From Ruminiclostridium josui JCM 17888 (GTDB lineage Bacteria; Bacillota; Clostridia; Acetivibrionales; DSM-1351): DNA of 64,000 nucleotides. The stretch is from positions 2,848,001 to 2,912,000 of the forward strand of contig NZ_JAGE01000001.1 in the NCBI RefSeq assembly GCF_000526495.1, in the 5' to 3' direction. A program made the translations under genes and the position numbers. The notes beneath the pieces are model-generated. The model did no database searches. It saw only the letters and a program-made list of their open reading frames with translations, and had not been told where the DNA came from. The first letter of the stretch is position 1, and each line of letters starts with the position of its first letter. This document shows, piece by piece, positions 1-64,000 of this stretch.

Positions 1-2
1 AC

Positions 3-1466
3 ATATTTTTTATATGCGGAATTCTACTTTTTACAGTAGCAGCCATGATTGTACGAAAAAAATTGATATCTGTTACCAATAATATAATATTCGAAAAGCG
101 TATTCAGATAATAGACAAGATATTAAAAGCGCCTTACAATAAATTTTCATCTCTTGAAGACGGCAGTGTTTATGCAGCACTAAATAATGACACTGAAACA
201 ATCGGCAATTTTGTAGGACATCTGGTTGCGGGGATAACAGGGGTTATTACACTGATTACCTGTTTCATATACCTTGCAATTCTTGATAAAAAAGGAACTC
301 TGTTCTTCCTCATTGTTTTAATTGTTACAATATGCGTATTTCAACTGGCTGTATCCGGTGCTCAAAAATTCTTTGAACAAAACAGAAGTATTCAGAACAC
401 TTTCTTTAAAAACATAAATGACCTTGTGGAAGGCTTTAAGGAGCTTTATATCAATGCAAAAAAACGTATGGGTTTCAGACGTGATATAGAGGTAAGCTGT
501 GAGGCTTACCGAGACTCTAGAATAGCAGGGGACTTTAAATTTACAAATGTCACCATACTGGGAGAAATTCTTTATACAGGAGTAATTGGAGTTATTGTAT
601 TTTCATTTCCAATACTTTTTGACATACAAATTGCAACTCTGCAAAATTTTATACTTGTCCTTTTATATATGGGAGGAATAATAAATGAAGCACTTTTTGC
701 CATTGTTCCTACATGTATGAGAGTGGTAGTAAGCTGGAAGAGAATAAACAGTTTTGCCGACAGCCTTTCAGCAGATGAGGATTACACGGATTCTGAAATT
801 GAAACCAACCAAGAAAATCTCACAATTGAATTTAAGGGTGTGAAGTTCACATATAAAAACGAAAGCGGTGAATCATTTTCAGTAGGCCCTATAGATTATA
901 CTTTTAAATTCGGAGAAATAGTTTTTATTATGGGGGGCAATGGCAGCGGAAAGTCCACCTTTGCAAAACTCTTAACAGGTTTGTACATGCCTGATGAAGG
1001 ACAGGTATTAGTCAACGGGGAGCCAGTAAATTCAAGAGAACTGGGAGCCTATTTTTCATCAGTATACAGCGATTATCACCTTTTTGAAAAGTTGTATGGA
1101 ATTGAATACAAGAACAAGCTTGGTGATATAGAAAGATATCTTAAAATTCTTGGAATAGACAGTAAGGTTGAGATAAAGGACGGAGAATTTAGTACACTTA
1201 AGCTGTCTTCAGGACAAAGAAAAAGACTTGCCCTATTGGTAAGCTATCTTGAGGATCGCCCAGCATATCTTTTTGATGAATGGGCTTCCGACCAGGACCC
1301 TGAATTCAGAAAGTTTTTTTACAAAACACTTCTCCCGGAGCTCAAAGCAAGAGGAAAAGCAGTAATAGCAATAACCCATGATGATAGATATTTTGATGAG
1401 GCGGATAAGATAATCAAAATGGACATGGGAAAGTTAGTAAGCAGTACTATGTCGGTAAACGTGTAA
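3..1466 (+). CDS. Cyclic-peptide-type ABC exporter (permease-ATPase fusion), 5' end cut by window
   Basis: This is the C-terminal part of a fused ABC exporter. The frame is open to the first base, and codons before the ATG at 45 encode a hydrophobic stretch, so the gene starts outside the window. Counting from that ATG, membrane segments lie near residues 55-105 and 165-225. The ATPase follows: Walker A GGNGSGKST near 296, signature LSSGQRKRL near 386, Walker B AYLFDE near 406, and an ITHDD switch. Layout and sequence resemble the SyrD/PvdE family that exports non-ribosomal peptides. It lies 13 bases before the lipoprotein hydrolase gene and shares its strand with the synthetases, so export of their product is the likely role. 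Substrate is inferred from context only. Confidence 0.88.
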   Translation: MFFICGILLFTVAAMIVRKKLISVTNNIIFEKRIQIIDKILKAPYNKFSSLEDGSVYAALNNDTETIGNFVGHLVAGITGVITLITCFIYLAILDKKGTLFFLIVLIVTICVFQLAVSGAQKFFEQNRSIQNTFFKNINDLVEGFKELYINAKKRMGFRRDIEVSCEAYRDSRIAGDFKFTNVTILGEILYTGVIGVIVFSFPILFDIQIATLQNFILVLLYMGGIINEALFAIVPTCMRVVVSWKRINSFADSLSADEDYTDSEIETNQENLTIEFKGVKFTYKNESGESFSVGPIDYTFKFGEIVFIMGGNGSGKSTFAKLLTGLYMPDEGQVLVNGEPVNSRELGAYFSSVYSDYHLFEKLYGIEYKNKLGDIERYLKILGIDSKVEIKDGEFSTLKLSSGQRKRLALLVSYLEDRPAYLFDEWASDQDPEFRKFFYKTLLPELKARGKAVIAITHDDRYFDEADKIIKMDMGKLVSSTMSVNV

Positions 1467-1479
1467 TGGGGGAGTCGGA

Positions 1480-2778
1480 ATGAAAAAGTTAATTGCAGGG
1501 TTATTAATTATATTATTAGTTTTTCAGACTGCATGCTCACAGGAAATATCAGTCACAAAAGGTGCATCCTTTTATAAGGGAAACGGTGTCACCATAACAG
1601 ATAAAGGAAATTATTTCGATGTATCACTTGATTTTACAAAAGGATTAAGTCGCAAAGAAATAGGAAGAGAATTTGCCAGAGGAATACTCTCGGTTGTACC
1701 TGATTATGAAGCTTTAGTAGATTCATACATAGCCGAAAACCTTTTTAATAGTGAATATAGAGAAGCTTTTTGGAGAGTTGATGATTTAAAAACACAGATT
1801 GATAAAGAATACAGAGAAGAAATTGAAGGTATGTCGGAAGTGTTTTCCGGCGGTGACGAAAATGTCAGGGGAGACAATAAAATATCAAAAGACGAGTTTT
1901 ATATGTTCAATTTATTCCTTGATGTTATCAGGTCTACACAGTGCAGTTTTGTATCAGTATTTGGCTCAAAGAGTACAACGGGTAAAACCATTACCGGAAG
2001 AATTCTTGATTGGTATGGAGGAAACAAGAACCAACTACCAAGAATTCAGGCGGTTATTACAATGAAAAATGCAAAAGGAAGTATATGCTCCATTGGGTAT
2101 ATGGGATTTATGGGTATAATAACCGGATTTAATGACAAAAAGATATTTGCTGCGGTTCAAGAATCAACATCAGGAGCAGCATACTCGTCGGCAGGGAAAA
2201 GGTCTTATCCATTAGATTTAAGATATGCATTGGAAAACACCGACAAGATGGAAAAAACCATTGATTTTATGAAGGACGAAAGTAAACAGTATGCGGTAAA
2301 TCACTTGATTGTATTTTCTGACTCTGATGAGAGTAAAGTTCTTGAGAACAATTTCAGTGGAAGAGGTACAGGGACAGAACGAGTCAGGCGAGCCGTAAGA
2401 ACTGATGAATCGAGACTTAATAAAGGTGTTGAATGGGGAATAAAAGACGCAGTTGCTTCTGTAAATTCATTTATTCTGGAGGGCAGCACAGACAACCATA
2501 CCCGAAATAAGTTTAACACAAGAAGATGGAAATACATAAAAGAACAGTTGTCAGGAGGGCAATCAAAGTTTACTCCTGAGGATATCAAAAAAATTATGAC
2601 ATATACCAAAGGTTCACCAAGAGCTTTATTGGATACAAGGTATTTGTATACTAAAGCTACATTGAGTATGACTGTTTTTCAACCGGATACTTTTTCATTG
2701 GAAGTATATTTCTTTCCGAGAAATACGTTGGAAATGCCTGATAAACCTGTTTTTGAGAAAATATCAGTGTTTCAGTAA
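1480..2778 (+). CDS. Exported lipoprotein, C45 / acyl-CoA:6-APA acyltransferase-like Ntn hydrolase
   Basis: The 432-residue product starts with a lipoprotein signal (hydrophobic stretch, then QTAC with the lipidated Cys near residue 19), so it should be anchored outside the membrane. The core contains TQCSFVSVFG with Cys155, followed by TGRILDW. This resembles the N-terminal nucleophile region of C45 peptidases and penicillin acyltransferases, where self-cleavage exposes the catalytic Cys. Such enzymes cleave or transfer amide-linked acyl groups. Placement between the exporter and a fatty-acyl-initiated synthetase suggests it trims or transfers the acyl group of the exported product, as the Ntn hydrolase PvdQ does for pyoverdine. 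Family assignment is by motif; substrate is inferred. Confidence 0.72.
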   Translation: MKKLIAGLLIILLVFQTACSQEISVTKGASFYKGNGVTITDKGNYFDVSLDFTKGLSRKEIGREFARGILSVVPDYEALVDSYIAENLFNSEYREAFWRVDDLKTQIDKEYREEIEGMSEVFSGGDENVRGDNKISKDEFYMFNLFLDVIRSTQCSFVSVFGSKSTTGKTITGRILDWYGGNKNQLPRIQAVITMKNAKGSICSIGYMGFMGIITGFNDKKIFAAVQESTSGAAYSSAGKRSYPLDLRYALENTDKMEKTIDFMKDESKQYAVNHLIVFSDSDESKVLENNFSGRGTGTERVRRAVRTDESRLNKGVEWGIKDAVASVNSFILEGSTDNHTRNKFNTRRWKYIKEQLSGGQSKFTPEDIKKIMTYTKGSPRALLDTRYLYTKATLSMTVFQPDTFSLEVYFFPRNTLEMPDKPVFEKISVFQ

Positions 2779-2804
2779 TATTAGTTTAAGAGGTGTTGAA
2801 AAGT

Positions 2805-5800
2805 ATGTATGCTTTTAAAACGTTGGTAGATTTAATTGTTTCAAGACAGAATGAAAAAGCCAAGGGTATCACATTTATACTAAGTGAAACGGAAGAACAT
2901 TTTGTATCTTATGGTGAGTTATACCATGGAGCAAGATCTCTGTTATACAGTTTACAGGCATCAGGCTTTAAAAAAGGTGACGAAGTCATTTTCCAGATAG
3001 ATAATAATAGACAATTCATGTTTGCCTTTTGGGCATGTATACTTGGAGGGATGATTCCAGTTCCGGTTACAACAGGGACAAACGATGAACACAAGCTAAA
3101 GCTGTTTAAGATATGGAATATATTAAAAAACCCAAAAATGCTGGCTTCTAGTGACTTCTTTGCAAGACTCAAAAACTTTGGAGATAAAAACGGCTTATCA
3201 GAACAAGTCGACATAATGCAAGAAAGAACTTTAAGCATGGAGAATATAGGACAAACTGAATATTTAGGAGAAATTGCAGAAGCCCAGGAAAATGACATTG
3301 CATTCATTCAGTTTTCATCAGGCTCTACAGGGGATCCCAAGGGCGTAATAATCACCCACAGAAATGTTCTATATGATATAGGCGCTGTAATACGCTGGGT
3401 AAATATAAATTCAGAGGATTCAGGTCTAAACTGGATGCCCCTTACTCATGATATGGGTCTAATAGGTACACATATAAAAGATGTAATTGCTTGTATAAAC
3501 CAATATAATATCGAGACACAACTGTTTATAAGACATCCTTCATTGTGGATACAAAAAGCCAGTGAACACAAAGTTACACTATTATATTCGCCTAATTTCG
3601 GATACAAACATTTTCTTACCTTTTTTAAGCCAGAGGTAATAAAGGACTGGGATTTGTCAAGTGTCAGATTAATTTACAATGGTGCAGAACCCATATCATA
3701 TGAATTGTGTGATGAATTCCTAGAAAAGCTGTCACCATATGGTTTGAAGAGAAATTCTATGTACACTGTATACGGTCTGGCAGAGGGAACTATTGCAGTT
3801 ACCTTTCCACGACTTGGTGATGAAATGAGGTTTATAACCCTAGACCGCAATTACCTGAATATAGGAGACACTGTAAGAGAAGTCAGCAAGGACGACCCAA
3901 GAGGCTGCAGTTTTGCAGATGAAGGATATCCCATATATGATTGCAACGTTCGAATATGCGATATAGACAATAATGATGTTGGCGAAAACAAAATAGGTTA
4001 CATATGCATAGTCGGTGCCAATGTTACATCAGGCTACTACAATAACGAGGAAGCAACCCGAAAAGCAATAACCAAAGACGGCTGGTTAAATACAGGTGAT
4101 TTGGGCTTTATGAGGGATGGAAGACTTATTATAACAGGACGTGCCAAAGATGTAATCTTTGTAAAGGGGCAAAACTACTATTCACATGATATTGAGCGTG
4201 TTGCACAGGAAGCCGAAGGAATTGAACTAGGAAAGATTGTTGCAGTAGGAGCATTCAATGAGCAAATCAAGTCAGACGAATTGATACTATTTGTTTTGTT
4301 TAAAATGAAGGCAGATAAATTTATTGGAACAGTACGTATTCTGAAAAAATTAATCAGTGAGAGAATGGGAATTGAAGTATCTCATGTAATTCCAATAAAA
4401 AGTATTCCCAAAACCACCAGCGGAAAAGTACAACGTTATAAGTTACGTGAGAGATATATTAATGGTGAGTTTGACAACTTAAAGGATGAAATAGAATTAC
4501 TGCTAAAAACAGAAGCAGACAGCAGAGCAATTGATTTGCCTGAAAATGAAATACAGGCAAAACTTGTAGGAATATGGCAAGAGGTACTGGGCGTAAAGAA
4601 GATAGGCATAAAGGATAATTTTTTTGAATTGGGTGGAGATTCATTGAAGGCTACTCAAACAATTTCTCGGATAAGAGAAGAGTTTGGAGTAAAATTGGAG
4701 CAAACCAGTTTGTTTGATAACCCTGTATTGAATGTCTTTGCTGAAATCGTTGAAAAATCAGATAAAATAACTGAAGATGAAAATAGAATACAGCGTTTAC
4801 AGGAGAAAGGTGCGCTACCACTTTCATATGCTCAGCAGAGGATATGGTTTCTCGATAGATTAAATGAAAACAGCTCCCAATACATGTTATATACTGGTCT
4901 TAACATAAAGGGAAATTTACAGTATGACTTGATTTTGAAGAGCTTTAATACAATCATAGAAAGACATGAAAGTTTGAGAACCTCCTTTTTTGAAGATGAT
5001 GGACAGCCTGTACAGACTATTAGGGAAGGAGTGCATATGGATTTACCTCTTGTAAATCTCACAGGAATTCCTTCAGAGATGAGAAGAGAAAAAGCCATGG
5101 CTCTTGCAAAAGAAGAAATAAGCTGTCCTTTTGACTTGAGTAAGGCTCCTCTTATAAGAGGGAAATTGATTCAACTTGAAAAAGACGAATATATTCTGGT
5201 TCTTGCAGCTCATCATATAGTATTTGACGGATGGTCTTTCAAGGTACTGCTAAAAGAATTGGAAACTTTATACAATTCATACCTGCAAAATGAAGATTAT
5301 GTTTTGCCGGATTTAAAAATCACATATTCGGATTATGCTTGCTGGCAAATAGACAGATACAAGGAAAATACTATACAGAAACAGCTTGTCTATTGGAAAG
5401 AAAAACTAGGCGGAAAGCTTCCTGTACTGGAACTGCCTTTTTCAAAGCAAAGGCCTACAGTACAAACCTATAAAGGCTCCAACTTCCATTGCAGCCTTTC
5501 AGATGAGTTGTGTGAAAAACTAAAAAGAAGTGCGGAACAAGAAGGTGCCACACTTTATATGATTCTACTTGCAGCCTTTAAGGTCTTACTTTTTAAATAT
5601 ACAGGACAAGAGGACATAATCATAGGTTCACCTGTTGCAAACAGAAACCGTTCAGAGCTGGAGCCAATGATAGGGTTCTTTACAAACAATCTGGTCATTA
5701 GGACAGCTTTCAGCGGAAATAACAGTTTTCGTGAACTTTTGAGAAATGTAAGAAATGTTACCCTTGAAGCATACTCTAATCAGGATGTTCCTTTTGAAAA

Positions 5801-8800
5801 AATTGTTGAAGAACTTAATCTGGAACGCGATATGAGTCGTAATCCCCTCTTCCAGGTGTTTTTCAACCTCCAGGATACACCTGTACCAGAAGCAAGGCTG
5901 TCTGGCATGAGTATTTCAAGTATTAATATAGAGGGTGACACATCGAGATTTGACCTTTCTGTTGATATAAACGACAGTGGGGAGGGCCTAGAAGTAAACT
6001 TTGAATTTAATACAGATTTATTTGATGCAGAATACATAAAAAGAATGGCTGGACATTACACATATTTATTGGAGAATTTAACTGAAAATTTCGAAACACA
6101 AATCAACAAGTTTAATATCTTAAGTTCAGAGGAGAGTAAAACCATACTGGAAGGCTGGAACAATACCCATGTGGATTTTGAAAGTGATTTGTGGATACGA
6201 CTTTTTGAGGACAAGGTGTCAACTAACCCCCTTGCCGTTGCTGTAGTAAAGGGAGACAAACAGCTTTCCTACAGTGACCTTGACACAAGAGCTAATCGGC
6301 TTGCAAATTATCTTGTATCTCAGGGAGTCGGTCCTGAAACCATAGTAGGTATTTATATGGAGCGCTCCATAGATATGCTTACGGCTTTAGTAGGTGTCCA
6401 CAAGTCAGGTGGAGCATACCTTCCTATGGATCCTGTATTTCCAAAGGACAGGCTGGAGTATATGCTGGATAATGCACAAGTTCCTATCATTTTAACTGAT
6501 ACTATAATCAAGGATACACTACCTTTAAATAAAGCAAAAGTTATTTGCATCAGTGAACAATGGAAGGAAATATCGGAGCAAAGTTCTGAAAAACCTAAAA
6601 ACAGAGCGACAAAGGATAATCTGGCATATGTAATATATACTTCAGGCTCCACTGGAAATCCCAAGGGTGTTCAGATTGAACACCGTGCATTAACTAACTT
6701 CTTGCTCTCAATGGGTACAAGTACAAATTTAAGTGAGAAGGACAGACTTTTGGCTGTAACCACTCTGTCATTTGACATTGCAGGCCTAGAAATGCTGCTT
6801 CCATTAATAACAGGTGCTTCAGTTGTAATCGCAGGAAGAGATGAAGTAATTGACGGAGAAAAACTTATATCATTAATGGAGAAACATGATATTTCTATTA
6901 TGCAGGCAACCCCTGCCACATGGAGAATGCTTGTGGAAGCAGGATGGCAGGGATGCAGCAATCTTAAAATACTCTGCGGAGGAGAAGCACTGCCAAGAGA
7001 TTTAGCAAATGAGCTCATGGACAGATGTTCCTGCTTATGGAATGTATATGGACCTACTGAGACTACAATATGGTCTACCATGATGCACTTGGATTCAAAA
7101 GTAGGGCCGGTATCCATTGGAAAGCCTATTGCAAATACAACGGTATATATACTTGATAATGAAATGAATCCAACTCCTGTAGGGGTTCCGGGAGAACTAT
7201 ATATAGGTGGAGCAGGCCTTGCCAGAGGATATTTAAAGCTTCCTCAATTGACCCAAGAAAAATTTGTACCCAACCCATTCAGCAGAGAGGAAGGCTCCAG
7301 ACTATATAAAACAGGAGATATTGTCAGGTTTATGCCTGATGGAAATATAGAGTTTGTAGGCCGTGAGGATCATCAGGTCAAAATACGAGGTTTTAGAATT
7401 GAACTGGGTGAGATAGAGACACTTTTAAACAAAAATTCTTTGATAAGTCAAAGTGTAGTTGTATGCAGAGAAATATTTACGGGAGAAAAAGCTATTATAG
7501 CCTATGTAATCCCAAAGACAATGGAAATAGATACTGGTAGCTTAAGGGCCTATCTTAGGGAAAGATTGCCTGATTATATGATACCTTCATATTTTGTTAA
7601 GCTTGATTCTTTCCCAATGACACCAAACAAAAAAATAGACAGAAAAGCTCTGCCAATACCTGAAAAAACTACTTCTAGCTCAAACTCAGATATGATAAAG
7701 CCGTCAAATGGGGTACAACAAACGGTATCAGATATCTGGAAAGAAGTTCTTGGCAGAGAAAACATAGGGCTTAATGAAAACTTCTTTGACTTGGGAGGAC
7801 ACTCACTCCTTTTGGCAAAAGTACGTAGTAAAATAGCCAAAACTATGAATATAGATTTACAAGTTATTGATTTATTTAAATATCCTACAGTCAACACACT
7901 GTCAGAATATCTGGAAGAGAGGTTGGGCAAAAAAACAACTGCTATACACAGCAAAAAAATTATGCCTGAAACGGCTTCTTTACAAAGCAATGATATAGCT
8001 GTAATAGGAATGAGTGCAAGAGTGCCGGGTGCAAGGAATTTAGATGAGTTCTGGACAAATCTCTGTAAGGGTAAGGAATCAATAACTCATTTCAGTGACC
8101 AAGAGATAATAGCAGAGGGAGTTGCACCCGAACTATTAAAAAAACCGGAATATGTGAAGGCTTGGGGTGTTTTAGAGGACGCTGACAAATTTGATGGACA
8201 GTTTTTCGGATTTAATCCAAGGGAAGCGGAAATACTGGATCCTCAGCAGAGAATATTCCTTGAAGAAGCATGGAAGGCGATAGAGGATGCAGGCTGTGAT
8301 TCAGAAAGGTTCAACGGAGCAATAGGAACTTTTGCCAGCGTAGGAATGAATACATATATAAAATATCTATCAGAAGACAGCGACTATGGTAATGTTGCAA
8401 ACAATTACCAGATAATGATAAATAACGATAAAGATTTTCTTGCCACCAGAGTAGCTTACAAGCTAAATCTGGAAGGCCCCGGAATAACTGTTCAGACAGC
8501 CTGCTCATCTTCCATGGTTGCGGTACATCTTGCTTGCAGGAGCCTTTTGAATAAAGAGTGTGATATGGCTCTGGCTGGAGGCGTAAGTATACGGTTTCCG
8601 CAAAAAACAGGTTATCTGTATCAAGAAGGAATGATACTGTCACCTGATGGACATTGCAGAGCCTTTGACGAAAAAGCACAAGGTACTGTAGGCGGGAACG
8701 GAGCCGGAGTAGTTGTTCTAAAAAGGCTGGAGGATGCCATAGCACAGGGGGATAATATCTGTGCAGTAATAAAGGCAACTGCAGTCAACAATGACGGCTC

Positions 8801-11800
8801 TCTGAAAGTAGGTTATACTGCTCCCAGAATTGAAGGTGAAGCGGCAGTTATTGCAAAGGCACAGGAATTAGCCGGAGTAAGTCCTGAAACAATTACATAT
8901 ATTGAAGCCCATGGAACAGGGACACCACTTGGAGATCCTATAGAAATAGAAGCACTGGAAAAGGTGTTCAGTGAAAAAACTGACAAGAAAAATTATTGTG
9001 CAATTGGTTCAGTCAAAACAAATATAGGCCATTTGGATGCGGCATCAGGGGTAATAGGCCTTATAAAAACTGTTCTTGCCCTTAAGAATGCTAAAATACC
9101 CCCAAGCATCAATTTTAATAAGCCTAATCCAAAGTGTAATTTTAAAGACGGACATTTCTATGTAAATGCAAAACTCTCCGAATGGAAAACTGACGGGATA
9201 CCCCGAAGAGCAGGAGTAAGCTCATTTGGAATCGGAGGTACAAATGCACATGCAGTTTTAGAAGAAGCACCATCAAAAAGAAAGGTAACTCCTGTAAAAT
9301 CAAGAAATTTATTGATATTTTCAGCTAAAACTCCAAGTGCATTAAAGAAAATAACATTAAACTTTGCATTACATTTAAAAGAAAATCCTAATATAGATAT
9401 GAACGATGCAGCATACACACTGAAGCTAGGTCGAAGAGAGTTTGAATACAGGTGCTTACTTGTTTGTGACACTAGAGAAGAAGCCATAGAAGCTATAGAA
9501 AATGATAAGTTAATATATGCAGGCCATATAAAGAAGGACATAAGTTATAATCCGGAAAAATTGAAGGAGTATACAGAGGAAGAACTGGGGATTTTCTGGC
9601 TGCAAGGTGAAAAAATAGATTGGATAAGTTTATATGAAGGGAAGAATAGAAGCAAGATTAGTCTTCCAGTGTATCCCTTTGAAGGTCAATCCTTTTGGGC
9701 AAAATCAAAAAAATCAGAAAGTAAGAATATTAATGAATATTTTTACGCACCTATATGGAAACAAACAGTTTACAATATTTCATCAGAGGTGACACTGCCT
9801 GAAAATATAAAATTCATACTGGTACTAGCTAAAGAAAATAACTTTGAAAATAAATTTATAGAGTTGTTAAAAGAATCAGGGGCAAATGTCATTGTAGCTA
9901 ATCCAAAACAGCAGCAGGACTATGATATATTGCTGACAGAACTGAAAAATCAAGGTAAAGTACCGGACAGAATTATAAATATGCTGGGAATTTCCAATAA
10001 AAACAGAGGCAAGGACCTTTTCTACAGTATGCTGTTTCTTGCAAAAGCATTGGGAAAGCAGTCGTTGAATAAAGAAATTAATACTATTGTTCTCACAAAC
10101 AGTATGCAAAAGGTGTTCGGTGAATCAGTCCTGTATCCTGAAAAAGCTTTGGTACTAGGTCCTTGTAGAGTAATTCCAAAAGAATATGAAAATATCAAGT
10201 GTAGAAGTGTGGATTTTATACTTTGTGAAAATGACAGTCCATTTGAAAGGGAGCTTTTGGAGCAGCTTTTGAATGAAGCCTATAGTGACTCTGGGGATAC
10301 AACAGTAGCGTACAGAGGAGAAAGCCGATTAATTCAAAGCTTTGATAAAATGGAAATCCAAAATACGCAAAAGCCTGTACTTCAAATAAAGAATAAAGGA
10401 ACTTATCTCATAACAGGGGGATTGGGCGGAATCGGACTGGCTTTGGCAGAATACTTTGCTGAGACAGAAAAAGTAAATTTTGTCCTTGTTGGACGCTCAT
10501 CATTCCCTGACATTGAAAAGTGGAATGATTGGTTAAAGGAGAAGGGAGAAAATGACCCAATTTCCACAAAAATAAGAACCTTAAAAAGAATAAAAGAACT
10601 TGGCTCAGAAATTCTCATTTACCGTGGAAATGTTGACAATATGGAAGAAATGATAAGTATACGTCAGCAGGTACAGAATTGCTTTGGCAGCATTGACGGT
10701 GTAATTCATGCAGCAGGAAATCCCGGAGGAGGCATGATACAGATAAAGGAAGAGAGCTTTGTGGAAAATGTATTTGCACCAAAAGTTACGGGAACACAGG
10801 TACTGTATGAGGTACTAAAGGACTGCAAGTTGGATTTCTTTATTATGAGTTCATCCCTTAACTCCATAACAGGAGGTTTTGGACAAGTAGATTACAGTGC
10901 AGCTAATAATTTTATGGATGCATTTGCAACTGCCCATGACTCTAGATACGGAACACGCTTTGTATCAATCAACTGGGACAGATGGCCCGGAGTAGGTATG
11001 GCCAAGGATAATAAAGTTCTTAGAAATTCCGATACAAAGCCGATTCATCCATTGCTGGAAAGAAAGATATCTGAATCTTCGGATAAAGTCATATATTTAT
11101 CACGATTCAATCCTAAAAAGGACTGGGTGCTACGTGAACATCTTGTGATGGGTATTCCTACAATAGCAGGAACTACATATATTGAAATGGCTAGAGCTGC
11201 TTATGCAGATATAAATGGAGATACACCAGTTGAATTATCAGATGTTACCTTTTTAACTCCAATGGCAGTTAGAGAGGATGAAGAACAGGACGTTTTGACA
11301 ATATTGAAAAAAAAGGTTGGACATTATGAATTCAAAATAATTAGCAGACTTCATTCAAATGTGGCAGAGAATCCATGGAGAGAACATGCACATGGAAAGA
11401 TTTTAGCTGCAATTGATTCGGAATATAAACAGATTGATATTTCTGAATCAGCAGACATATTTAATAAAGAAAAATTTGAAAACATTAATAAAGATATTAA
11501 AGAATTTATAACTTTCGGGGACAGGTGGAGGACACTGAAAAGGTTTGGCTTCCATGGGACAAAAGGAATTGCAGAGATAGAACTGTCCCCGGAATTTATA
11601 GATGATTTAAAGTACTTTAATATACATCCTTCACTTTTGGATGTTGCGACCGGTTCGGTTAGACTAACATCCAAAAGAAATTTTCTTCCTGTTTCATACG
11701 AGAAGATAATTGTAAAACAAAAACTGCCTGAAAAAATTTATGCAAATATAACATTAAAGGACGAATACAATTCACCAAATGAAATAATAACCTGCGATAT

Positions 11801-12530
11801 TGATGTATTGGATGAAAAAGGTGTACAGCTCATTGAAATAAAGAATTTCTCAATGAGACAAATTTCGGAAGAGAATAGTGAAAACATCAAAAACAGAAGT
11901 CGGAGTTCAAATTCTTTTACGGAAGACATACAAGTATATGACAGCTTAATTAGTAGCTCAAACAGAGACAATATTATGGACTCGGGATTGACAGTAGACG
12001 AAGGAAGAAAAGCCTTTGAAAAAATACTGTCAGGACAGTATTTTAACAACCAGGTTATTGTATCAACCAAAGAGATTAAAGAAGCTATTGCAAACGCAGG
12101 TTATATAAATAAAAAAAGTAATATGGTTGCTGAAAAGGATGAACAAAAATCACTGCATCCAAGGCCTGACCTTCCAAATGCATATTCTGCGCCAAAAAGC
12201 GAGGCTGAAAAAAGGCTTGTGCAGATATGGCAAAACCTTCTTGGCATAGATGGGGTAGGAATACATGATGAGTTTTTTGCACTGGGAGGAGATTCTCTCC
12301 TTTTGGTACAACTGCACACAAATATCAAAGAAGTATTTACTACGGATTTAGCCGTTGTTGATTTATATAAATACAATACAATAGCACTTCTGGCTTCAAA
12401 GCTTGAGGGTGAAAACCATCAGAATGAAAAGCCAAGCTTTAAACGAATAAATGAAAGAGTCAGCAAACAGCAGGAAAGACTGAAGCAAAGAAAGCAAAGG
12501 ATGATGATAAAGAGGGGGGAGAAACAGTAA
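2805..12530 (+). CDS. Hybrid NRPS-PKS: FAAL-ACP-C-A(Gly)-T-KS-KR-DH-ACP
   Basis: ATG at 2805 is preferred because GTG at 2793 lies inside the AAGAGGTG ribosome binding site. Domains (residues): fatty acyl-AMP ligase ~1-575 (FSSGSTGDPKG, PLTHDMGLIG); carrier, Ser613; condensation ~670-1110 (H803 of HHIVFDG); adenylation ~1140-1615; carrier, Ser1667; ketosynthase ~1722-2150 (Cys1900, EAHGTGT); ketoreductase ~2330-2760 (GGLGGIG, Tyr2697); dehydratase ~2765-3010 (His2779, Asp2946); carrier, Ser3164; and a charged, possibly docking tail. The binding-pocket residues I read from the alignment to GrsA are D-I-L-Q-L-G-V-I-W, close to the glycine code. There is no acyltransferase: the KS-AT linker runs directly into the post-AT linker (PVYPFEGQSFW). 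Predicted product so far: an acyl-glycine extended by one reduced and dehydrated malonyl unit. Confidence 0.92.
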   Translation: MYAFKTLVDLIVSRQNEKAKGITFILSETEEHFVSYGELYHGARSLLYSLQASGFKKGDEVIFQIDNNRQFMFAFWACILGGMIPVPVTTGTNDEHKLKLFKIWNILKNPKMLASSDFFARLKNFGDKNGLSEQVDIMQERTLSMENIGQTEYLGEIAEAQENDIAFIQFSSGSTGDPKGVIITHRNVLYDIGAVIRWVNINSEDSGLNWMPLTHDMGLIGTHIKDVIACINQYNIETQLFIRHPSLWIQKASEHKVTLLYSPNFGYKHFLTFFKPEVIKDWDLSSVRLIYNGAEPISYELCDEFLEKLSPYGLKRNSMYTVYGLAEGTIAVTFPRLGDEMRFITLDRNYLNIGDTVREVSKDDPRGCSFADEGYPIYDCNVRICDIDNNDVGENKIGYICIVGANVTSGYYNNEEATRKAITKDGWLNTGDLGFMRDGRLIITGRAKDVIFVKGQNYYSHDIERVAQEAEGIELGKIVAVGAFNEQIKSDELILFVLFKMKADKFIGTVRILKKLISERMGIEVSHVIPIKSIPKTTSGKVQRYKLRERYINGEFDNLKDEIELLLKTEADSRAIDLPENEIQAKLVGIWQEVLGVKKIGIKDNFFELGGDSLKATQTISRIREEFGVKLEQTSLFDNPVLNVFAEIVEKSDKITEDENRIQRLQEKGALPLSYAQQRIWFLDRLNENSSQYMLYTGLNIKGNLQYDLILKSFNTIIERHESLRTSFFEDDGQPVQTIREGVHMDLPLVNLTGIPSEMRREKAMALAKEEISCPFDLSKAPLIRGKLIQLEKDEYILVLAAHHIVFDGWSFKVLLKELETLYNSYLQNEDYVLPDLKITYSDYACWQIDRYKENTIQKQLVYWKEKLGGKLPVLELPFSKQRPTVQTYKGSNFHCSLSDELCEKLKRSAEQEGATLYMILLAAFKVLLFKYTGQEDIIIGSPVANRNRSELEPMIGFFTNNLVIRTAFSGNNSFRELLRNVRNVTLEAYSNQDVPFEKIVEELNLERDMSRNPLFQVFFNLQDTPVPEARLSGMSISSINIEGDTSRFDLSVDINDSGEGLEVNFEFNTDLFDAEYIKRMAGHYTYLLENLTENFETQINKFNILSSEESKTILEGWNNTHVDFESDLWIRLFEDKVSTNPLAVAVVKGDKQLSYSDLDTRANRLANYLVSQGVGPETIVGIYMERSIDMLTALVGVHKSGGAYLPMDPVFPKDRLEYMLDNAQVPIILTDTIIKDTLPLNKAKVICISEQWKEISEQSSEKPKNRATKDNLAYVIYTSGSTGNPKGVQIEHRALTNFLLSMGTSTNLSEKDRLLAVTTLSFDIAGLEMLLPLITGASVVIAGRDEVIDGEKLISLMEKHDISIMQATPATWRMLVEAGWQGCSNLKILCGGEALPRDLANELMDRCSCLWNVYGPTETTIWSTMMHLDSKVGPVSIGKPIANTTVYILDNEMNPTPVGVPGELYIGGAGLARGYLKLPQLTQEKFVPNPFSREEGSRLYKTGDIVRFMPDGNIEFVGREDHQVKIRGFRIELGEIETLLNKNSLISQSVVVCREIFTGEKAIIAYVIPKTMEIDTGSLRAYLRERLPDYMIPSYFVKLDSFPMTPNKKIDRKALPIPEKTTSSSNSDMIKPSNGVQQTVSDIWKEVLGRENIGLNENFFDLGGHSLLLAKVRSKIAKTMNIDLQVIDLFKYPTVNTLSEYLEERLGKKTTAIHSKKIMPETASLQSNDIAVIGMSARVPGARNLDEFWTNLCKGKESITHFSDQEIIAEGVAPELLKKPEYVKAWGVLEDADKFDGQFFGFNPREAEILDPQQRIFLEEAWKAIEDAGCDSERFNGAIGTFASVGMNTYIKYLSEDSDYGNVANNYQIMINNDKDFLATRVAYKLNLEGPGITVQTACSSSMVAVHLACRSLLNKECDMALAGGVSIRFPQKTGYLYQEGMILSPDGHCRAFDEKAQGTVGGNGAGVVVLKRLEDAIAQGDNICAVIKATAVNNDGSLKVGYTAPRIEGEAAVIAKAQELAGVSPETITYIEAHGTGTPLGDPIEIEALEKVFSEKTDKKNYCAIGSVKTNIGHLDAASGVIGLIKTVLALKNAKIPPSINFNKPNPKCNFKDGHFYVNAKLSEWKTDGIPRRAGVSSFGIGGTNAHAVLEEAPSKRKVTPVKSRNLLIFSAKTPSALKKITLNFALHLKENPNIDMNDAAYTLKLGRREFEYRCLLVCDTREEAIEAIENDKLIYAGHIKKDISYNPEKLKEYTEEELGIFWLQGEKIDWISLYEGKNRSKISLPVYPFEGQSFWAKSKKSESKNINEYFYAPIWKQTVYNISSEVTLPENIKFILVLAKENNFENKFIELLKESGANVIVANPKQQQDYDILLTELKNQGKVPDRIINMLGISNKNRGKDLFYSMLFLAKALGKQSLNKEINTIVLTNSMQKVFGESVLYPEKALVLGPCRVIPKEYENIKCRSVDFILCENDSPFERELLEQLLNEAYSDSGDTTVAYRGESRLIQSFDKMEIQNTQKPVLQIKNKGTYLITGGLGGIGLALAEYFAETEKVNFVLVGRSSFPDIEKWNDWLKEKGENDPISTKIRTLKRIKELGSEILIYRGNVDNMEEMISIRQQVQNCFGSIDGVIHAAGNPGGGMIQIKEESFVENVFAPKVTGTQVLYEVLKDCKLDFFIMSSSLNSITGGFGQVDYSAANNFMDAFATAHDSRYGTRFVSINWDRWPGVGMAKDNKVLRNSDTKPIHPLLERKISESSDKVIYLSRFNPKKDWVLREHLVMGIPTIAGTTYIEMARAAYADINGDTPVELSDVTFLTPMAVREDEEQDVLTILKKKVGHYEFKIISRLHSNVAENPWREHAHGKILAAIDSEYKQIDISESADIFNKEKFENINKDIKEFITFGDRWRTLKRFGFHGTKGIAEIELSPEFIDDLKYFNIHPSLLDVATGSVRLTSKRNFLPVSYEKIIVKQKLPEKIYANITLKDEYNSPNEIITCDIDVLDEKGVQLIEIKNFSMRQISEENSENIKNRSRSSNSFTEDIQVYDSLISSSNRDNIMDSGLTVDEGRKAFEKILSGQYFNNQVIVSTKEIKEAIANAGYINKKSNMVAEKDEQKSLHPRPDLPNAYSAPKSEAEKRLVQIWQNLLGIDGVGIHDEFFALGGDSLLLVQLHTNIKEVFTTDLAVVDLYKYNTIALLASKLEGENHQNEKPSFKRINERVSKQQERLKQRKQRMMIKRGEKQ

Positions 12531-15529
12531 TGAGTAATTTTGAAGAAAATGACTCCTTGGATGGTGCAATAGCCATAATAGGTATGGCAGGCCGCTTCCC
12601 AGGGGCTAATAATACGGAGGAGTTCTGGGAAAATCTTTATAATGGTGTGGAGTCTGTAAAATTTTTCAAACATGATGACCTTGTAAAGATGGGTATAGAC
12701 GAACATCTGCTGGATAATCCAAAATTTGTTGCAGCTGACGCTATTTTGGACGGAATGGATATGTTTGATGCCGAGTTTTTTGATTATTCTGCAAGAGAAG
12801 CAGAAATTATGGATCCACAGCACCGCTTGTTTCTTGAGAGTGCATGGGAGGTACTTGAAAGTGCTGGATATAATTCTGATTTGTATGACGGACGAATAGC
12901 AGTCTATGCCAGTGCAAACCTAAGCGGATACATGGTAAGAAACCTGTATTCCAATCCAGAACTGGTTGAAAGTCTGGGTTCCTTCAAAATAATGATAGCA
13001 AACGGACAGGATTTCCTTGCAACAAAGGTGTCCTATAAAATGAACCTTATGGGGCCAAGTGTAAATGTCAACACTCTTTGCTCATCATCTATGGTAGCAG
13101 TTCATTATGCCTGTCAGAGTCTTAACAACTTTGAATGTGATATTGCTATGGCGGGAGGCGTCAGCTTTCAAGTGTCAAGAAATGAGGCATTCTTTTATCA
13201 AGAAGGCGGTATAGGTTCTGCAGATGGACACTGTCGTGCCTTTGACTCCAAAGCCAATGGAACGGTAAGCGGAAGCGGACTGGGCATTTTAGCATTAAAA
13301 AGACTTGAGGATGCAATTGCTGACGGAGATTATATACATGCAATTATAAAAGGAACAGGCATTAATAATGACGGTTCTTCAAAAAACAGCTATACTGCTC
13401 CAAATGTAGACGGTCAGGCTGAATGTATTGCTGAGGCTATAGAAATGTCAGGTGTCAATCCTGAAACAATTACATACATAGATGCTCACGGAACAGGAAC
13501 AAACCTGGGAGACCCTATTGAAATAGCTGCTTTGACCAAGGCATTCAGAGCATATACAGATAAAAAGGAGTTCTGTGCAATAGGTTCGGTAAAAACAAAT
13601 ATAGGTCATCTAGTAAATGCCGGCGGTGTGGCTAGTATGATAAAAACAATACTAGCAATGAAACACAGGATAATACCGGCAAGCCTGAATTTCCAGGAGC
13701 CAAACCCTAAGATAGACTTTGTAAACAGTCCATTTTATGTAAATAGCGAGCTTTCAAAATGGGAAACAGAAGGTTTTCCACTAAGAGCAGGTGTCAGCTC
13801 ATTTGGAATCGGAGGCACTAATACACATGTTATTTTGGAGGAAGCTCCTGACGTCCAACCATCGGAAAAATCAAAAAGACCTTATCAGTTGATTTCACTA
13901 TCAGCAAAGACAGAAACAGCACTTGAAAAAATGACACAAAACCTTGTTGAACATATAAATAAGAATCCTGACTTAAATTTAGCTGATATAGCATTTACAC
14001 ATCATGTAGGTAGAAGAAGCTTCAATCACCGTAGAATTGTAGTTTGTAAAGACCTTATAGATTTAAAAGAGAAATTAAATAATTCCGCCAGTTGTAATGT
14101 TATCTCGTACTTTCAGAAACACAAGAACAGGCCGGTTGTATTTATGTTTCCAGGAGATGTTAAATACGTAAATGAGTGGGGCGAATTGTACAAGACTGAA
14201 GAAAAGTTCAGAAAAACTGTGGATTACTGTGCCGACTATCTAGTGTCCATTTTGGGTATTGATATAAGAACTTTACTGAATTCAGACAGGACTGCAAATG
14301 AAAACAACATTGAAAGATCATTAACTTTTGTTGCACAGTATTCGATGGCAAAACTCCTTATAGAGTCAGGTTTAAAACCTGAAAGTATGATAGGGGAAGG
14401 TGCAGGAGAATATGTTGCCGCATGTATTTCTGAAGTATTGAGCCTTGAAGATGTATTGAGAATTACTGCTTCCGAAGATAAAGATTTTCCGGAAATTCTA
14501 GGGGAAGTCACATTAAATGTACCACAAATACCATTTGTATCGTCTATGAGGGGAAAATGGATGGATGATTCCTTGGCAACAAGTACGGATTACTGGTTAC
14601 AACAGCGCAACAGCAATTTTTCAGCCCAAGGCTTGCAGGAAATTCTTTCTGATGATGAAAGGATTTTTGTTGAAATCGGTAATGGTAAAAGGTTTTTAGC
14701 AGAAGCCGGAACTTCTTTGATTTCAGTTCAGATTGAAAACAAAAGTTCCTCTGAGGCATTTATAGAATGTATGGGAAAGGTCTGGGTTTACGGGGCAAAA
14801 GTTGATTGGAATAAATTCTATGAAGAAGAAAAGAGGCACCGTATTCCACTGCCTACATATCCATTTGAAAGACAGCGATATTGGATTGAACCTGGTGTAA
14901 GAACTGATAAGAAAAGGGAGCAGGAGTTCCCGGTTTCTGATAAATCCGAAATAGATGAGAAGTTGCTTGCGAAATCCAGTAAAGCAAGCATTTCCGTATC
15001 TATAGAGCTGGATGAAGACACATTAGGCTCAGAAACACATGCCCCTAAGATAAATCAAATAGAAGAAATGCTTTTGTTCAAAGAAAAACTTGAAAAATTA
15101 TGCTCTGAATTTGAAGGGAAAATAAAAGTTTCACCTCTGTTGTTAAAGAGTTCAGAAAAACTCTCTGAGAGTAATTTGGACAGCTCTGAAAAGCTTAGCA
15201 AAAGGCCTCGTCCCGATTTGGATGTACCTTATGTGGAACCTTCAAGTGAGGTTGAAAAAATAATTGCGGAGCACTGGAAGAAGGTTCTTGGCTTTGAAAA
15301 ACTGGGAATACACGACGATTTCTTTGAGCTTGGGGGCCATTCACTGATTGCTGCCGCCGTTGCATCAGATTTAAGTAAGGTATTCAATATTCAGATACCA
15401 ATGACCAAGCTTTTGGAGGCTACAACAATTGCCGAGGTTGCAGAAATGGTTGAAACCTTCCGTTGGGCTATACAGGGAGAAGGAGAGGCAGCAGCTGCTG
15501 AAGAGGAAATGGAAGGCGGAACAATATAA
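12530..15529 (+). CDS. PKS module: KS - degenerate AT - ACP
   Basis: The ATG overlaps the previous stop by one base (TAATG), implying translational coupling. The 999-residue protein carries a complete ketosynthase (Cys184 in TLCSSSMVAVH, His320 in DAHGTGT, His360 in NIGHL), then a remnant acyltransferase at ~535-720, then a carrier protein (Ser938 in ELGGHSL). The remnant keeps the family start (VVFMFPGD) and EYVAACISEVLSLEDVL, but the GHSxG nucleophile motif reads GEGAG, with Ala625 in place of Ser. The following stretch is also much shorter than in working ATs. It has no reductive domain, so the module should add one malonyl unit and leave a beta-keto group, using a trans-acting AT. The tail is Glu/Ala-rich. 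Confidence 0.92.
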   Translation: MSNFEENDSLDGAIAIIGMAGRFPGANNTEEFWENLYNGVESVKFFKHDDLVKMGIDEHLLDNPKFVAADAILDGMDMFDAEFFDYSAREAEIMDPQHRLFLESAWEVLESAGYNSDLYDGRIAVYASANLSGYMVRNLYSNPELVESLGSFKIMIANGQDFLATKVSYKMNLMGPSVNVNTLCSSSMVAVHYACQSLNNFECDIAMAGGVSFQVSRNEAFFYQEGGIGSADGHCRAFDSKANGTVSGSGLGILALKRLEDAIADGDYIHAIIKGTGINNDGSSKNSYTAPNVDGQAECIAEAIEMSGVNPETITYIDAHGTGTNLGDPIEIAALTKAFRAYTDKKEFCAIGSVKTNIGHLVNAGGVASMIKTILAMKHRIIPASLNFQEPNPKIDFVNSPFYVNSELSKWETEGFPLRAGVSSFGIGGTNTHVILEEAPDVQPSEKSKRPYQLISLSAKTETALEKMTQNLVEHINKNPDLNLADIAFTHHVGRRSFNHRRIVVCKDLIDLKEKLNNSASCNVISYFQKHKNRPVVFMFPGDVKYVNEWGELYKTEEKFRKTVDYCADYLVSILGIDIRTLLNSDRTANENNIERSLTFVAQYSMAKLLIESGLKPESMIGEGAGEYVAACISEVLSLEDVLRITASEDKDFPEILGEVTLNVPQIPFVSSMRGKWMDDSLATSTDYWLQQRNSNFSAQGLQEILSDDERIFVEIGNGKRFLAEAGTSLISVQIENKSSSEAFIECMGKVWVYGAKVDWNKFYEEEKRHRIPLPTYPFERQRYWIEPGVRTDKKREQEFPVSDKSEIDEKLLAKSSKASISVSIELDEDTLGSETHAPKINQIEEMLLFKEKLEKLCSEFEGKIKVSPLLLKSSEKLSESNLDSSEKLSKRPRPDLDVPYVEPSSEVEKIIAEHWKKVLGFEKLGIHDDFFELGGHSLIAAAVASDLSKVFNIQIPMTKLLEATTIAEVAEMVETFRWAIQGEGEAAAAEEEMEGGTI

Positions 15530-15547
15530 TTTTAGGAGGTGGTTAAA

Positions 15548-18500
15548 GTGTCTGTAATGCAATTTCTGTCAAGACTGCGTAATATGGGAGTAAATTTATG
15601 GTTGGATAAGGGTCAATTAAAGTATAAGGCTCCAAAAGGAGTAGTAAATAAAGCATTACTATCTGAAATATCTGAAAACAAGGATGATATAATAGAATTT
15701 CTTAAAAAATTAAAAATGGAAGCAAGTTCCAATGATGATCAAATTCCGCAGGCTCCTAGAGACGGCATAACAGAATTTCCACTCTCCTATTCACAGCAGT
15801 CCATGTGGTTTTATGATCAGCTTATAAAAGGAAATCCTGCTTTTAATATATCAAATGCTGTAAAAATAACAGGTAAACTCAATATTGATGCTATTGAAAA
15901 TGCAATAAATGAACTGGTAAGAAGACATGAAGCCTTGAGGACTACTTTCAGAAGTATTGCTGGGAATCCTGTTCAGGTTGTAAAAGCAGAAATAAAAGCA
16001 GAGCTTTGCAAAACATATTTAGAGAATTCTATTGAAGAAGTCCGGCTTAAAGACCTTTTAAAAGAAGAAGCAAGACGGGTATTTGATCTGGAGACAGGCC
16101 CCTTATTCCGCTTTCACTTATTTATACTTGGTGAAGAAGAATATGTATTAACAATGATAATACACCATATAATATCCGACGGCTGGTCAAATACGGTATT
16201 GGTTGGAGAGTTGTTTACTTTATATAAAATGAGTGTACAGGGTGTGGGGCAGACATTACCGCTGCCATCACTACAATTTGTAGATTATGCATGCTGGGAA
16301 AAAAATAGGCTGCAGGGAGAGTTGTTGGAAAATTTGTTAGACTACTGGGAAAAACAGCTGGCAAATACCAGTACACTAAAACTTCCTCTAGATCGTGAAA
16401 GAACAACAGTGCGTGCTTTTGAGGGCGGATATGAGCCTGTGATAATACCCGTTGAACTTACAAAAAAAATAAATACAATTTGTAAAAATAGAAGCGTTAC
16501 CCAGTTCATATTTATTCTTGCTGCTTTTAAAACTTTGCTTTACAGGTATTCGGGACAGAAGGATATTTGCATAGGTACTGTTGTAGCAAACAGAAACAGA
16601 AAAGAGATTGAGAGTGCAGTGGGATTTTTTATGAATACTCTTGCATTGCGTACCCAAATTGAAGGGGACAGCTGTTTTACGGAGGTACTAGAAAGAGTAA
16701 AGAAAACCACCTATGATGCATTTACGTATCAGGAACTTCCTTTTGATAAGATGGTGGAGGAGCTGAAACCACCCAGAGAGGATGGAGTAAATCCTTTTTT
16801 CCAGGTTATGTTTATTCTTCAAAATACTCAAAAAGTGGACTTGGAGCTTCCAGGAGTAACAATGCAGCCTCTTGATATAGAAAGCGGTATGGCGCCATTT
16901 GACTTAAGGCTGCAACTTACTGAAACACAGGAAGGTTTAAGGGGCGGGTTTGACTATAACCTTTCAATTTTTGATTCCTCTACTATCAGAAGATTGGCAA
17001 AGCACTTAATTAAGACAATAGAATGTATAGTAGAAAATCAGGAGCAAAATATTACACAGCTTTCGATTTTTACTCAGGAAGACATTAAAAACATACATAA
17101 ACTAAAAATAGCTGTTGCATCAACCTTTACAGCTGAGCCTGTTGAAGATTATATAAGTTGGTGGTGCAAGCAGTTTGGCATTAAGAATGAAGTAGTTTTT
17201 GCGCCCTACAATCAGGTTTTTCAGCAGCTATTGGATGAAACAAGCCTTATTTCTCTGAATGACGGTGTAAATATACTGCTTATTCGGTTTGAGGATTGGC
17301 TAAGAAACAATATGTCAGAGGATGCTGAGCAGATTAAAAAGCTTGAAGAGAACTATACCTATCTTTTAAGTACTTTGAAATCAAAAGCAAAAAGTATACC
17401 TTATTTTGTTGGAATATTTCCTGTAGGACAGTATTCTAATATCAGTCCCAAAGTCAGTGAATATATTCAAGAAATGAACAAGAGATGGAAACTGGCTTTA
17501 GAAGATATGGAAAATGTATATGTAATGGACTGCGAAAATCTGGACAAACAGTTTGCTATTGATACCGTGTTTGATACGCTAAAAGATACTGAAGCACACA
17601 TGCCTTTTAGTGATACGTATTTCGGTGCTTTAGGAACATTTACCGCCAGGAAGATTTGTGCATGGAAAAAGCAGAATTTCAAGGTTATAGTGCTTGACTG
17701 TGATAATACTCTATGGAAAGGTGTATGTGGAGAAGAAGGAGCACAGGGGGTTATAATAAGCGAGCCCTTTATGAGATTACAGGAAATTATGCTGGATTGC
17801 TACAGGGAAGGTATGCTTCTGGCTCTTTGCAGCAAGAATAATGAAGCAGATGTATGGGAGGTATTTGATAGTAACAATGGAATGTTACTAAAAAAGGAGC
17901 ATTTTGTTTCATGGAGAATAAACTGGCAGTCAAAAGCAGATAACATAAGAGAAATTGCCCAGGAGCTAAATCTTGGTGTTGATAGCTTCATTTTTATAGA
18001 TGATAGTCCTGTAGAATGCAGTGAAGTAATGACTAAACTGCCGGAAGTGTTAACACTTAACTTGCCTGAAAATGCTGAACAAATACCTTCGTATCTACAG
18101 CATGTCTGGGCTTTTGATAGAATTAAAGTTACCGCTGAAGATGCTCAAAGAACACAAATGTATATAGCCGAGAAGGAGAGAAAGCAAATACAGGACAGTG
18201 CTCATTCTCTGGACGGTTTTATACAAAGTCTTGAACTTAAAATGAGCATGAACCTCATAGAGAATTCACAATATATGAGAGCCGCTCAACTGACTCATAG
18301 AACCAATCAATTTAATCTTAGCACAATAAGAAGAACGGAAGAGGAATTGAGGCTGCTGACAAGTTTGCCGGGTTGCAAATGCCATGTAATAGAGGTAAGC
18401 GACAGATTTGGTGATTATGGACTGGTAGGTGTGGTAATAACAAAGGAAAACGGCGATAAGCTTTTAATAGACACATTCCTTCTGAGTTGCAGAGTGTTGG

Positions 18501-21500
18501 GAAGAAGGATAGAAGATGCAATACTTGTTGGTCTTAAAAAGCTTTGTAATAATACAGGTGCAAGGATACTTGAAGCAGAGTTTCGACCAACTGAAAAAAA
18601 TATGCCCTTTAAGAAATTTCTTGAAAAGAGTGGATGGAAAAGTATTAAAGAAAAGAATGGAATTACCATATACCAATTGGATATTAACGAAATACCTGAA
18701 CAAGAAAATCTGGTTGAATGTTACTTTGATTCTAAATTTGAGTCTATGGTAAAGTCCAAAGTAGTAACAGAAGTAAAACATGAGCCGGTTAGCATAAAAC
18801 AAGAAAATGAAAATACGTTAGTAAGTAATGACTGGAAAGTTCTTAAAGTAAACATGGAAATGCTTTTCCACAAAGCATATTTGCTTCCACTTGAAAACGC
18901 TTCGGGGAAATTGCTTGCAGCACTGCCTGTTCATAGACCCTATATGGGCAAGAAAACAGTGGAAACTACAAACCAGCAATATAAAGCACCCGGCAATAAA
19001 ACTGAAAAGATATTGGTTCAAATTTGGCAGGAGATACTTGGGATTGAGAAAATAGGAGTAAATGATGATTTCTTTAAGTTGGGGGGACACTCTCTTACTG
19101 CTGTTTCTATAATTTCAAGGATTAGAGATAAATTTCGTAAATATATACCTCTCCAATGGATTATAGAGAACAGAACCATAGCACAATTAGGGAAGTTAAT
19201 AGGGGATTTTGAAGAGGCAGATAATTCAGATGATATACAAGAGAATATACCAAGGGCTAGTGACGAAAAAAAAGAATTTCCTCTTTCCTTTTCACAACAG
19301 TCTATGTGGTTTTATGACCAATTGAACAAGGGTAATGCAGTTTTTAACTTGTCCAGCGCTGTACGTATAAGCGGCGGACTGAATACTGAAATCCTTAAGC
19401 AAACACTGGAAAATGTAGTTATGTCTCATGAAGCTTTAAGGACAACATTTAAGAACATAAATGGCAGTCCTGTGCAGGTTATAAATGAAAATATTGATGT
19501 TGAGATAAATGAAATTGACCTTACATACATGAAAAAAGAAAATGAAGAAGAAATAGAACAACTTTTAAAACAGGAGGCACGATATATATTTGATCTGGAA
19601 AAGGGCCCATTGTTCAGATTCTGCCTTTTCTTGCTCAACGGAAATGAATACATTTTTTCTATGACAACGCATCACATAATATCTGATGGTTGGTCAAATA
19701 CGATTATTGTAGAAGAACTTTTAGAGAATTACAGTCAACTGGCAAAAGGACAAGCCATAGAGGCAAAATCCCTTCCAATAAGATTTGCAGATTATGCTAT
19801 ATGGGAAAGAAACAGATTTTCAGGGGAAAGATTGGACAAGCTTATGGGATACTGGAAAAAGCAGCTTGAAAATCCAACAACTCTTGAACTTCCCACTGAT
19901 AAAGTTAGACCTAAAAATCGTACATACGAAGGTGGTTTTGAGAGTGTTGTAATTCCAGAAAAACTGATGCCGGAGCTAAGAAGGCTTTCAAATGACATGG
20001 GTGTAACACTGTTTATGCTAATTCTTGCTGCATTCCAGACATTATTACACAGATATTCGGGACAAAATGATATTTTTACGGGCACAGTAGTTGCAAACCG
20101 AAATAAGGCTGAAATTGAAAATACAGTGGGGCCTTTCATAAATACATTGGTTCTTAGAACTAATTTTGAGGAGGATCCGGACTTTTCAAGCCTTCTTTTA
20201 AAAGTTAAAAAGACAACTCTGGAAGCATATGAACATCAAGAATTGCCTTTTGACAAAATGCTTGAAGAAATGAAATTGGAAAGAGACTTAAGCAGGGCTC
20301 CCTTATTTCAGGTTATGTTTATACTCCATAACAATAAAAAAGCTGAACTGGAACTTGATGGACTGAAAATAACTGAAATAGATGTGACAAGTGATATGGC
20401 TCCTTTTGATTTAAGGTTGCAGTTGACAGAGACAGAAAAAGGGATAAAAGGCGGCTTTGACTATAACATATCGCTATTTGAGCCTGCAACAGTTAAATCA
20501 ATATCAATGCATCTTATTAAATTACTTAAAAGTATAGTACAAAAGCCTAACGAGAAGGTATCAAGACTTGAATATATTACAGAAACAGAAAAGAAACAGA
20601 TACTAGAAGACTTTAATAATACTAATGCTGATTTCCCGGATAACAAGGTTATTTATCAATACTTGGAGGAACAGGCCACAAAAGATTCTTCGAATACGGC
20701 AGTAATATTTCAAAATAAGAAATTGACATACGGTGAACTCAATTACAGAGCAAACTGCCTTGCAAGACTTCTGAAAGACAATGGAGTAGTACAAGAAAGC
20801 ATTGTAGCAATAATGATGGAACGTTCATTTGAGATGATAATAGCAATAATGGCAATACAGAAAGCAGGAGGAGCATATCTGCCCATAGACCCCCATTTTC
20901 CTTCTGAAAGGATAGATTATATACTAAAAGACAGCCAAACAAAAATATTGTTGACTCATAAGGAATTCGGGGATTGTGAAATTCCGGAAAATATAAAAAA
21001 GATAAATCTTGATTTAGTTGATTTATCCCATGTAGAAAAATCAAACCTGTCTTTGATTGCAACTCCTGAGAATATTGCATATGTAATTTATACATCAGGC
21101 TCAACAGGTAAGCCAAAAGGAACACTGATAGAGCACAAATCTCTTGTGAACAGGTTAAACTGGATGCAGAAAAAATATCCTTTAGACAAAAATGATATTA
21201 TCCTGCAAAAAACACCTTATACCTTCGACGTATCTGTATGGGAAATGTTCTGGTGGTCTATGGCGGGAGCCAAGGTATGTTTTCTTGAACCCGGAGCTGA
21301 AAAAGACCCTGTAAAGATTGTGGAAGCAATTGAAAAAAACAATATTACAGTTATTCATTTTGTTCCATCAATGCTAAGTATTTTTCTTGAATATCTTAAG
21401 CAAACAGGGGAGGTACAAAGAGTTGCTGGACTTAAAATGGTTTTCGCCAGCGGAGAGGCACTAACACCTTCGCAGGTAGAGGTATTTAAAAAACTGCTTT

Positions 21501-23752
21501 CAAAAAATGGAGCCAGACTTATAAATCTTTATGGACCTACTGAAGCGACAATAGATGTATCATATTTTAACTGCGATATAGAGAGCAAATTGGATTCTAT
21601 TCCTATTGGAAAGCCCATTGACAATACAAAGCTCCTTATAATGGACAAAAATATGCAACTCCAGCCCGTTGGAGTTGCAGGAGAACTGTGTATTGGCGGT
21701 ATTGGCCTTGCAAGAGAGTATCTGAACAAACCTGAACTGACAAATGAGAAATTTGTAGAAAATCCTTACCAACCTCAAGAGAGACTTTACCGCACTGGTG
21801 ATTTGGCAAAATGGAGACGGGATGGAAATATTGAATATTTGGGGAGAATGGACTTTCAAGTTAAAATACGAGGGCTGAGGATTGAACTTGGCGAGATAGA
21901 AAAGCAGTTGGCGGCTCACCAGGATGTAAAAGAGTGTGTGGTAGTTGCATGGAAGAAAGGTGAGGGTGATATACAGCTAGTAGCATATGTAGTATGCGAA
22001 AATGGTATGAGAGCAGAACAAGGCAGTATACAGTCCTTCCTTGAAAAGAGCCTCCCGGAATATATGATTCCAAGAATCTATGTTTTTATGGAAAAAATGC
22101 CTCTATCCTTCAATGGAAAAATAGACAGGAAGGCGCTACCTACTCCCGTAATTGCAACAGACAGGGTTTATATTGCTCCAAGAAACGATACGGAAAAGCA
22201 ACTGGTAAATATATGGCAGAAAATATTAGGTTTAGACAGGATTGGAATAAACGACAATTTCTTTGATATAGGCGGAGATTCTCTGAAGGCAATGGAAACA
22301 ATCATTATGCTGAAAAAACAGGGACTACAGCTTAAAATAAAAGACTTGTTTGAAAGACAGACAATAGCAAGCCTAAGTAATCTGGTAAAGCTCTCTGCAA
22401 AGACTGACATTGAGGGGCCAGTTACCGGGGAAATAGGATTAATTCCTACTCAGAAAGGATTCTTCAGAAAAACAAGGACGGATATAAATCACTGGAACAT
22501 TTCCGTAATGATGTTTAGTAAAGACAGACTTGATGAGGATATTATCAAAAAGGCTTTTACAAAAATATTAGAACAACATGATGTACTTAGAATAAACTTC
22601 ATAATTGACGGAGAGAACATAAGCCAGTACAACAGAGGAGTAGACGGAGAACTATTTGAAATGAAGCTGTTTGACTGTATAGCTGACAAAGATGATACAA
22701 CCAATATGGATAATATGGCATATGTCTTACACAGAAGTATGAATCTTACAGAGGGACCCCTTGTAAAACTAGCACTTTTCAGACGCCATGATGGAGATCA
22801 TCTTTTGCTTGTGATACATCACCTTCTTTGTGACGGACTATCACTTATGACAGTACTTGAGGATGCAGCAGCAGCGTATAATCAGCTGCAAAGAAATGAG
22901 CCAATATCACTTCCACCTAAAACTTCTTCATTAAAGAAATGGTCTGAGAAAATATATGACTATTCAAACAGCAGTGAATTTTTAAAGGAAATAGATTATT
23001 GGAAGAAAGTGGAAAACATTCCAGTGACATTGCTACCTAAGGATACGACATTTAGTGAGGAAAGGCATAAGTATGATGTTGTTATAAACGAAACACTGCT
23101 TTCGGAGAAGGAAACAAAGGTACTAATGAAGAGTGTAAATCAGAGCTTTGATACTGATATAAAGGATTTACTGGTAACGGCTTTCGGGGCAGCTGTAAAA
23201 GAGTGGACAGGCATGAATAACATACTCATAGATTATAAAATTCATGGTAGGGAGAACATTTTTGACGGAGTTGATGTTTCAAGAACAGTGGGATGGTTTG
23301 CTACAGAATTTCCGGCAATACTTGATATGTCCAAGATGGAAGATCTTCCGGCCCAGATAATATCAATCAGAGATATGTTCAGAAATGTTCCCGGCAGAGG
23401 ACTTGGGTATGAAATATTGAGGGAGATTACTCTGCCTGAGAATAAAAAAGAATTAAAACTAAATCTGAATCCGGAAATATTGTTTAATTATTCAGGTGAT
23501 TTTGCAGGCCGTACAAACGATGATTTTCAAGGCTTCAGTATATCACCTCTGTACAAAAATTTAAATGAGAGTCCCGAATCTGAAAGAAAGTACACCTTAA
23601 TTATTGAACTCATGATTCTAGATGGAAGCTTGAATGTTACACTGCATTACAACAAGCATCAGTATTACGAAAGCACAATGAAAGGATTACTTGACAGATT
23701 TAAGAAATATCTTTATGAAATTTTAAATTTAGGTATAGAAAGTAAATTTTAG
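15548..23752 (+). CDS. NRPS: docking-C-FkbH-ACP-C-A(Ser)-T-E
   Basis: GTG at 15548 is chosen because it sits 8 bases after AGGAGG; GTG at 15539 is inside that site and ATG 15557 is the alternative. Domains (residues): TubC-like docking ~1-55; condensation ~70-490 (H206 of HHIISDG); FkbH ~520-1040 with DCDNT at 717; carrier, Ser1182; condensation ~1240-1670 (H1375); adenylation ~1700-2170; carrier, Ser2245; terminal epimerization ~2290-2734 (H2424 of HHLLCDG, VSRTVGWF). FkbH domains load a glyceryl unit from 1,3-bisphosphoglycerate onto a carrier. The pocket residues read D-V-W-H-F-S-L-I-D, matching serine codes, so the module should yield D-Ser. No thioesterase or reductase follows, so chain release must come from another protein. 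Confidence 0.92.
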   Translation: MSVMQFLSRLRNMGVNLWLDKGQLKYKAPKGVVNKALLSEISENKDDIIEFLKKLKMEASSNDDQIPQAPRDGITEFPLSYSQQSMWFYDQLIKGNPAFNISNAVKITGKLNIDAIENAINELVRRHEALRTTFRSIAGNPVQVVKAEIKAELCKTYLENSIEEVRLKDLLKEEARRVFDLETGPLFRFHLFILGEEEYVLTMIIHHIISDGWSNTVLVGELFTLYKMSVQGVGQTLPLPSLQFVDYACWEKNRLQGELLENLLDYWEKQLANTSTLKLPLDRERTTVRAFEGGYEPVIIPVELTKKINTICKNRSVTQFIFILAAFKTLLYRYSGQKDICIGTVVANRNRKEIESAVGFFMNTLALRTQIEGDSCFTEVLERVKKTTYDAFTYQELPFDKMVEELKPPREDGVNPFFQVMFILQNTQKVDLELPGVTMQPLDIESGMAPFDLRLQLTETQEGLRGGFDYNLSIFDSSTIRRLAKHLIKTIECIVENQEQNITQLSIFTQEDIKNIHKLKIAVASTFTAEPVEDYISWWCKQFGIKNEVVFAPYNQVFQQLLDETSLISLNDGVNILLIRFEDWLRNNMSEDAEQIKKLEENYTYLLSTLKSKAKSIPYFVGIFPVGQYSNISPKVSEYIQEMNKRWKLALEDMENVYVMDCENLDKQFAIDTVFDTLKDTEAHMPFSDTYFGALGTFTARKICAWKKQNFKVIVLDCDNTLWKGVCGEEGAQGVIISEPFMRLQEIMLDCYREGMLLALCSKNNEADVWEVFDSNNGMLLKKEHFVSWRINWQSKADNIREIAQELNLGVDSFIFIDDSPVECSEVMTKLPEVLTLNLPENAEQIPSYLQHVWAFDRIKVTAEDAQRTQMYIAEKERKQIQDSAHSLDGFIQSLELKMSMNLIENSQYMRAAQLTHRTNQFNLSTIRRTEEELRLLTSLPGCKCHVIEVSDRFGDYGLVGVVITKENGDKLLIDTFLLSCRVLGRRIEDAILVGLKKLCNNTGARILEAEFRPTEKNMPFKKFLEKSGWKSIKEKNGITIYQLDINEIPEQENLVECYFDSKFESMVKSKVVTEVKHEPVSIKQENENTLVSNDWKVLKVNMEMLFHKAYLLPLENASGKLLAALPVHRPYMGKKTVETTNQQYKAPGNKTEKILVQIWQEILGIEKIGVNDDFFKLGGHSLTAVSIISRIRDKFRKYIPLQWIIENRTIAQLGKLIGDFEEADNSDDIQENIPRASDEKKEFPLSFSQQSMWFYDQLNKGNAVFNLSSAVRISGGLNTEILKQTLENVVMSHEALRTTFKNINGSPVQVINENIDVEINEIDLTYMKKENEEEIEQLLKQEARYIFDLEKGPLFRFCLFLLNGNEYIFSMTTHHIISDGWSNTIIVEELLENYSQLAKGQAIEAKSLPIRFADYAIWERNRFSGERLDKLMGYWKKQLENPTTLELPTDKVRPKNRTYEGGFESVVIPEKLMPELRRLSNDMGVTLFMLILAAFQTLLHRYSGQNDIFTGTVVANRNKAEIENTVGPFINTLVLRTNFEEDPDFSSLLLKVKKTTLEAYEHQELPFDKMLEEMKLERDLSRAPLFQVMFILHNNKKAELELDGLKITEIDVTSDMAPFDLRLQLTETEKGIKGGFDYNISLFEPATVKSISMHLIKLLKSIVQKPNEKVSRLEYITETEKKQILEDFNNTNADFPDNKVIYQYLEEQATKDSSNTAVIFQNKKLTYGELNYRANCLARLLKDNGVVQESIVAIMMERSFEMIIAIMAIQKAGGAYLPIDPHFPSERIDYILKDSQTKILLTHKEFGDCEIPENIKKINLDLVDLSHVEKSNLSLIATPENIAYVIYTSGSTGKPKGTLIEHKSLVNRLNWMQKKYPLDKNDIILQKTPYTFDVSVWEMFWWSMAGAKVCFLEPGAEKDPVKIVEAIEKNNITVIHFVPSMLSIFLEYLKQTGEVQRVAGLKMVFASGEALTPSQVEVFKKLLSKNGARLINLYGPTEATIDVSYFNCDIESKLDSIPIGKPIDNTKLLIMDKNMQLQPVGVAGELCIGGIGLAREYLNKPELTNEKFVENPYQPQERLYRTGDLAKWRRDGNIEYLGRMDFQVKIRGLRIELGEIEKQLAAHQDVKECVVVAWKKGEGDIQLVAYVVCENGMRAEQGSIQSFLEKSLPEYMIPRIYVFMEKMPLSFNGKIDRKALPTPVIATDRVYIAPRNDTEKQLVNIWQKILGLDRIGINDNFFDIGGDSLKAMETIIMLKKQGLQLKIKDLFERQTIASLSNLVKLSAKTDIEGPVTGEIGLIPTQKGFFRKTRTDINHWNISVMMFSKDRLDEDIIKKAFTKILEQHDVLRINFIIDGENISQYNRGVDGELFEMKLFDCIADKDDTTNMDNMAYVLHRSMNLTEGPLVKLALFRRHDGDHLLLVIHHLLCDGLSLMTVLEDAAAAYNQLQRNEPISLPPKTSSLKKWSEKIYDYSNSSEFLKEIDYWKKVENIPVTLLPKDTTFSEERHKYDVVINETLLSEKETKVLMKSVNQSFDTDIKDLLVTAFGAAVKEWTGMNNILIDYKIHGRENIFDGVDVSRTVGWFATEFPAILDMSKMEDLPAQIISIRDMFRNVPGRGLGYEILREITLPENKKELKLNLNPEILFNYSGDFAGRTNDDFQGFSISPLYKNLNESPESERKYTLIIELMILDGSLNVTLHYNKHQYYESTMKGLLDRFKKYLYEILNLGIESKF

Positions 23753-23769
23753 AAGGAGAGGGATGTGGT

Positions 23770-25023
23770 ATGAATAAGCTGGCTTTTTTGTTCCCAGGAC
23801 AGGGGGCTCAATATATTGGTATGGGCAGTAAACTTTGTGAAAATTTTTCGGTTGCTGAACAGGTTTTTGATGAAGCAAATGAAGCTCTTGGCTTTGATTT
23901 AAAAAAACTATGCTTCCAAGGAAGTATGGAGGATTTGACAAAAACAGAAAATACCCAGCCTGCTATCCTGACCGCAAGTGTTGCGGCATTCAGAGTATAT
24001 ATGAAGGAGATAGGTATTAAACCTGACTATACCGCTGGACACAGCCTTGGAGAGCTTTCTGCACTTTGCTGCGCAGGAGGAATAGATTTTACGGACGCTG
24101 TTAAGCTTGTAAAGCAGAGAGGAAGACTTATGCAGGAAGCAGTTCCTGAAGGAATGGGTAGTATGGCTGCCGTTAGTGGCGTTGAAAAGGAAGTTATAGA
24201 AAAGGAATGTTCCCGTGTATCAAAAGAAGGAAGTATTGTGGTGGTCTCCAACTATAATTCATTAGAGCAAATAGTAATATCAGGCCATGTAAAAGCGGTT
24301 AATGATGTGGGAGAGCAGTTGAAGTCCATGGGTGCAAGAGTGGTTTATCTAAAAGTGAGTGCACCATTTCACAGTCCCTTGATGCAGTCTGCTGCAGATA
24401 AATTTAGAGATGAGCTGGAAAAATATAACTTTTATCATATGGAATGGCCTGTAATATCAAATGTTACGGCAAAGCCATACCCGGGAAAAGAGCAAATTGT
24501 TGATTATTTGTCATTACAAATAACAAGCCCTGTTAATTGGCAGTCTACCATAGAATACTTACAGAATTCCGGAATTAACAAAGCTGTTGAAATGGGTCCA
24601 AAAACTGTTTTGAAAAACCTTTTGCGGAGCAATAAGGCAATAACGGTGTTTTCATCAGAAACAACAGAAGATATATCCCTTATGAAGGAAAAATTGATTT
24701 TAGCAAAAGATTCTGAAAAGCCCATAAATAACGGTCTTATGTTTATAACCGGTTGTATAGCAGCTGCAGTTAGTACGAAAAACCGTAATTGGGATGAAAA
24801 TGCATATAACAAAGGTGTAGTAGAGCCTTACAGAAAATTAGTTGCGCTAAAGGAAGAGCTAATAAAGCAAAAAATACAGCCTACAGAAGCGCATATTGAA
24901 GAGGCTGTGGATTTATTAAAACAAATATTTAAAACAAAATTATTACCGGTTATAGAACAGGAGGAAAGATTTAATAAACTGTTTAAAGAAGCAGGATTAC
25001 AATCTAATACTGGTAGTTTATAA
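23770..25023 (+). CDS. Trans-acting malonyl-type acyltransferase with C-terminal extension
   Basis: This is a 417-residue FabD-like acyltransferase with FPGQGAQ near the start, catalytic Ser92 in GHSLG and His201 in APFHSPLM. The F-H pairing in the latter motif is the usual sign of malonyl specificity. FabD proteins are about 310 residues; here about 100 extra residues follow, mostly helical and charged and not recognised. Neither PKS module in the operon has a working AT, so this protein most likely loads malonyl units onto their carriers. Its AGAAGGAGAG ribosome binding site lies just after the NRPS stop, consistent with one transcript. Confidence 0.9.
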   Translation: MNKLAFLFPGQGAQYIGMGSKLCENFSVAEQVFDEANEALGFDLKKLCFQGSMEDLTKTENTQPAILTASVAAFRVYMKEIGIKPDYTAGHSLGELSALCCAGGIDFTDAVKLVKQRGRLMQEAVPEGMGSMAAVSGVEKEVIEKECSRVSKEGSIVVVSNYNSLEQIVISGHVKAVNDVGEQLKSMGARVVYLKVSAPFHSPLMQSAADKFRDELEKYNFYHMEWPVISNVTAKPYPGKEQIVDYLSLQITSPVNWQSTIEYLQNSGINKAVEMGPKTVLKNLLRSNKAITVFSSETTEDISLMKEKLILAKDSEKPINNGLMFITGCIAAAVSTKNRNWDENAYNKGVVEPYRKLVALKEELIKQKIQPTEAHIEEAVDLLKQIFKTKLLPVIEQEERFNKLFKEAGLQSNTGSL

Positions 25024-25106
25024 GGAAAACAAGTATTGGTGTTAAATGGATTAGAGGTTATAGGGTGAGTTTTTGAAATTATATAAACCCTCAGGTGGAG
25101 GCTAAT

Positions 25107-26318
25107 ATGTCAAAAGTATTTTTTTTCAGTATACCATTTTCGGGTCATGTTAATCCCGGTGTGGGACTAGCCAAAGAATTGGTGAAAAAAGGAGAGGAGG
25201 TTATATACTACTGTACTGACAGCTTCAAAGAAAAAATTGAAAGCTCGGGGGCTGTATTTAGAAGCTATGGAAGCAAATTTTATCTAAACGACGATTTTGT
25301 TACACACAACATTATAGAAATTTTGAGAGTTCATCTTGAGTTAAGTGAAATTATTATGGAACAACTGCATAAGGATATAAAACGGGACAAGCCAGACTAC
25401 ATAGTTCATGATTTTATGTCTACATGGGGAAAGCATGCAGCACGGGTTTCAAATATACCAGCTGTCAATATTTACACAACATTTGTAGAAAAACCAAAAG
25501 GTTTTATTAATACAATTGGGTTAGTTCTGGCAGTGGCAGCTATGATGCTCAAGAACATTCCAAGAATGATAGATATACGTAAAATTTCTGGTAGGCTAAA
25601 AAAGAAATATAATATCAAAGTAAAAGGTTTGAGTGATATTATCGACAATAAGGAGGCCTTAACACTGGTATTTACATCTCACAATTTTCAACCATATTCT
25701 TATAAATTTGGTGTAAATTACAAATTTGTAGGGCCTGTAAGTATGTATAGAAATGAGAAAATAAAAGGTTTTAAACTAAACAAATCAGAAGGCAGACCTT
25801 TACTTTTTATTTCCCTTGGTACTGTGTTTAATAATGACAGGGAATTCTTTATAAAATGTATTAAGGCCTTTGGTGACATGGATATTGATGTTCTCATGTC
25901 GGTAGGCAAGAAAATAGATATATCATCTCTTGCAATTCCAGAAAATTTTACTGTAAAGCATTTTTATGAGATACCCCAGTTAGAAGTACTAAATGAATGT
26001 GATGCATTTATAACTCACGGTGGAATGAACAGCGTCCATGAGGGACTTATGTTTGGAATACCATTGATAGTCGTACCACAGCAGTTGGAACAGGCTCATA
26101 TGGCAAAACGGGTAGCCGAAACAGGGTGCGGGATATATCTTGATATGTCGGAAGTTACACCGGAGTCATTAAAAGAAAGTTATAAAAAAATAACCTCTGA
26201 CGATTCATATGGTAAAAATGCTGAGAAAATGAAGGATTCATTTCTAAAAGCAGGCGGGCCGGAGCGTGCTGCAGAGGAGATATTTTCTTATATAAAAAGT
26301 ATTGATAGGATGACATGA
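25107..26318 (+). CDS. MGT-family glycosyltransferase (copy 1)
   Basis: The 403-residue protein is a GT-B fold glycosyltransferase like the macrolide glycosyltransferases. The N-terminus has PFSGHVNPGVGLAKEL, and the donor-binding region has ITHGGMNSVHEGL near residue 303 followed by IPLIVVPQQLEQ. ATG 25107 follows AGGTGGAGG; an in-frame GTG at 25095 lies inside that site. It probably transfers a hexose from a UDP-sugar to the product or a biosynthetic intermediate. No sugar-nucleotide biosynthesis genes are in the operon, which points to a common donor such as UDP-glucose. A clear paralog follows one gene downstream, beginning with nearly the same residues. Confidence 0.88.
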   Translation: MSKVFFFSIPFSGHVNPGVGLAKELVKKGEEVIYYCTDSFKEKIESSGAVFRSYGSKFYLNDDFVTHNIIEILRVHLELSEIIMEQLHKDIKRDKPDYIVHDFMSTWGKHAARVSNIPAVNIYTTFVEKPKGFINTIGLVLAVAAMMLKNIPRMIDIRKISGRLKKKYNIKVKGLSDIIDNKEALTLVFTSHNFQPYSYKFGVNYKFVGPVSMYRNEKIKGFKLNKSEGRPLLFISLGTVFNNDREFFIKCIKAFGDMDIDVLMSVGKKIDISSLAIPENFTVKHFYEIPQLEVLNECDAFITHGGMNSVHEGLMFGIPLIVVPQQLEQAHMAKRVAETGCGIYLDMSEVTPESLKESYKKITSDDSYGKNAEKMKDSFLKAGGPERAAEEIFSYIKSIDRMT

Positions 26319-26344
26319 TTTAAAGGAAAGGGTGTTGGATATTT

Positions 26345-27778
26345 ATGAAAGAACAACAAAATGTAGGGCAAATTGAGGAAATACTGACAGATATCTGGAA
26401 GGAAGTACTGCACGTAAAGACATTAGATGTAAATGACAGATTCTTTGATTTGGGAGGAGATTCATTTAAAGCTGAGATTATAACAGACATATGTTTGGAA
26501 AAAGGTATTCAGGTGACACCTAACGACATTTTTAACTACAGGACAATTTCTGAAATAGCAAAAAACATCCGTAATACTGATAATTTAGAAAAAGATACAG
26601 TTATGCATCATAATATATCAAAAGGAAAAAAACTTAAAATAAAATATCAAAGAGACATAACAACATATTTACATAGGTCTATTCCTTTATGTGCTATATT
26701 ATCTGACGAAAGGTATTATACATGGTTTTATGAACACTATATTCAAATATTTTACATTGCATATAATAACAGTTTTTCAAGATTGGAGTTTTTAGAGCCA
26801 AAAAACAACTTTGAAGAAATATTTGACGAGAAATACCTCACTTATGATGAACAACAGTCTGATATTATTGAATTTATTGAAAACAACATTGACTCCGGCA
26901 CATATCTTACAATAAATGTTGATGAATATTATTTACCCCAGAAGGGCAGCTACAATGAACATCACTATGTTCACCAATCAATGATTTTTGGTTATGATAA
27001 AGCAGAAAGAAAATTAATGGGGCTAGGTTTTGACGCAAATATGATGTTCAAAGAACTTGAATTTGACTATGATGATTTTTCCAAAGCATATGAATCGGCT
27101 AAGACCAATTATAAGTTCACGGCACCATGGGCAGAGACGGAAGCGATACAACTTCTAACACCAAAGCAAAATGTAGGGGAATACAAGTTTGATTTGAATA
27201 AATTCATGGAAGAAATATATAAATATTTAGACGGTTCAAATCAGGATAAATCCAGAATTGAAAAACTCATACCTTTGGAAGAGCAGCAAATGTGCACTAA
27301 TTTAATATATGGACCTAAAATATACAGCGCAGTGGTGGAAAGCCTTGAAAAGCTTGGGAAAGACATCCTTCAGGGATTGGATGTTCAGGGAATGGTAGAG
27401 CAGCTAAAGGAACAGATGCTAGCAGATATAATGCCTGCAATTGACTACAGAAGCATTCATTTACTTTATGAACATAAAAAAGGACTTTATGACAGATTTA
27501 AATATATTACTAGTAAATTCTACACGTCTGGAAAATTAGAGGACTTATTGAATGAATTTAATAAACTGGTTGAAAAAATGAATACTGCAAGAATTACATT
27601 TTTTGACTTAGAGCATATGCTAAGATTTAATTTTGATCCGGCTGCTGTGAACTTTGAAGATATAATGGTTTCATTCCAGAAAGTGATAGATACAATAAAA
27701 GCAATTGGGGATAGGGAAGAAGAATTATTAAGAGAAATTTGCAGGGAATTTGAAACAGGCTTCAAAGGAGGAAAGTAA
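26345..27778 (+). CDS. Carrier protein fused to a BtrH-like (cysteine-protease-fold) region
   Basis: Residues 1-80 are a peptidyl/acyl carrier domain with phosphopantetheine site Ser40 in DLGGDSF. The remaining ~390 residues are not firmly recognised. Residues ~100-260 contain Cys116 (SIPLCAIL) and NVDEYYLPQKG ... HHYVHQSMIFGYD with His210. That pattern resembles the BtrH N-terminal family and related papain-like acyltransferases associated with carrier-bound substrates; BtrH moves an acyl group from a carrier protein to an amino sugar. The C-terminal ~200 residues look helical. Lying between two glycosyltransferases in an operon without a thioesterase, it is a candidate for chain release or transfer. 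The carrier domain is clear; the catalytic assignment is tentative. Confidence 0.6.
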   Translation: MKEQQNVGQIEEILTDIWKEVLHVKTLDVNDRFFDLGGDSFKAEIITDICLEKGIQVTPNDIFNYRTISEIAKNIRNTDNLEKDTVMHHNISKGKKLKIKYQRDITTYLHRSIPLCAILSDERYYTWFYEHYIQIFYIAYNNSFSRLEFLEPKNNFEEIFDEKYLTYDEQQSDIIEFIENNIDSGTYLTINVDEYYLPQKGSYNEHHYVHQSMIFGYDKAERKLMGLGFDANMMFKELEFDYDDFSKAYESAKTNYKFTAPWAETEAIQLLTPKQNVGEYKFDLNKFMEEIYKYLDGSNQDKSRIEKLIPLEEQQMCTNLIYGPKIYSAVVESLEKLGKDILQGLDVQGMVEQLKEQMLADIMPAIDYRSIHLLYEHKKGLYDRFKYITSKFYTSGKLEDLLNEFNKLVEKMNTARITFFDLEHMLRFNFDPAAVNFEDIMVSFQKVIDTIKAIGDREEELLREICREFETGFKGGK

Positions 27779-27780
27779 AT

Positions 27781-29001
27781 ATGTCCAAGGTATTTTTTTT
27801 CAACATTCCTTTTCATGGCCATGTCAATCCCAGTTTGGGTCTGGTTAGTGAGTTGGTCAAGAGCGGCGAGGAAGTAATATATTATTGCAACGAAAGTTTC
27901 AGAGAAAAGATTGAAAGTACCGGAGCTGTGTTCAGGAGTTACAGCAGTAAATTTTATCTTGATGAAAATTATGTAACATATAATATTACGGATTTGTTCA
28001 GGGTTCATCTTGAATTGAGTTTATTAATACTGGATGAATTGATAGAGGATGTGAAAAGAGATAAGCCTGCATATATAATACATGATACTATGTGCCCTTG
28101 GGGAAAGCACTTGTCAAAAATCACCAATATACCTGCAATTAACACCTTTACAACTATAGCCCTAGAACCAGATGGATTTATTTTAACTACTGGATTTGTT
28201 TTAGCACTGGCTTTTAATATACTGAGAAATATCCCTAACATGATAAAAATACGCAGAATCAAAAAAATAATTGAAAGTAGTTATAATATAAAAGTAAACA
28301 GTCTGATGGATGTTGTCCTAAACAAGGAAGAAATGAACTTAGTATATACTTCAAAAGAATTTCAACCCAAGTCCGAAAAACTAATGAAACGTTACAAGTT
28401 TGTAGGACCAGCAAGTATGTACAGAAAAGAGAATGTACCGGAACTAAGGCTAAACAGAAACACTAAAAAGCCACTGCTGTTTATATCCATGGGAACAATA
28501 TTCAACAACAACACAGACTTTTTCAATACTTGCACTGAGGCTTTCGGAAACATGGAAATAGATGTTCTAATGTCGGTAGGAAAGAGCATTGACATATCCT
28601 CATTGAAAATCCCCGACAACTTTACTGTAAAATATTATTTTGAAGTTCCCCAGTTGGAAATATTAAAAGAATGTAATATATTTATGACTCATGGTGGGAT
28701 GAACAGTACACAAGAAGGTCTTTTTTACGGGGTTCCCTTAATCATTATACCGCAGCAGCAGGAGCAGGCCCATGTAGCTATGCAGGTAGTCAGAACAGGA
28801 AGTGGTATTTGTCTGAAAAAATCAAAGGTTACTTCTGAATTACTAAGAGAATCGGTTCAAAAAATAATGTCTGACTATTCATATCGGGAGAATGCGCTAA
28901 AGATGAGGGATTCATTTATAAACGCAGGGGGCCCAAAACAGGCTGTTGAAGAAATACTTCTTTATGTAGGAAAGAAAAGAATAGTAGAAATGCTTAAATG
29001 A
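27781..29001 (+). CDS. MGT-family glycosyltransferase (copy 2)
   Basis: This 406-residue paralog of the gene at 25107 begins MSKVFFFNIPFHGHVNP and has the donor-site block MTHGGMNSTQEGLFYGVP followed by IIPQQQEQAHVA. It starts 2 bases after the preceding stop, with AAAGGAGG overlapping the end of the upstream gene, so the two are co-translated. Similarity along the whole length indicates tandem duplication of the glycosyltransferase with the carrier fusion gene between the copies. Either two sugars are added, or two acceptor positions are used. Which donor each copy prefers cannot be read from the sequence. Confidence 0.88.
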   Translation: MSKVFFFNIPFHGHVNPSLGLVSELVKSGEEVIYYCNESFREKIESTGAVFRSYSSKFYLDENYVTYNITDLFRVHLELSLLILDELIEDVKRDKPAYIIHDTMCPWGKHLSKITNIPAINTFTTIALEPDGFILTTGFVLALAFNILRNIPNMIKIRRIKKIIESSYNIKVNSLMDVVLNKEEMNLVYTSKEFQPKSEKLMKRYKFVGPASMYRKENVPELRLNRNTKKPLLFISMGTIFNNNTDFFNTCTEAFGNMEIDVLMSVGKSIDISSLKIPDNFTVKYYFEVPQLEILKECNIFMTHGGMNSTQEGLFYGVPLIIIPQQQEQAHVAMQVVRTGSGICLKKSKVTSELLRESVQKIMSDYSYRENALKMRDSFINAGGPKQAVEEILLYVGKKRIVEMLK

Positions 29002-29159
29002 TTTTGTACTATTTGCTTACAGGAGATAAAAGGCAGCTTGTCAGAGTTGAGCTTATTAACCATGAATTTAGTCAATTGACTTCCAATATAATCAAATGCT
29101 TGAAGGCGGAGGAGATCCTCCGCCTTGATTGCGTTAGAGAAGAAAATCAATTCATGTAG
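28998..29159 (+). CDS. Possible 53-residue protein, translationally coupled to the glycosyltransferase
   Basis: An ATG overlaps the glycosyltransferase stop in the ATGA arrangement typical of coupled genes and opens a 53-codon frame starting MILYYLLTGDKRQLVRVEL and ending ENQFM. I recognise no family. The frame spans a perfect 10-base hairpin (29103-29126) encoding AEEILRL, so the region may be coding, structural or both. There is no strong ribosome binding site of its own. If real, it is the last gene of the biosynthetic operon. Coupling and plausible codon use are the only support. Confidence 0.42.
   Translation: MILYYLLTGDKRQLVRVELINHEFSQLTSNIIKCLKAEEILRLDCVREENQFM
29103..29126 (+). repeat. 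Perfect inverted repeat / hairpin at operon end
   Basis: AAGGCGGAGG (29103-29112) pairs perfectly with CCTCCGCCTT (29117-29126) around a four-base loop. It is unusually GC-rich for this region. No T-run follows, so it is not a standard intrinsic terminator; it may stabilise or attenuate the end of the biosynthetic transcript. Confidence 0.6.
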
Positions 29160-29624
29160 AGTTTCCATTAATAAAAAAATAACAAGAAAAAGATATAAGA
29201 TTTTTCGGTACAAATTATGTAAAATCAGTCGTTGACTTATAAAAACAATAGTAGTATTTTAAATATAGTATTATATTCCAGTTTATACAGTGCATCAGTC
29301 CTATTTCAAGGAGGAAATTTAAGCTGTTATAAATTCATAAATTATCAAACATTATTAATTTAATTGACGTTATTTCCTAATTTTACCACACTATATAAAG
29401 AACTCTCTTAATTGTAGCTTATAAAGTAGATAGAATTACATCATTAATTCCTGTTTTTCACATAAATTGATACCATAGCCACTTAGTTTAGGGAATTATT
29501 AAAAGTTAATAATAAAGCAACTTTATACTTTGAAAGGGGGATAGTACGGTAATAATCAAGTTCATAGAAAAATTCGCACATAATTTTGGCAAGTAAAAAC
29601 ATTTAAAATCAGGAGGACGATTGA
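29160..29624 (+). other. Intergenic leader upstream of the xylanase gene
   Basis: A 465-base AT-rich stretch with no convincing gene. It holds a possible sigma-A promoter at 29232-29260, which would give a leader of about 350 bases. An AAGGAGG at 29308 and a GAAAGGGGG at 29532 have no usable start codon behind them. I recognised no known riboswitch. Confidence 0.5.
29232..29260 (+). promoter_or_regulatory. Candidate sigma-A promoter for the xylanase gene
   Basis: TTGACT at 29232-29237 and TATTTT at 29255-29260 are separated by 17 bases. This is the best match in the gap before the xylanase gene. Such sites are frequent in AT-rich DNA, so the call is provisional. Confidence 0.4.
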
Positions 29625-32600
29625 ATGTACAGAAACAGAAATAAGGTCTTAGCACTGCTTTTAGTTTTTGCAATGCTCATTTCCGTTATGCCAATCAGCA
29701 CAGTAATGGCTGACACAAAAACTACTTATCACGAGACTTTTGCAGATGGAAAGGGTATAGCTACCCAATCTGGAGGAGCTAATCTAGAGAAAGTAGGAAA
29801 TAAGGTTTTTGAAGGAAATGATGATGGAGCAGCATTATATGTAAGCAATAGAATAAATAACTGGGACGCAGCTGATTTCAAATTTGAAGATATTGGATTA
29901 AAGGACGGTAAGACTTATAACATAACCGTAAAAGGTTTTGTTGACTCAAATGCAAAGGTTCCTGCAGGTGCACAGGCATTTCTTCAGGTTGCGGACAGCT
30001 ATGCATGGCTGGCAGGTGCAGAATTCGTTGCTGGAAAGGCTTTCACATTAAGCGGAAAGTATACTGTTGATACTTCAAAGGACAGCAGGGTACGTGTTCA
30101 ATCCAATGATGAAGGTAAAGAAGTTCCTTTCTATATTGGGGACATTTTAATTACAGAAGAGGCTACAGAAGAAGTACCTGTTGATCCTAATCAACCAAAG
30201 GCAGAAACTTTCAAAACAATAACATTTGAAGATAATACAACAGAGGGCTTTGAACCTAGAGGCGGTGAAGGCTCAGAAAAACTGACTGTAACAAAAGAAG
30301 CCAATCACACAGCTAATGGTTCATACGCATTAAAAGTAGAAAACCGAACAATGACTTGGCATGGTCCTTCATTGCATGTTGAGAAGAATGTAAGCCAAGG
30401 TAGTGAATACAAGGTTACTGCTTGGGTAAAACTTATTAGCCCTGAAAGTACACAACTTCAACTTTCCACTCAGGTTGGAAATGGAGGAAGTGCTTCTTAT
30501 GTAAGCCTTGCAGCAAAAACAATAAGTACTGCTGATGGCTGGGTTAAGTTCGAGGGTACATATCGTTACAACAATGTTTCCAGCGGATACATTACTATAT
30601 ATGTAGAAAGTGCAAGCAGTGCTAATGCTTCCTTCTATATTGACGATATTAGCTTTGAACAAACGGGTTCAGGACCAATCAAAATCCAAGATGATTTAAA
30701 ATCCATTAAAGATGTATATAAAAAGGATTTCCTTATTGGAAACGCAATAGCAGCAGAGGATATGGAAGGGGTCAGACTTGACCTGTTAAAGAAGCACTTT
30801 AATGTAATGACAGCTGGTAATGCTATGAAGCCAGATGCATTACAACCTTCAAAGGGTAACTTTACATTTGAAGATGCAGATAAGCTTGTTGATAAGGTTC
30901 TGGCAGAGGGATTCAAGATGCATGGACATACTCTTGTTTGGCATCAGCAGTCACCTGCTTGGTTAAATACAAAAGTTGATGCAAGCGGAAATGCTATACC
31001 TTTGTCACGTGAGGAAGCTCTTACAAATCTAAGAACCCATATTAAGACAGTTGTAGAGCACTACGGTAACAAGGTAATATCATGGGACGTAGTAAATGAA
31101 GGTATGAATGATAATCCTACTAATCCTGCTGACTGGAAAGCATCATTACGTCAAAGCCCATGGTATCAGGCAATTGGTCCTGATTACATAGAAGAGGCGT
31201 TTTTAGCAGCAAGAGAGGTTCTGGATGCTCACCCTGATTGGGATGTGAAGCTATATTATAATGATTATAACGATGATAATCAAAGCAAATCTAAAGCTAT
31301 TTACTACATGGTAAAAGAGTTAAATGAAAAATATGCAAAAACTCACCCTGGTAAGCTTCTTATCGATGGAGTTGGTATGCAGGCACATTACAGCTTATCA
31401 ACAAATCCTACCAATGTTGAGCTTTCATTGGAGAGATTTATTTCTCTGGGTGTTGAAGTAAGCATAACCGAGCTTGATGTACAGGCAGGCAGTGACTTCA
31501 AGTTAACTGATGAAATTGCAGAAGCACAGGGATATTTATACGCACAGTTATTTGATATATATAAGAAACATGCAGCTAACATAAGCCGTGTTACTATTTG
31601 GGGATTGGATGACGGCACAAGCTGGAGATCATCTACAAATCCTTTGCCATTTGACAAGAATCTTCAGGCAAAGCTCGCATTTTTCGGTTTAATAGACCCT
31701 GCTAAGTACATGGATGAACATAAACCTCAAACACCTAAAGATGCTAAGCATACAACTGCAAAATACGGAACACCTGTAATTGACGGTACTATAGACAGTG
31801 TTTGGAGTAAAGCACATGCAATACCTGTAAATACATATCAAATGGCATGGCAGGGAGCTACAGGAACTGCAAAGGCTCTATGGGATGACAAAAACCTGTA
31901 TGTTCTTGTTCAGGTAAGTGACTCAGAGCTTGATAAGAAGAGTGCTAATGCATACGAACAAGACTCTGTTGAAGTATTCTTTGATGAGAACAACGGAAAA
32001 ACTTCATTCTACCAGGATGATGACGGACAGTACAGAGTTAACTTTGATAATGAGACTTCATTTAACCCTGCATCAATTGCAGAAGGATTTGAGTCCGCAA
32101 CAAAGGTTTCAGGAACAAGTTATATTGTTGAAATGAAGATACCTTTTAAAACTTTAACTCCTTCTGATAATATGAAAGTTGGTTTTGATGTTCAGGTTAA
32201 CGATGGTAAAGATGGTTCACGTAAGAGCGTTGCTACTTGGAATGATACTAAAGGAACAGGATATCAGGATACTTCAGTATATGGTGTTCTAACCCTGACA
32301 AAATCCGATAGCAATAGCACTAGTGAATACATCACAAGAGGACAATTTATTGATTCCATAATTAAGGCTTTAGGATTGAATAAAAATGTTCAGGCTAAAG
32401 ATTCCTTTAAGGATGTAAAAAAGGATTCCAGCTATTATGCTTCTGTAAGCGCTGCTTACCAGAAAGGAATAATATCAGGATATAAGAATGGAGAATTCAA
32501 ACCACAGGCTAAGATTACTCGTCAGGAAGCAATGACAATAATCGCCAAGGCTATAAAGGTAACAGGAAAGAATGTTAACTACTCAACTGCTGAAATAAAT

Positions 32601-32777
32601 AAAATACTCAAGGAATTTAAGGATTCAAACAAAGTTGCCAACTGGGCAAAAGCTTCGGTTGCTGCTTGTATTAAAGAAGGAATTATATCCGGAAAGAGCG
32701 GAAAAATGATTGCACCGCAAGAAAATATAACTGTTTCACAAACAGAATCAATAGTAAAGAAATTGTCCGCTAAATAA
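29625..32777 (+). CDS. Surface-anchored GH10 endo-xylanase (CBM22-CBM22-GH10-CBM9-SLH)
   Basis: The 1050-residue exported enzyme starts with a signal peptide ending near residue 29 (VMA-DTK). Two CBM22-like xylan-binding modules span ~32-185 and ~195-345. The GH10 catalytic domain (~355-700) has acid/base Glu492 in WDVVNEG and nucleophile Glu616 in [11 protein letters not shown]9-like module follows (~705-895), then two SLH repeats (~905-1050; [10 protein letters not shown], then ITRQEAMTI). It should hydrolyse xylan while held in the cell wall. Start ATG follows CAGGAGGAC. SLH proteins often carry three repeats; I see two clear ones and a weak C-terminal part. It is transcribed alone, with a terminator behind it. 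Confidence 0.95.
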
Positions 32778-32795
32778 TAACTGAATTGCATTTTA

Positions 32796-32832
32796 AGCCG
32801 GCTTCCCAAGATTTTGGGGGTCGGCTTTTTTT
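32796..32832 (+). terminator. Rho-independent terminator after the xylanase gene
   Basis: AGCCGGCTTCCCAA pairs (with mismatches) with TTGGGGGTCGGCT, followed directly by a run of seven T. Confidence 0.85.
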
Positions 32833-32975
32833 GTGGATAATTGTTTTTGAAAGGTCAGACTAATGATAATTAAAAGCGAATATCTGAACTAATATAAAGA
32901 AATACTATTTAAAGATATTAATTCTCATTATATTTATTTATATATGAGTAGGTATACATAAGAAGGGAATAAAGA

Positions 32976-34070
32976 ATGTTAAGTGACCTGATAATAAATG
33001 CAGCTATTCTTATTTCTTTTTTAAGCATAGCAAATCAATTTTATAAGGATAGGGATAAAGAAATTCAATCCCGATTCTTGTTTAAAATTTGTACTGGATT
33101 AGTATGTGGAATTTTAGGTATCCTTCTAATGTGGTATAGTGTCAGAATACAAAATGTAACGTTGGTAGATTTTAGAAATATAGCTACTTTGTTGGCAACT
33201 ACAGTAGGAGGAAGTACAGCTGCTGTTATATCAGGCATTGCCATGGGAGGCTTCAGAATTGCGTATTTTGGGCTAAATAAATATTCTGAGGCTGGAACAG
33301 TTGTTATTATATTGGTAACATTAGGAATACTGATGATTTTTAAAACGAAAAGACCTCTAGGTAAGAAATGGTTTCTATCTACAATTTACATGACCATTGT
33401 AAGCTGTGGAGTTTATTATTATATTTTTCCCAATAATATCTCAATCTTCTTTACAGTATATCCGTATTTTATTCTGGGAACTGTAGTCGTTAGTTATACC
33501 ATATACAAATATATGTTATATCTTAATAACATGAGCTTATTGTATAGGAAGTTAAAAGAGGAAGCTTCAAAGGATTATTTAACAGGACTTAACAACGTAA
33601 GGGAATTCAATAAATTTTTCAGGCTAATAATAGAGAAGGCAGTGAGCAATAATCAAAAATTTTCTTTACTTTTATTAGATATAGATTTTTTTAAAAAAAT
33701 AAACGATACACATGGTCATCAGGCAGGCGATAAGGTCTTAAAAGAAATAGGAAAGATATTAAGACAGAGTTGCAGAGCAGATGATAAAATTTCGCGAAAT
33801 GGCGGTGAAGAATTTTCAATTTTACTTGAGAATGCTTCAAACAGAGAAGCTATTGAGATAGCTGAAAGAATCAGAAAAATTATAGCTGAAAATGAATTTG
33901 AGATTTCTTGTGGAAGGAGAATTAATGTAACAGTATCCATTGGGATATCTTCATTTCCTGAGACAGTTACAGATATAACACAGATAATTGAGAGGGCTGA
34001 CAATGCTCTTTATAAAGCAAAGCGTACAGGAAGGAACCTTGTAGTTTCAGATGAAGCTATACTGGGATAG
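32976..34070 (+). CDS. Membrane diguanylate cyclase (5TMR-LYT + GGDEF)
   Basis: The 364-residue protein has an N-terminal membrane region of about five to six helices (residues 1-190), whose GGSTAAVISGIAMGGFRI stretch matches the 5TMR-LYT sensor type. A GGDEF domain follows (~200-360) with LDIDFFKKIND and an active-site GGEEF near 276. RADD lies five residues before it, forming an apparent product-inhibition I-site. It should make cyclic di-GMP from GTP and be feedback-inhibited. A PilZ receptor gene follows 182 bases later. Start ATG follows AGAAGGGAA. Confidence 0.92.
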   Translation: MLSDLIINAAILISFLSIANQFYKDRDKEIQSRFLFKICTGLVCGILGILLMWYSVRIQNVTLVDFRNIATLLATTVGGSTAAVISGIAMGGFRIAYFGLNKYSEAGTVVIILVTLGILMIFKTKRPLGKKWFLSTIYMTIVSCGVYYYIFPNNISIFFTVYPYFILGTVVVSYTIYKYMLYLNNMSLLYRKLKEEASKDYLTGLNNVREFNKFFRLIIEKAVSNNQKFSLLLLDIDFFKKINDTHGHQAGDKVLKEIGKILRQSCRADDKISRNGGEEFSILLENASNREAIEIAERIRKIIAENEFEISCGRRINVTVSIGISSFPETVTDITQIIERADNALYKAKRTGRNLVVSDEAILG

Positions 34071-34252
34071 TTTACATAATGAATATTAAAAAGATGTTCT
34101 TTTAAATCAAATTATGTAAATAAATAACCCATTTCCCAGATATAGTCTTGTTCGAGAAATTATTATGTGCTATTCTTTTATCATTGGGTAAACATATCAA
34201 GAATATTCTGTTTTAAACTTAATATTGTGTATTTTTGTATTGGGAGGATAGT

Positions 34253-34894
34253 ATGGAAAAGTTAAACTTAGTATTGAGACATTATAACAAGGTCAAACCC
34301 ATGCACTGTACTGTTGTGAGTGGTGATACCCAAAAAGTGTTCACTGTAAAGTTATGTAAAGATGAAAAAAATGGTGCTGAAATTCTAAAGGGAGACCCCG
34401 TACTTATTGGATTTTTAAACAATGACGAAACTCTTTATTTAAGTGGTGGTAATATAGTAGGTGCTATTCCGAATGAAGAAGAATACATAATCCATGCAAA
34501 TAATCCTCAAAATATAGCTTTCGAAACTGAAAGAAGACAATACGAGAGATTCCCCACTTCACTGGCTGGTGAAATTAAGCTTGTTAATTCCAACAAAAGA
34601 GAACCCATATGCATAAAGGATTTTAGCTATGCAGGCATGTGCATATATTCAAGCGATGAGTTCAATAAAGACGATGAAGTTGAGATTAGTGTATTCCTCA
34701 GTAATAATGTTATTAAGTATGATGCAACCATAGTCAGAAAAAACGTTAACTTCGGAAGATGTGAGTATGGTATACAGATTATGCATAGGGATAAAAATTC
34801 AATGTATTCCACACAGAATCAATTAACATCTTTTATACTCAGTGAAAAAGAGCTGATGTACAGGCATTTGATAAGTGCAAATTATAGATTTTAG
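34253..34894 (+). CDS. PilZ-domain cyclic di-GMP receptor (YcgR-like)
   Basis: The start is ATG 34253, behind GGGAGGA; an in-frame TTG at 34235 is upstream of that site. The 213-residue protein has a YcgR-type N-terminal region (~1-90) and a PilZ domain (~95-205) with RRQYERF and DFSYAG, matching the RxxxR and DxSxxG ligand motifs. It should bind cyclic di-GMP and pass the signal to a partner such as the flagellar motor. The adjacent diguanylate cyclase and nearby cheB suggest a motility or surface switch; the partner is inferred. Confidence 0.88.
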   Translation: MEKLNLVLRHYNKVKPMHCTVVSGDTQKVFTVKLCKDEKNGAEILKGDPVLIGFLNNDETLYLSGGNIVGAIPNEEEYIIHANNPQNIAFETERRQYERFPTSLAGEIKLVNSNKREPICIKDFSYAGMCIYSSDEFNKDDEVEISVFLSNNVIKYDATIVRKNVNFGRCEYGIQIMHRDKNSMYSTQNQLTSFILSEKELMYRHLISANYRF

Positions 34895-35270
34895 TACATA
34901 AGAAATATAACTAAGAGAAATTAAATTGGGCAATTTTTAAATATTTTTAGTAACCCTTTAAATCTAATAGTAAACTAATTATGTAAATAACAATTTTTTG
35001 TTTCATAGGGCGGACTATTTTTTTAAAATTATTACCAAATTAATCATAAAAAATATTTTACGGATATCACAAAAAATATGATTTATGGTATATTATAGTA
35101 TGGCGGATATTTATAGGTCATTCTGAGTCAAATAGTCATATAAAACTGGTTTCAGATATTAAGCCTTCTTTGTACAAAAAGAGTAGATGATGCAAATTCT
35201 TATAAAATGAATTAAAACAGAATTTGTGCAAATAATACTTAGGAATCTATTTTCAAAGGAGGAATACACA
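34895..35270 (+). other. Intergenic region upstream of the DUF1540 gene
   Basis: A 376-base AT-rich gap. It contains TATATTATAGTATGG near 35090, which could serve as a -10 region, but no matching -35 is clear. No gene or structured RNA was recognised. Confidence 0.4.
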
Positions 35271-35444
35271 ATGTCTGTTAAAAAGATGAGTCAGCCTAAT
35301 ACTGGTGTAAAATGTGTTGTTAATACTTGTCAATATTATATGAGCGGTGATCACTGCAGTGCTGAACAGATAGAAGTTCAGCCTAGAAATGCAAGAGACA
35401 CTCAGGAAACAGATTGTGCTACTTTTTTGCCTCAAAACCAGTAA
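35271..35444 (+). CDS. DUF1540 small cysteine-rich protein
   Basis: A 57-residue protein with a strong AAAGGAGG site in front. Four cysteines (VKCVVNTCQYY, HCSAE and DCATF) are spaced as in the DUF1540 family, which is common in clostridia and probably binds metal. Function is unknown. It is a single-gene unit with its own terminator. Confidence 0.85.
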   Translation: MSVKKMSQPNTGVKCVVNTCQYYMSGDHCSAEQIEVQPRNARDTQETDCATFLPQNQ

Positions 35445-35474
35445 TCAAATAAAGTTGAAATATTAGACCCAATA

Positions 35475-35511
35475 AACGCCATACCTCTATAAACATGGGG
35501 TATGGTGTTTT
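35475..35511 (+). terminator. Terminator after the DUF1540 gene
   Basis: ACGCCATACC (35476-35485) pairs with GGTATGGTGT (35499-35508), followed by a short T-run. Confidence 0.8.
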
Positions 35512-35554
35512 AATGTAGAATAGAATAACAATATGATTATACAGGAAAGGTTAT

Positions 35555-36577
35555 ATGATTGATATGGAAAAAATCAAAGTGCTGATTGTTGACGACAGTT
35601 TATTATTTCGTGAAGTGATTTCAAGACAGATAACTTTGGATCCTGAAATAGAAGTAGTTGCAAAGGCCGTTGATCCCTTTGATGCCAGAGATAAAATAGA
35701 TAAGTATGCCCCAGATGTTATGATTTGCGACATTGAAATGCCTAAAATGAATGGTATTGAATTTATAAGTAGGCTATTACCACAGCATATGATTCCTACT
35801 ATTGTTGTAAGTTCAATCAGTGAAACTGTGTTCGATGCAATAAAAGCAGGAGCAGTAGATTTTATACCAAAGCCGGATATGCAAATATCCAAAAATGTAG
35901 AAGAATTTATAAACGAATTGATAGCCAAAGTAAAAACTGCGAAAAAATCCAAACTTCCGGAAAGAGTCAGAAGCATCAGTGAAACTGCCTATCCGAATAT
36001 TAAATTTGACAGCAGTAAAATTATCGCAATAGGCGCTTCAACAGGAGGAACGGAAGCTATTTTCAACATACTTAAACAGTTGCCTCCAAATATTCCAGGT
36101 ATAGTTATAGTTCAACATATACCCCCAATGTTTTCACGAATGTTCGCTGAAAGACTTAATAAACAAACCGGATTACGGGTTAAAGAGGCTAATAACGGTG
36201 ACTATGTTGAAGAAGGAAAAGTACTTGTTGCACCCGGAAATTACCAGATGAGAGTCAAAAAAACAGGGGAACGTTATAAAGTTGAAGTGTTTCAGGGCGA
36301 AAAGGTTAGTGGACATTGTCCTTCAGTGGATGTATTGTTTGAATCCGTGGCGAAGGAAGCCGGAGACAAGGCAGTTGGAATTATATTGACAGGTATGGGT
36401 TCTGACGGAGCTAAAGGACTGCTTTCTATGAGAAAAAAAGGTGCAAGAACCATAGGACAAGATGAGAAGTCTTCTGTTGTTTATGGCATGCCAAAAGTTG
36501 CATATGAAATTGGGGCAGTGGAAAAGCAGACATATCTTGAGGATATTCCCAAGACACTGTTTTCAATGTTAAAGTAA
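35555..36577 (+). CDS. cheB: Chemotaxis protein-glutamate methylesterase CheB
   Basis: The 340-residue protein has an N-terminal response-regulator receiver (~5-120; VDDS, phospho-acceptor Asp in ICDIEMPKMNG, and the KP of FIPKP). A C-terminal methylesterase domain follows (~150-340) with the Ser-His-Asp triad in IGASTGGT, QHIPP and GMGSDG. It removes methyl groups from chemoreceptor glutamates when phosphorylated. It is isolated here from other che genes; the neighbours deal with cyclic di-GMP. An alternative in-frame start is ATG 35564. Confidence 0.93.
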   Translation: MIDMEKIKVLIVDDSLLFREVISRQITLDPEIEVVAKAVDPFDARDKIDKYAPDVMICDIEMPKMNGIEFISRLLPQHMIPTIVVSSISETVFDAIKAGAVDFIPKPDMQISKNVEEFINELIAKVKTAKKSKLPERVRSISETAYPNIKFDSSKIIAIGASTGGTEAIFNILKQLPPNIPGIVIVQHIPPMFSRMFAERLNKQTGLRVKEANNGDYVEEGKVLVAPGNYQMRVKKTGERYKVEVFQGEKVSGHCPSVDVLFESVAKEAGDKAVGIILTGMGSDGAKGLLSMRKKGARTIGQDEKSSVVYGMPKVAYEIGAVEKQTYLEDIPKTLFSMLK

Positions 36578-36614
36578 AAGAAAGTTTTATAAACTGTCAG
36601 ATGAAAGGAGCTTT

Positions 36615-36950
36615 ATGAATATACAGATATATGGAGCCAAAGGGTTTGACACACAGAAAGCAGAGAGATATTTTAAAGAGCGGAAAATTAGCTACCAGTA
36701 TATAGATCTCTATAAGTATGGAATGAGCAAAGGTGAATTTGAAAGTGTAAAAGCAGCTGTTGGCATAAGTAATTTGATAAATACAAAATCAAAAGAATAT
36801 GAAAAACTCAATATGAGAAATCTGGGGGTAGGCAAAGCTGCACAGGAAGTTCTATTAAAAAACCCTAAGCTTTTTAATACTCCTATAGTAAGAAACGGAA
36901 AACAGGCAACAGTAGGTTATCGACCGGATGTATGGAGTGAATGGGATTAA
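36615..36950 (+). CDS. ArsC/Spx-family thioredoxin-fold protein lacking the catalytic Cys
   Basis: The 111-residue protein matches the arsenate reductase (ArsC/YffB) family in overall pattern: an N-terminal beta strand IQIYGAKG, then DTQKAERYFKER, and a C-terminal TPIVRNGKQATVGY block. The family's redox Cys after the first strand is absent; that region reads GAKGFDTQKA and the protein has no cysteine at all. It is therefore unlikely to be an arsenate reductase and may have a binding or regulatory role. It follows cheB by 37 bases with an AAAGGAG site. Confidence 0.8.
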   Translation: MNIQIYGAKGFDTQKAERYFKERKISYQYIDLYKYGMSKGEFESVKAAVGISNLINTKSKEYEKLNMRNLGVGKAAQEVLLKNPKLFNTPIVRNGKQATVGYRPDVWSEWD

Positions 36951-36954
36951 TCAT

Positions 36955-37620
36955 TTAATGCCTCATATAATAAACTACCTTTACGGTCATACTTTTAATA
37001 TCATTTAGTCTGTGGAATACCAAATTGTATACCCAGTGAATATTATTTATGCCCTGAAGGCTTGTAAATATGGAAATACATAAGTCGGCCGAAATCCATA
37101 CAAAACATATACTGCTGATTAATGCTTTGGTATGTGGGGAAAGTAATTTTATTTTTTTCATTACTACAGGATGAATACTATAAATTGCTATTAGTGACAT
37201 AATTCCCCAAATAAGAGTATTCCTCAAACATATTATTCCAAGGAAATTAAAAAAATACCCGCTATAGTCCCATAGTTCACGTTTCAGCACATTTTGAAGG
37301 AAGAGTCCTGTAATAAGCTCTAGAACAGTAGTTATAAGTATTGAGCTAAAAAATACAAGGACTGGGCGAGATTTTAGTTTGTCTAGAAGAAAAACAACCA
37401 AAATTGTACCTATTCCATAAATTCCGCATAAAGGGCTTATGAGAAACCCTCTTTTTATAAACTGCCAGTGATAAACGGATAAATAAACTGTTTCCATTAA
37501 CCAACCGCAGAAGGAATATATAATAAAACATAGAAATACATCATATATCTTTATTAAATTTTTAGATATGTAACAGTTCATATTTGCAGCTCTCTTATTT
37601 GATTTATTGTTTAATATCAT
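36955..37620 (-). CDS. CmpB-like integral membrane protein (putative ABC-transporter type IV family)
   Basis: A 221-residue, multi-spanning membrane protein on the minus strand. It has CGWLMETVYLS, RGFLISPLCGIYGIG, LELITG and ELWDYSGYFFNFLGIICLRN, the recurrent blocks of the CmpB-type family. The molecular role of the family is poorly known. ATG 37581 (MNCYISK) has a weak AAGAGAG site and may be the true start rather than ATG 37620. It converges with the ArsC-like gene, leaving only 4 bases between stops. Confidence 0.75.
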   Translation of the reverse strand: MILNNKSNKRAANMNCYISKNLIKIYDVFLCFIIYSFCGWLMETVYLSVYHWQFIKRGFLISPLCGIYGIGTILVVFLLDKLKSRPVLVFFSSILITTVLELITGLFLQNVLKRELWDYSGYFFNFLGIICLRNTLIWGIMSLIAIYSIHPVVMKKIKLLSPHTKALISSICFVWISADLCISIFTSLQGINNIHWVYNLVFHRLNDIKSMTVKVVYYMRH

Positions 37621-37703
37621 GCTATGAATTTCAAACGAATAGAGTTACTTTTATATGTGTATTCAAAATCTTTTAATAATATTTCAATATATGCTTTTGA
37701 TAA

Positions 37704-37732
37704 TTGACATTGGAGATATGCTTTGCTAATAT
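37704..37732 (+). promoter_or_regulatory. Sigma-A promoter upstream of the YgjP-like gene
   Basis: TTGACA (37704-37709), a 17-base spacer and TAATAT (37727-37732) form a near-consensus promoter about 40 bases before the TTG start. Confidence 0.7.
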
Positions 37733-37771
37733 CGAAATACAGGTATTTATGCTTGCGGAGGAATATTTAAA

Positions 37772-38518
37772 TTGATAAAATCTCAAAAAACTGTAGAAAC
37801 ATTGTCACGAATTAACTTAGACGGAAAAGAAATGGAATATTACCTAAGAAGAAGCAGCAGAAGGACAGTTTCTATTATGATAAAAAACACTGGACAGGTT
37901 ATTGTAGCTTGTCCGCTAAAAACTCCCTTAGCATACATAGAGAAATTTCTGTTTGAAAAAGAGAAGTGGATTCTAAAAACGCTGACTGAAATTCAGGAGA
38001 AACCCGCTAGGGTGATGAAAAAAACCTTTGATAATGGCGATTTATTTTATTATCTAGGCAAAGAATACAAGCTTAAAATTGTTGAAAATAATATTACCAA
38101 AAAGCCAAATGTACGCTTTGAAGAGGAGCTAATGGTTTTAGAGATATCTGATAATCCAGACAAGGAAAAAATAAAATCCGTCCTAAAAAAATGGTATATA
38201 TCAAAGGCCAGAGAGCTATTGGCTGAAAGAATCAGAATATACTCACCTCTGATTGGCTTATCACCTAAAAAATTAGCTGTAAAAGAGCAAAAAACAAGGT
38301 GGGGAAGTTGCAGCTCAAAAGGTAATATTAATCTTAATTGGAAACTCGTTATGTCACCTTTGCCGGTAGCTGATTATGTAGTAATACATGAACTCTGTCA
38401 CCTGAAAGAAATGAATCATTCTAAGAAATTTTGGGGAATTGTTGAAGCTATTATGCCGGATTACAAAGTTTACAGAAAATGGTTGAAAGAAAATGGCTAT
38501 ACTTTATCCTTTGAGTAA
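37772..38518 (+). CDS. YgjP-like (M48-type) zinc metallopeptidase
   Basis: The 248-residue protein ends with a zinc peptidase domain containing VIHELCHLKEMNHSKKFW (HExxH near residue 206, third ligand His nearby), and has KTRWGSCSSKGNINLNW just before it. This is the YgjP/DUF45 pattern. Substrates are unknown; the family sometimes accompanies restriction systems, but no such genes are here. The start is TTG, ten bases after GGAGG, with a clean promoter upstream. Confidence 0.85.
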   Translation: MIKSQKTVETLSRINLDGKEMEYYLRRSSRRTVSIMIKNTGQVIVACPLKTPLAYIEKFLFEKEKWILKTLTEIQEKPARVMKKTFDNGDLFYYLGKEYKLKIVENNITKKPNVRFEEELMVLEISDNPDKEKIKSVLKKWYISKARELLAERIRIYSPLIGLSPKKLAVKEQKTRWGSCSSKGNINLNWKLVMSPLPVADYVVIHELCHLKEMNHSKKFWGIVEAIMPDYKVYRKWLKENGYTLSFE

Positions 38519-38661
38519 AAATAGTTATAAAATCTCATGTAAAAATATAAAAATGTATATTGAAATTTAGTTATATAAAGTATAATTATTAACATAATAC
38601 CACTCAAATCAATATATAAAATGGTGCATATATTAATCGGGGAAACCGGAGGGATTGTAGG

Positions 38662-39759
38662 ATGATTTATAAAAAATACGGTAACACAGGCAAGGAAATA
38701 TCTGCAATAGGTTTTGGAGGTATGAGGTTTCCTAAAACCGGAGATAGCTACGACTATGATAAATGTGCAGAGATAGTAGTACATGCAAATGAACTTGGTG
38801 TAAACTATTTTGATACTGCACCGGGATATAATGATGACCATAGTGAATTTATTATGTCCCATGCTTTTAAAAACATGAAAAAGCCATTCTATGTTTCAAC
38901 TAAAAGCAGCCAAAAAGATGGCTCAAAATTACGTGAGCAGCTTGAGACATCTTTAAAGAGAATGAATCTTGAAAAGATTAATTTTTTCCATATATGGTGT
39001 ATCCTGAGTCTTGACGACTATAGAAGCAGGATGGTAAAAGGCGGTGCTTATGAGGCTGCCCTAAAGGCAAAAGAAGAAGGACTTATAGAACATATTGTAT
39101 TCTCAACCCATTGTACAGGAGACGAGATTGAAACAATAGTAAATGAAGGCTGCTTCGAAGGAATGACTGTGGGTTACAATATACTTAACTTCCCGTTCAG
39201 GCAAAAAGGTTTAGAAGCTGGTTATAAAAAGGGACTGGGTATAGCTACAATGAATCCCCTTGGAGGAGGTCTGATTCCTCAAAAGGCTGATTATTTTGAT
39301 TTTATCAGAAGTGAAGACGACAAAAACGTAGTTGATGCTGCTTTAAGGTTTAATGCTTCCCATGATGAAATAACCACCGTATTAGCCGGAATGAGCAGTA
39401 TTGAAGAGGTAGTTCAAAATTGCAAAGTTGGCGATAATCTGGTTAAAATTGAGCAAAGTAAATTAAAGGAAATTGAAGGTAGACTCTTTAATTCCATGGA
39501 TAAACTTTGCACAGGCTGCCGTTATTGTGAATACTGTCCAAAGAAAATACCTGTGTCAAAATATATGCTGTCATATAACAACCATATTCTTGGTAATACT
39601 CAGGAGGTTTTGAACAACATTAAATACCATTGGGGAATCAAGCAGGAGGATGTTAACAATTGTATAGAATGTGGCTTGTGCGAAAGAAAATGCACACAGC
39701 ACTTGCCAATAATAAACAGGTTAAAAGAAATTAGTGCATTTGAAGATGCAAGTAAATAA
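38662..39759 (+). CDS. Aldo/keto reductase with C-terminal ferredoxin-type cysteines
   Basis: A 365-residue protein: an aldo/keto reductase barrel (~1-270) beginning KKYGNTGKEISAIGFGGMRF, with the catalytic-region NYFDTAPGYN, then a C-terminal segment (~280-365) with CTGCRYCEYCP and CIECGLCERKC. The latter should hold [4Fe-4S] clusters, so electrons may come from ferredoxin as well as NAD(P)H. Substrate is unknown. It is a stand-alone unit ending at a strong terminator. Confidence 0.9.
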   Translation: MIYKKYGNTGKEISAIGFGGMRFPKTGDSYDYDKCAEIVVHANELGVNYFDTAPGYNDDHSEFIMSHAFKNMKKPFYVSTKSSQKDGSKLREQLETSLKRMNLEKINFFHIWCILSLDDYRSRMVKGGAYEAALKAKEEGLIEHIVFSTHCTGDEIETIVNEGCFEGMTVGYNILNFPFRQKGLEAGYKKGLGIATMNPLGGGLIPQKADYFDFIRSEDDKNVVDAALRFNASHDEITTVLAGMSSIEEVVQNCKVGDNLVKIEQSKLKEIEGRLFNSMDKLCTGCRYCEYCPKKIPVSKYMLSYNNHILGNTQEVLNNIKYHWGIKQEDVNNCIECGLCERKCTQHLPIINRLKEISAFEDASK

Positions 39760-39801
39760 GTTAATTTTACCATCAAACTTGATAACTAAGCTAACCCGTA
39801 T

Positions 39802-39849
39802 AAAATCAGCAGATTGCAAAAATATAATATTACAATCTGCTGATTTTTT
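39802..39849 (+). terminator. Strong terminator after the aldo/keto reductase gene
   Basis: AAAATCAGCAGATTG (39802-39816) pairs perfectly with CAATCTGCTGATTTT (39833-39847), followed by T residues. Confidence 0.92.
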
Positions 39850-40048
39850 GTATTCTTTTAACGAAATATCCTAATAATTCCTTGAAATAAATTCCAAAAA
39901 CCTTATTTATAACTTAATTTCAGATATTGTATTTCTATATAAACATTGGCAGAAGGAATTCCTCTGGCTAGAATTATATTGTCAAAAAAATAACAATGAT
40001 AGCTGATAAGTAAATGCACTTTACAAGTACTTGAGGAGGGAAAACAAA

Positions 40049-40522
40049 ATGGATGATTGCAAATGCAGTCTGGTTGACGGGATTTTAAACAAGTATGACA
40101 ACAATAAATCGAACCTGATAGCGATTTTACAGGAAATCCAGAATGAATACAAATATTTGCCCGAGGATGTTTTGAATTACGTAGCTGGAAAGCTGGAGAT
40201 TAATCTCTCAAAGATATTCAGTGTAGCTACTTTTTACGAAAACTTTTCTTTGGTACCTAAAGGAAAATACATAATAAAGGTATGTGACGGTACAGCGTGT
40301 CACGTTAGAAAATCAATTCCTATTTTAAATGCAATGAGAAAAGAACTGGGTCTGTCTGAAAGCAAACACACTACAGATGACAAGCTGTTTACAGTTGAAA
40401 CAGTTTCCTGCTTGGGGGCCTGCGGATTAGCCCCGGTTATTACAATAAATGATAAGGTATATGCAAAAATGACGCCGGATTCAACAATAGAATTAATAAA
40501 GACTTTGAGGAGTGAAGGATAA
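40049..40522 (+). CDS. hydC: HydC: NuoE-like [2Fe-2S] subunit of trimeric [FeFe]-hydrogenase
   Basis: ATG 40049 follows GAGGAGGGA; an in-frame TTG at 40031 precedes that site. The 157-residue protein is a NuoE-type subunit with cluster cysteines in CDGTACHV and CLGACGLAP. It passes electrons between the NAD(P)-binding and catalytic subunits of a soluble, probably electron-bifurcating, hydrogenase. It is first in a tight three-gene operon and overlaps the next gene by one base (TAATG). Confidence 0.93.
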   Translation: MDDCKCSLVDGILNKYDNNKSNLIAILQEIQNEYKYLPEDVLNYVAGKLEINLSKIFSVATFYENFSLVPKGKYIIKVCDGTACHVRKSIPILNAMRKELGLSESKHTTDDKLFTVETVSCLGACGLAPVITINDKVYAKMTPDSTIELIKTLRSEG

Positions 40523-42393
40523 TGAAAATTAATAATTTGCAAGAATTTAAAGCCTTTTCTGACAGGTCGGCACAGGCACTTGAAAAGCAAAAAAAGAAGG
40601 TTCTGGTGTGTGCGGGAACAGGTTGCGTAGCCGGAGGGTCATTAGAGATATACAACAGAATCAAAGAGCTTATAAATGAAAAAGGCCTTCTGGTTGATCT
40701 TGAACTGGATTACGAAAAAGAAGGAATAGGAGTAAAAAAGAGTGGCTGCCACGGTTTTTGTGAAATGGGGCCTTTGGTAAGAATAGAACCTGAAAATTAC
40801 TTGTATTTAAGAGTTCAGATAGATGATTGTGAAGAAATCGTAAACAAAACCCTTATGAATAACGAAGCTGTTGAAAGACTTATGTATACAGCGGACAACA
40901 AAGTATATAAGGCACAGGAAGACATCCCTTTCTATAAAAAGCAAACAAGAATGGTTCTGAAAAACTGTGGAAGCATCAATGCCGAATCCTTTGCAGAATA
41001 TGTTGCAAAGGGAGGCTATCAGGCCTTGGGTAAAGCATTATTCGAAATGGAGCCACAGGAAGTATGTCAGTCCATACTGGATTCCAACCTTAAAGGAAGA
41101 GGGGGCGGAGGTTATCCAGCAGGGAATAAATGGAAACAAGTATTAAAACAGAACAGCGAAATTAAATACGTTGTTTGTAACGGTGACGAGGGTGACCCTG
41201 GAGCATTCATGGACAGAAGTATAATGGAAGGTGATCCTCACGGTGTAATCGAAGGTATGACTATTGCCGGGTATGCAACCCAGAGTACTGCCGGATACAT
41301 ATATGTTAGAGCAGAATATCCTCTTGCGGTAGAAAGACTGAGGATAGCCATTGAAGACGCAAGAAAGCACGGAATGTTGGGTGAGAATATACTAAATTCC
41401 GGATTTTCATTTGATATAAACATAAACAAAGGTGCAGGGGCCTTCGTTTGCGGTGAGGGTAGTGCATTAACTGCTTCAATAGAAGGCGAAAGAGGAATGC
41501 CAAGAGTTAAGCCTCCAAGAACCGTTGAAAAAGGACTTTGGGGAAAGCCAACTGTACTAAATAATGTAGAAACATATGCAAATGTTCCTTTAATTATAAA
41601 TAATGGAAGTGAATGGTATAAAGGTATTGGGACTGAAAACAGTCCGGGTACAAAAGCATTTGCCATAACAGGTAACGTTAACAATACCGGATTAATAGAA
41701 GTTCCTATGGGAACAACCCTAAGAGAAGTAATTTTTGATATCGGAGGAGGTATCAAGAATGACAAGAAATTTAAAGCCGTTCAAATAGGAGGCCCTTCAG
41801 GAGGATGCCTCACAGAAGAACATCTGGACTTACCACTGGACTTTGATTCACTAAAAAAAGTAGGAGCAATGATAGGTTCAGGGGGACTCGTTGTAATGGA
41901 TGAAGACACCTGCATGGTTGAAGTTGCAAGGTTTTTTATGAACTTTACACAAAACGAATCCTGCGGTAAATGTGTACCATGTCGTGAAGGAACCAAGAGA
42001 ATGCTTGAAATTCTTGAAAAGATAGTAAACGGAAAAGGTACTAAAGAAGACCTTGATTTACTTGAGGAACTGGCAGATACCATAAGCAGTACGGCATTAT
42101 GCGGATTGGGTAAGTCAGCTGCAAGCCCTGTTGTAGGTACATTGAAGTATTTCAGAGAAGAATATTTGGAACATGTTATAGATAAGAAGTGCAAAACACA
42201 TACCTGTAAGGCTTTGGCTTCTATAGTTATAGAAAAAGATAAATGCAAGGGCTGCAGTAAGTGTGCCAGAATATGTCCTGTTCAGGCAATTGAAGGAAAG
42301 ATTAAGGAGCCGTATACAATTAATCAGTCAAAATGTATCAAGTGCGGTGCCTGTTTGGAAACATGTCCATTTGCAGCAATAAAGGAGGCGTAA
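40522..42393 (+). CDS. hydB: HydB: NuoF-like flavoprotein subunit of trimeric [FeFe]-hydrogenase
   Basis: The 623-residue subunit has an N-terminal [2Fe-2S] thioredoxin-like domain (~30-120; CAGTGCVAGG, CHGFCEMGP), an NADH/FMN domain (~150-400; GRGGGGYPAGNKWK, CNGDEGDPGAF) and an SLBB-type region. The NuoF [4Fe-4S] motif CGKCVPCREG follows, and at the end two ferredoxin motifs (CKGCSKCARICP, CIKCGACLETCP). The FMN site is where NAD(P)H and ferredoxin electrons are merged or split in bifurcating hydrogenases. The bifurcating mode is family knowledge, not shown by the sequence. Confidence 0.94.
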   Translation: MKINNLQEFKAFSDRSAQALEKQKKKVLVCAGTGCVAGGSLEIYNRIKELINEKGLLVDLELDYEKEGIGVKKSGCHGFCEMGPLVRIEPENYLYLRVQIDDCEEIVNKTLMNNEAVERLMYTADNKVYKAQEDIPFYKKQTRMVLKNCGSINAESFAEYVAKGGYQALGKALFEMEPQEVCQSILDSNLKGRGGGGYPAGNKWKQVLKQNSEIKYVVCNGDEGDPGAFMDRSIMEGDPHGVIEGMTIAGYATQSTAGYIYVRAEYPLAVERLRIAIEDARKHGMLGENILNSGFSFDININKGAGAFVCGEGSALTASIEGERGMPRVKPPRTVEKGLWGKPTVLNNVETYANVPLIINNGSEWYKGIGTENSPGTKAFAITGNVNNTGLIEVPMGTTLREVIFDIGGGIKNDKKFKAVQIGGPSGGCLTEEHLDLPLDFDSLKKVGAMIGSGGLVVMDEDTCMVEVARFFMNFTQNESCGKCVPCREGTKRMLEILEKIVNGKGTKEDLDLLEELADTISSTALCGLGKSAASPVVGTLKYFREEYLEHVIDKKCKTHTCKALASIVIEKDKCKGCSKCARICPVQAIEGKIKEPYTINQSKCIKCGACLETCPFAAIKEA

Positions 42394-42399
42394 ATAACA

Positions 42400-44079
42400 A
42401 TGGGAACTATGATAATTGACGGACAGATGGTTGAATATACCGATGAAAAAAATATACTGGCAGTAATAAGAAAAGCAGGTATTGAGCTTCCGACCTTCTG
42501 CTACCACTCAGAGCTCAGTGTTTACGGTGCGTGCAGAATGTGTATGGTTGAAGATAAATGGGGCGGCACCATAACCTCATGTTCAACGCCTCCAAAGGAT
42601 GGAATGGAGGTATGGACAAATACAGATAAGCTTAAAAAACACAGAAAAATGATATTGGAGCTTCTTCTTGCAAACCATGACAGAGATTGTACAACCTGTG
42701 AAAAGAGCGGAAGATGCAAGCTTCAGGAAATAGCTTTAAAAGTTGGAGTAAAGAAAATAAGGTTTGGACAAGAAAAGAAAGAAATGCCTATAGATGATCT
42801 TGGTCCATCGATAATCAGAAATCCAAACAAGTGTATACTTTGTGGAGACTGTGTAAGAGCTTGTCAGGAAATTCAAGGTGTAGGGGTACTGGATTTTGCT
42901 TACAGAGGATCAAATCTTCAGGTAACAACTGCATTTAATAAATCATTGCAGGAAGTGGATTGCGTTAACTGTGGTCAGTGCAGGGTTGTTTGTCCTACCG
43001 GAGCATTAATGATAAAGAAAGATATTGACAGAGCATATGAGGCACTTCAGAACAAAAATAAGCGTGTAATAGCTCAGATAGCTCCCGCAGTACGTGTTGC
43101 AATCGGAGAAGATTTCGGACTTCAACCTGGTGAGATTTCAATGGGTAAGATTGTAGCAGCACTTAGAAAGTTGGGCTTTGATCAGGTATTTGACACTGCT
43201 GTTGGCGCTGACTTGACTGTTATAGAAGAAGCGGAAGAACTCATGGATAGAATTCAGAGAAAAGAAAAGCTGCCTTTGTTCAGTTCATGCTGCCCTGCTT
43301 GGTTTAAATACGCAGAGCAAAAACATCCTGAACTTATGGAAAATGTGTCTTCATGTCTGTCTCCACAGCAGATGTTCGGAGCAGTTATAAAGGAACAGCT
43401 TAAAAAGGAACAGTCTTCTGATGAAAAAGAGAATATTGTAATTGCAATAATGCCGTGTACTGCAAAAAAATATGAAGCTGCAAGACCTGAAAATGCAATA
43501 AACGGTGAAAGACAGGTGGATATGGTTATAACCACACAGGAGTTAGCAATTATGATACAGGAAAACGGTATTGTGTTTAATGAACTTGAAGACGAAGCCG
43601 TTGACATGCCTTTCGGATTTACCAGTGGAGCAGGTGTAATATTCGGTGTCAGCGGAGGTGTATCCGAGGCAGTACTTCGTTACTATTATAAGGAAAGAAA
43701 CGCTTCAACCCTGAAAAGTATTTCATATTCAGGAGTGAGAGGTATGGAAGGTGTTAAGGAAGCAACAGCTGAAATTGACGGAAGAATAGTAAGAATTGGA
43801 GTAGTTCACGGTCTTAAAAATGCTGAAAAACTTATTAGAAAAATTAAAAAAGGTGAAGAAAAATTCGATTTTATTGAAGTAATGGCTTGTCCTGGAGGTT
43901 GTATAGGCGGTGCGGGACAGCCGATTCCACAGAATGAAAATGTAAGAAAATTAAGAGCAAAAGGTATATACAAGGTAGATAAGTCTTTACCCATCAAACG
44001 TTCTGATGACAATCCTACTATAGATGCTTTGTATAATGGCATTCTAAACAGTAACAGACATATTCTTCACAGAGACTAA
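42400..44079 (+). CDS. hydA: HydA: catalytic [FeFe]-hydrogenase subunit
   Basis: The 559-residue protein has a [2Fe-2S] domain (CYHSELSVYGACRMC), a His-ligated cluster segment (HDRDCTTCEKSGRC), two [4Fe-4S] motifs (CILCGDCVRACQ, CVNCGQCRVVCP) and the H-cluster domain. H-cluster signatures are SSCCPAW (Cys297/298), MPCTAKKYE (Cys353) and MACPGGCIGGAGQP (Cys497/501). The first signature starts with Ser rather than the more usual Thr; the proton-relay Cys is kept. It reduces protons to H2 or the reverse. A terminator 22 bases downstream closes the operon. Confidence 0.95.
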   Translation: MGTMIIDGQMVEYTDEKNILAVIRKAGIELPTFCYHSELSVYGACRMCMVEDKWGGTITSCSTPPKDGMEVWTNTDKLKKHRKMILELLLANHDRDCTTCEKSGRCKLQEIALKVGVKKIRFGQEKKEMPIDDLGPSIIRNPNKCILCGDCVRACQEIQGVGVLDFAYRGSNLQVTTAFNKSLQEVDCVNCGQCRVVCPTGALMIKKDIDRAYEALQNKNKRVIAQIAPAVRVAIGEDFGLQPGEISMGKIVAALRKLGFDQVFDTAVGADLTVIEEAEELMDRIQRKEKLPLFSSCCPAWFKYAEQKHPELMENVSSCLSPQQMFGAVIKEQLKKEQSSDEKENIVIAIMPCTAKKYEAARPENAINGERQVDMVITTQELAIMIQENGIVFNELEDEAVDMPFGFTSGAGVIFGVSGGVSEAVLRYYYKERNASTLKSISYSGVRGMEGVKEATAEIDGRIVRIGVVHGLKNAEKLIRKIKKGEEKFDFIEVMACPGGCIGGAGQPIPQNENVRKLRAKGIYKVDKSLPIKRSDDNPTIDALYNGILNSNRHILHRD

Positions 44080-44101
44080 GAAACATTAAAATTATATTTT
44101 T

Positions 44102-44146
44102 ACAGATGTGGCTAAAAGATTAAAAGTCTTTGGCCTCATCTGTTTT
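44102..44146 (+). terminator. Terminator after the hydrogenase operon
   Basis: ACAGATG (44102-44108) pairs with CATCTGT (44137-44143), with further pairing of GGCTAAAAGA and TCTTTGGCC inside, then TTTT. Confidence 0.8.
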
Positions 44147-44191
44147 AAAAAAATTAATTGTTAGCCTATAAGGCAAAAGGAGGATATTATA

Positions 44192-44377
44192 ATGAATAAG
44201 GAAAATAAAATGTTGTGTGACGTAGCAGGTAATAACATTAGCATTTGCATGCAGTTAATGATGGTTGATGAAGCAAAAACCGATATGGAGTACTGCTGTA
44301 ATAGCTGCAATAAATCATACTGTGAATTAAACCCTATGGTTTTAGGTATGGTACCCGCATTTTCAGGACGTAAATAG
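44192..44377 (+). CDS. Small cysteine-rich protein, unknown function
   Basis: A 61-residue protein with a strong AAAAGGAGG site. It has six cysteines, four clustered in YCCNSCNKSYCE, suggesting metal binding. I recognise no family. It lies between the hydrogenase operon terminator and the promoter of the sensory hydrogenase unit, so it may be expressed alone. Confidence 0.65.
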   Translation: MNKENKMLCDVAGNNISICMQLMMVDEAKTDMEYCCNSCNKSYCELNPMVLGMVPAFSGRK

Positions 44378-44439
44378 GCTATAGGCTTAAGAATAAAGAC
44401 CTTCATACATATAATTAGATTTTTAGTAGCTAAATGGAT

Positions 44440-44468
44440 TTGACATAAAAAATTATATAATTTAAAAT
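44440..44468 (+). promoter_or_regulatory. Sigma-A promoter for the sensory-hydrogenase unit
   Basis: TTGACA (44440-44445), a 17-base spacer and TAAAAT (44463-44468) lie about 40 bases before the start of the [2Fe-2S] protein gene. Confidence 0.65.
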
Positions 44469-44508
44469 TATATTGTTATTTGTTTAACAAACATAGGCGG
44501 TGGAATAT

Positions 44509-44769
44509 ATGCTTGATATATATGTTTGCGTTGGTAGTTCCTGCCATCTCAAGGGATCTTATCAGATAATTAACTGCTTTCAAAGAATGATTAAGGAAAA
44601 CAATCTTGAAAGTAAAGTTGAGTTAAAAGCATCCTTTTGCATGGGACATTGCACAACAGGTGTTTGCGTTAAAATAGGCGATACTTTTTATAGTGATGTA
44701 GGCGCAATAAATGCTGAAAGTTTCTTTAATGAGAAAGTATTTAACACAATTGAAGGCAAGAAGGCATAG
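44509..44769 (+). CDS. Thioredoxin-like [2Fe-2S] ferredoxin
   Basis: The start is ATG 44509; the in-frame GTG at 44500 lies inside the GGCGGTGG site. The 86-residue protein has CVGSSCHLKG and CMGHCTTGVCV, the four-cysteine pattern of NuoE-like [2Fe-2S] domains. It probably carries electrons for, or from, the sensory hydrogenase encoded next. Confidence 0.88.
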   Translation: MLDIYVCVGSSCHLKGSYQIINCFQRMIKENNLESKVELKASFCMGHCTTGVCVKIGDTFYSDVGAINAESFFNEKVFNTIEGKKA

Positions 44770-44855
44770 TGCAAATTATCTCAAATTACATAGGACTACA
44801 GACATAAATATACTACTAACTGCATAAGAGCCGTCAGGGCTATGGAGGCGACTTT

Positions 44856-46580
44856 ATGAGCATAATTCAATTTAAAGAAGCGAACTGTAAAAACTGTTAT
44901 AAATGTATACGAAGCTGCCCTGTAAACGCTATTGCATTTAAAAACGAACAGGCTGAAATCATACATGACGAGTGTATGCTTTGTGGAATTTGCCTTACGG
45001 CATGTCCTCAGAATGCAAAAAGTGTTAACAGTGATGTTGAAAAAGTTAAAAAGTTTATACAGAAACGTGAAAAAGTTTATGTGAGTCTTGCACCTTCATT
45101 TATTTCTGCATTTGACCATGATGAAAAGTGGATTTATTATGCCCTGAAAAAGCTCGGATTTACACATATAGAAGGAACAGCCAATGGTGCTTATCAGGTA
45201 TCAAGGCAGTATGAAAGTCTTTTGAAGCAGAAGCAGATGAAAAACATCATAACCAGCTGCTGCTCATCAATAATATTATTAATAGAAAAATATTATCCTC
45301 AGCTCTTGGATCAGCTTGCTCCGGTAGTTTCTCCCATGATAGCTCATGCTAAAATGCTCAGGGAAACATATGGACAAAGAATAAGAGTTGTATTTATAGG
45401 ACCTTGTATTTCAAAGAAAGAAGAATATAATGACCTTCAAAATGACAGTCAAATTGATGCTGTACTAACTTTTGATGATTTGGATAAGTGGTTTGAGGAA
45501 GAAGGCCTGTATGAGTCAGATGAAATTATTGACGGTATAAAAGGCTTTGATACATCAGCGAGAATATATCCCATACCTGGCGGTATCTTAAAAACTATTG
45601 ACAGAAAATACAAGAAAAATTACAGATCTATTAGTGTAGATGGTGTTGAACGATGCATGGATGTTCTCCAATCCATAGTAGAAGGTGATATTGAAAATTA
45701 TTTCATTGAAATGAGCAGCTGCAAAGGAGGCTGCTTGGGGGGGCCATGCATGAAACATGTACCTGGAGGATTTCTCACTGCAAGAGAGAGACTTTTAAAC
45801 TATGCAAAAAGGACAGGAATTCAAACGAATTCGGCGCTGACAAACTCTGTAATGGCTTTGACTAAGGTTGATTTAAAGAAGAAATTCGTTGACAGGTCAA
45901 AGAAACTGGAAGTACCGTCAGAGGCAGTAATACAAGGTATATTAAATAGTATTGGAAAATTCAGTAAGGATAAAGAGCTAAACTGCGGAGCTTGTGGTTA
46001 TCATTCCTGCAGAGAAAAGGCTATAGCCGTATTCCACGGAAAGGCACAGGTTCATATGTGTCTGCCCTATATGAGAGAAAGGGCAGAGTCTATTTCAAAT
46101 ATTATTATAAATTATACACCATATGCAATTTTTGCTCTGGATGAGAGCCTTAAAATACAAGAGCTTAACAAGTCTGCCCAACAGATGTTCAACCTGGGAG
46201 CCAGAAACATGAATGGAAAGAGTATTTTGGAGATACTCCCCTGTGATGGCTTTGAACAGGTGTTGGAAGGTGCTGAAAATGTGTATGATGAAAAATATGT
46301 TTATGAAAAATACGGTATGGTGGTAAAGCAGTCCATTATAAACGTAAAACAGCATAATACTGTTATAGTTATAATAAATGATATCACTAAAGAGGAGGCC
46401 CAGAGGCAGAAAATTCTGGAAAGTCGTTCTCAGAATATAGATATTGCTCAAAAAATTATGGAAAAACAGATGACGGTGGCTCAGGAAATCGCCAGTCTGC
46501 TTGGTGAAACTACTGCAGAAACAAAGGTGGCTTTAACCAAGCTTAAAAAATCAATTATGTCAGAGATGGGTGAATTATAG
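44856..46580 (+). CDS. hydS: HydS-type sensory [FeFe]-hydrogenase with PAS domain
   Basis: The 574-residue protein has two N-terminal [4Fe-4S] motifs (CKNCYKCIRSCP, CMLCGICLTACP) and an H-cluster domain with divergent signatures: TSCCSS (Cys135/136, Ser instead of Pro), GPCISKKEE and SSCKGGCLGGP. A further Fe-S motif follows (CGACGYHSC, near 375-400), then a PAS domain (~415-515) and a helical tail. This layout matches the proposed sensory group C hydrogenases, thought to sense H2 or redox state. It is followed with a one-base overlap by a PP2C-type phosphatase, its likely output. Confidence 0.88.
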   Translation: MSIIQFKEANCKNCYKCIRSCPVNAIAFKNEQAEIIHDECMLCGICLTACPQNAKSVNSDVEKVKKFIQKREKVYVSLAPSFISAFDHDEKWIYYALKKLGFTHIEGTANGAYQVSRQYESLLKQKQMKNIITSCCSSIILLIEKYYPQLLDQLAPVVSPMIAHAKMLRETYGQRIRVVFIGPCISKKEEYNDLQNDSQIDAVLTFDDLDKWFEEEGLYESDEIIDGIKGFDTSARIYPIPGGILKTIDRKYKKNYRSISVDGVERCMDVLQSIVEGDIENYFIEMSSCKGGCLGGPCMKHVPGGFLTARERLLNYAKRTGIQTNSALTNSVMALTKVDLKKKFVDRSKKLEVPSEAVIQGILNSIGKFSKDKELNCGACGYHSCREKAIAVFHGKAQVHMCLPYMRERAESISNIIINYTPYAIFALDESLKIQELNKSAQQMFNLGARNMNGKSILEILPCDGFEQVLEGAENVYDEKYVYEKYGMVVKQSIINVKQHNTVIVIINDITKEEAQRQKILESRSQNIDIAQKIMEKQMTVAQEIASLLGETTAETKVALTKLKKSIMSEMGEL

Positions 46581-47752
46581 TGAGCCTATATATTGATGTA
46601 AGTTACGAAAGTATAAATAAATATAGAGAAGAATTATGCGGAGACAAGGTTGAAATTATTAGAAGCCCCGATTCCGTTGTAGTGGTTTTGGCAGACGGAC
46701 TTGGAAGCGGTGTGAAGGCAAATATTCTTGCAACTCTGACATCAAAAATAATAGGTACAATTATGTCAAATGGTCTGGATATAGAAGAGGCTGTTAATAC
46801 GGTAGCCAAAACTCTTCCTGTTTGTAAGGAGAGAGGGGTTGCATATTCAACTTTCTCCATAATACAGATATTTAATAATGGTGAAGGATACTTGGCCGAG
46901 TTTGATAATCCTTCTGTAGTAAGGCTGCGAAAAGGTAAAATAATGAGCCTGGAGACAGAAAGCAGGGTTGTTAATGATAAACTCATAAAAGAAGCCAGGT
47001 TTAAAGTCAGTCCTGATGACTTGTTTGTAATGATAAGCGACGGAGTTATTCATGCCGGCATAGGTCAGACATTAAATCTTGGGTGGCAGTGGGAAAATGT
47101 CAGTGATTACATACAAAGGACCTATAAAAAGGATGCATCTTCTAAGACACTTGCAAAACTTCTTTTGGCAGCCTGTGACAACCTTTATTCCCATGAACCC
47201 GGCGATGACACTACGGTTGTTACTCTTAAAGCAAAAAAACCTGTGAAGCTGAACCTGATGATAGGACCGCCTGTGGATTCTTCACGAGATGAGGAGATTG
47301 TATCTCGATTTATAGCAAACGAGGGGAAAAAAGTAATTTGTGGAGGTACTACTTCTCAGATTGTTGCCAGAGTTTTAGGAAAGGAAATTAAGACGTCAAT
47401 AGAATACTTTAATCCTGCGGTTCCTCCTACAGCAGAGATAGAAGGTATTAACCTGACTACAGAGGGAGTACTTACCCTTAGAAAAACACTTGATTTGCTT
47501 AAAGCCTGCGTATCGCCTGAAAGTGGTATGGGAGATATGCTGAAACTTAATAAAAAGGATGGTGCTTCAAGGCTTGCAAAAATGCTCCTTGAGGAGAGTA
47601 CAAGTATATATTTTTTTGTTGGAAGAGCAATGAATCCTGCACATCAGAATCCTGAATTTCCACTCAATATGGGAATGAAATTCAAGCTGGTGGAAGAACT
47701 GGCCGCATTGCTTACACAAACGGGAAAACATATAAGTATAGAGTATTGCTAG
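46580..47752 (+). CDS. PP2C/SpoIIE-type serine phosphatase
   Basis: GTG 46580 overlaps the hydS stop by one base. The 390-residue protein has an N-terminal PP2C-type phosphatase domain (~1-215) with metal-binding VVLADGLGSGVKAN and GDDTTVVTL. The C-terminal half (~220-390) is not recognised. Coupling to hydS implies that the phosphatase conveys the hydrogenase signal by dephosphorylating a partner protein; the partner is not visible. Confidence 0.87.
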   Translation: MSLYIDVSYESINKYREELCGDKVEIIRSPDSVVVVLADGLGSGVKANILATLTSKIIGTIMSNGLDIEEAVNTVAKTLPVCKERGVAYSTFSIIQIFNNGEGYLAEFDNPSVVRLRKGKIMSLETESRVVNDKLIKEARFKVSPDDLFVMISDGVIHAGIGQTLNLGWQWENVSDYIQRTYKKDASSKTLAKLLLAACDNLYSHEPGDDTTVVTLKAKKPVKLNLMIGPPVDSSRDEEIVSRFIANEGKKVICGGTTSQIVARVLGKEIKTSIEYFNPAVPPTAEIEGINLTTEGVLTLRKTLDLLKACVSPESGMGDMLKLNKKDGASRLAKMLLEESTSIYFFVGRAMNPAHQNPEFPLNMGMKFKLVEELAALLTQTGKHISIEYC

Positions 47753-47767
47753 GGAGGGGGAGCTTTC

Positions 47768-49243
47768 TTGGGTCTTAGGACAATACATTTAAAACTTCAT
47801 AAACCCAGTAAGCTTAAACGTGAAATTATTCAAAAAGCATTTGAAAATTATAATAATGCATTTAATTATTTATTAAAAACTGCTTTTGATAATATAGATG
47901 AAATTGAAAGTAATTATAAATCCCCTAAAGGGACTTACAGTACACTGTCTCTTTCAAAATGGATAGACAGTAAAAGGTCGAAGGAATTGAATAAGTTTGA
48001 TGTTCAGCCTTTCAAGGACTCCTTAAAGTTTGACTTTGGAATGACCATGGCAAGTTATTTTGCTCAGAAGCAAACAAACCCTGATATGGTGTTTCCGAAT
48101 TTCAAGCAGGATAATACTCAAGGAAATGAAAAGTTGAGACCCATATACTTTTGCAGGTATGACACAAAAAGAAGTTTTTGTCTCCTATATGATCCTGACG
48201 ACAACAAGTACTTTGCTAAACTGTTCCTGATGAATGTAAAAAATGCAAAGGTACGTAATATATCAGCAAATAAAAGAGAACTTATATATATATCCAAAAA
48301 ACCCGAGCCTGCCAAAAGTCTAAAAAGGGAAACTTTTATTGTAGTTCCTCTTTCATTCGGGAAATGGCAGGAAAATATGCTTAGGCAAGCCGTTGAAAAG
48401 CCTGAAATACTTAGAACAGCTCGCTTGTTGTGCAGGAATAACGAGTACTTTCTGAGCATGAGTATAAATCTTCCGGAGGAGCAGGAAGTAAAAACTACCA
48501 CTTTTATGGGTGTTAGCAGGGGTATAAAAAATGATATTAATTACACGATTGTTGATGAAAAAGGAAACTCAATTATAAAGGGAAGTCTTCAAAATTGCCG
48601 AGAATCAAAGGATAGAAAACAAATAATATGCAAGATGGCAAATGCAATAGCAGATATAGCTTTAAAAAATAAATCAATGGTAATTCTTCAGAACCTTGTG
48701 GGCAAGGGGGACAAACTCAGTTGGAGTGAAGGAGGAACTGTACACAAACCCGTTTATGGTTGTAAAATGTACAATGACCTTGTAAGAGTACTGGAATACA
48801 AGCTTCCCCAAAAAGGATTGCCGATTCCTGCGAAAGTAAGTTCTGTTGATATTTTCCATACATGTTGTGTATGCGGAAGCAACACCAGAAAAAACAGGTT
48901 TTCAGAAAACATGTTTATCTGCACAACCTGTGGAGCCAGCTATAGTATAGATGAACTTGGCAGCAGAAATCTTGCCGTAAAACTCATAAAGTATGAAAAT
49001 ACTACCTTCAAGTTGAAGGCAAGAAGGACAAGCGAAGGTATGTACCTGAATAATGAACTTATAGGGTTGGATATATTTGTTCACAAGAATGAAAATCCTT
49101 ACGAACGGCTGAAGGAAGAGATAAGGAATTTACTGGAGAAAAAAGAGGATAATTATATTAACTCCAAACTTAATTTTAAGGATATAAAAAGTATTATTGA
49201 TAAATTAGTAAAAAGCAATTTTGCAAATATAGAAATAATTTAA
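47768..49243 (+). CDS. TnpB-like protein with degenerate RuvC active site (domesticated?)
   Basis: The 491-residue protein has the TnpB C-terminal layout: RuvC-I, RuvC-II, LEYKLPQKGLPI, a zinc ribbon (C366/C369 and C385/C388) and RuvC-III. RuvC-I reads MGVSRGI with Ser250 where TnpB has Asp; RuvC-II reads ILQNL with Gln308 for Glu; RuvC-III keeps Asp395 but has Leu for the Asn in DxN. It should not cut DNA but may still bind RNA and DNA. The N-terminal region is longer than in typical 370-400-residue TnpB. The start is TTG behind GGGAGGGGG, 15 bases after the phosphatase stop, in the same transcript. No TnpA or transposon ends were seen. Confidence 0.78.
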   Translation: MGLRTIHLKLHKPSKLKREIIQKAFENYNNAFNYLLKTAFDNIDEIESNYKSPKGTYSTLSLSKWIDSKRSKELNKFDVQPFKDSLKFDFGMTMASYFAQKQTNPDMVFPNFKQDNTQGNEKLRPIYFCRYDTKRSFCLLYDPDDNKYFAKLFLMNVKNAKVRNISANKRELIYISKKPEPAKSLKRETFIVVPLSFGKWQENMLRQAVEKPEILRTARLLCRNNEYFLSMSINLPEEQEVKTTTFMGVSRGIKNDINYTIVDEKGNSIIKGSLQNCRESKDRKQIICKMANAIADIALKNKSMVILQNLVGKGDKLSWSEGGTVHKPVYGCKMYNDLVRVLEYKLPQKGLPIPAKVSSVDIFHTCCVCGSNTRKNRFSENMFICTTCGASYSIDELGSRNLAVKLIKYENTTFKLKARRTSEGMYLNNELIGLDIFVHKNENPYERLKEEIRNLLEKKEDNYINSKLNFKDIKSIIDKLVKSNFANIEII

Positions 49244-49246
49244 TTT

Positions 49247-49323
49247 TGTGCTTTTGCTGCCGCACATTGCTTACAGAGTAAGCTTATATGTTAAAACATA
49301 TAAAAAAGTGCAGCTATCTAGTT
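49247..49323 (+). ncRNA. Candidate guide-type RNA: tandem hairpins behind the TnpB-like gene
   Basis: Directly after the stop are three consecutive hairpins: TGTGC/GCACA (49247-49266), GCTTAC/GTAAGC (49269-49283) and TTATATGTT/AACATATAA (49284-49303). Twenty unpaired bases then lead to a terminator. TnpB guide RNAs lie at the 3' end of tnpB, so the position fits, but RNA function is inferred. Confidence 0.35.
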
Positions 49324-49367
49324 AAGAAGCCGCTTTTGGAATTAGTTTTCTGAAAGCGGCTTCTTTA
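49324..49367 (+). terminator. Terminator after the TnpB-like gene
   Basis: AAGAAGCCGCTTT (49324-49336) pairs perfectly with AAAGCGGCTTCTT (49353-49365), ending the sensory-hydrogenase transcript. The T-run is short. Confidence 0.82.
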
Positions 49368-49389
49368 ATGTAACTTTATGGAAAAAATA

Positions 49390-49418
49390 TTGACTATAGA
49401 CACATATTTTGATAAACT
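49390..49418 (+). promoter_or_regulatory. Sigma-A promoter of the riboswitch-terC unit
   Basis: TTGACT (49390-49395), a 17-base spacer and TAAACT (49413-49418) lie just before the riboswitch. Confidence 0.65.
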
Positions 49419-49427
49419 ATCATAAAA

Positions 49428-49517
49428 GTAAAGGGGAGTAGCTTGTAAGCGATAAAGTCAACAACCGGCTTAATTAAAGAGCCTGGCTTTATTCTCCACA
49501 TGGGAAGCAAGACCTTG
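49428..49517 (+). promoter_or_regulatory. yybP-ykoY (Mn2+) riboswitch
   Basis: The conserved core AAGGGGAGTAGC starts near 49431. AAAGTCAACAACCGGC and the 3' GGGAAGCAAGACCTT follow in the order of the yybP-ykoY motif, which senses Mn2+. A terminator overlaps its 3' edge, and the downstream gene is a TerC-family membrane protein, a common target of this class. Confidence 0.9.
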
Positions 49518-49552
49518 AATGTAGTGCTTTTATACATTCAAGGTCTTTTTGT
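49510..49552 (+). terminator. Riboswitch expression-platform terminator
   Basis: AGACCTTGAATGTA (49510-49523) pairs with TACATTCAAGGTCT (49533-49546), followed by TTTT. Its 5' arm includes the aptamer's last conserved bases, so ligand binding should decide whether it forms. Confidence 0.85.
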
Positions 49553-49632
49553 TTATATATATCTGCAATAAATTGTATGAATTATATATAGACTGGCAAT
49601 ATTAAAATAAAAACTAACTAGGGGGATAAGAA

Positions 49633-50496
49633 ATGTCTACTAAAAAAGCACTAAAATGGGTTGGATTCTGGATGGCATTAGCCATAATATTTAATATCGG
49701 CGTTTTGCTGATTGAGGGTCCTGCCAAAGCATCAGAATTCCTTGGAGGCTATGTAATTGAATTAAGTCTCAGTGTTGATAACCTGTTTTTGTTCCTTATC
49801 TTATTTTCAAGCTTTGGAATACCGCCTGCCTATCAGAGAAGAGTTTTAAACTATGGAATACTTGGAGCTATAGTTTTAAGACTGATATTTATAGTACTGG
49901 GAATAACTCTTGTTAACAAAATTCACTTTATTCTGTATATCTTCGGAGTAATATTGATAATAAGCGGCTGCAAGATGATGTTTGGTCATGAAAAGCCTGT
50001 GGAACACAAGGATAATAAAGTATTAAAGATTATGGGCAAGTTTTTACCAATGACGGACAAGATGCATGAAGAGAGATTTTTTATTAAAGAAAACGGTAAG
50101 AGATATGCAACTCCTCTTCTGGCAATACTTGTACTTATTGAATCTTCAGATATCCTGTTTGCTATAGACTCAATACCTGCTATTTTTTCAATATCAACTG
50201 ACCCATTTATAGTTTATACATCAAATATATTCGCCATATTAGGACTCAGAAGCTTGTATTTTGTTCTTGGTGCATTACAGGAAAGATTCAAGTATGTGAA
50301 ATACGGTGTAGCACTTATACTTGTATTCACAGGTGTAAAACTTGGTATTTTGTTCTTTGATCTTGAAATACCTATACTTATCTCACTGCTTACAATATTT
50401 ACAATATTAGTAGGCAGCGTAATTTTCTCAGTATTTAAGTCAAAAAGTGAGGAAAAGAAGGAAAAAGAAATTAAGCTTAAAAAAGTAGATCTATAA
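49633..50496 (+). CDS. TerC-family integral membrane protein
   Basis: A 287-residue, multi-helix membrane protein with the TerC signatures ELSLSVDNLFLFLILF and IESSDILFAIDSIPAIF, whose acidic residues are thought to coordinate metal. TerC proteins under yybP-ykoY control are implicated in Mn2+ export. The tail is Lys/Glu-rich. The Mn2+ riboswitch directly upstream supports a role in manganese homeostasis. Confidence 0.92.
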   Translation: MSTKKALKWVGFWMALAIIFNIGVLLIEGPAKASEFLGGYVIELSLSVDNLFLFLILFSSFGIPPAYQRRVLNYGILGAIVLRLIFIVLGITLVNKIHFILYIFGVILIISGCKMMFGHEKPVEHKDNKVLKIMGKFLPMTDKMHEERFFIKENGKRYATPLLAILVLIESSDILFAIDSIPAIFSISTDPFIVYTSNIFAILGLRSLYFVLGALQERFKYVKYGVALILVFTGVKLGILFFDLEIPILISLLTIFTILVGSVIFSVFKSKSEEKKEKEIKLKKVDL

Positions 50497-50504
50497 AAAA
50501 GCAT

Positions 50505-50544
50505 AAAATGGCCTAAGAAGCATATGTACTTCTTAGGCCATTTT
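50505..50544. terminator. Bidirectional terminator between terC and a minus-strand peptide gene
   Basis: AAAATGGCCTAAGAAG (50505-50520) pairs perfectly with CTTCTTAGGCCATTTT (50529-50544). With A-run and T-run flanks it can serve both converging genes. Confidence 0.9.
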
Positions 50545-50546
50545 CG

Positions 50547-50666
50547 TTAGCAGTCATGATGATCATTTCCGCAGCAGCATGCAATAATGAAAATAATAAT
50601 CAGACCCCATATTATTCTTTCGTCGATACAGTTACATCCACCAAAGAAACCTTTCTTGTGAGACAT
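50547..50666 (-). CDS. 39-residue membrane peptide, YjcZ-like
   Basis: A short minus-strand gene with a strong GGAGGGAG site before ATG 50666. It encodes a Gly/Cys segment (FFGGCNC), a hydrophobic helix (IIWGLIIIFIIA) and CCCGNDHHDC. The Gly-Cys plus single helix layout resembles the YjcZ family of tiny sporulation-linked membrane proteins. The Cys/His tail could bind metal. It converges on the riboswitch-controlled terC gene and shares its terminator. Confidence 0.7.
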   Translation of the reverse strand: MSHKKGFFGGCNCIDERIIWGLIIIFIIACCCGNDHHDC

Positions 50667-50845
50667 AGGTATACAACTCCCTCCAAAGATTAATGATAAA
50701 CTTTTTAGCTTGGTAACTAAATGGCTAATAACATAGTATTCATTGAAGATTAATTGTGTTACACATCTTGAAATATTTGGTTAGCATTATGCGTTAAAGA
50801 AAATATAATAAAATATAAATCTTTTTACGTTATATGGAGGTATAT

Positions 50846-51220
50846 ATGAGGCTAATACGAAAAAAGAAGAGTAAGAATAAGTCCGCAAATGTAAAGCTTA
50901 CTGTTCCTGAAAAAAGTCTGTTAATACAAAAGCAGCATATAAATTACCATGAATATGAGGGGCAGACAGTAACAGTCTTTGTAAATTCCGGTGGCGCAGC
51001 GGGAAATGGGTTTACGGGGGTTTTACTGCTTCAAACGGACTCATATCTAAAGCTTTTAATTCTGCCGTCAGCACCACCCCAGTGTTCTTTAGGAAATGCT
51101 TGCGGCAGTAAAAATATTAATTATTCCTTCTGCACTCTCTGTCCTTACAACCAAACAATAGGGACAATAGCTGAGATTCCTCTTGAAGCCGTCACAGCCT
51201 TTGTACATAATATTACATAA
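50846..51220 (+). CDS. Conserved-looking hypothetical protein, 124 residues
   Basis: ATG 50846 follows ATGGAGG; the ATG at 50834 is part of that site. It has a Lys-rich N-terminus (MRLIRKKKSKNK), then a beta-rich domain with VTVFVNSGGAAGNGFTGVLL and four cysteines in CSLGNACGS and CTLCPYN, possibly a metal or disulfide site. I do not recognise the family. It stands between a minus-strand peptide gene and cca. Confidence 0.65.
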   Translation: MRLIRKKKSKNKSANVKLTVPEKSLLIQKQHINYHEYEGQTVTVFVNSGGAAGNGFTGVLLLQTDSYLKLLILPSAPPQCSLGNACGSKNINYSFCTLCPYNQTIGTIAEIPLEAVTAFVHNIT

Positions 51221-51309
51221 AGCAATGATTAATTTATTATGTATTAGAAATTGAATATTGTGATACAATTACTATTGTTATATATAAACACGGTAAAAAA
51301 GGGATATGT

Positions 51310-52656
51310 ATGATTTTATGTGAAAAATTTGATTTTCCCGAAAATGCGGGATATGTTATAAAAAAACTAAATGAGGCTGGATACGAAGCTTATTTTGTGG
51401 GAGGCTGTGTAAGAGATAGTATCCTTTGTAAAACACCTTATGATTGGGATATAACAACAAATGCACTGCCTGTTGACATAAAAAAGATATTTGATAAAAC
51501 CTATGACACCGGTATAAAGCATGGTACAGTTACTGTACTCGCAGGTGAAATGAGTTTGGAAGTTACAACATATAGGATAGATGGAGATTATAAAGATTTT
51601 CGACGCCCGGAAAATGTTGAGTTTACCGCAAGCCTCAGGGAGGACTTAGCAAGAAGGGATTTTACTATTAATGCATTGGCATATCATCCTGAACACGGTC
51701 TGGTTGACTTTTTCGGAGGTTTACAGGATTTAAATAAACAAGTGATAAAAGCCGTTGGTGACCCGGAGCAGAGATTCAGGGAAGATGCTCTTCGCATGAT
51801 GCGAGCAATAAGATTCTCAGCTCAGCTGGGGTTTACCATTGAAGAATCTACATTTGAAGCTATAAAAAACAATTCAGCACTTATAGCCAATATCAGCAGC
51901 GAGAGGATAAGGGATGAACTGAGTAAAACCTTGGTATCAGAGAATCCTTTAAATTTCAATTATCTCCACCAGACAGGAATTTTACCATACATTTTGCCGG
52001 AGTTTGAGCTATGCTATAAAACTGAACAGGTAAATCCTTATCATATTTACAATGTAGCAGACCACACAATGTATTCAGTAAAAAGTATTGAGAATGATTA
52101 CATTCTCAGATGGACAATGCTTTTGCATGATGTAGGTAAACCACCAAGAAAAACAACTGATGCAAAAGGAATAGATCATTTTTACGGGCATCAGGCAGTA
52201 AGCTGTGAAATTGCAAAAAAAGTACTTAATCGGTTGAGGTTTGACAAGGACTCAATAAGGAAGATTGTTTTGCTTATAAAATACCATGATATGGATATAG
52301 AGGATAATCCAAGATCTATAAGAAAAGCAATAAATAAGATAGGGGATGAGTTGTTTCCCTTGCTGTTAAAGGTTCAGAAGGCCGATAAAATGGCACAGAA
52401 TCCGGATTTTCTTGCCGAGAGAATAGTAAAATGGAATAAAATAGAGAAGATTTATTCAGATATAAAAAGTGAACAGCAATGCTTGAATAAAAAAGATATG
52501 GCTGTTAACGGAAATGATTTAATAGTGTTGCTTGGAATGAAACCTGGAATAGAAATACGTGAAATGCTGGATTATTTATTTGATTGTGTATTGGAATGTC
52601 CAGAGCTTAATGAAAAGCAAAAATTATTAGAAATTGCGAAAAAACGAATGAAGTAG
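51310..52656 (+). CDS. cca: CCA tRNA nucleotidyltransferase
   Basis: The 448-residue enzyme has the nucleotidyltransferase head (YFVGGCVRDS, catalytic DWDITTNA), the RRDFTINALAYHP block, the REDALRMMRAIRF motif and a C-terminal HD domain (LLHDVGKP). It adds or repairs the 3' CCA of tRNAs. Fittingly, two tRNA genes that already encode CCA lie nearby. Confidence 0.93.
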   Translation: MILCEKFDFPENAGYVIKKLNEAGYEAYFVGGCVRDSILCKTPYDWDITTNALPVDIKKIFDKTYDTGIKHGTVTVLAGEMSLEVTTYRIDGDYKDFRRPENVEFTASLREDLARRDFTINALAYHPEHGLVDFFGGLQDLNKQVIKAVGDPEQRFREDALRMMRAIRFSAQLGFTIEESTFEAIKNNSALIANISSERIRDELSKTLVSENPLNFNYLHQTGILPYILPEFELCYKTEQVNPYHIYNVADHTMYSVKSIENDYILRWTMLLHDVGKPPRKTTDAKGIDHFYGHQAVSCEIAKKVLNRLRFDKDSIRKIVLLIKYHDMDIEDNPRSIRKAINKIGDELFPLLLKVQKADKMAQNPDFLAERIVKWNKIEKIYSDIKSEQQCLNKKDMAVNGNDLIVLLGMKPGIEIREMLDYLFDCVLECPELNEKQKLLEIAKKRMK

Positions 52657-52666
52657 GGGAGAGGTT

Positions 52667-53395
52667 ATGACTGGGGTTGGAACAATTGTAAATGCAGGTG
52701 CCGTAATTTTTGGAGGACTGGCAGGGACAGTACTTAGAAATGGTATCCCTGAAAAGTATAAAAATATTGTAATGCAGGCCATAGGTTTATCGGTGGTTTT
52801 TATTGGGATATCTGGTACAATAAAGGAAATGGTCACAATAGTAGATGGCAATAAGTTGGACAGGCAGTATATAATGCTTATGATTTTCAGCTTAGTAATA
52901 GGCGGTCTTATAGGGGAGTTTTTGAAAATAGAAAAAAGACTTGAAAACTTGGGAACATGGTTTCAAAAAAGGATTCCTGACAAAGGAGGATATTTTTCTG
53001 ATGGCTTTGTGACTGCAAGCCTTGTTTTTTGTGTAGGTGCCATGGCTATAGTTGGGGCTCTGGAAGATGGTCTTTCAGGGAATCCTTCAACATTATTTGC
53101 AAAATCTATTCTTGATGGAGTTACATCTTTGGTTTTTGCTTCAACACTGGGCATAGGTGTTGCGTTTTCGGCTATACCTGTATTTGTTTATCAAGGTGGA
53201 ATAACCCTACTTTCGGGGGTTATAAAACCATGGCTTTCTGATGCCGTAATTTCTCAAATGTCCCTTATAGGCGGAGTATTAATATTTGCAATAGGTATTA
53301 ATCTTTTGCAGATTAAGAAGATAAGTGTAGGGAATTTACTTCCGGCTGTTTTCATACCTGTATTTTACTATATAATAAAAATGCTCTTTATGTAG
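52667..53395 (+). CDS. DUF554 membrane protein (YdfK-like)
   Basis: A 242-residue membrane protein starting TGVGTIVNAGAVIFGGLAG, with FCVGAMAIVGALEDGL and SILDGVTSLVFAS, characteristic of the DUF554 transporter-like family. Its function is unknown. It starts 10 bases after cca, so the two are likely co-transcribed. Confidence 0.88.
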   Translation: MTGVGTIVNAGAVIFGGLAGTVLRNGIPEKYKNIVMQAIGLSVVFIGISGTIKEMVTIVDGNKLDRQYIMLMIFSLVIGGLIGEFLKIEKRLENLGTWFQKRIPDKGGYFSDGFVTASLVFCVGAMAIVGALEDGLSGNPSTLFAKSILDGVTSLVFASTLGIGVAFSAIPVFVYQGGITLLSGVIKPWLSDAVISQMSLIGGVLIFAIGINLLQIKKISVGNLLPAVFIPVFYYIIKMLFM

Positions 53396-53424
53396 AAAAA
53401 ATTACATTTTATTAAATAAACGGG

Positions 53425-53453
53425 TTGACAAATCATTTACTGCTGGGTATAAT
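53425..53453 (+). promoter_or_regulatory. Consensus sigma-A promoter for the tRNA-Gly pair
   Basis: A perfect TTGACA (53425-53430) and TATAAT (53448-53453) are separated by 17 bases, 19 bases before the first tRNA. Confidence 0.9.
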
Positions 53454-53472
53454 ATCTCTTGCAGTCAGTGAT

Positions 53473-53547
53473 GCGGGTTTAACTCAGCGGTAGAGTGTCA
53501 CCTTGCCAAGGTGAAAGTCGCGAGTTCAAATCTCGTAACCCGCTCCA
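53473..53547 (+). tRNA. tRNA-Gly (GCC)
   Basis: The acceptor stem GCGGGTT/AACCCGC, T-loop TTCAAAT and anticodon loop TTGCCAA give anticodon GCC. CCA is encoded. Confidence 0.95.
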
Positions 53548-53551
53548 CTTT

Positions 53552-53625
53552 GCGGGTGTAGTTCAATGGTAGAACATCAGCCTTCCAAGCTGATTGCGTG
53601 GGTTCGATTCCCATCACCCGCTCCA
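53552..53625 (+). tRNA. tRNA-Gly (TCC)
   Basis: The acceptor stem GCGGGTG/CACCCGC, T-loop TTCGATT and anticodon loop CTTCCAA give anticodon TCC. CCA is encoded. It is four bases after the first tRNA-Gly and presumably co-transcribed. Confidence 0.95.
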
Positions 53626-53633
53626 CAATTTGT

Positions 53634-53664
53634 CTGAAAAGCCTGATTTTATCAGGCTTTTCAG
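53634..53664 (+). terminator. Terminator after the tRNA pair
   Basis: CTGAAAAGCCTGA (53634-53646) pairs with TCAGGCTTTTCAG (53652-53664). Confidence 0.8.
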
Positions 53665-53675
53665 CGTTATATAAA

Positions 53676-53727
53676 CAAAAAAAGGATACTATTTTGAAGT
53701 GAAAATTCAAAATTAATGTCCTTTTTG
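53676..53727. repeat. Imperfect inverted repeat next to the transposase remnant
   Basis: CAAAAAAAGGA (53676-53686) matches TCCTTTTTG (53719-53727) and an inner ATTTTGAA/TTCAAAAT pair encloses seven bases. It may be a terminator or end of the decayed insertion sequence. Confidence 0.5.
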
Positions 53728-53759
53728 CATTTTAAAGAGAAAAGGTACGAAATACCTTA

Positions 53760-53960
53760 CTACATTGCTGCAATTAACTTCTTAACTCCTACCATATTTA
53801 TCGCTCTCCTTATGTTATAGGCAAGGAAGCTAAGCCCCAGCTCTGCTGATGCTTTCTCTTTACCTTTGCATAACAGATAGTGTGCTCCGTGATACCATTT
53901 AACAGTTCCAAAAGATATTTCATCAAGAAATTCATAAAAATCCGAATGTTGGGAATACAT
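53760..53960 (-). pseudogene. C-terminal remnant of a DDE transposase (IS1182-like)
   Basis: Only 66 residues remain: FGTVKWYHGAHYLLCKGKEK, then ELGLSFLAYNIRRAINMVG, which resemble the C-terminus of IS1182-type transposases (GTIKR... and LSFLAYNxKR patterns). A stop lies in frame just upstream, so the catalytic part is gone. It sits directly behind a tRNA pair. Confidence 0.6.
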
Positions 53961-54219
53961 AGCCTATAAAATAGTATATAGGATTCTTAACTTTTATGGT
54001 AAAAGGAGGAAAATGTATTCACAGCATATAAAGTTGTGTAAGTTATCCAATTTCTATTCTTTTTGATTTTCATGCAATGGAAATAGCGCTCAGAGCACAG
54101 TTTTTATCCAGCCCATTTCCTTTTTATCTCCATTATACTATAATAATAGAGTATGTATCTTAAAGAAGAAAACAGGTGCATTGTGTTAGCCTAATATACA
54201 ACGAATTGAGGTGTTTCAG

Positions 54220-55146
54220 ATGTTTTCTGTAACCATAAAAGAGATAATGGAAGAGTTTCAGCTTGAAGAACTGACCGGAACCCCGGATTGCGACAATGTG
54301 GAAATCTCATCAGCCGATGTGAACAGGCCGGGACTACAGCTTGCCGGATACATGGAATATTTTGGAACTGATAGAATGCAGATAATAGGTAAAGGTGAAA
54401 CTGCCTACTTGATGCAGTTGACAGAAGAAGAACGATATAAGAGACTGGATAACTTTTTTAAATGTGGATTTCCGTGTATGGTTGTAGCAAGAGGATTAGG
54501 GGTTTTTCCTGAAATGATAGAAGTAGGGCGTAAATATAACATTCCTGTTTTAAGGACAGACGATGTTACATCCAGATTTATGAGTGGTGTTATAAGATAC
54601 CTTAATCTTCAGCTTGCACCAAGAACAAGTATGCACGGTGTTCTTGTAGAAGTATACGGTGAGGGAATACTTATACTCGGAGAAAGCGGAGTTGGAAAAA
54701 GTGAAATAGCTTTGGAGTTGGTAAAAAGAGGGCACAGACTTGTAGCAGACGATAATGTTGAGATTAGAAAGGTTTCGGATAAGACTCTTGTAGGTACTGC
54801 TCCTGACATCATACGTCACTTTATAGAGATAAGAGGTATAGGTATTCTTGATGTAAAAAACCTTTATGGTGTAGGCTCTGTAAAGATGACAGAGAATATA
54901 AACCTTGTAATAAAACTTGAACATTGGAATGATAAGAAAATATATGACAGACTTGGACTTGAAGATGAATTTACTGATATATTGGGTCTAACAGTCCCAT
55001 GCCTTAATATTCCTGTTAGCCCGGGCAGAAATCTGGCTATTATAGTTGAGGTAGCTGCCATGAACAACAGACAGAAAAAAATGGGGTACAATGCTGCAAA
55101 GGCTCTTAGTGAAAGAGTCCTGGGAAATATAAATAAAGATATATAA
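54220..55146 (+). CDS. hprK: HPr kinase/phosphorylase
   Basis: ATG 54220 follows TTGAGGTG; GTG 54211 lies inside that site. The 308-residue protein has the Walker [13 protein letters not shown] and the HprK signature [19 protein letters not shown]. It phosphorylates HPr on a serine and reverses this, governing carbon catabolite control in Firmicutes. It heads a run of conserved genes leading to the sporulation operon. Confidence 0.95.
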
Positions 55147-55180
55147 ATACTTTTAAAACCCTGCTGAGGAGGTAGGAGCG

Positions 55181-55903
55181 TTGAATATAGTAGTTGATAC
55201 ACATACACATACAATTTCAAGCGGACACGCATACAGTACAGTTCAAGAAAACGCAAAAGAGGCTTATGTAAACGGAATTAGCATGATTAATATTTCAGAC
55301 CATGGTCCTGCAATGAAGGGAGCTCCATTTCTATATCATTTCGGGAATCTTCGAGTCATACCGGATATATTGTATGGAGTAAGGATTATTCGTGGAGTAG
55401 AAGCTAATATAATAGATTATAATGGTACGGTTGATATGCCGGAGGGATACTTAAAAATGTTGGAGCTGGTTCTGGCCAGCTTTCATGATATCTGTATAGA
55501 GCCTTCTACCATTGAAAATCACACCAATGCAGCCATTGAAATATTAAAAAATCCGTATATAGATATTTTTGCTCATCCCGGGAATCCCCAATTTCAGATA
55601 GATATTGAGAAGGTTGTTAAAACCGCTAAGGATTACAATAAGCTTATTGAACTAAACAATCATTCCTTTTTTGTACGCAGGGGAAGTGAAGAGAATTGCA
55701 GGGAAATAGCACGAATGTGTAAAAAATACGGTGTAAGGGTAACAACCGGGACAGACTCTCACATTAGTTTCAGTATTGGCAGGTTTGATAATGTCATGAA
55801 AATTTTAAAAGAAGTGGAAATGCCAGAGGAACTGGTTATTACTACTTCTGTTGAGAAGATGGAAAATTATCTGTCCGAAAGGAAAAAACGTATTAAGAAA
55901 TAG
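55181..55903 (+). CDS. PHP-domain phosphoesterase (YcdX-like)
   Basis: The 240-residue protein starts with VDTHTHTISSGHAYST, and has NISDHGPAM, GVEANI, FAHPGNP and TGTDSHIS, the metal-binding blocks of the PHP family in the YcdX branch. It probably hydrolyses a phosphate ester; substrate unknown. The start is TTG behind GAGGAGGTAGGAG. Confidence 0.88.
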   Translation: MNIVVDTHTHTISSGHAYSTVQENAKEAYVNGISMINISDHGPAMKGAPFLYHFGNLRVIPDILYGVRIIRGVEANIIDYNGTVDMPEGYLKMLELVLASFHDICIEPSTIENHTNAAIEILKNPYIDIFAHPGNPQFQIDIEKVVKTAKDYNKLIELNNHSFFVRRGSEENCREIARMCKKYGVRVTTGTDSHISFSIGRFDNVMKILKEVEMPEELVITTSVEKMENYLSERKKRIKK

Positions 55904-55929
55904 ATATTCTGGAGAAGGAGGAATGCGTT

Positions 55930-56853
55930 ATATTACAGATTGAAGAGTTTGTTCAGAAGCTAGTTTCTGTTACCGGAAAGGACGGAGTGTCAGTTAATGA
56001 ACCTATGGCTAATCATACCTCCTTTAAAATAGGCGGGCCTGCGGATATCATGGTTTACCCTAGAAACAGTAGTCAGCTTGGATGTGTTGTCAGAGAGTGC
56101 ATAAAGTCCAATATGCCTTTTATGGTTATGGGAAATGGTACTAATCTGCTGGTGTCAGACAAGGGAATTAGGGGTGTCGTAATTAAAATTTATGACAACA
56201 TGTCAGCTTACAAAGTTGACAATGATTCAATTGAAGTTGAAGCAGGAATACTTGTTTCCAAGGCATCTAAACTGGCCCTTGAAAATTCCCTTACAGGACT
56301 TGAATTTGCAGAAGGAATCCCAGGTACTGTAGGAGGGGCAGTGACTATGAATGCGGGAGCCTATATCGGTGAAATGTGTATGGTTGTTCATCAGACCGAA
56401 TACATGGATAGGGAAGGCAATATCAGGACCATAACCGGGGAGGAACATTGTTTTTCCTACAGAAACAGTATTATACAGAAATCAAAAGGGATAGTTCTGA
56501 AAACAAGGTTAAAGCTTCAGAAGGGTGACAGTATAAAAATAAAAGAAAAAATGGATGAGTTCAATTTTAAGCGACGGGATAAGCAGCCTTTAGAATGGCC
56601 CAGTGCAGGAAGTGTTTTTAAAAGGCCTCAGGGACATTTTGTTGGCAAGCTTATTGATGATTGCGGACTCAGAGGATACGGAATTGGAGGGGCACAGATA
56701 TCAGACAAACACAGCGGCTTCATTATAAATCGGGGAGGCGCTACATGCAGTGATGTTTTAGCCTTGATAAAGCATATACAGAATACGGTTAATGAAAAAT
56801 TTGGTGTTCAGTTAGAACCTGAACTAAGGATTATAGGAGACTTTAACGGATAA
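55930..56853 (+). CDS. murB: UDP-N-acetylmuramate dehydrogenase MurB, unusual start
   Basis: The FAD enzyme completes UDP-MurNAc synthesis. Visible motifs: HTSFKIGGPADIMVYPRN, GNGTNLLVSD, GIPGTVGGAVTMNAGAY, YRNSI, WPSAGSVFKRP and the late GGAQISDKHSGFI. The first normal start in frame is GTG 55987, but nineteen plausible MurB residues (ILQIEEFVQKL...) lie in frame upstream, behind GGAGAAGGAGG at 55911-55921. The codon at optimal distance is ATA 55930, used here as a tentative start; it gives about 307 residues, the usual MurB length. Confidence 0.88.
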   Translation: MLQIEEFVQKLVSVTGKDGVSVNEPMANHTSFKIGGPADIMVYPRNSSQLGCVVRECIKSNMPFMVMGNGTNLLVSDKGIRGVVIKIYDNMSAYKVDNDSIEVEAGILVSKASKLALENSLTGLEFAEGIPGTVGGAVTMNAGAYIGEMCMVVHQTEYMDREGNIRTITGEEHCFSYRNSIIQKSKGIVLKTRLKLQKGDSIKIKEKMDEFNFKRRDKQPLEWPSAGSVFKRPQGHFVGKLIDDCGLRGYGIGGAQISDKHSGFIINRGGATCSDVLALIKHIQNTVNEKFGVQLEPELRIIGDFNG

Positions 56854-56886
56854 AGATTACACATACAAAAGATTTGGGGGATTAGG

Positions 56887-57762
56887 ATGAGATTTGTAAT
56901 AGTAACGGGAATGTCAGGTGCGGGCAAAAGCCTTGTTACCAAGTATTTAGAGGATATAGGATTTTTCTGCGTTGATAATCTTCCTCCAGCACTGATTCCC
57001 AAATTTGCCGAAATCAGTGCCCAGAGTGAGGGTAAAATGGAGAAAATTGCTCTGGTTATAGATATAAGAGGCGGTGAACTTTTACACGACCTTTTCCCTG
57101 CTTTGGCAGATGTCAAGGAATCAGGCTTTAGCTATGAAATACTTTTTCTTGAAGCAGATGATGATGTACTTGTAAAAAGATATAAGGAAAGCAGAAGACA
57201 GCATCCATTAGCACCGGAAGGCCGTCTTATTAAGGGAATCAGAGAGGAAAGAAAAGCACTTCAGACAATAAAATCAAATGCAAACTATATAATAGATACA
57301 TCGACTCTGGTAACCAGACAACTAAAACAGGAGATAAACAGTATATTCCTAGAAGGTAAGACTTTTAAAGGGATAATAATCAATGTGGTATCTTTTGGAT
57401 TCAAGTATGGAATTCCAACAGACTGTGACCTTGTTTTTGATGTCAGGTTTATACCTAATCCTTATTATATAGCTCCTATGAAGAAGCAGACAGGAAAGGA
57501 TCAGATGGTTAAGGAATTCGTTCTAAATGCTTCCGAAACAAAGGAGTTTATATCAAAGCTGGACGATATGCTGGATTTCCTGATTCCAAATTATATAAAA
57601 GAGGGAAAATCTCAATTAGACATTGGAATAGGTTGCACAGGCGGAAGGCATAGGTCGGTTGCAATTGCTGATGAAATATATAGAAGATTGGAAGAAAAAA
57701 TGCATAGAGTGGTTATTGAACATAGGGATATAGAGAAAGACGGTAAAGGGGTTGGAAAATGA
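56887..57762 (+). CDS. rapZ: RNase adapter / nucleotide-binding protein RapZ (YvcJ)
   Basis: The 291-residue P-loop protein has [10 protein letters not shown] at residues ~8-17 and the family C-terminus [20 protein letters not shown]. In E. coli RapZ controls GlmZ small RNA decay; in Firmicutes YvcJ has a less clear role. It overlaps yvcK by four bases (ATGA), the usual clostridial and bacillar arrangement. Confidence 0.94.
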
Positions 57763-59063
57763 GTCGGTTCAGTTGGATGAAGCCTGGCGCCAGAATCAAA
57801 AGGTGGATAGTATTGCTTTCTGCAGGTATAGCCTTAATATGTTTCAGTATCTTATTTACCATATATAATTACGATAAGGGAGTCCCATACATTATTGAAA
57901 TGGCTACATTGGGGTTTTTGGGTCTTGCAGGTGTTTTTGCAGCTTTCAGACTTCTTGTGAAAAATTTTGCAGGTAAGTTAATGAACGGACAGGATATAAG
58001 CAGTCTTCTCCATGAAAAAAAATTTTCGGTCAATGGGCCTAAAATAGTGGCAATAGGAGGAGGTACAGGTCTTTCTACAATGCTACGAGGCCTTAAACAG
58101 TATTCGTCAAATCTTACTGCTTTGGTTACGGTGGCTGATGACGGAGGAGGTTCAGGAGTTCTCAGGGAGGATTTGGGCATGCTGCCTCCGGGTGACATCC
58201 GAAATTGTATTCTTGCATTAGCAAATACAGAGCCCATAATGCAAAAACTGCTTCAATACAGATTTCAGGATGGAATGTTAAAAGGACAGAGCTTCGGAAA
58301 CCTGTTTTTGGCAGCAATGGACGGCATTTCAGACAGCTTTGAAGAAGCTGTAAAAAAAATGAGTGATGTTCTGGCGGTAACTGGAACGGTTTTGCCTATT
58401 ACTCTTGAAGATGTAAGGTTATGTGCTGAAACAGACAATGGAAACACAATTCTTGGGGAGTTTAATATAGGTCACAGAAGTAAAAATGATAACTCCAGAA
58501 TAAACCGGGTTTTCTTCAATCAGACAAATGTTAAGCCCCTGAATGAAGCAATTGAAGCCATTTTGGAAGCGGATATTGTTGTACTAGGACCTGGAAGTCT
58601 TTATACCAGCATAATACCCAATCTTTTGGTAGACGGAGTATGTGATGCATTGGGTAAAACAAGGGGTGTTATAGTATACGTATGTAATGTAATGACACAG
58701 CCTGGTGAAACTCAAGGCTACAAATTGAGTGATCATATAAAGGCAATAGAAAAACACTCACAGAGGGGTTTGATTGATTACTGTATTGTTAATACATCAA
58801 CAATTCCTGAAGAAATGATGGAAAGATACCGCAAAGACGGAGCAGAGCTTGTCAAGGTTGATTTTGACGTAGTAAAGAAAATGGGTATTGAGATAATTAC
58901 CGGAGATTTTAAAAGTATAAATAATGGTTATGTAAGGCATGATTCAAACAAGATTGCCAAAAATATTATGGAACTGGTAACAGAACTTGTTCTGGCAAAT
59001 GACGGAGACAGAATACTTGACTATTATTATGCAAAAGATAGAATCAATAAAATCGGAGGCTGA
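57759..59063 (+). CDS. yvcK: YvcK / CofD-like gluconeogenesis factor
   Basis: The 434-residue protein has two N-terminal membrane helices (~15-70), then the CofD-like domain with [38 protein letters not shown] and [14 protein letters not shown]. In Bacillus YvcK is needed for growth on gluconeogenic sources and influences cell shape. It overlaps rapZ. Confidence 0.93.
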
Positions 59064-59067
59064 TAAC

Positions 59068-61059
59068 ATGGACTTTGGAAAAAGCTGCTGGTACAGCTAC
59101 CAGCAAGGCTGTCAAAGAGAATGGTTAATCACTAACGGCATCGGAGGCTATTCGTCATTGACCCTGATATGTTCCAATAACAGAAGATACCACGGATTGC
59201 TGGTTTCTGCATCTGTACCTCCTACTAAAAGGCAGCTCCTTCTCTCCAATATTCTCGAAGACATGAGCTTTGAAGATGGAACTACTGTATCTCTTAGCTC
59301 CTTTCAAACAGGCAGTGGATATATAAATAATGGCTATGTACATCTGCAAAGGGTTGAATATAATTATCTGCCAGAATTCGTATACTCTTATAAAGATATT
59401 TTTATAAAGAAGAAAATATCAATGAAGCAGGGAGATAATACCGTAATTGTACAATATGAAATACGAAATGGGAGTAAAGAAGCAGTTTTTAAGCTTACTC
59501 CTCTTGTAAACAACAGAGATCATCATTATACCAGTAAAAGCAGTCATTTTAAATTCAGAATAAAACATGAAGCAAATGTAATCCGTGTATCAGGAAATGG
59601 AGAATCGGAAATCAGGTTTCTGGTTGATGGCGGTGAATTTAAAAGCTATAATGACTGTTTTTTTTATGACATGCTATATGAGGTTGAAAGGGAAAGAGGA
59701 TTGGATTACACTGAAGACCACTTTATACCTGGTTGCTTCAGTATAAAAGTTAAACCCTGGGAAACAAAGATAGTTTCATTTATTGCAACAACTGAAAACT
59801 ATGACCTTGAAAGTATAAATGCTTCCCGGGTTATAAAATTAGAAGAAGAAAGATTAAAAGAGCTTCTGGACAGGGCCGGTATTCAGAATGAGCTATGCAG
59901 AAGACTGGTACTTGCAGCGGACAGCTTCATTGTATATAGAAAATCAACTAAATCAAAGACGATAATAGCTGGGTACCCATGGTTTACAGATTGGGGCCGC
60001 GATACCATGATTGCTTTTAGCGGCCTTACATTGGCAACAGGAAGATACGGGGATGCTAAAGATATATTGCTGACATTCTCAAAGTATGTTAATCATAGTC
60101 TTATACCAAATATGTTTCCTGACGATGGAGAAGAACCGGCTTATAACAGTGTAGATGCTGCTTTGTGGTATTTTGAGGCTGTTAATAGTTATCTTTCTTA
60201 CACAGAGGACTACAATTTTATTAAGAATAGAATATACGACAGTCTGAAGGACATATGCAAAGGATTTTTAAATGGTACCATCTATGACATTAAAATGACG
60301 GATGACGGCCTTGTAACGGCAGGTAGTGAAAATACGCAGTTAACATGGATGGATGCAAAAGTAGGAGACTGGGTAGTCACACCTCGACATGGAAAAGCTG
60401 TAGAAATTAATGCTTTATGGTATAACGCATTAATGATTATGTCAAGTCTTGCTGAGAAATTTGGCGATATAGACATCTATTCTGATATAGCTTCCAAAAC
60501 TAAGAAGTCATTTCAAAAGGAGTTCTGGAATGAAAATGATGAGTGCTTATATGATGTAATTAATTCGGAAGGTAAAGATGCAGATATAAGACCAAATCAA
60601 ATTCTGGCCATCGGCCTTTCCTATCCGGTTATTGAGGGAGAAATGGCTGAAAAAATTCTAAATAAGGTGTGGAAGGAGTTATATACGCCTTATGGACTTA
60701 GGTCATTATCTAGTAATAACAGTAAATATAAGGGAGTTTATTGTGGAAATCAGCTTGAAAGAGATGGTGCATACCATCAAGGTACAGTCTGGACATGGCT
60801 TTTGGGAAGGTTTATTAAAGCATATGTCAACATAAAAGGCGGAACAGAGCAGGCACGCCGAAATGCCCTGGAATTTATAAATCCGTTTTCAGATCATGTA
60901 AAAAACAGTGGATTAGGTAGTATTTCCGAAATATTTGACGGAGATAACCCTCACTACCCTAGAGGATGTTTTGCACAGGCGTGGAGTGTATCGGAGATAC
61001 TAAGAGCTGCTGTTGAAGACATAGGTATTGACCAGTTTGGTCAAAGAATAAATTATTAG
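59068..61059 (+). CDS. Glycogen debranching enzyme (amylo-alpha-1,6-glucosidase type)
   Basis: ATG 59068 follows TCGGAGG; upstream in-frame codons overlap yvcK and are not needed. The 663-residue protein has an N-terminal GDE domain (EWLITNGIGGYSSL, RRYHGLLV) and a C-terminal GH133-type six-hairpin domain (WFTDWGRDTMIAFSGL, DAALWYFEAV, YHQGTVWTWLLG). It removes alpha-1,6 branches from glycogen. Lying four bases after yvcK, it is joined to a carbon-regulation operon. Confidence 0.92.
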   Translation: MDFGKSCWYSYQQGCQREWLITNGIGGYSSLTLICSNNRRYHGLLVSASVPPTKRQLLLSNILEDMSFEDGTTVSLSSFQTGSGYINNGYVHLQRVEYNYLPEFVYSYKDIFIKKKISMKQGDNTVIVQYEIRNGSKEAVFKLTPLVNNRDHHYTSKSSHFKFRIKHEANVIRVSGNGESEIRFLVDGGEFKSYNDCFFYDMLYEVERERGLDYTEDHFIPGCFSIKVKPWETKIVSFIATTENYDLESINASRVIKLEEERLKELLDRAGIQNELCRRLVLAADSFIVYRKSTKSKTIIAGYPWFTDWGRDTMIAFSGLTLATGRYGDAKDILLTFSKYVNHSLIPNMFPDDGEEPAYNSVDAALWYFEAVNSYLSYTEDYNFIKNRIYDSLKDICKGFLNGTIYDIKMTDDGLVTAGSENTQLTWMDAKVGDWVVTPRHGKAVEINALWYNALMIMSSLAEKFGDIDIYSDIASKTKKSFQKEFWNENDECLYDVINSEGKDADIRPNQILAIGLSYPVIEGEMAEKILNKVWKELYTPYGLRSLSSNNSKYKGVYCGNQLERDGAYHQGTVWTWLLGRFIKAYVNIKGGTEQARRNALEFINPFSDHVKNSGLGSISEIFDGDNPHYPRGCFAQAWSVSEILRAAVEDIGIDQFGQRINY

Positions 61060-61078
61060 TGTGTGGGAGTGTTGTTAA

Positions 61079-62020
61079 GTGTCTTTTTCGACTATAGTAA
61101 AAGATGAGCTTTGCAGGATTGAGCTACATGAGGAATGTTGCATGAAGTCCGAAATTTTAGGAGTTATCCTCACAGGTAACCTCTTTTCCCATGAAAAAAT
61201 ATTAAGAAATACAAAGGTGGTTACTGAGAATGCTGCTTTTGCCAGAAGAATATATTCAATATTCCGGAGAATTTATGGTATTTGCCCGGAGGTTGCTATC
61301 AGAAGAAGCAGCAAACTCAAAAAGCATGTATCCTATTCTCTTACCCTTGTACCGAAGCAGATGATAAACAAAATACTGTATGACTTTGGAATAAGTGCTT
61401 TTTCTGGAGATGAATATATTCCTACTGCAAGTACACTTGAAAAGGTATGCTGTAGAAAAAGCTTTTTAAGGGCGGCTTTTCTTTCAGGAGGTTCAATAAG
61501 CGACCCCGAAAAAACATATCATTTGGAAATAGCAACTCACAATATAATGTCTGCCGAAATTATTAAAGATTTGCTGGATGATTATGATATAAACACAAAG
61601 ATAATCAAACGAAAAGGCAGCTTTGTTGCTTATATAAAAGAAGGAGAGCAGATAGTAGATTTCCTTAATATTATTGGTGCACATACAGCCCTTATGGAAC
61701 TTGAAAATGTAAGAATACTAAAAGATATGAGAAACAGTGTAAACAGGATAGTGAACTGCGAAACGGCGAATCTTGAGAAAACTGTAAATGCATCTATTAG
61801 ACAAATAGAAAATATAAAGTATATTCAATCCACTATAGGAATAGATAAGCTTCCTGAGAACCTTGCAGAGATAGCTGAATTAAGGATGCAATTTAGTGAC
61901 GCAAGCCTTAAAGAACTTGGAGAGATGCTTCATCCAAAACTTGGGAAATCAGGAGTTAACCACAGATTGAGAAAACTAGACGAAATTGCTGATGAGATTA
62001 GAAAAAATAATGAAAGGTAA
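61079..62020 (+). CDS. whiA: WhiA sporulation/cell-division DNA-binding protein
   Basis: The 313-residue protein has the WhiA N-terminal LAGLIDADG-like half (FSTIVKDELCRIE, AAFLSGGSISDPEK) and the C-terminal helix-turn-helix with SLKELGEMLHPKLGKSGVNH. The start is GTG behind GTGGGAGTG. WhiA binds DNA and affects chromosome segregation or division in Firmicutes. The rapZ-yvcK-whiA order is conserved, interrupted here by the debranching enzyme gene. Confidence 0.94.
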   Translation: MSFSTIVKDELCRIELHEECCMKSEILGVILTGNLFSHEKILRNTKVVTENAAFARRIYSIFRRIYGICPEVAIRRSSKLKKHVSYSLTLVPKQMINKILYDFGISAFSGDEYIPTASTLEKVCCRKSFLRAAFLSGGSISDPEKTYHLEIATHNIMSAEIIKDLLDDYDINTKIIKRKGSFVAYIKEGEQIVDFLNIIGAHTALMELENVRILKDMRNSVNRIVNCETANLEKTVNASIRQIENIKYIQSTIGIDKLPENLAEIAELRMQFSDASLKELGEMLHPKLGKSGVNHRLRKLDEIADEIRKNNER

Positions 62021-62024
62021 AATC

Positions 62025-62053
62025 AGGGAAATATAGAATCTGTTACTGTGAAT
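62025..62053 (+). promoter_or_regulatory. Candidate sigma-H promoter for spoIIAA
   Basis: AGGGAAAT (62025-62032) and TGTGAAT (62047-62053) resemble sigma-H -35 and -10 elements with a spacer of 14 bases. The spoIIA operon is sigma-H-dependent in Bacillus. Confidence 0.35.
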
Positions 62054-62077
62054 ATTATTACATAGGAGGAAACAGGT

Positions 62078-62419
62078 TTGGATGTTAAGCTTTCAAAAAA
62101 AGGGACAACCCTTGTGGTAAGAATAATGGAGGATATGGACCATCATTCTGCACAGTATCTCAGACAAAAGATAGACAGTGAGATTACCAAAGCAACCATA
62201 AAAAATATTATATTTGATTTTACCAATGTAAACTTCATGGACAGTTCTGGCATAGGAGTTGTTGTAGGCAGGTACAAAAATGTTTGCAAGTTAAACGGTA
62301 AGGCGGCTATAGTAAATGCAAATCCAAAAATATTACAAATATTTGAGATGTCTGGAGTATTGAAGATTATTCCTGTGTACAACAGTTTGGATACAGCTAT
62401 TTCAAGCATGTGCGGTTAA
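62078..62419 (+). CDS. spoIIAA: Anti-sigma F factor antagonist SpoIIAA
   Basis: A 113-residue STAS-domain protein with NFMDSSGIGVVVGRYK, whose Ser is the phosphorylation site. Unphosphorylated SpoIIAA pulls SpoIIAB off sigma F in the forespore. TTG start behind AGGAGG. Confidence 0.95.
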   Translation: MDVKLSKKGTTLVVRIMEDMDHHSAQYLRQKIDSEITKATIKNIIFDFTNVNFMDSSGIGVVVGRYKNVCKLNGKAAIVNANPKILQIFEMSGVLKIIPVYNSLDTAISSMCG

Positions 62420-62456
62420 TATTGTAACATCATGTTAAAGAGAGTGAGGAAGAAAA

Positions 62457-62882
62457 ATGCAACTGGTTAATGAGATGAAGCTTGAATTTATGAGTAAATC
62501 CAATAATGAATCTTTTGGTAGAGTTGTTGCTGCGGCATTTGCATCTCAGCTTGACCCTACGGTAGAGGAATTGGCGGATATAAAAACGGCTGTATCCGAG
62601 GCTGTGACAAATGCCATAATACATGGATATGAAGATACATCAGGAACAGTAGAAATGATTTGCAGACTATATGACGAAGGTATTCAGATAATCATATCAG
62701 ATAAAGGAAAAGGGATAGAAGACATTGAGCTGGCAAGACAGCCTCTTTACACTTCAAAACCGGACATGGAACGCTCGGGAATGGGCTTTACCGTTATGGA
62801 GAGTTTTATGGACAGCGTCGAAATAGTTTCTGAGCCCAATAAGGGCACAACTGTCACAATGTTTAAAAAATTAAAATCCTAA
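62457..62882 (+). CDS. spoIIAB: Anti-sigma F factor / serine kinase SpoIIAB
   Basis: A 141-residue GHKL-type kinase with [24 protein letters not shown] and [16 protein letters not shown]-binding boxes. It holds sigma F inactive and phosphorylates SpoIIAA. Confidence 0.95.
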
Positions 62883-63069
62883 AAAATATTTTTGAATTTA
62901 AATAATCCCCGAGGCTGACGATTATTACTTTTAAATGTAAATAATTAGAATTTATGTATAAAAATATAAATTACAGCTAATAATTTGATTATATAAGATT
63001 ATTCCCTGAAGTAATAATATACGGCCCTCGACAGGCAAAATATGTGACAGAAAGGTTTAGGCGGAAAAT

Positions 63070-63816
63070 ATGAAGGAAACATCAGATGATGCTGTTTTAA
63101 CGCTTATAATAAAGGCCAAGGCTGGCGACAAACAAGCCCAATCCGTTCTGGTTGAAAAGAATGTAGGCCTTGTATGGAGTATTGTAAAGAGGTTTCAGAA
63201 TAGAGGATATGAAGTTGACGATTTATTTCAAATAGGAAGCATTGGGTTAATCAAAGCAATAAACAAGTTTGATACATCTTATGATGTCAAATTCTCTACA
63301 TATGCTGTTCCTATGATAATAGGTGAGATAAAAAGATTTATCAGAGATGACGGAATAATTAAAGTAAGCAGATCACTAAAGGAGGTTTCCTCAAAAGCGC
63401 GTATAACCAAGGAAATTATGAGCAAGGAACTTGGGAGGGAGCCTACAATTAATGAAATTGCTCAGCGTATGAATATTTCACCTGAAGAACTTGTAATGGC
63501 AATAGAGGCAGGGTGTATTCCTGAATCTCTGTACAGTACTATAGGTGATGGAGATAATTCACCCATACTGCTTATAGACAGAATTGATGCTGCAGATAAT
63601 AACTGTGAAGTTGATCTTATTGATAAAATTGCCATAAGACAAATACTGGATACATTGGACACAAGAGAGAGACAGATAATCATATTAAGATATTTCAAAG
63701 AAAAGACACAGGTTCAGATAGCAAAGCTACTGGGAATTTCTCAGGTACAAGTTTCCAGAATTGAAAAGAAGATACTTAGGGATATTAAATCTAAAATGAT
63801 TGCAAACAATAATTAA
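63070..63816 (+). CDS. sigF: Sporulation sigma factor F (SpoIIAC)
   Basis: A 248-residue sigma-70 family protein: region 2 DDLFQIGSIGLIKAINKFD and KFSTYAVPMIIGEIKRFI, region 3 near 120-150, and region 4 LGISQVQVSRIEKKIL. It directs early forespore transcription. Unlike the usual tight packing, 187 bases separate it from spoIIAB. Confidence 0.95.
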   Translation: MKETSDDAVLTLIIKAKAGDKQAQSVLVEKNVGLVWSIVKRFQNRGYEVDDLFQIGSIGLIKAINKFDTSYDVKFSTYAVPMIIGEIKRFIRDDGIIKVSRSLKEVSSKARITKEIMSKELGREPTINEIAQRMNISPEELVMAIEAGCIPESLYSTIGDGDNSPILLIDRIDAADNNCEVDLIDKIAIRQILDTLDTRERQIIILRYFKEKTQVQIAKLLGISQVQVSRIEKKILRDIKSKMIANNN

Positions 63817-63847
63817 TGTTTTATACATCATACGAGGTGGCATTTAT

Positions 63848-64000
63848 ATGTTTAACAACTATAAAACTGGAAAAATGTCTTTTTATAAAATTAAAGCTAT
63901 TATTACAATTTTAGCCGTACTAATTTTGGGAGCTATAATAATTGTGCTAGTTCTCACAGGTTTCCCTTCTTCAAAAAAAATACACAACAAGGGAGTTTAT
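63848..64000 (+). CDS. Membrane protein, 3' end cut by window
   Basis: ATG 63848 follows ACGAGGTGG. The 51 visible residues contain one hydrophobic helix (~17-38; rich in Ile, Leu and Val), followed by PSSKK. It lies 32 bases after sigF and may be sporulation-related, but no family can be named. Confidence 0.65.
   Translation, partial: MFNNYKTGKMSFYKIKAIITILAVLILGAIIIVLVLTGFPSSKKIHNKGVY

Follow-up and report, generated by a model that had tools for sequence, protein, structure and literature searches.

TnpB nucleases are directed by a guide RNA encoded 3' of the tnpB gene, and natural dCas12f systems act together with a dedicated sigma factor. The nuclease-dead TnpB-like proteins named TldRs silence genes using short guides with a 6-nt seed; according to the available text on them, the guide RNA is encoded adjacent to the gene and TldR homologs tolerate natural mismatches between guide and target (PMC13418256). 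As described there in part, the clades linked to fliC and csrA combine descent from TnpB, a dead RuvC site, an adjacent guide RNA, fixed linkage to a host gene and a short seed beside a TAM (PMC13418256).

Sensory [FeFe] hydrogenases bearing a PAS domain are encoded by the HydS/hfs operons of Ruminococcus albus and Thermoanaerobacterium, which have been linked to the control of adhE. In Thermoanaerobacterium, deletion of hfsA or of hfsB, the hydS homolog, increased the adhE transcripts, two- and threefold respectively; an effect of the pathway on adhE is thus reported, and a high ethanol yield requires wild-type hfsC and hfsD (PMC5707799, available sections). An RNA-guided component goes unmentioned in those sections, which leave the adhE linkage unexplained (PMC5707799).

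Here we analyzed a 64,000-nt stretch of the genome of Ruminiclostridium josui JCM 17888 (the window), in which a gene for a nuclease-dead TnpB-like protein follows those of a sensory hydrogenase and a phosphatase. From the sequence comparisons presented below we favor, with a probability of roughly two in three, a reading in which the locus encodes an RNA-guided transcription factor that has been domesticated, probably acts as an activator and would tie H2/redox sensing to reductant-disposal genes. Our literature search found no report that connects TnpB with a sensory hydrogenase, the clade surveys of Wiegand 2024 and Altae-Tran 2023 lying outside the comparison. TldR is a known kind of protein; what is new here, as far as could be seen, is the hydrogen-sensing context, the cross-genus seed, the predicted regulon and the activator-like geometry.

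Protein family and catalytic site

The protein, of 491 residues, is encoded by an open reading frame at 47768..49243 (+ strand), with a TTG start preceded by AGGGAGGGGGAG. The frame begins 15 nt after the end of the phosphatase gene, and both this gap and the ribosome binding site are as described in the first-pass annotation, which had regarded the protein as a TnpB relative on account of its zinc ribbon and RuvC layout. A profile search agreed with that assignment: residues 12–403 matched positions 6–387 of the 389-position NF040570 (guided_TnpB) model with an E-value of 5e-17, a match below the model's 100-bit cut-off, and the same model matched 16 of 17 scanned family members. A match to the Pfam family Cas12f1-like_TNB (E 3e-5) was slightly below its cut-off. 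An AlphaFold2 model (pLDDT 82.7, pTM 0.55) was compared with known structures using Foldseek, which returned Cas12f ternary complexes as top matches (E 4e-15) and a best TnpB match at E 1e-10; the list also included the dCas12f-gRNA complexes 9n9c and 9n9m, likewise of Cas12f-like proteins, which bear guide RNA. Judged by sequence and predicted structure, the protein is a member of the TnpB/Cas12f superfamily, with homology across the N-terminal part, the RuvC domain and the zinc ribbon. It shares its fold, zinc ribbon and RuvC layout with the nucleases AsCas12f, OsCas12f and the ISDra2 and ISFba1 TnpBs, from which it differs in its fixed chromosomal operon and in the loss of the RuvC-I aspartate in all 24 homologs.

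The catalytic site was assessed in alignments to Cas12f and TnpB chains and to a triad-intact relative, a TnpB encoded on a Pseudoalteromonas plasmid (L099:3536-5002, 27% identity) that carries the D, E and D residues in the motifs GIDRG, IED and ADIVG and thereby fixes the alignment of the dead positions. In line with the earlier assignment, the RuvC-I Asp is replaced by Ser250 and the RuvC-II Glu by Gln308, and Asp395 occupies the RuvC-III position. Across the 24 homologs the RuvC-I position holds Ser (16), Ala (4), Gly (2), Thr (1) or Val (1); the RuvC-II Glu is retained in two and otherwise replaced by Gln (16), Lys (3), Tyr (2) or His (1); and the RuvC-III position is evenly divided between Asp (12) and Glu (12). 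None of the 24 has an intact triad, and the loss of catalytic residues is thus conserved, a pattern that, together with synteny, had been proposed as support for domestication. All four zinc-ribbon cysteines are retained in every homolog, Arg251 is invariant, and the family alignment has a conserved C-terminal extension of approximately 85 residues after the zinc ribbon, to which no domain could be assigned. No transposase is annotated near the Pseudoalteromonas plasmid TnpB. A further relative (25.5% identity) is encoded in an unannotated stretch of the Pseudoalteromonas phage J2-1 (L100:3001-3915), and the RNA covariance model described below gave no match at the plasmid or the phage locus.

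Against four close orthologs the dN/dS ratio was 0.08–0.12, with values of about 0.1 in both the core and the C-terminal extension, which indicates that the gene is not a relic.

Locus and distribution

The gene follows hydrogenase genes on the + strand of the window. The predicted target operon hydCBA (40031..44079) encodes a multimeric [FeFe] hydrogenase, probably electron-bifurcating, in which HydA was recognized by domain scanning and HydB and HydC by sequence and position. It is followed by a gene for a small thioredoxin-like [2Fe-2S] protein (44500..44769; PF01257) upstream of hydS (44856..46580), which encodes a sensory [FeFe] hydrogenase combining Fe-S domains with a PAS domain (PF02906, PF04060, PF00989), and by the gene of a PP2C/SpoIIE-type phosphatase in the hydS operon (46580..47752; PF07228, E 1e-17). 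A Cys-rich protein of around 95 residues is encoded between the small [2Fe-2S] proteins in some hydABC-hydS operons of other genomes (L032:3099-3380, L033:16387-16695, L036:18171-18470).

Homologs of the TnpB-like protein were found in 10 of 11 genomes of the genus, 17 of 58 of the order and 14 of 391 sampled from the class, seven of the latter being new, giving a total of 24 genomes from 14 genera of one class. The copy in Ruminiclostridium papyrosolvens C7 is 89% identical, and the window's protein is the sole match in its own genome (an assembly of two contigs of 3,585,000 and 880,602 nt, C1 and C2, of which the second could be a second replicon or reflect an assembly gap). At every one of the 24 loci the gene is preceded on the same strand by those of HydS and the PP2C phosphatase; the family thus lies behind one gene pair and not in scattered elements, so that neither of the two refuting observations from the first-pass annotation that could be looked for, intact catalytic residues in orthologs or a location mainly inside mobile elements, was made. 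In seven loci (L032, L033, L035, L036, L071, L072 and L073) an adhE gene, identified by Aldedh and Fe-ADH domains and by similarity as encoding the aldehyde-alcohol dehydrogenase AdhE, lies between, and adhE was for this reason considered as a target. PP2C orthologs with at least 61% identity occur in the same 17 of 58 order genomes as the TnpB-like protein; four distant PP2Cs (48–49%) occur in order genomes lacking it, and one Ruminiclostridium genome (G003) lacks both the protein and its PP2C ortholog. Four hydS-PP2C operons without the TnpB-like protein (L249–L252) have an adhE gene in front of hydS, which makes the association of hydS with adhE broader than the RNA-guided part. In one genome (G033) the gene after the RNA described below encodes a radical-SAM activating-enzyme-like protein, possibly related to fermentation (L037:8076-8801).

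No transposase was apparent among the window's open reading frames around the gene, as noted before, or among seven domain-scanned downstream neighbors of the homologs, and no dedicated sigma factor was noticed among neighboring genes, few of which were domain-scanned. A TnpB relative with dead catalytic residues might be a functionless, decaying IS605 relic left behind the hydS operon. The frame is nonetheless open at the same place in 24 genomes of 14 genera, it is adjoined by a covarying RNA, and the four close ortholog pairs compared gave dN/dS values near 0.1, so a relic is barely credible. A relic or an IS element was ruled out by the single copy, the fixed position, the low dN/dS and the absence of a transposase among the scanned neighbors; compared with the TnpBs of IS605/IS607 transposons, which lie in mobile elements and often in scattered copies, the gene stands out by its single genomic copy and its identical operon position in 24 of 24 genomes. 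The domestication of a nuclease-dead TnpB in a hydrogen-sensing operon is thus supported by the sequence comparisons.

A structured RNA at the guide position

Directly behind the gene, an alignment with counts of pairs and compensatory changes delineated a structured RNA scaffold at 49248..49314 (+ strand), i.e. where the guide RNA of a TnpB or TldR would be encoded. It comprises a P1 helix (GUGC/GCAC, 49248–49251 with 49262–49265), a pseudoknot (GCUGC/GCAGC, 49256–49260 with 49310–49314), a P2 hairpin (CUUAC-AGA-GUAAG, 49270–49282) and a variable P3 hairpin. The scaffold is followed by a putative guide, UAUCUAGUUA (49315..49324), whose first five bases are the same in 23 of 24 homologs, and directly 3' of it by an intrinsic terminator hairpin (49326..49366) read by eye, with similar hairpins at other loci. 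Among the 17 members from the order, the sequence 3' of the gene repeats this arrangement with few changes, as GUGC-UUUUGCUGCC-GCAC, CUUAC-AGA-GUAAG, a variable hairpin, GCAGCUAUCU and then variable bases, and a terminator-like hairpin was seen by eye after the RNA in most of these loci.

The RNA lies within about 170 nt downstream of the gene in all 24 genomes, starting about 165 nt past the stop codon in L037 and nearer to it in others. Its 3' end, GCAGC-UAUCU, is near-invariant: UAUCU directly follows the pseudoknot strand in 23 of 24 genomes, the exception being UAUCC in G048. The tail past this pentamer is not conserved, and the terminator is reached within 9–11 nt in many loci. The two pseudoknot strands vary in concert, reading GCUAC/GUAGC in L027 and L031 and GCUGU/ACAGC in L034. 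Pairing held in 98.7% of the pair cells of 16 rows, with 11 compensatory cells, as against at most 55% in slid controls, and four of five covariation measures exceeded all 500 shuffles; the fifth, which counts further pair types, did not (281/500).

A covariance model built from the 17 order genomes with the protein found one RNA copy in each of these and none in the 41 genomes without it. At all seven loci outside model building the RNA was likewise present behind the gene, with E-values from 9e-16 to 7e-5, among them two from GC-rich members with only about 34% protein identity; an eighth match, in L071 (E 0.56), was regarded as chance. A search of Rfam over 39000–51000 gave nothing at gathering score, and the 3' flank of the gene had only weak matches far below the cut-off. 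We infer from these comparisons that the RNA is the protein's own guide RNA and would be bound by it. Further downstream, at 49421–49576, there is a weak match to the Mn2+ (yybP-ykoY) riboswitch (17.1 bits against a gathering score of 45, E 0.01), which sits upstream of a TerC-like gene (49633–50496) and is perhaps a diverged but real riboswitch.

A promoter element matching the RNA tail

When the sequence upstream of hydC was searched for TATCT, a conserved block AAACC[G/T]TATCTA was found there. In a ranking independent of the RNA, CCGTATCT was the most shared 8-mer upstream of hydC, present in nine of 13 representatives hand-picked from 19 regions, using an upstream window of 400 nt. The pattern [AG]CC[GT]TATCT occurred in 11 of these 13 regions (mean 0.04 and maximum 1 in 300 dinucleotide shuffles), and in G207 the hydC site lies about 467 nt upstream, outside the 400-nt window. 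Among pentamers following CCN, TATCT ranked first in three promoter sets, at hydC (10/12, next 3), hydS (6/15, next 3) and adhE (4/6, next 1). Placed hydS sites were found in G055, G111, G137, G164 and G230, where no upstream hydABC reads into hydS, and a hydS match in G048 is without promoter geometry. Perfect TATCT is present at one or more placed sites in 20 of 24 genomes, the exceptions being the window's genome (G000), G033, G127 and G200. In the window itself the site, AAACC-T-TATTTATAAC, keeps its position upstream of hydCBA (39898..39913, + strand) and has one seed mismatch, TATTT for TATCT.

The exact 12-mer AAACCGTATCTA is rarer in the 58 order genomes than its reversed control (27 against 59 occurrences). 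Seven occurrences fall in the 17 genomes with the protein, five of them upstream of hydC or hydS and two in open frames, and the other 20 are spread over 15 genomes without it, 17 of them in long open frames. The idea of a longer guide aimed at a target within the locus was not borne out, as matches of at least 10 nt in 17 loci reached only 10–12 nt beyond the RNA itself and terminator repeats in L038. The pattern TATCTAGTTNAAG gave seven matches in the genus, three in the RNA, three in one conserved coding sequence, presumably secF-like, and the last where a coding frame of G003 ends.

The correspondence between guide and site is thus a seed-length match to UAUCU(A/G), flanked at hydABC, hydS and adhE by a conserved ACC[G/T] and mismatched in several genomes including that of the window. 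In G048 the guide reads UAUCC and the hydC site TATCT, and guide and site differ at the sixth base in G041, G055, G164 and G230; pairing would therefore have to tolerate mismatches, or the site is read partly by protein. Beyond the seed, agreement between guide and site in 15 genomes summed to 23, compared with 13.3 on permutation (p 0.001, or 0.02 without G137 and G111), the statistic having been picked after the data were seen. Some unusual letters of a guide are found again in the site of its own genome: guide and site both read TATCTTA in G026, and G111 shares TATCTGACAT (guide TATCTGACATTT, site TATCTGACATAA).

The element could alternatively be read by an ordinary DNA-binding protein, in which case the TnpB-like protein and its RNA would do something else (e.g. 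act in sequestration or in controlling the transcript of hydS) and the UAUCU match would be coincidental. A protein-read operator could yield the same pattern, seed positions 4–5 of the guide are mismatched at several sites, and the two most divergent members, G127 and G200, carry the RNA but lack the element at hydC. The hydS promoter of G033 gave no match, and its hydABC was not located. Against this explanation, the pentamer that starts the guide in 23 of 24 RNAs is the top pentamer in the three promoter sets and has the TAM on the correct side, and odd guide letters recur in the same genome's site in G026 and G111. The element is also asymmetric and has a single orientation, with 27 sense occurrences against two antisense ones that are misplaced and both lie in one hydS region of close relatives. 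Moreover, in four distant relatives whose hydS loci lack the protein (G011, G019, G023 and G024) no site was found upstream of HydS or the small gene, or upstream of HydC in the one locus showing it, and these genomes had no placed non-coding site elsewhere, a weak control given the distance of these relatives. We consider a purely protein-read element quite improbable and proceed with an RNA-guided factor as the preferred reading.

Site placement relative to promoters

In the window, the predicted hydCBA promoter (39946..39974, + strand; -35 TTGGCA, 17-nt spacer, -10 TAGAAT) begins 48 nt downstream of the start of the site. The predicted transcription start is covered by TTGTCAAAAAAATAACAA (39979..39996, + strand), found by pattern match. 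We take this and similar boxes to be Rex-like operators. By pattern, such a box is present in 16 of 21 promoters, mostly over the predicted start, and similar boxes are present in most of the hydC, hydS and adhE promoters read.

The geometry was examined for 37 hand-listed sites by taking the best sigma70-like promoter within +15 to +75 of the first base of the site. The -35 box was located at +29 (4 sites), +46–48 (11 sites) or +56–60 (22 sites), so that every site begins 29–60 nt ahead of this box, without overlap. The hydC spacing is 47–48 nt in Ruminiclostridium and 58–60 nt in other genera, i.e. one helical turn apart, and tandem second sites at 29 nt occur in G111, G137, G164 and G230. 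Across 52 scanned promoter regions, a promoter scoring at least 10 lies downstream of 26 of the 27 CCNTATCT sites, all 26 falling into the three spacing bins, compared with 38 of 149 other CCN positions; the bins were set after the 37-site list had been seen, and related genomes were counted separately.

In the available text on engineered bacterial CRISPR activation, effective sites fall in windows of 2–4 bases that recur with a period of 10–11 bp between -60 and -100 (PMC7113249). The phased upstream sites found here resemble this requirement, sharing the one-turn period within about -60 to -100, and on this ground an activator is favored over a promoter-blocking repressor; the engineered system uses a SoxS activation domain, whereas the one proposed here would be natural. 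From sequence analysis, the placement resembles that of an upstream activator site more than that of a promoter-blocking site.

The first-pass annotation had pictured RNA-guided control at a hydrogen sensor on the model of TldR repressors. The RNA-guided part has gained ground, through a conserved RNA at the guide position whose tail matches a promoter element, and the repressor mode has lost it, as phased sites upstream of -35 would rather suit an activator. A TldR in the published sense, repressing from the same upstream sites by DNA bending or looping or by exclusion of an activator, with Rex acting separately, is unlikely, though it deserves serious consideration: gene silencing by way of short guides and a 6-nt seed is what the known nuclease-dead relatives of TnpB do (PMC13418256, in part), and the rise in adhE upon deletion of the hydS homolog could mean that the pathway represses (PMC5707799, in part). 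A polymerase-blocking complex would, however, be expected over the promoter, and the sites lie upstream of it, none of the 37 overlapping the -35 box and 26 of 26 scanned sites being in helical phase, a pattern that fits the windows and period of engineered CRISPR activation (PMC7113249, available text).

adhE and further candidate targets

In nine of the 10 Ruminiclostridium genomes with the protein, the element is present at the adhE promoter, as perfect TATCT in four and with a single change in five (three TATCA, two TATTT). It was absent at adhE in the window's genome, at the second adhE-like copies of G005 and G007, and in G003, which is without the protein. Downstream of the RNA in two loci, a gene for a small protein (90 residues, L033:8261-8533; 93 residues, L038:11097-11378) has a promoter with the same site, spacing and layout as the other predicted targets; a Pfam scan of the 90-residue protein gave no match.

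A search for more Ruminiclostridium regulon members using ACCKTATCTAD was unproductive, as the pattern was rarer than its reversed control in 11 of 11 genomes (12 sites in the window's genome), and 33 of 40 sites read were within open frames of more than 120 codons. When a promoter was required in addition, counts over the 24 genomes were near the control in most, among the matches listed. Also among the matches listed, non-coding CC[G/T]TATCT occurs in G002, G005, G006 and G007 (L253:2094, L254:2346, L255:2366 and L256:2400) in the gap that separates a second hydABC-like operon from a divergent gene. The site is oriented toward the divergent gene, where a Cys-rich open reading frame of about 71 residues was called in three of the four. 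These genomes are closely related, so the conservation of the site says little; it may be a further target or may reflect mere close relatedness.

Discussion

A disarmed transposon gene-cutting protein appears to have been turned, together with a small RNA, into a regulator that recognizes the promoters of hydrogen and alcohol genes. What points to an RNA-guided factor is that the RNA tail UAUCU equals a conserved promoter element, which is flanked by a TAM-like sequence, faces one way only and keeps a phased distance to the promoter. In the proposed mechanism, the TnpB-like protein would bind the RNA encoded behind its own gene, and a seed of 5–7 nt would pair with TATCT(A/G) beside an (A)ACC[G/T] TAM, approximately 65–95 nt ahead of where transcription of hydABC, the hydS operon, adhE and the 90-residue protein gene is predicted to start. 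The bound complex may then contact RNA polymerase and raise transcription, against or together with Rex. HydS would sense H2 or redox state, and its partner PP2C phosphatase would set how active the complex, or a partner of it, is. Contact with RNA polymerase or with the signaling pathway would most likely be made through the C-terminal extension.

Compared with the fliC- and csrA-linked TldRs, the present family is linked to a hydrogen sensor and a phosphatase, its seed is conserved across genera, and it has several predicted targets, which would amount to a metabolic regulon; its sites lie upstream of -35 in helical phase, and the protein carries a conserved C-terminal extension. The fuller proposal, of a natural RNA-guided activator without a dedicated sigma factor, in which a dead TnpB with a fixed seed of 5–7 nt serves a HydS-PP2C-coupled hydABC/hydS/adhE regulon class-wide and beside Rex, is put forward tentatively, at slightly short of even odds.

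If it acts as an activator, the dead TnpB would work like a natural form of CRISPR activation, and it may offer a small natural scaffold for bacterial gene activation. The proposal makes testable both a regulon run by an RNA seed of 5–7 nt and a contact between a dead TnpB and RNA polymerase. If true, the system would offer a candidate output, so far missing, for hydrogen sensing by HydS/Hfs, a pathway known to affect the yield of ethanol and H2 in fermenting bacteria, and RNA-guided transcription control would extend from flagellin switching to the core energy metabolism of the host.
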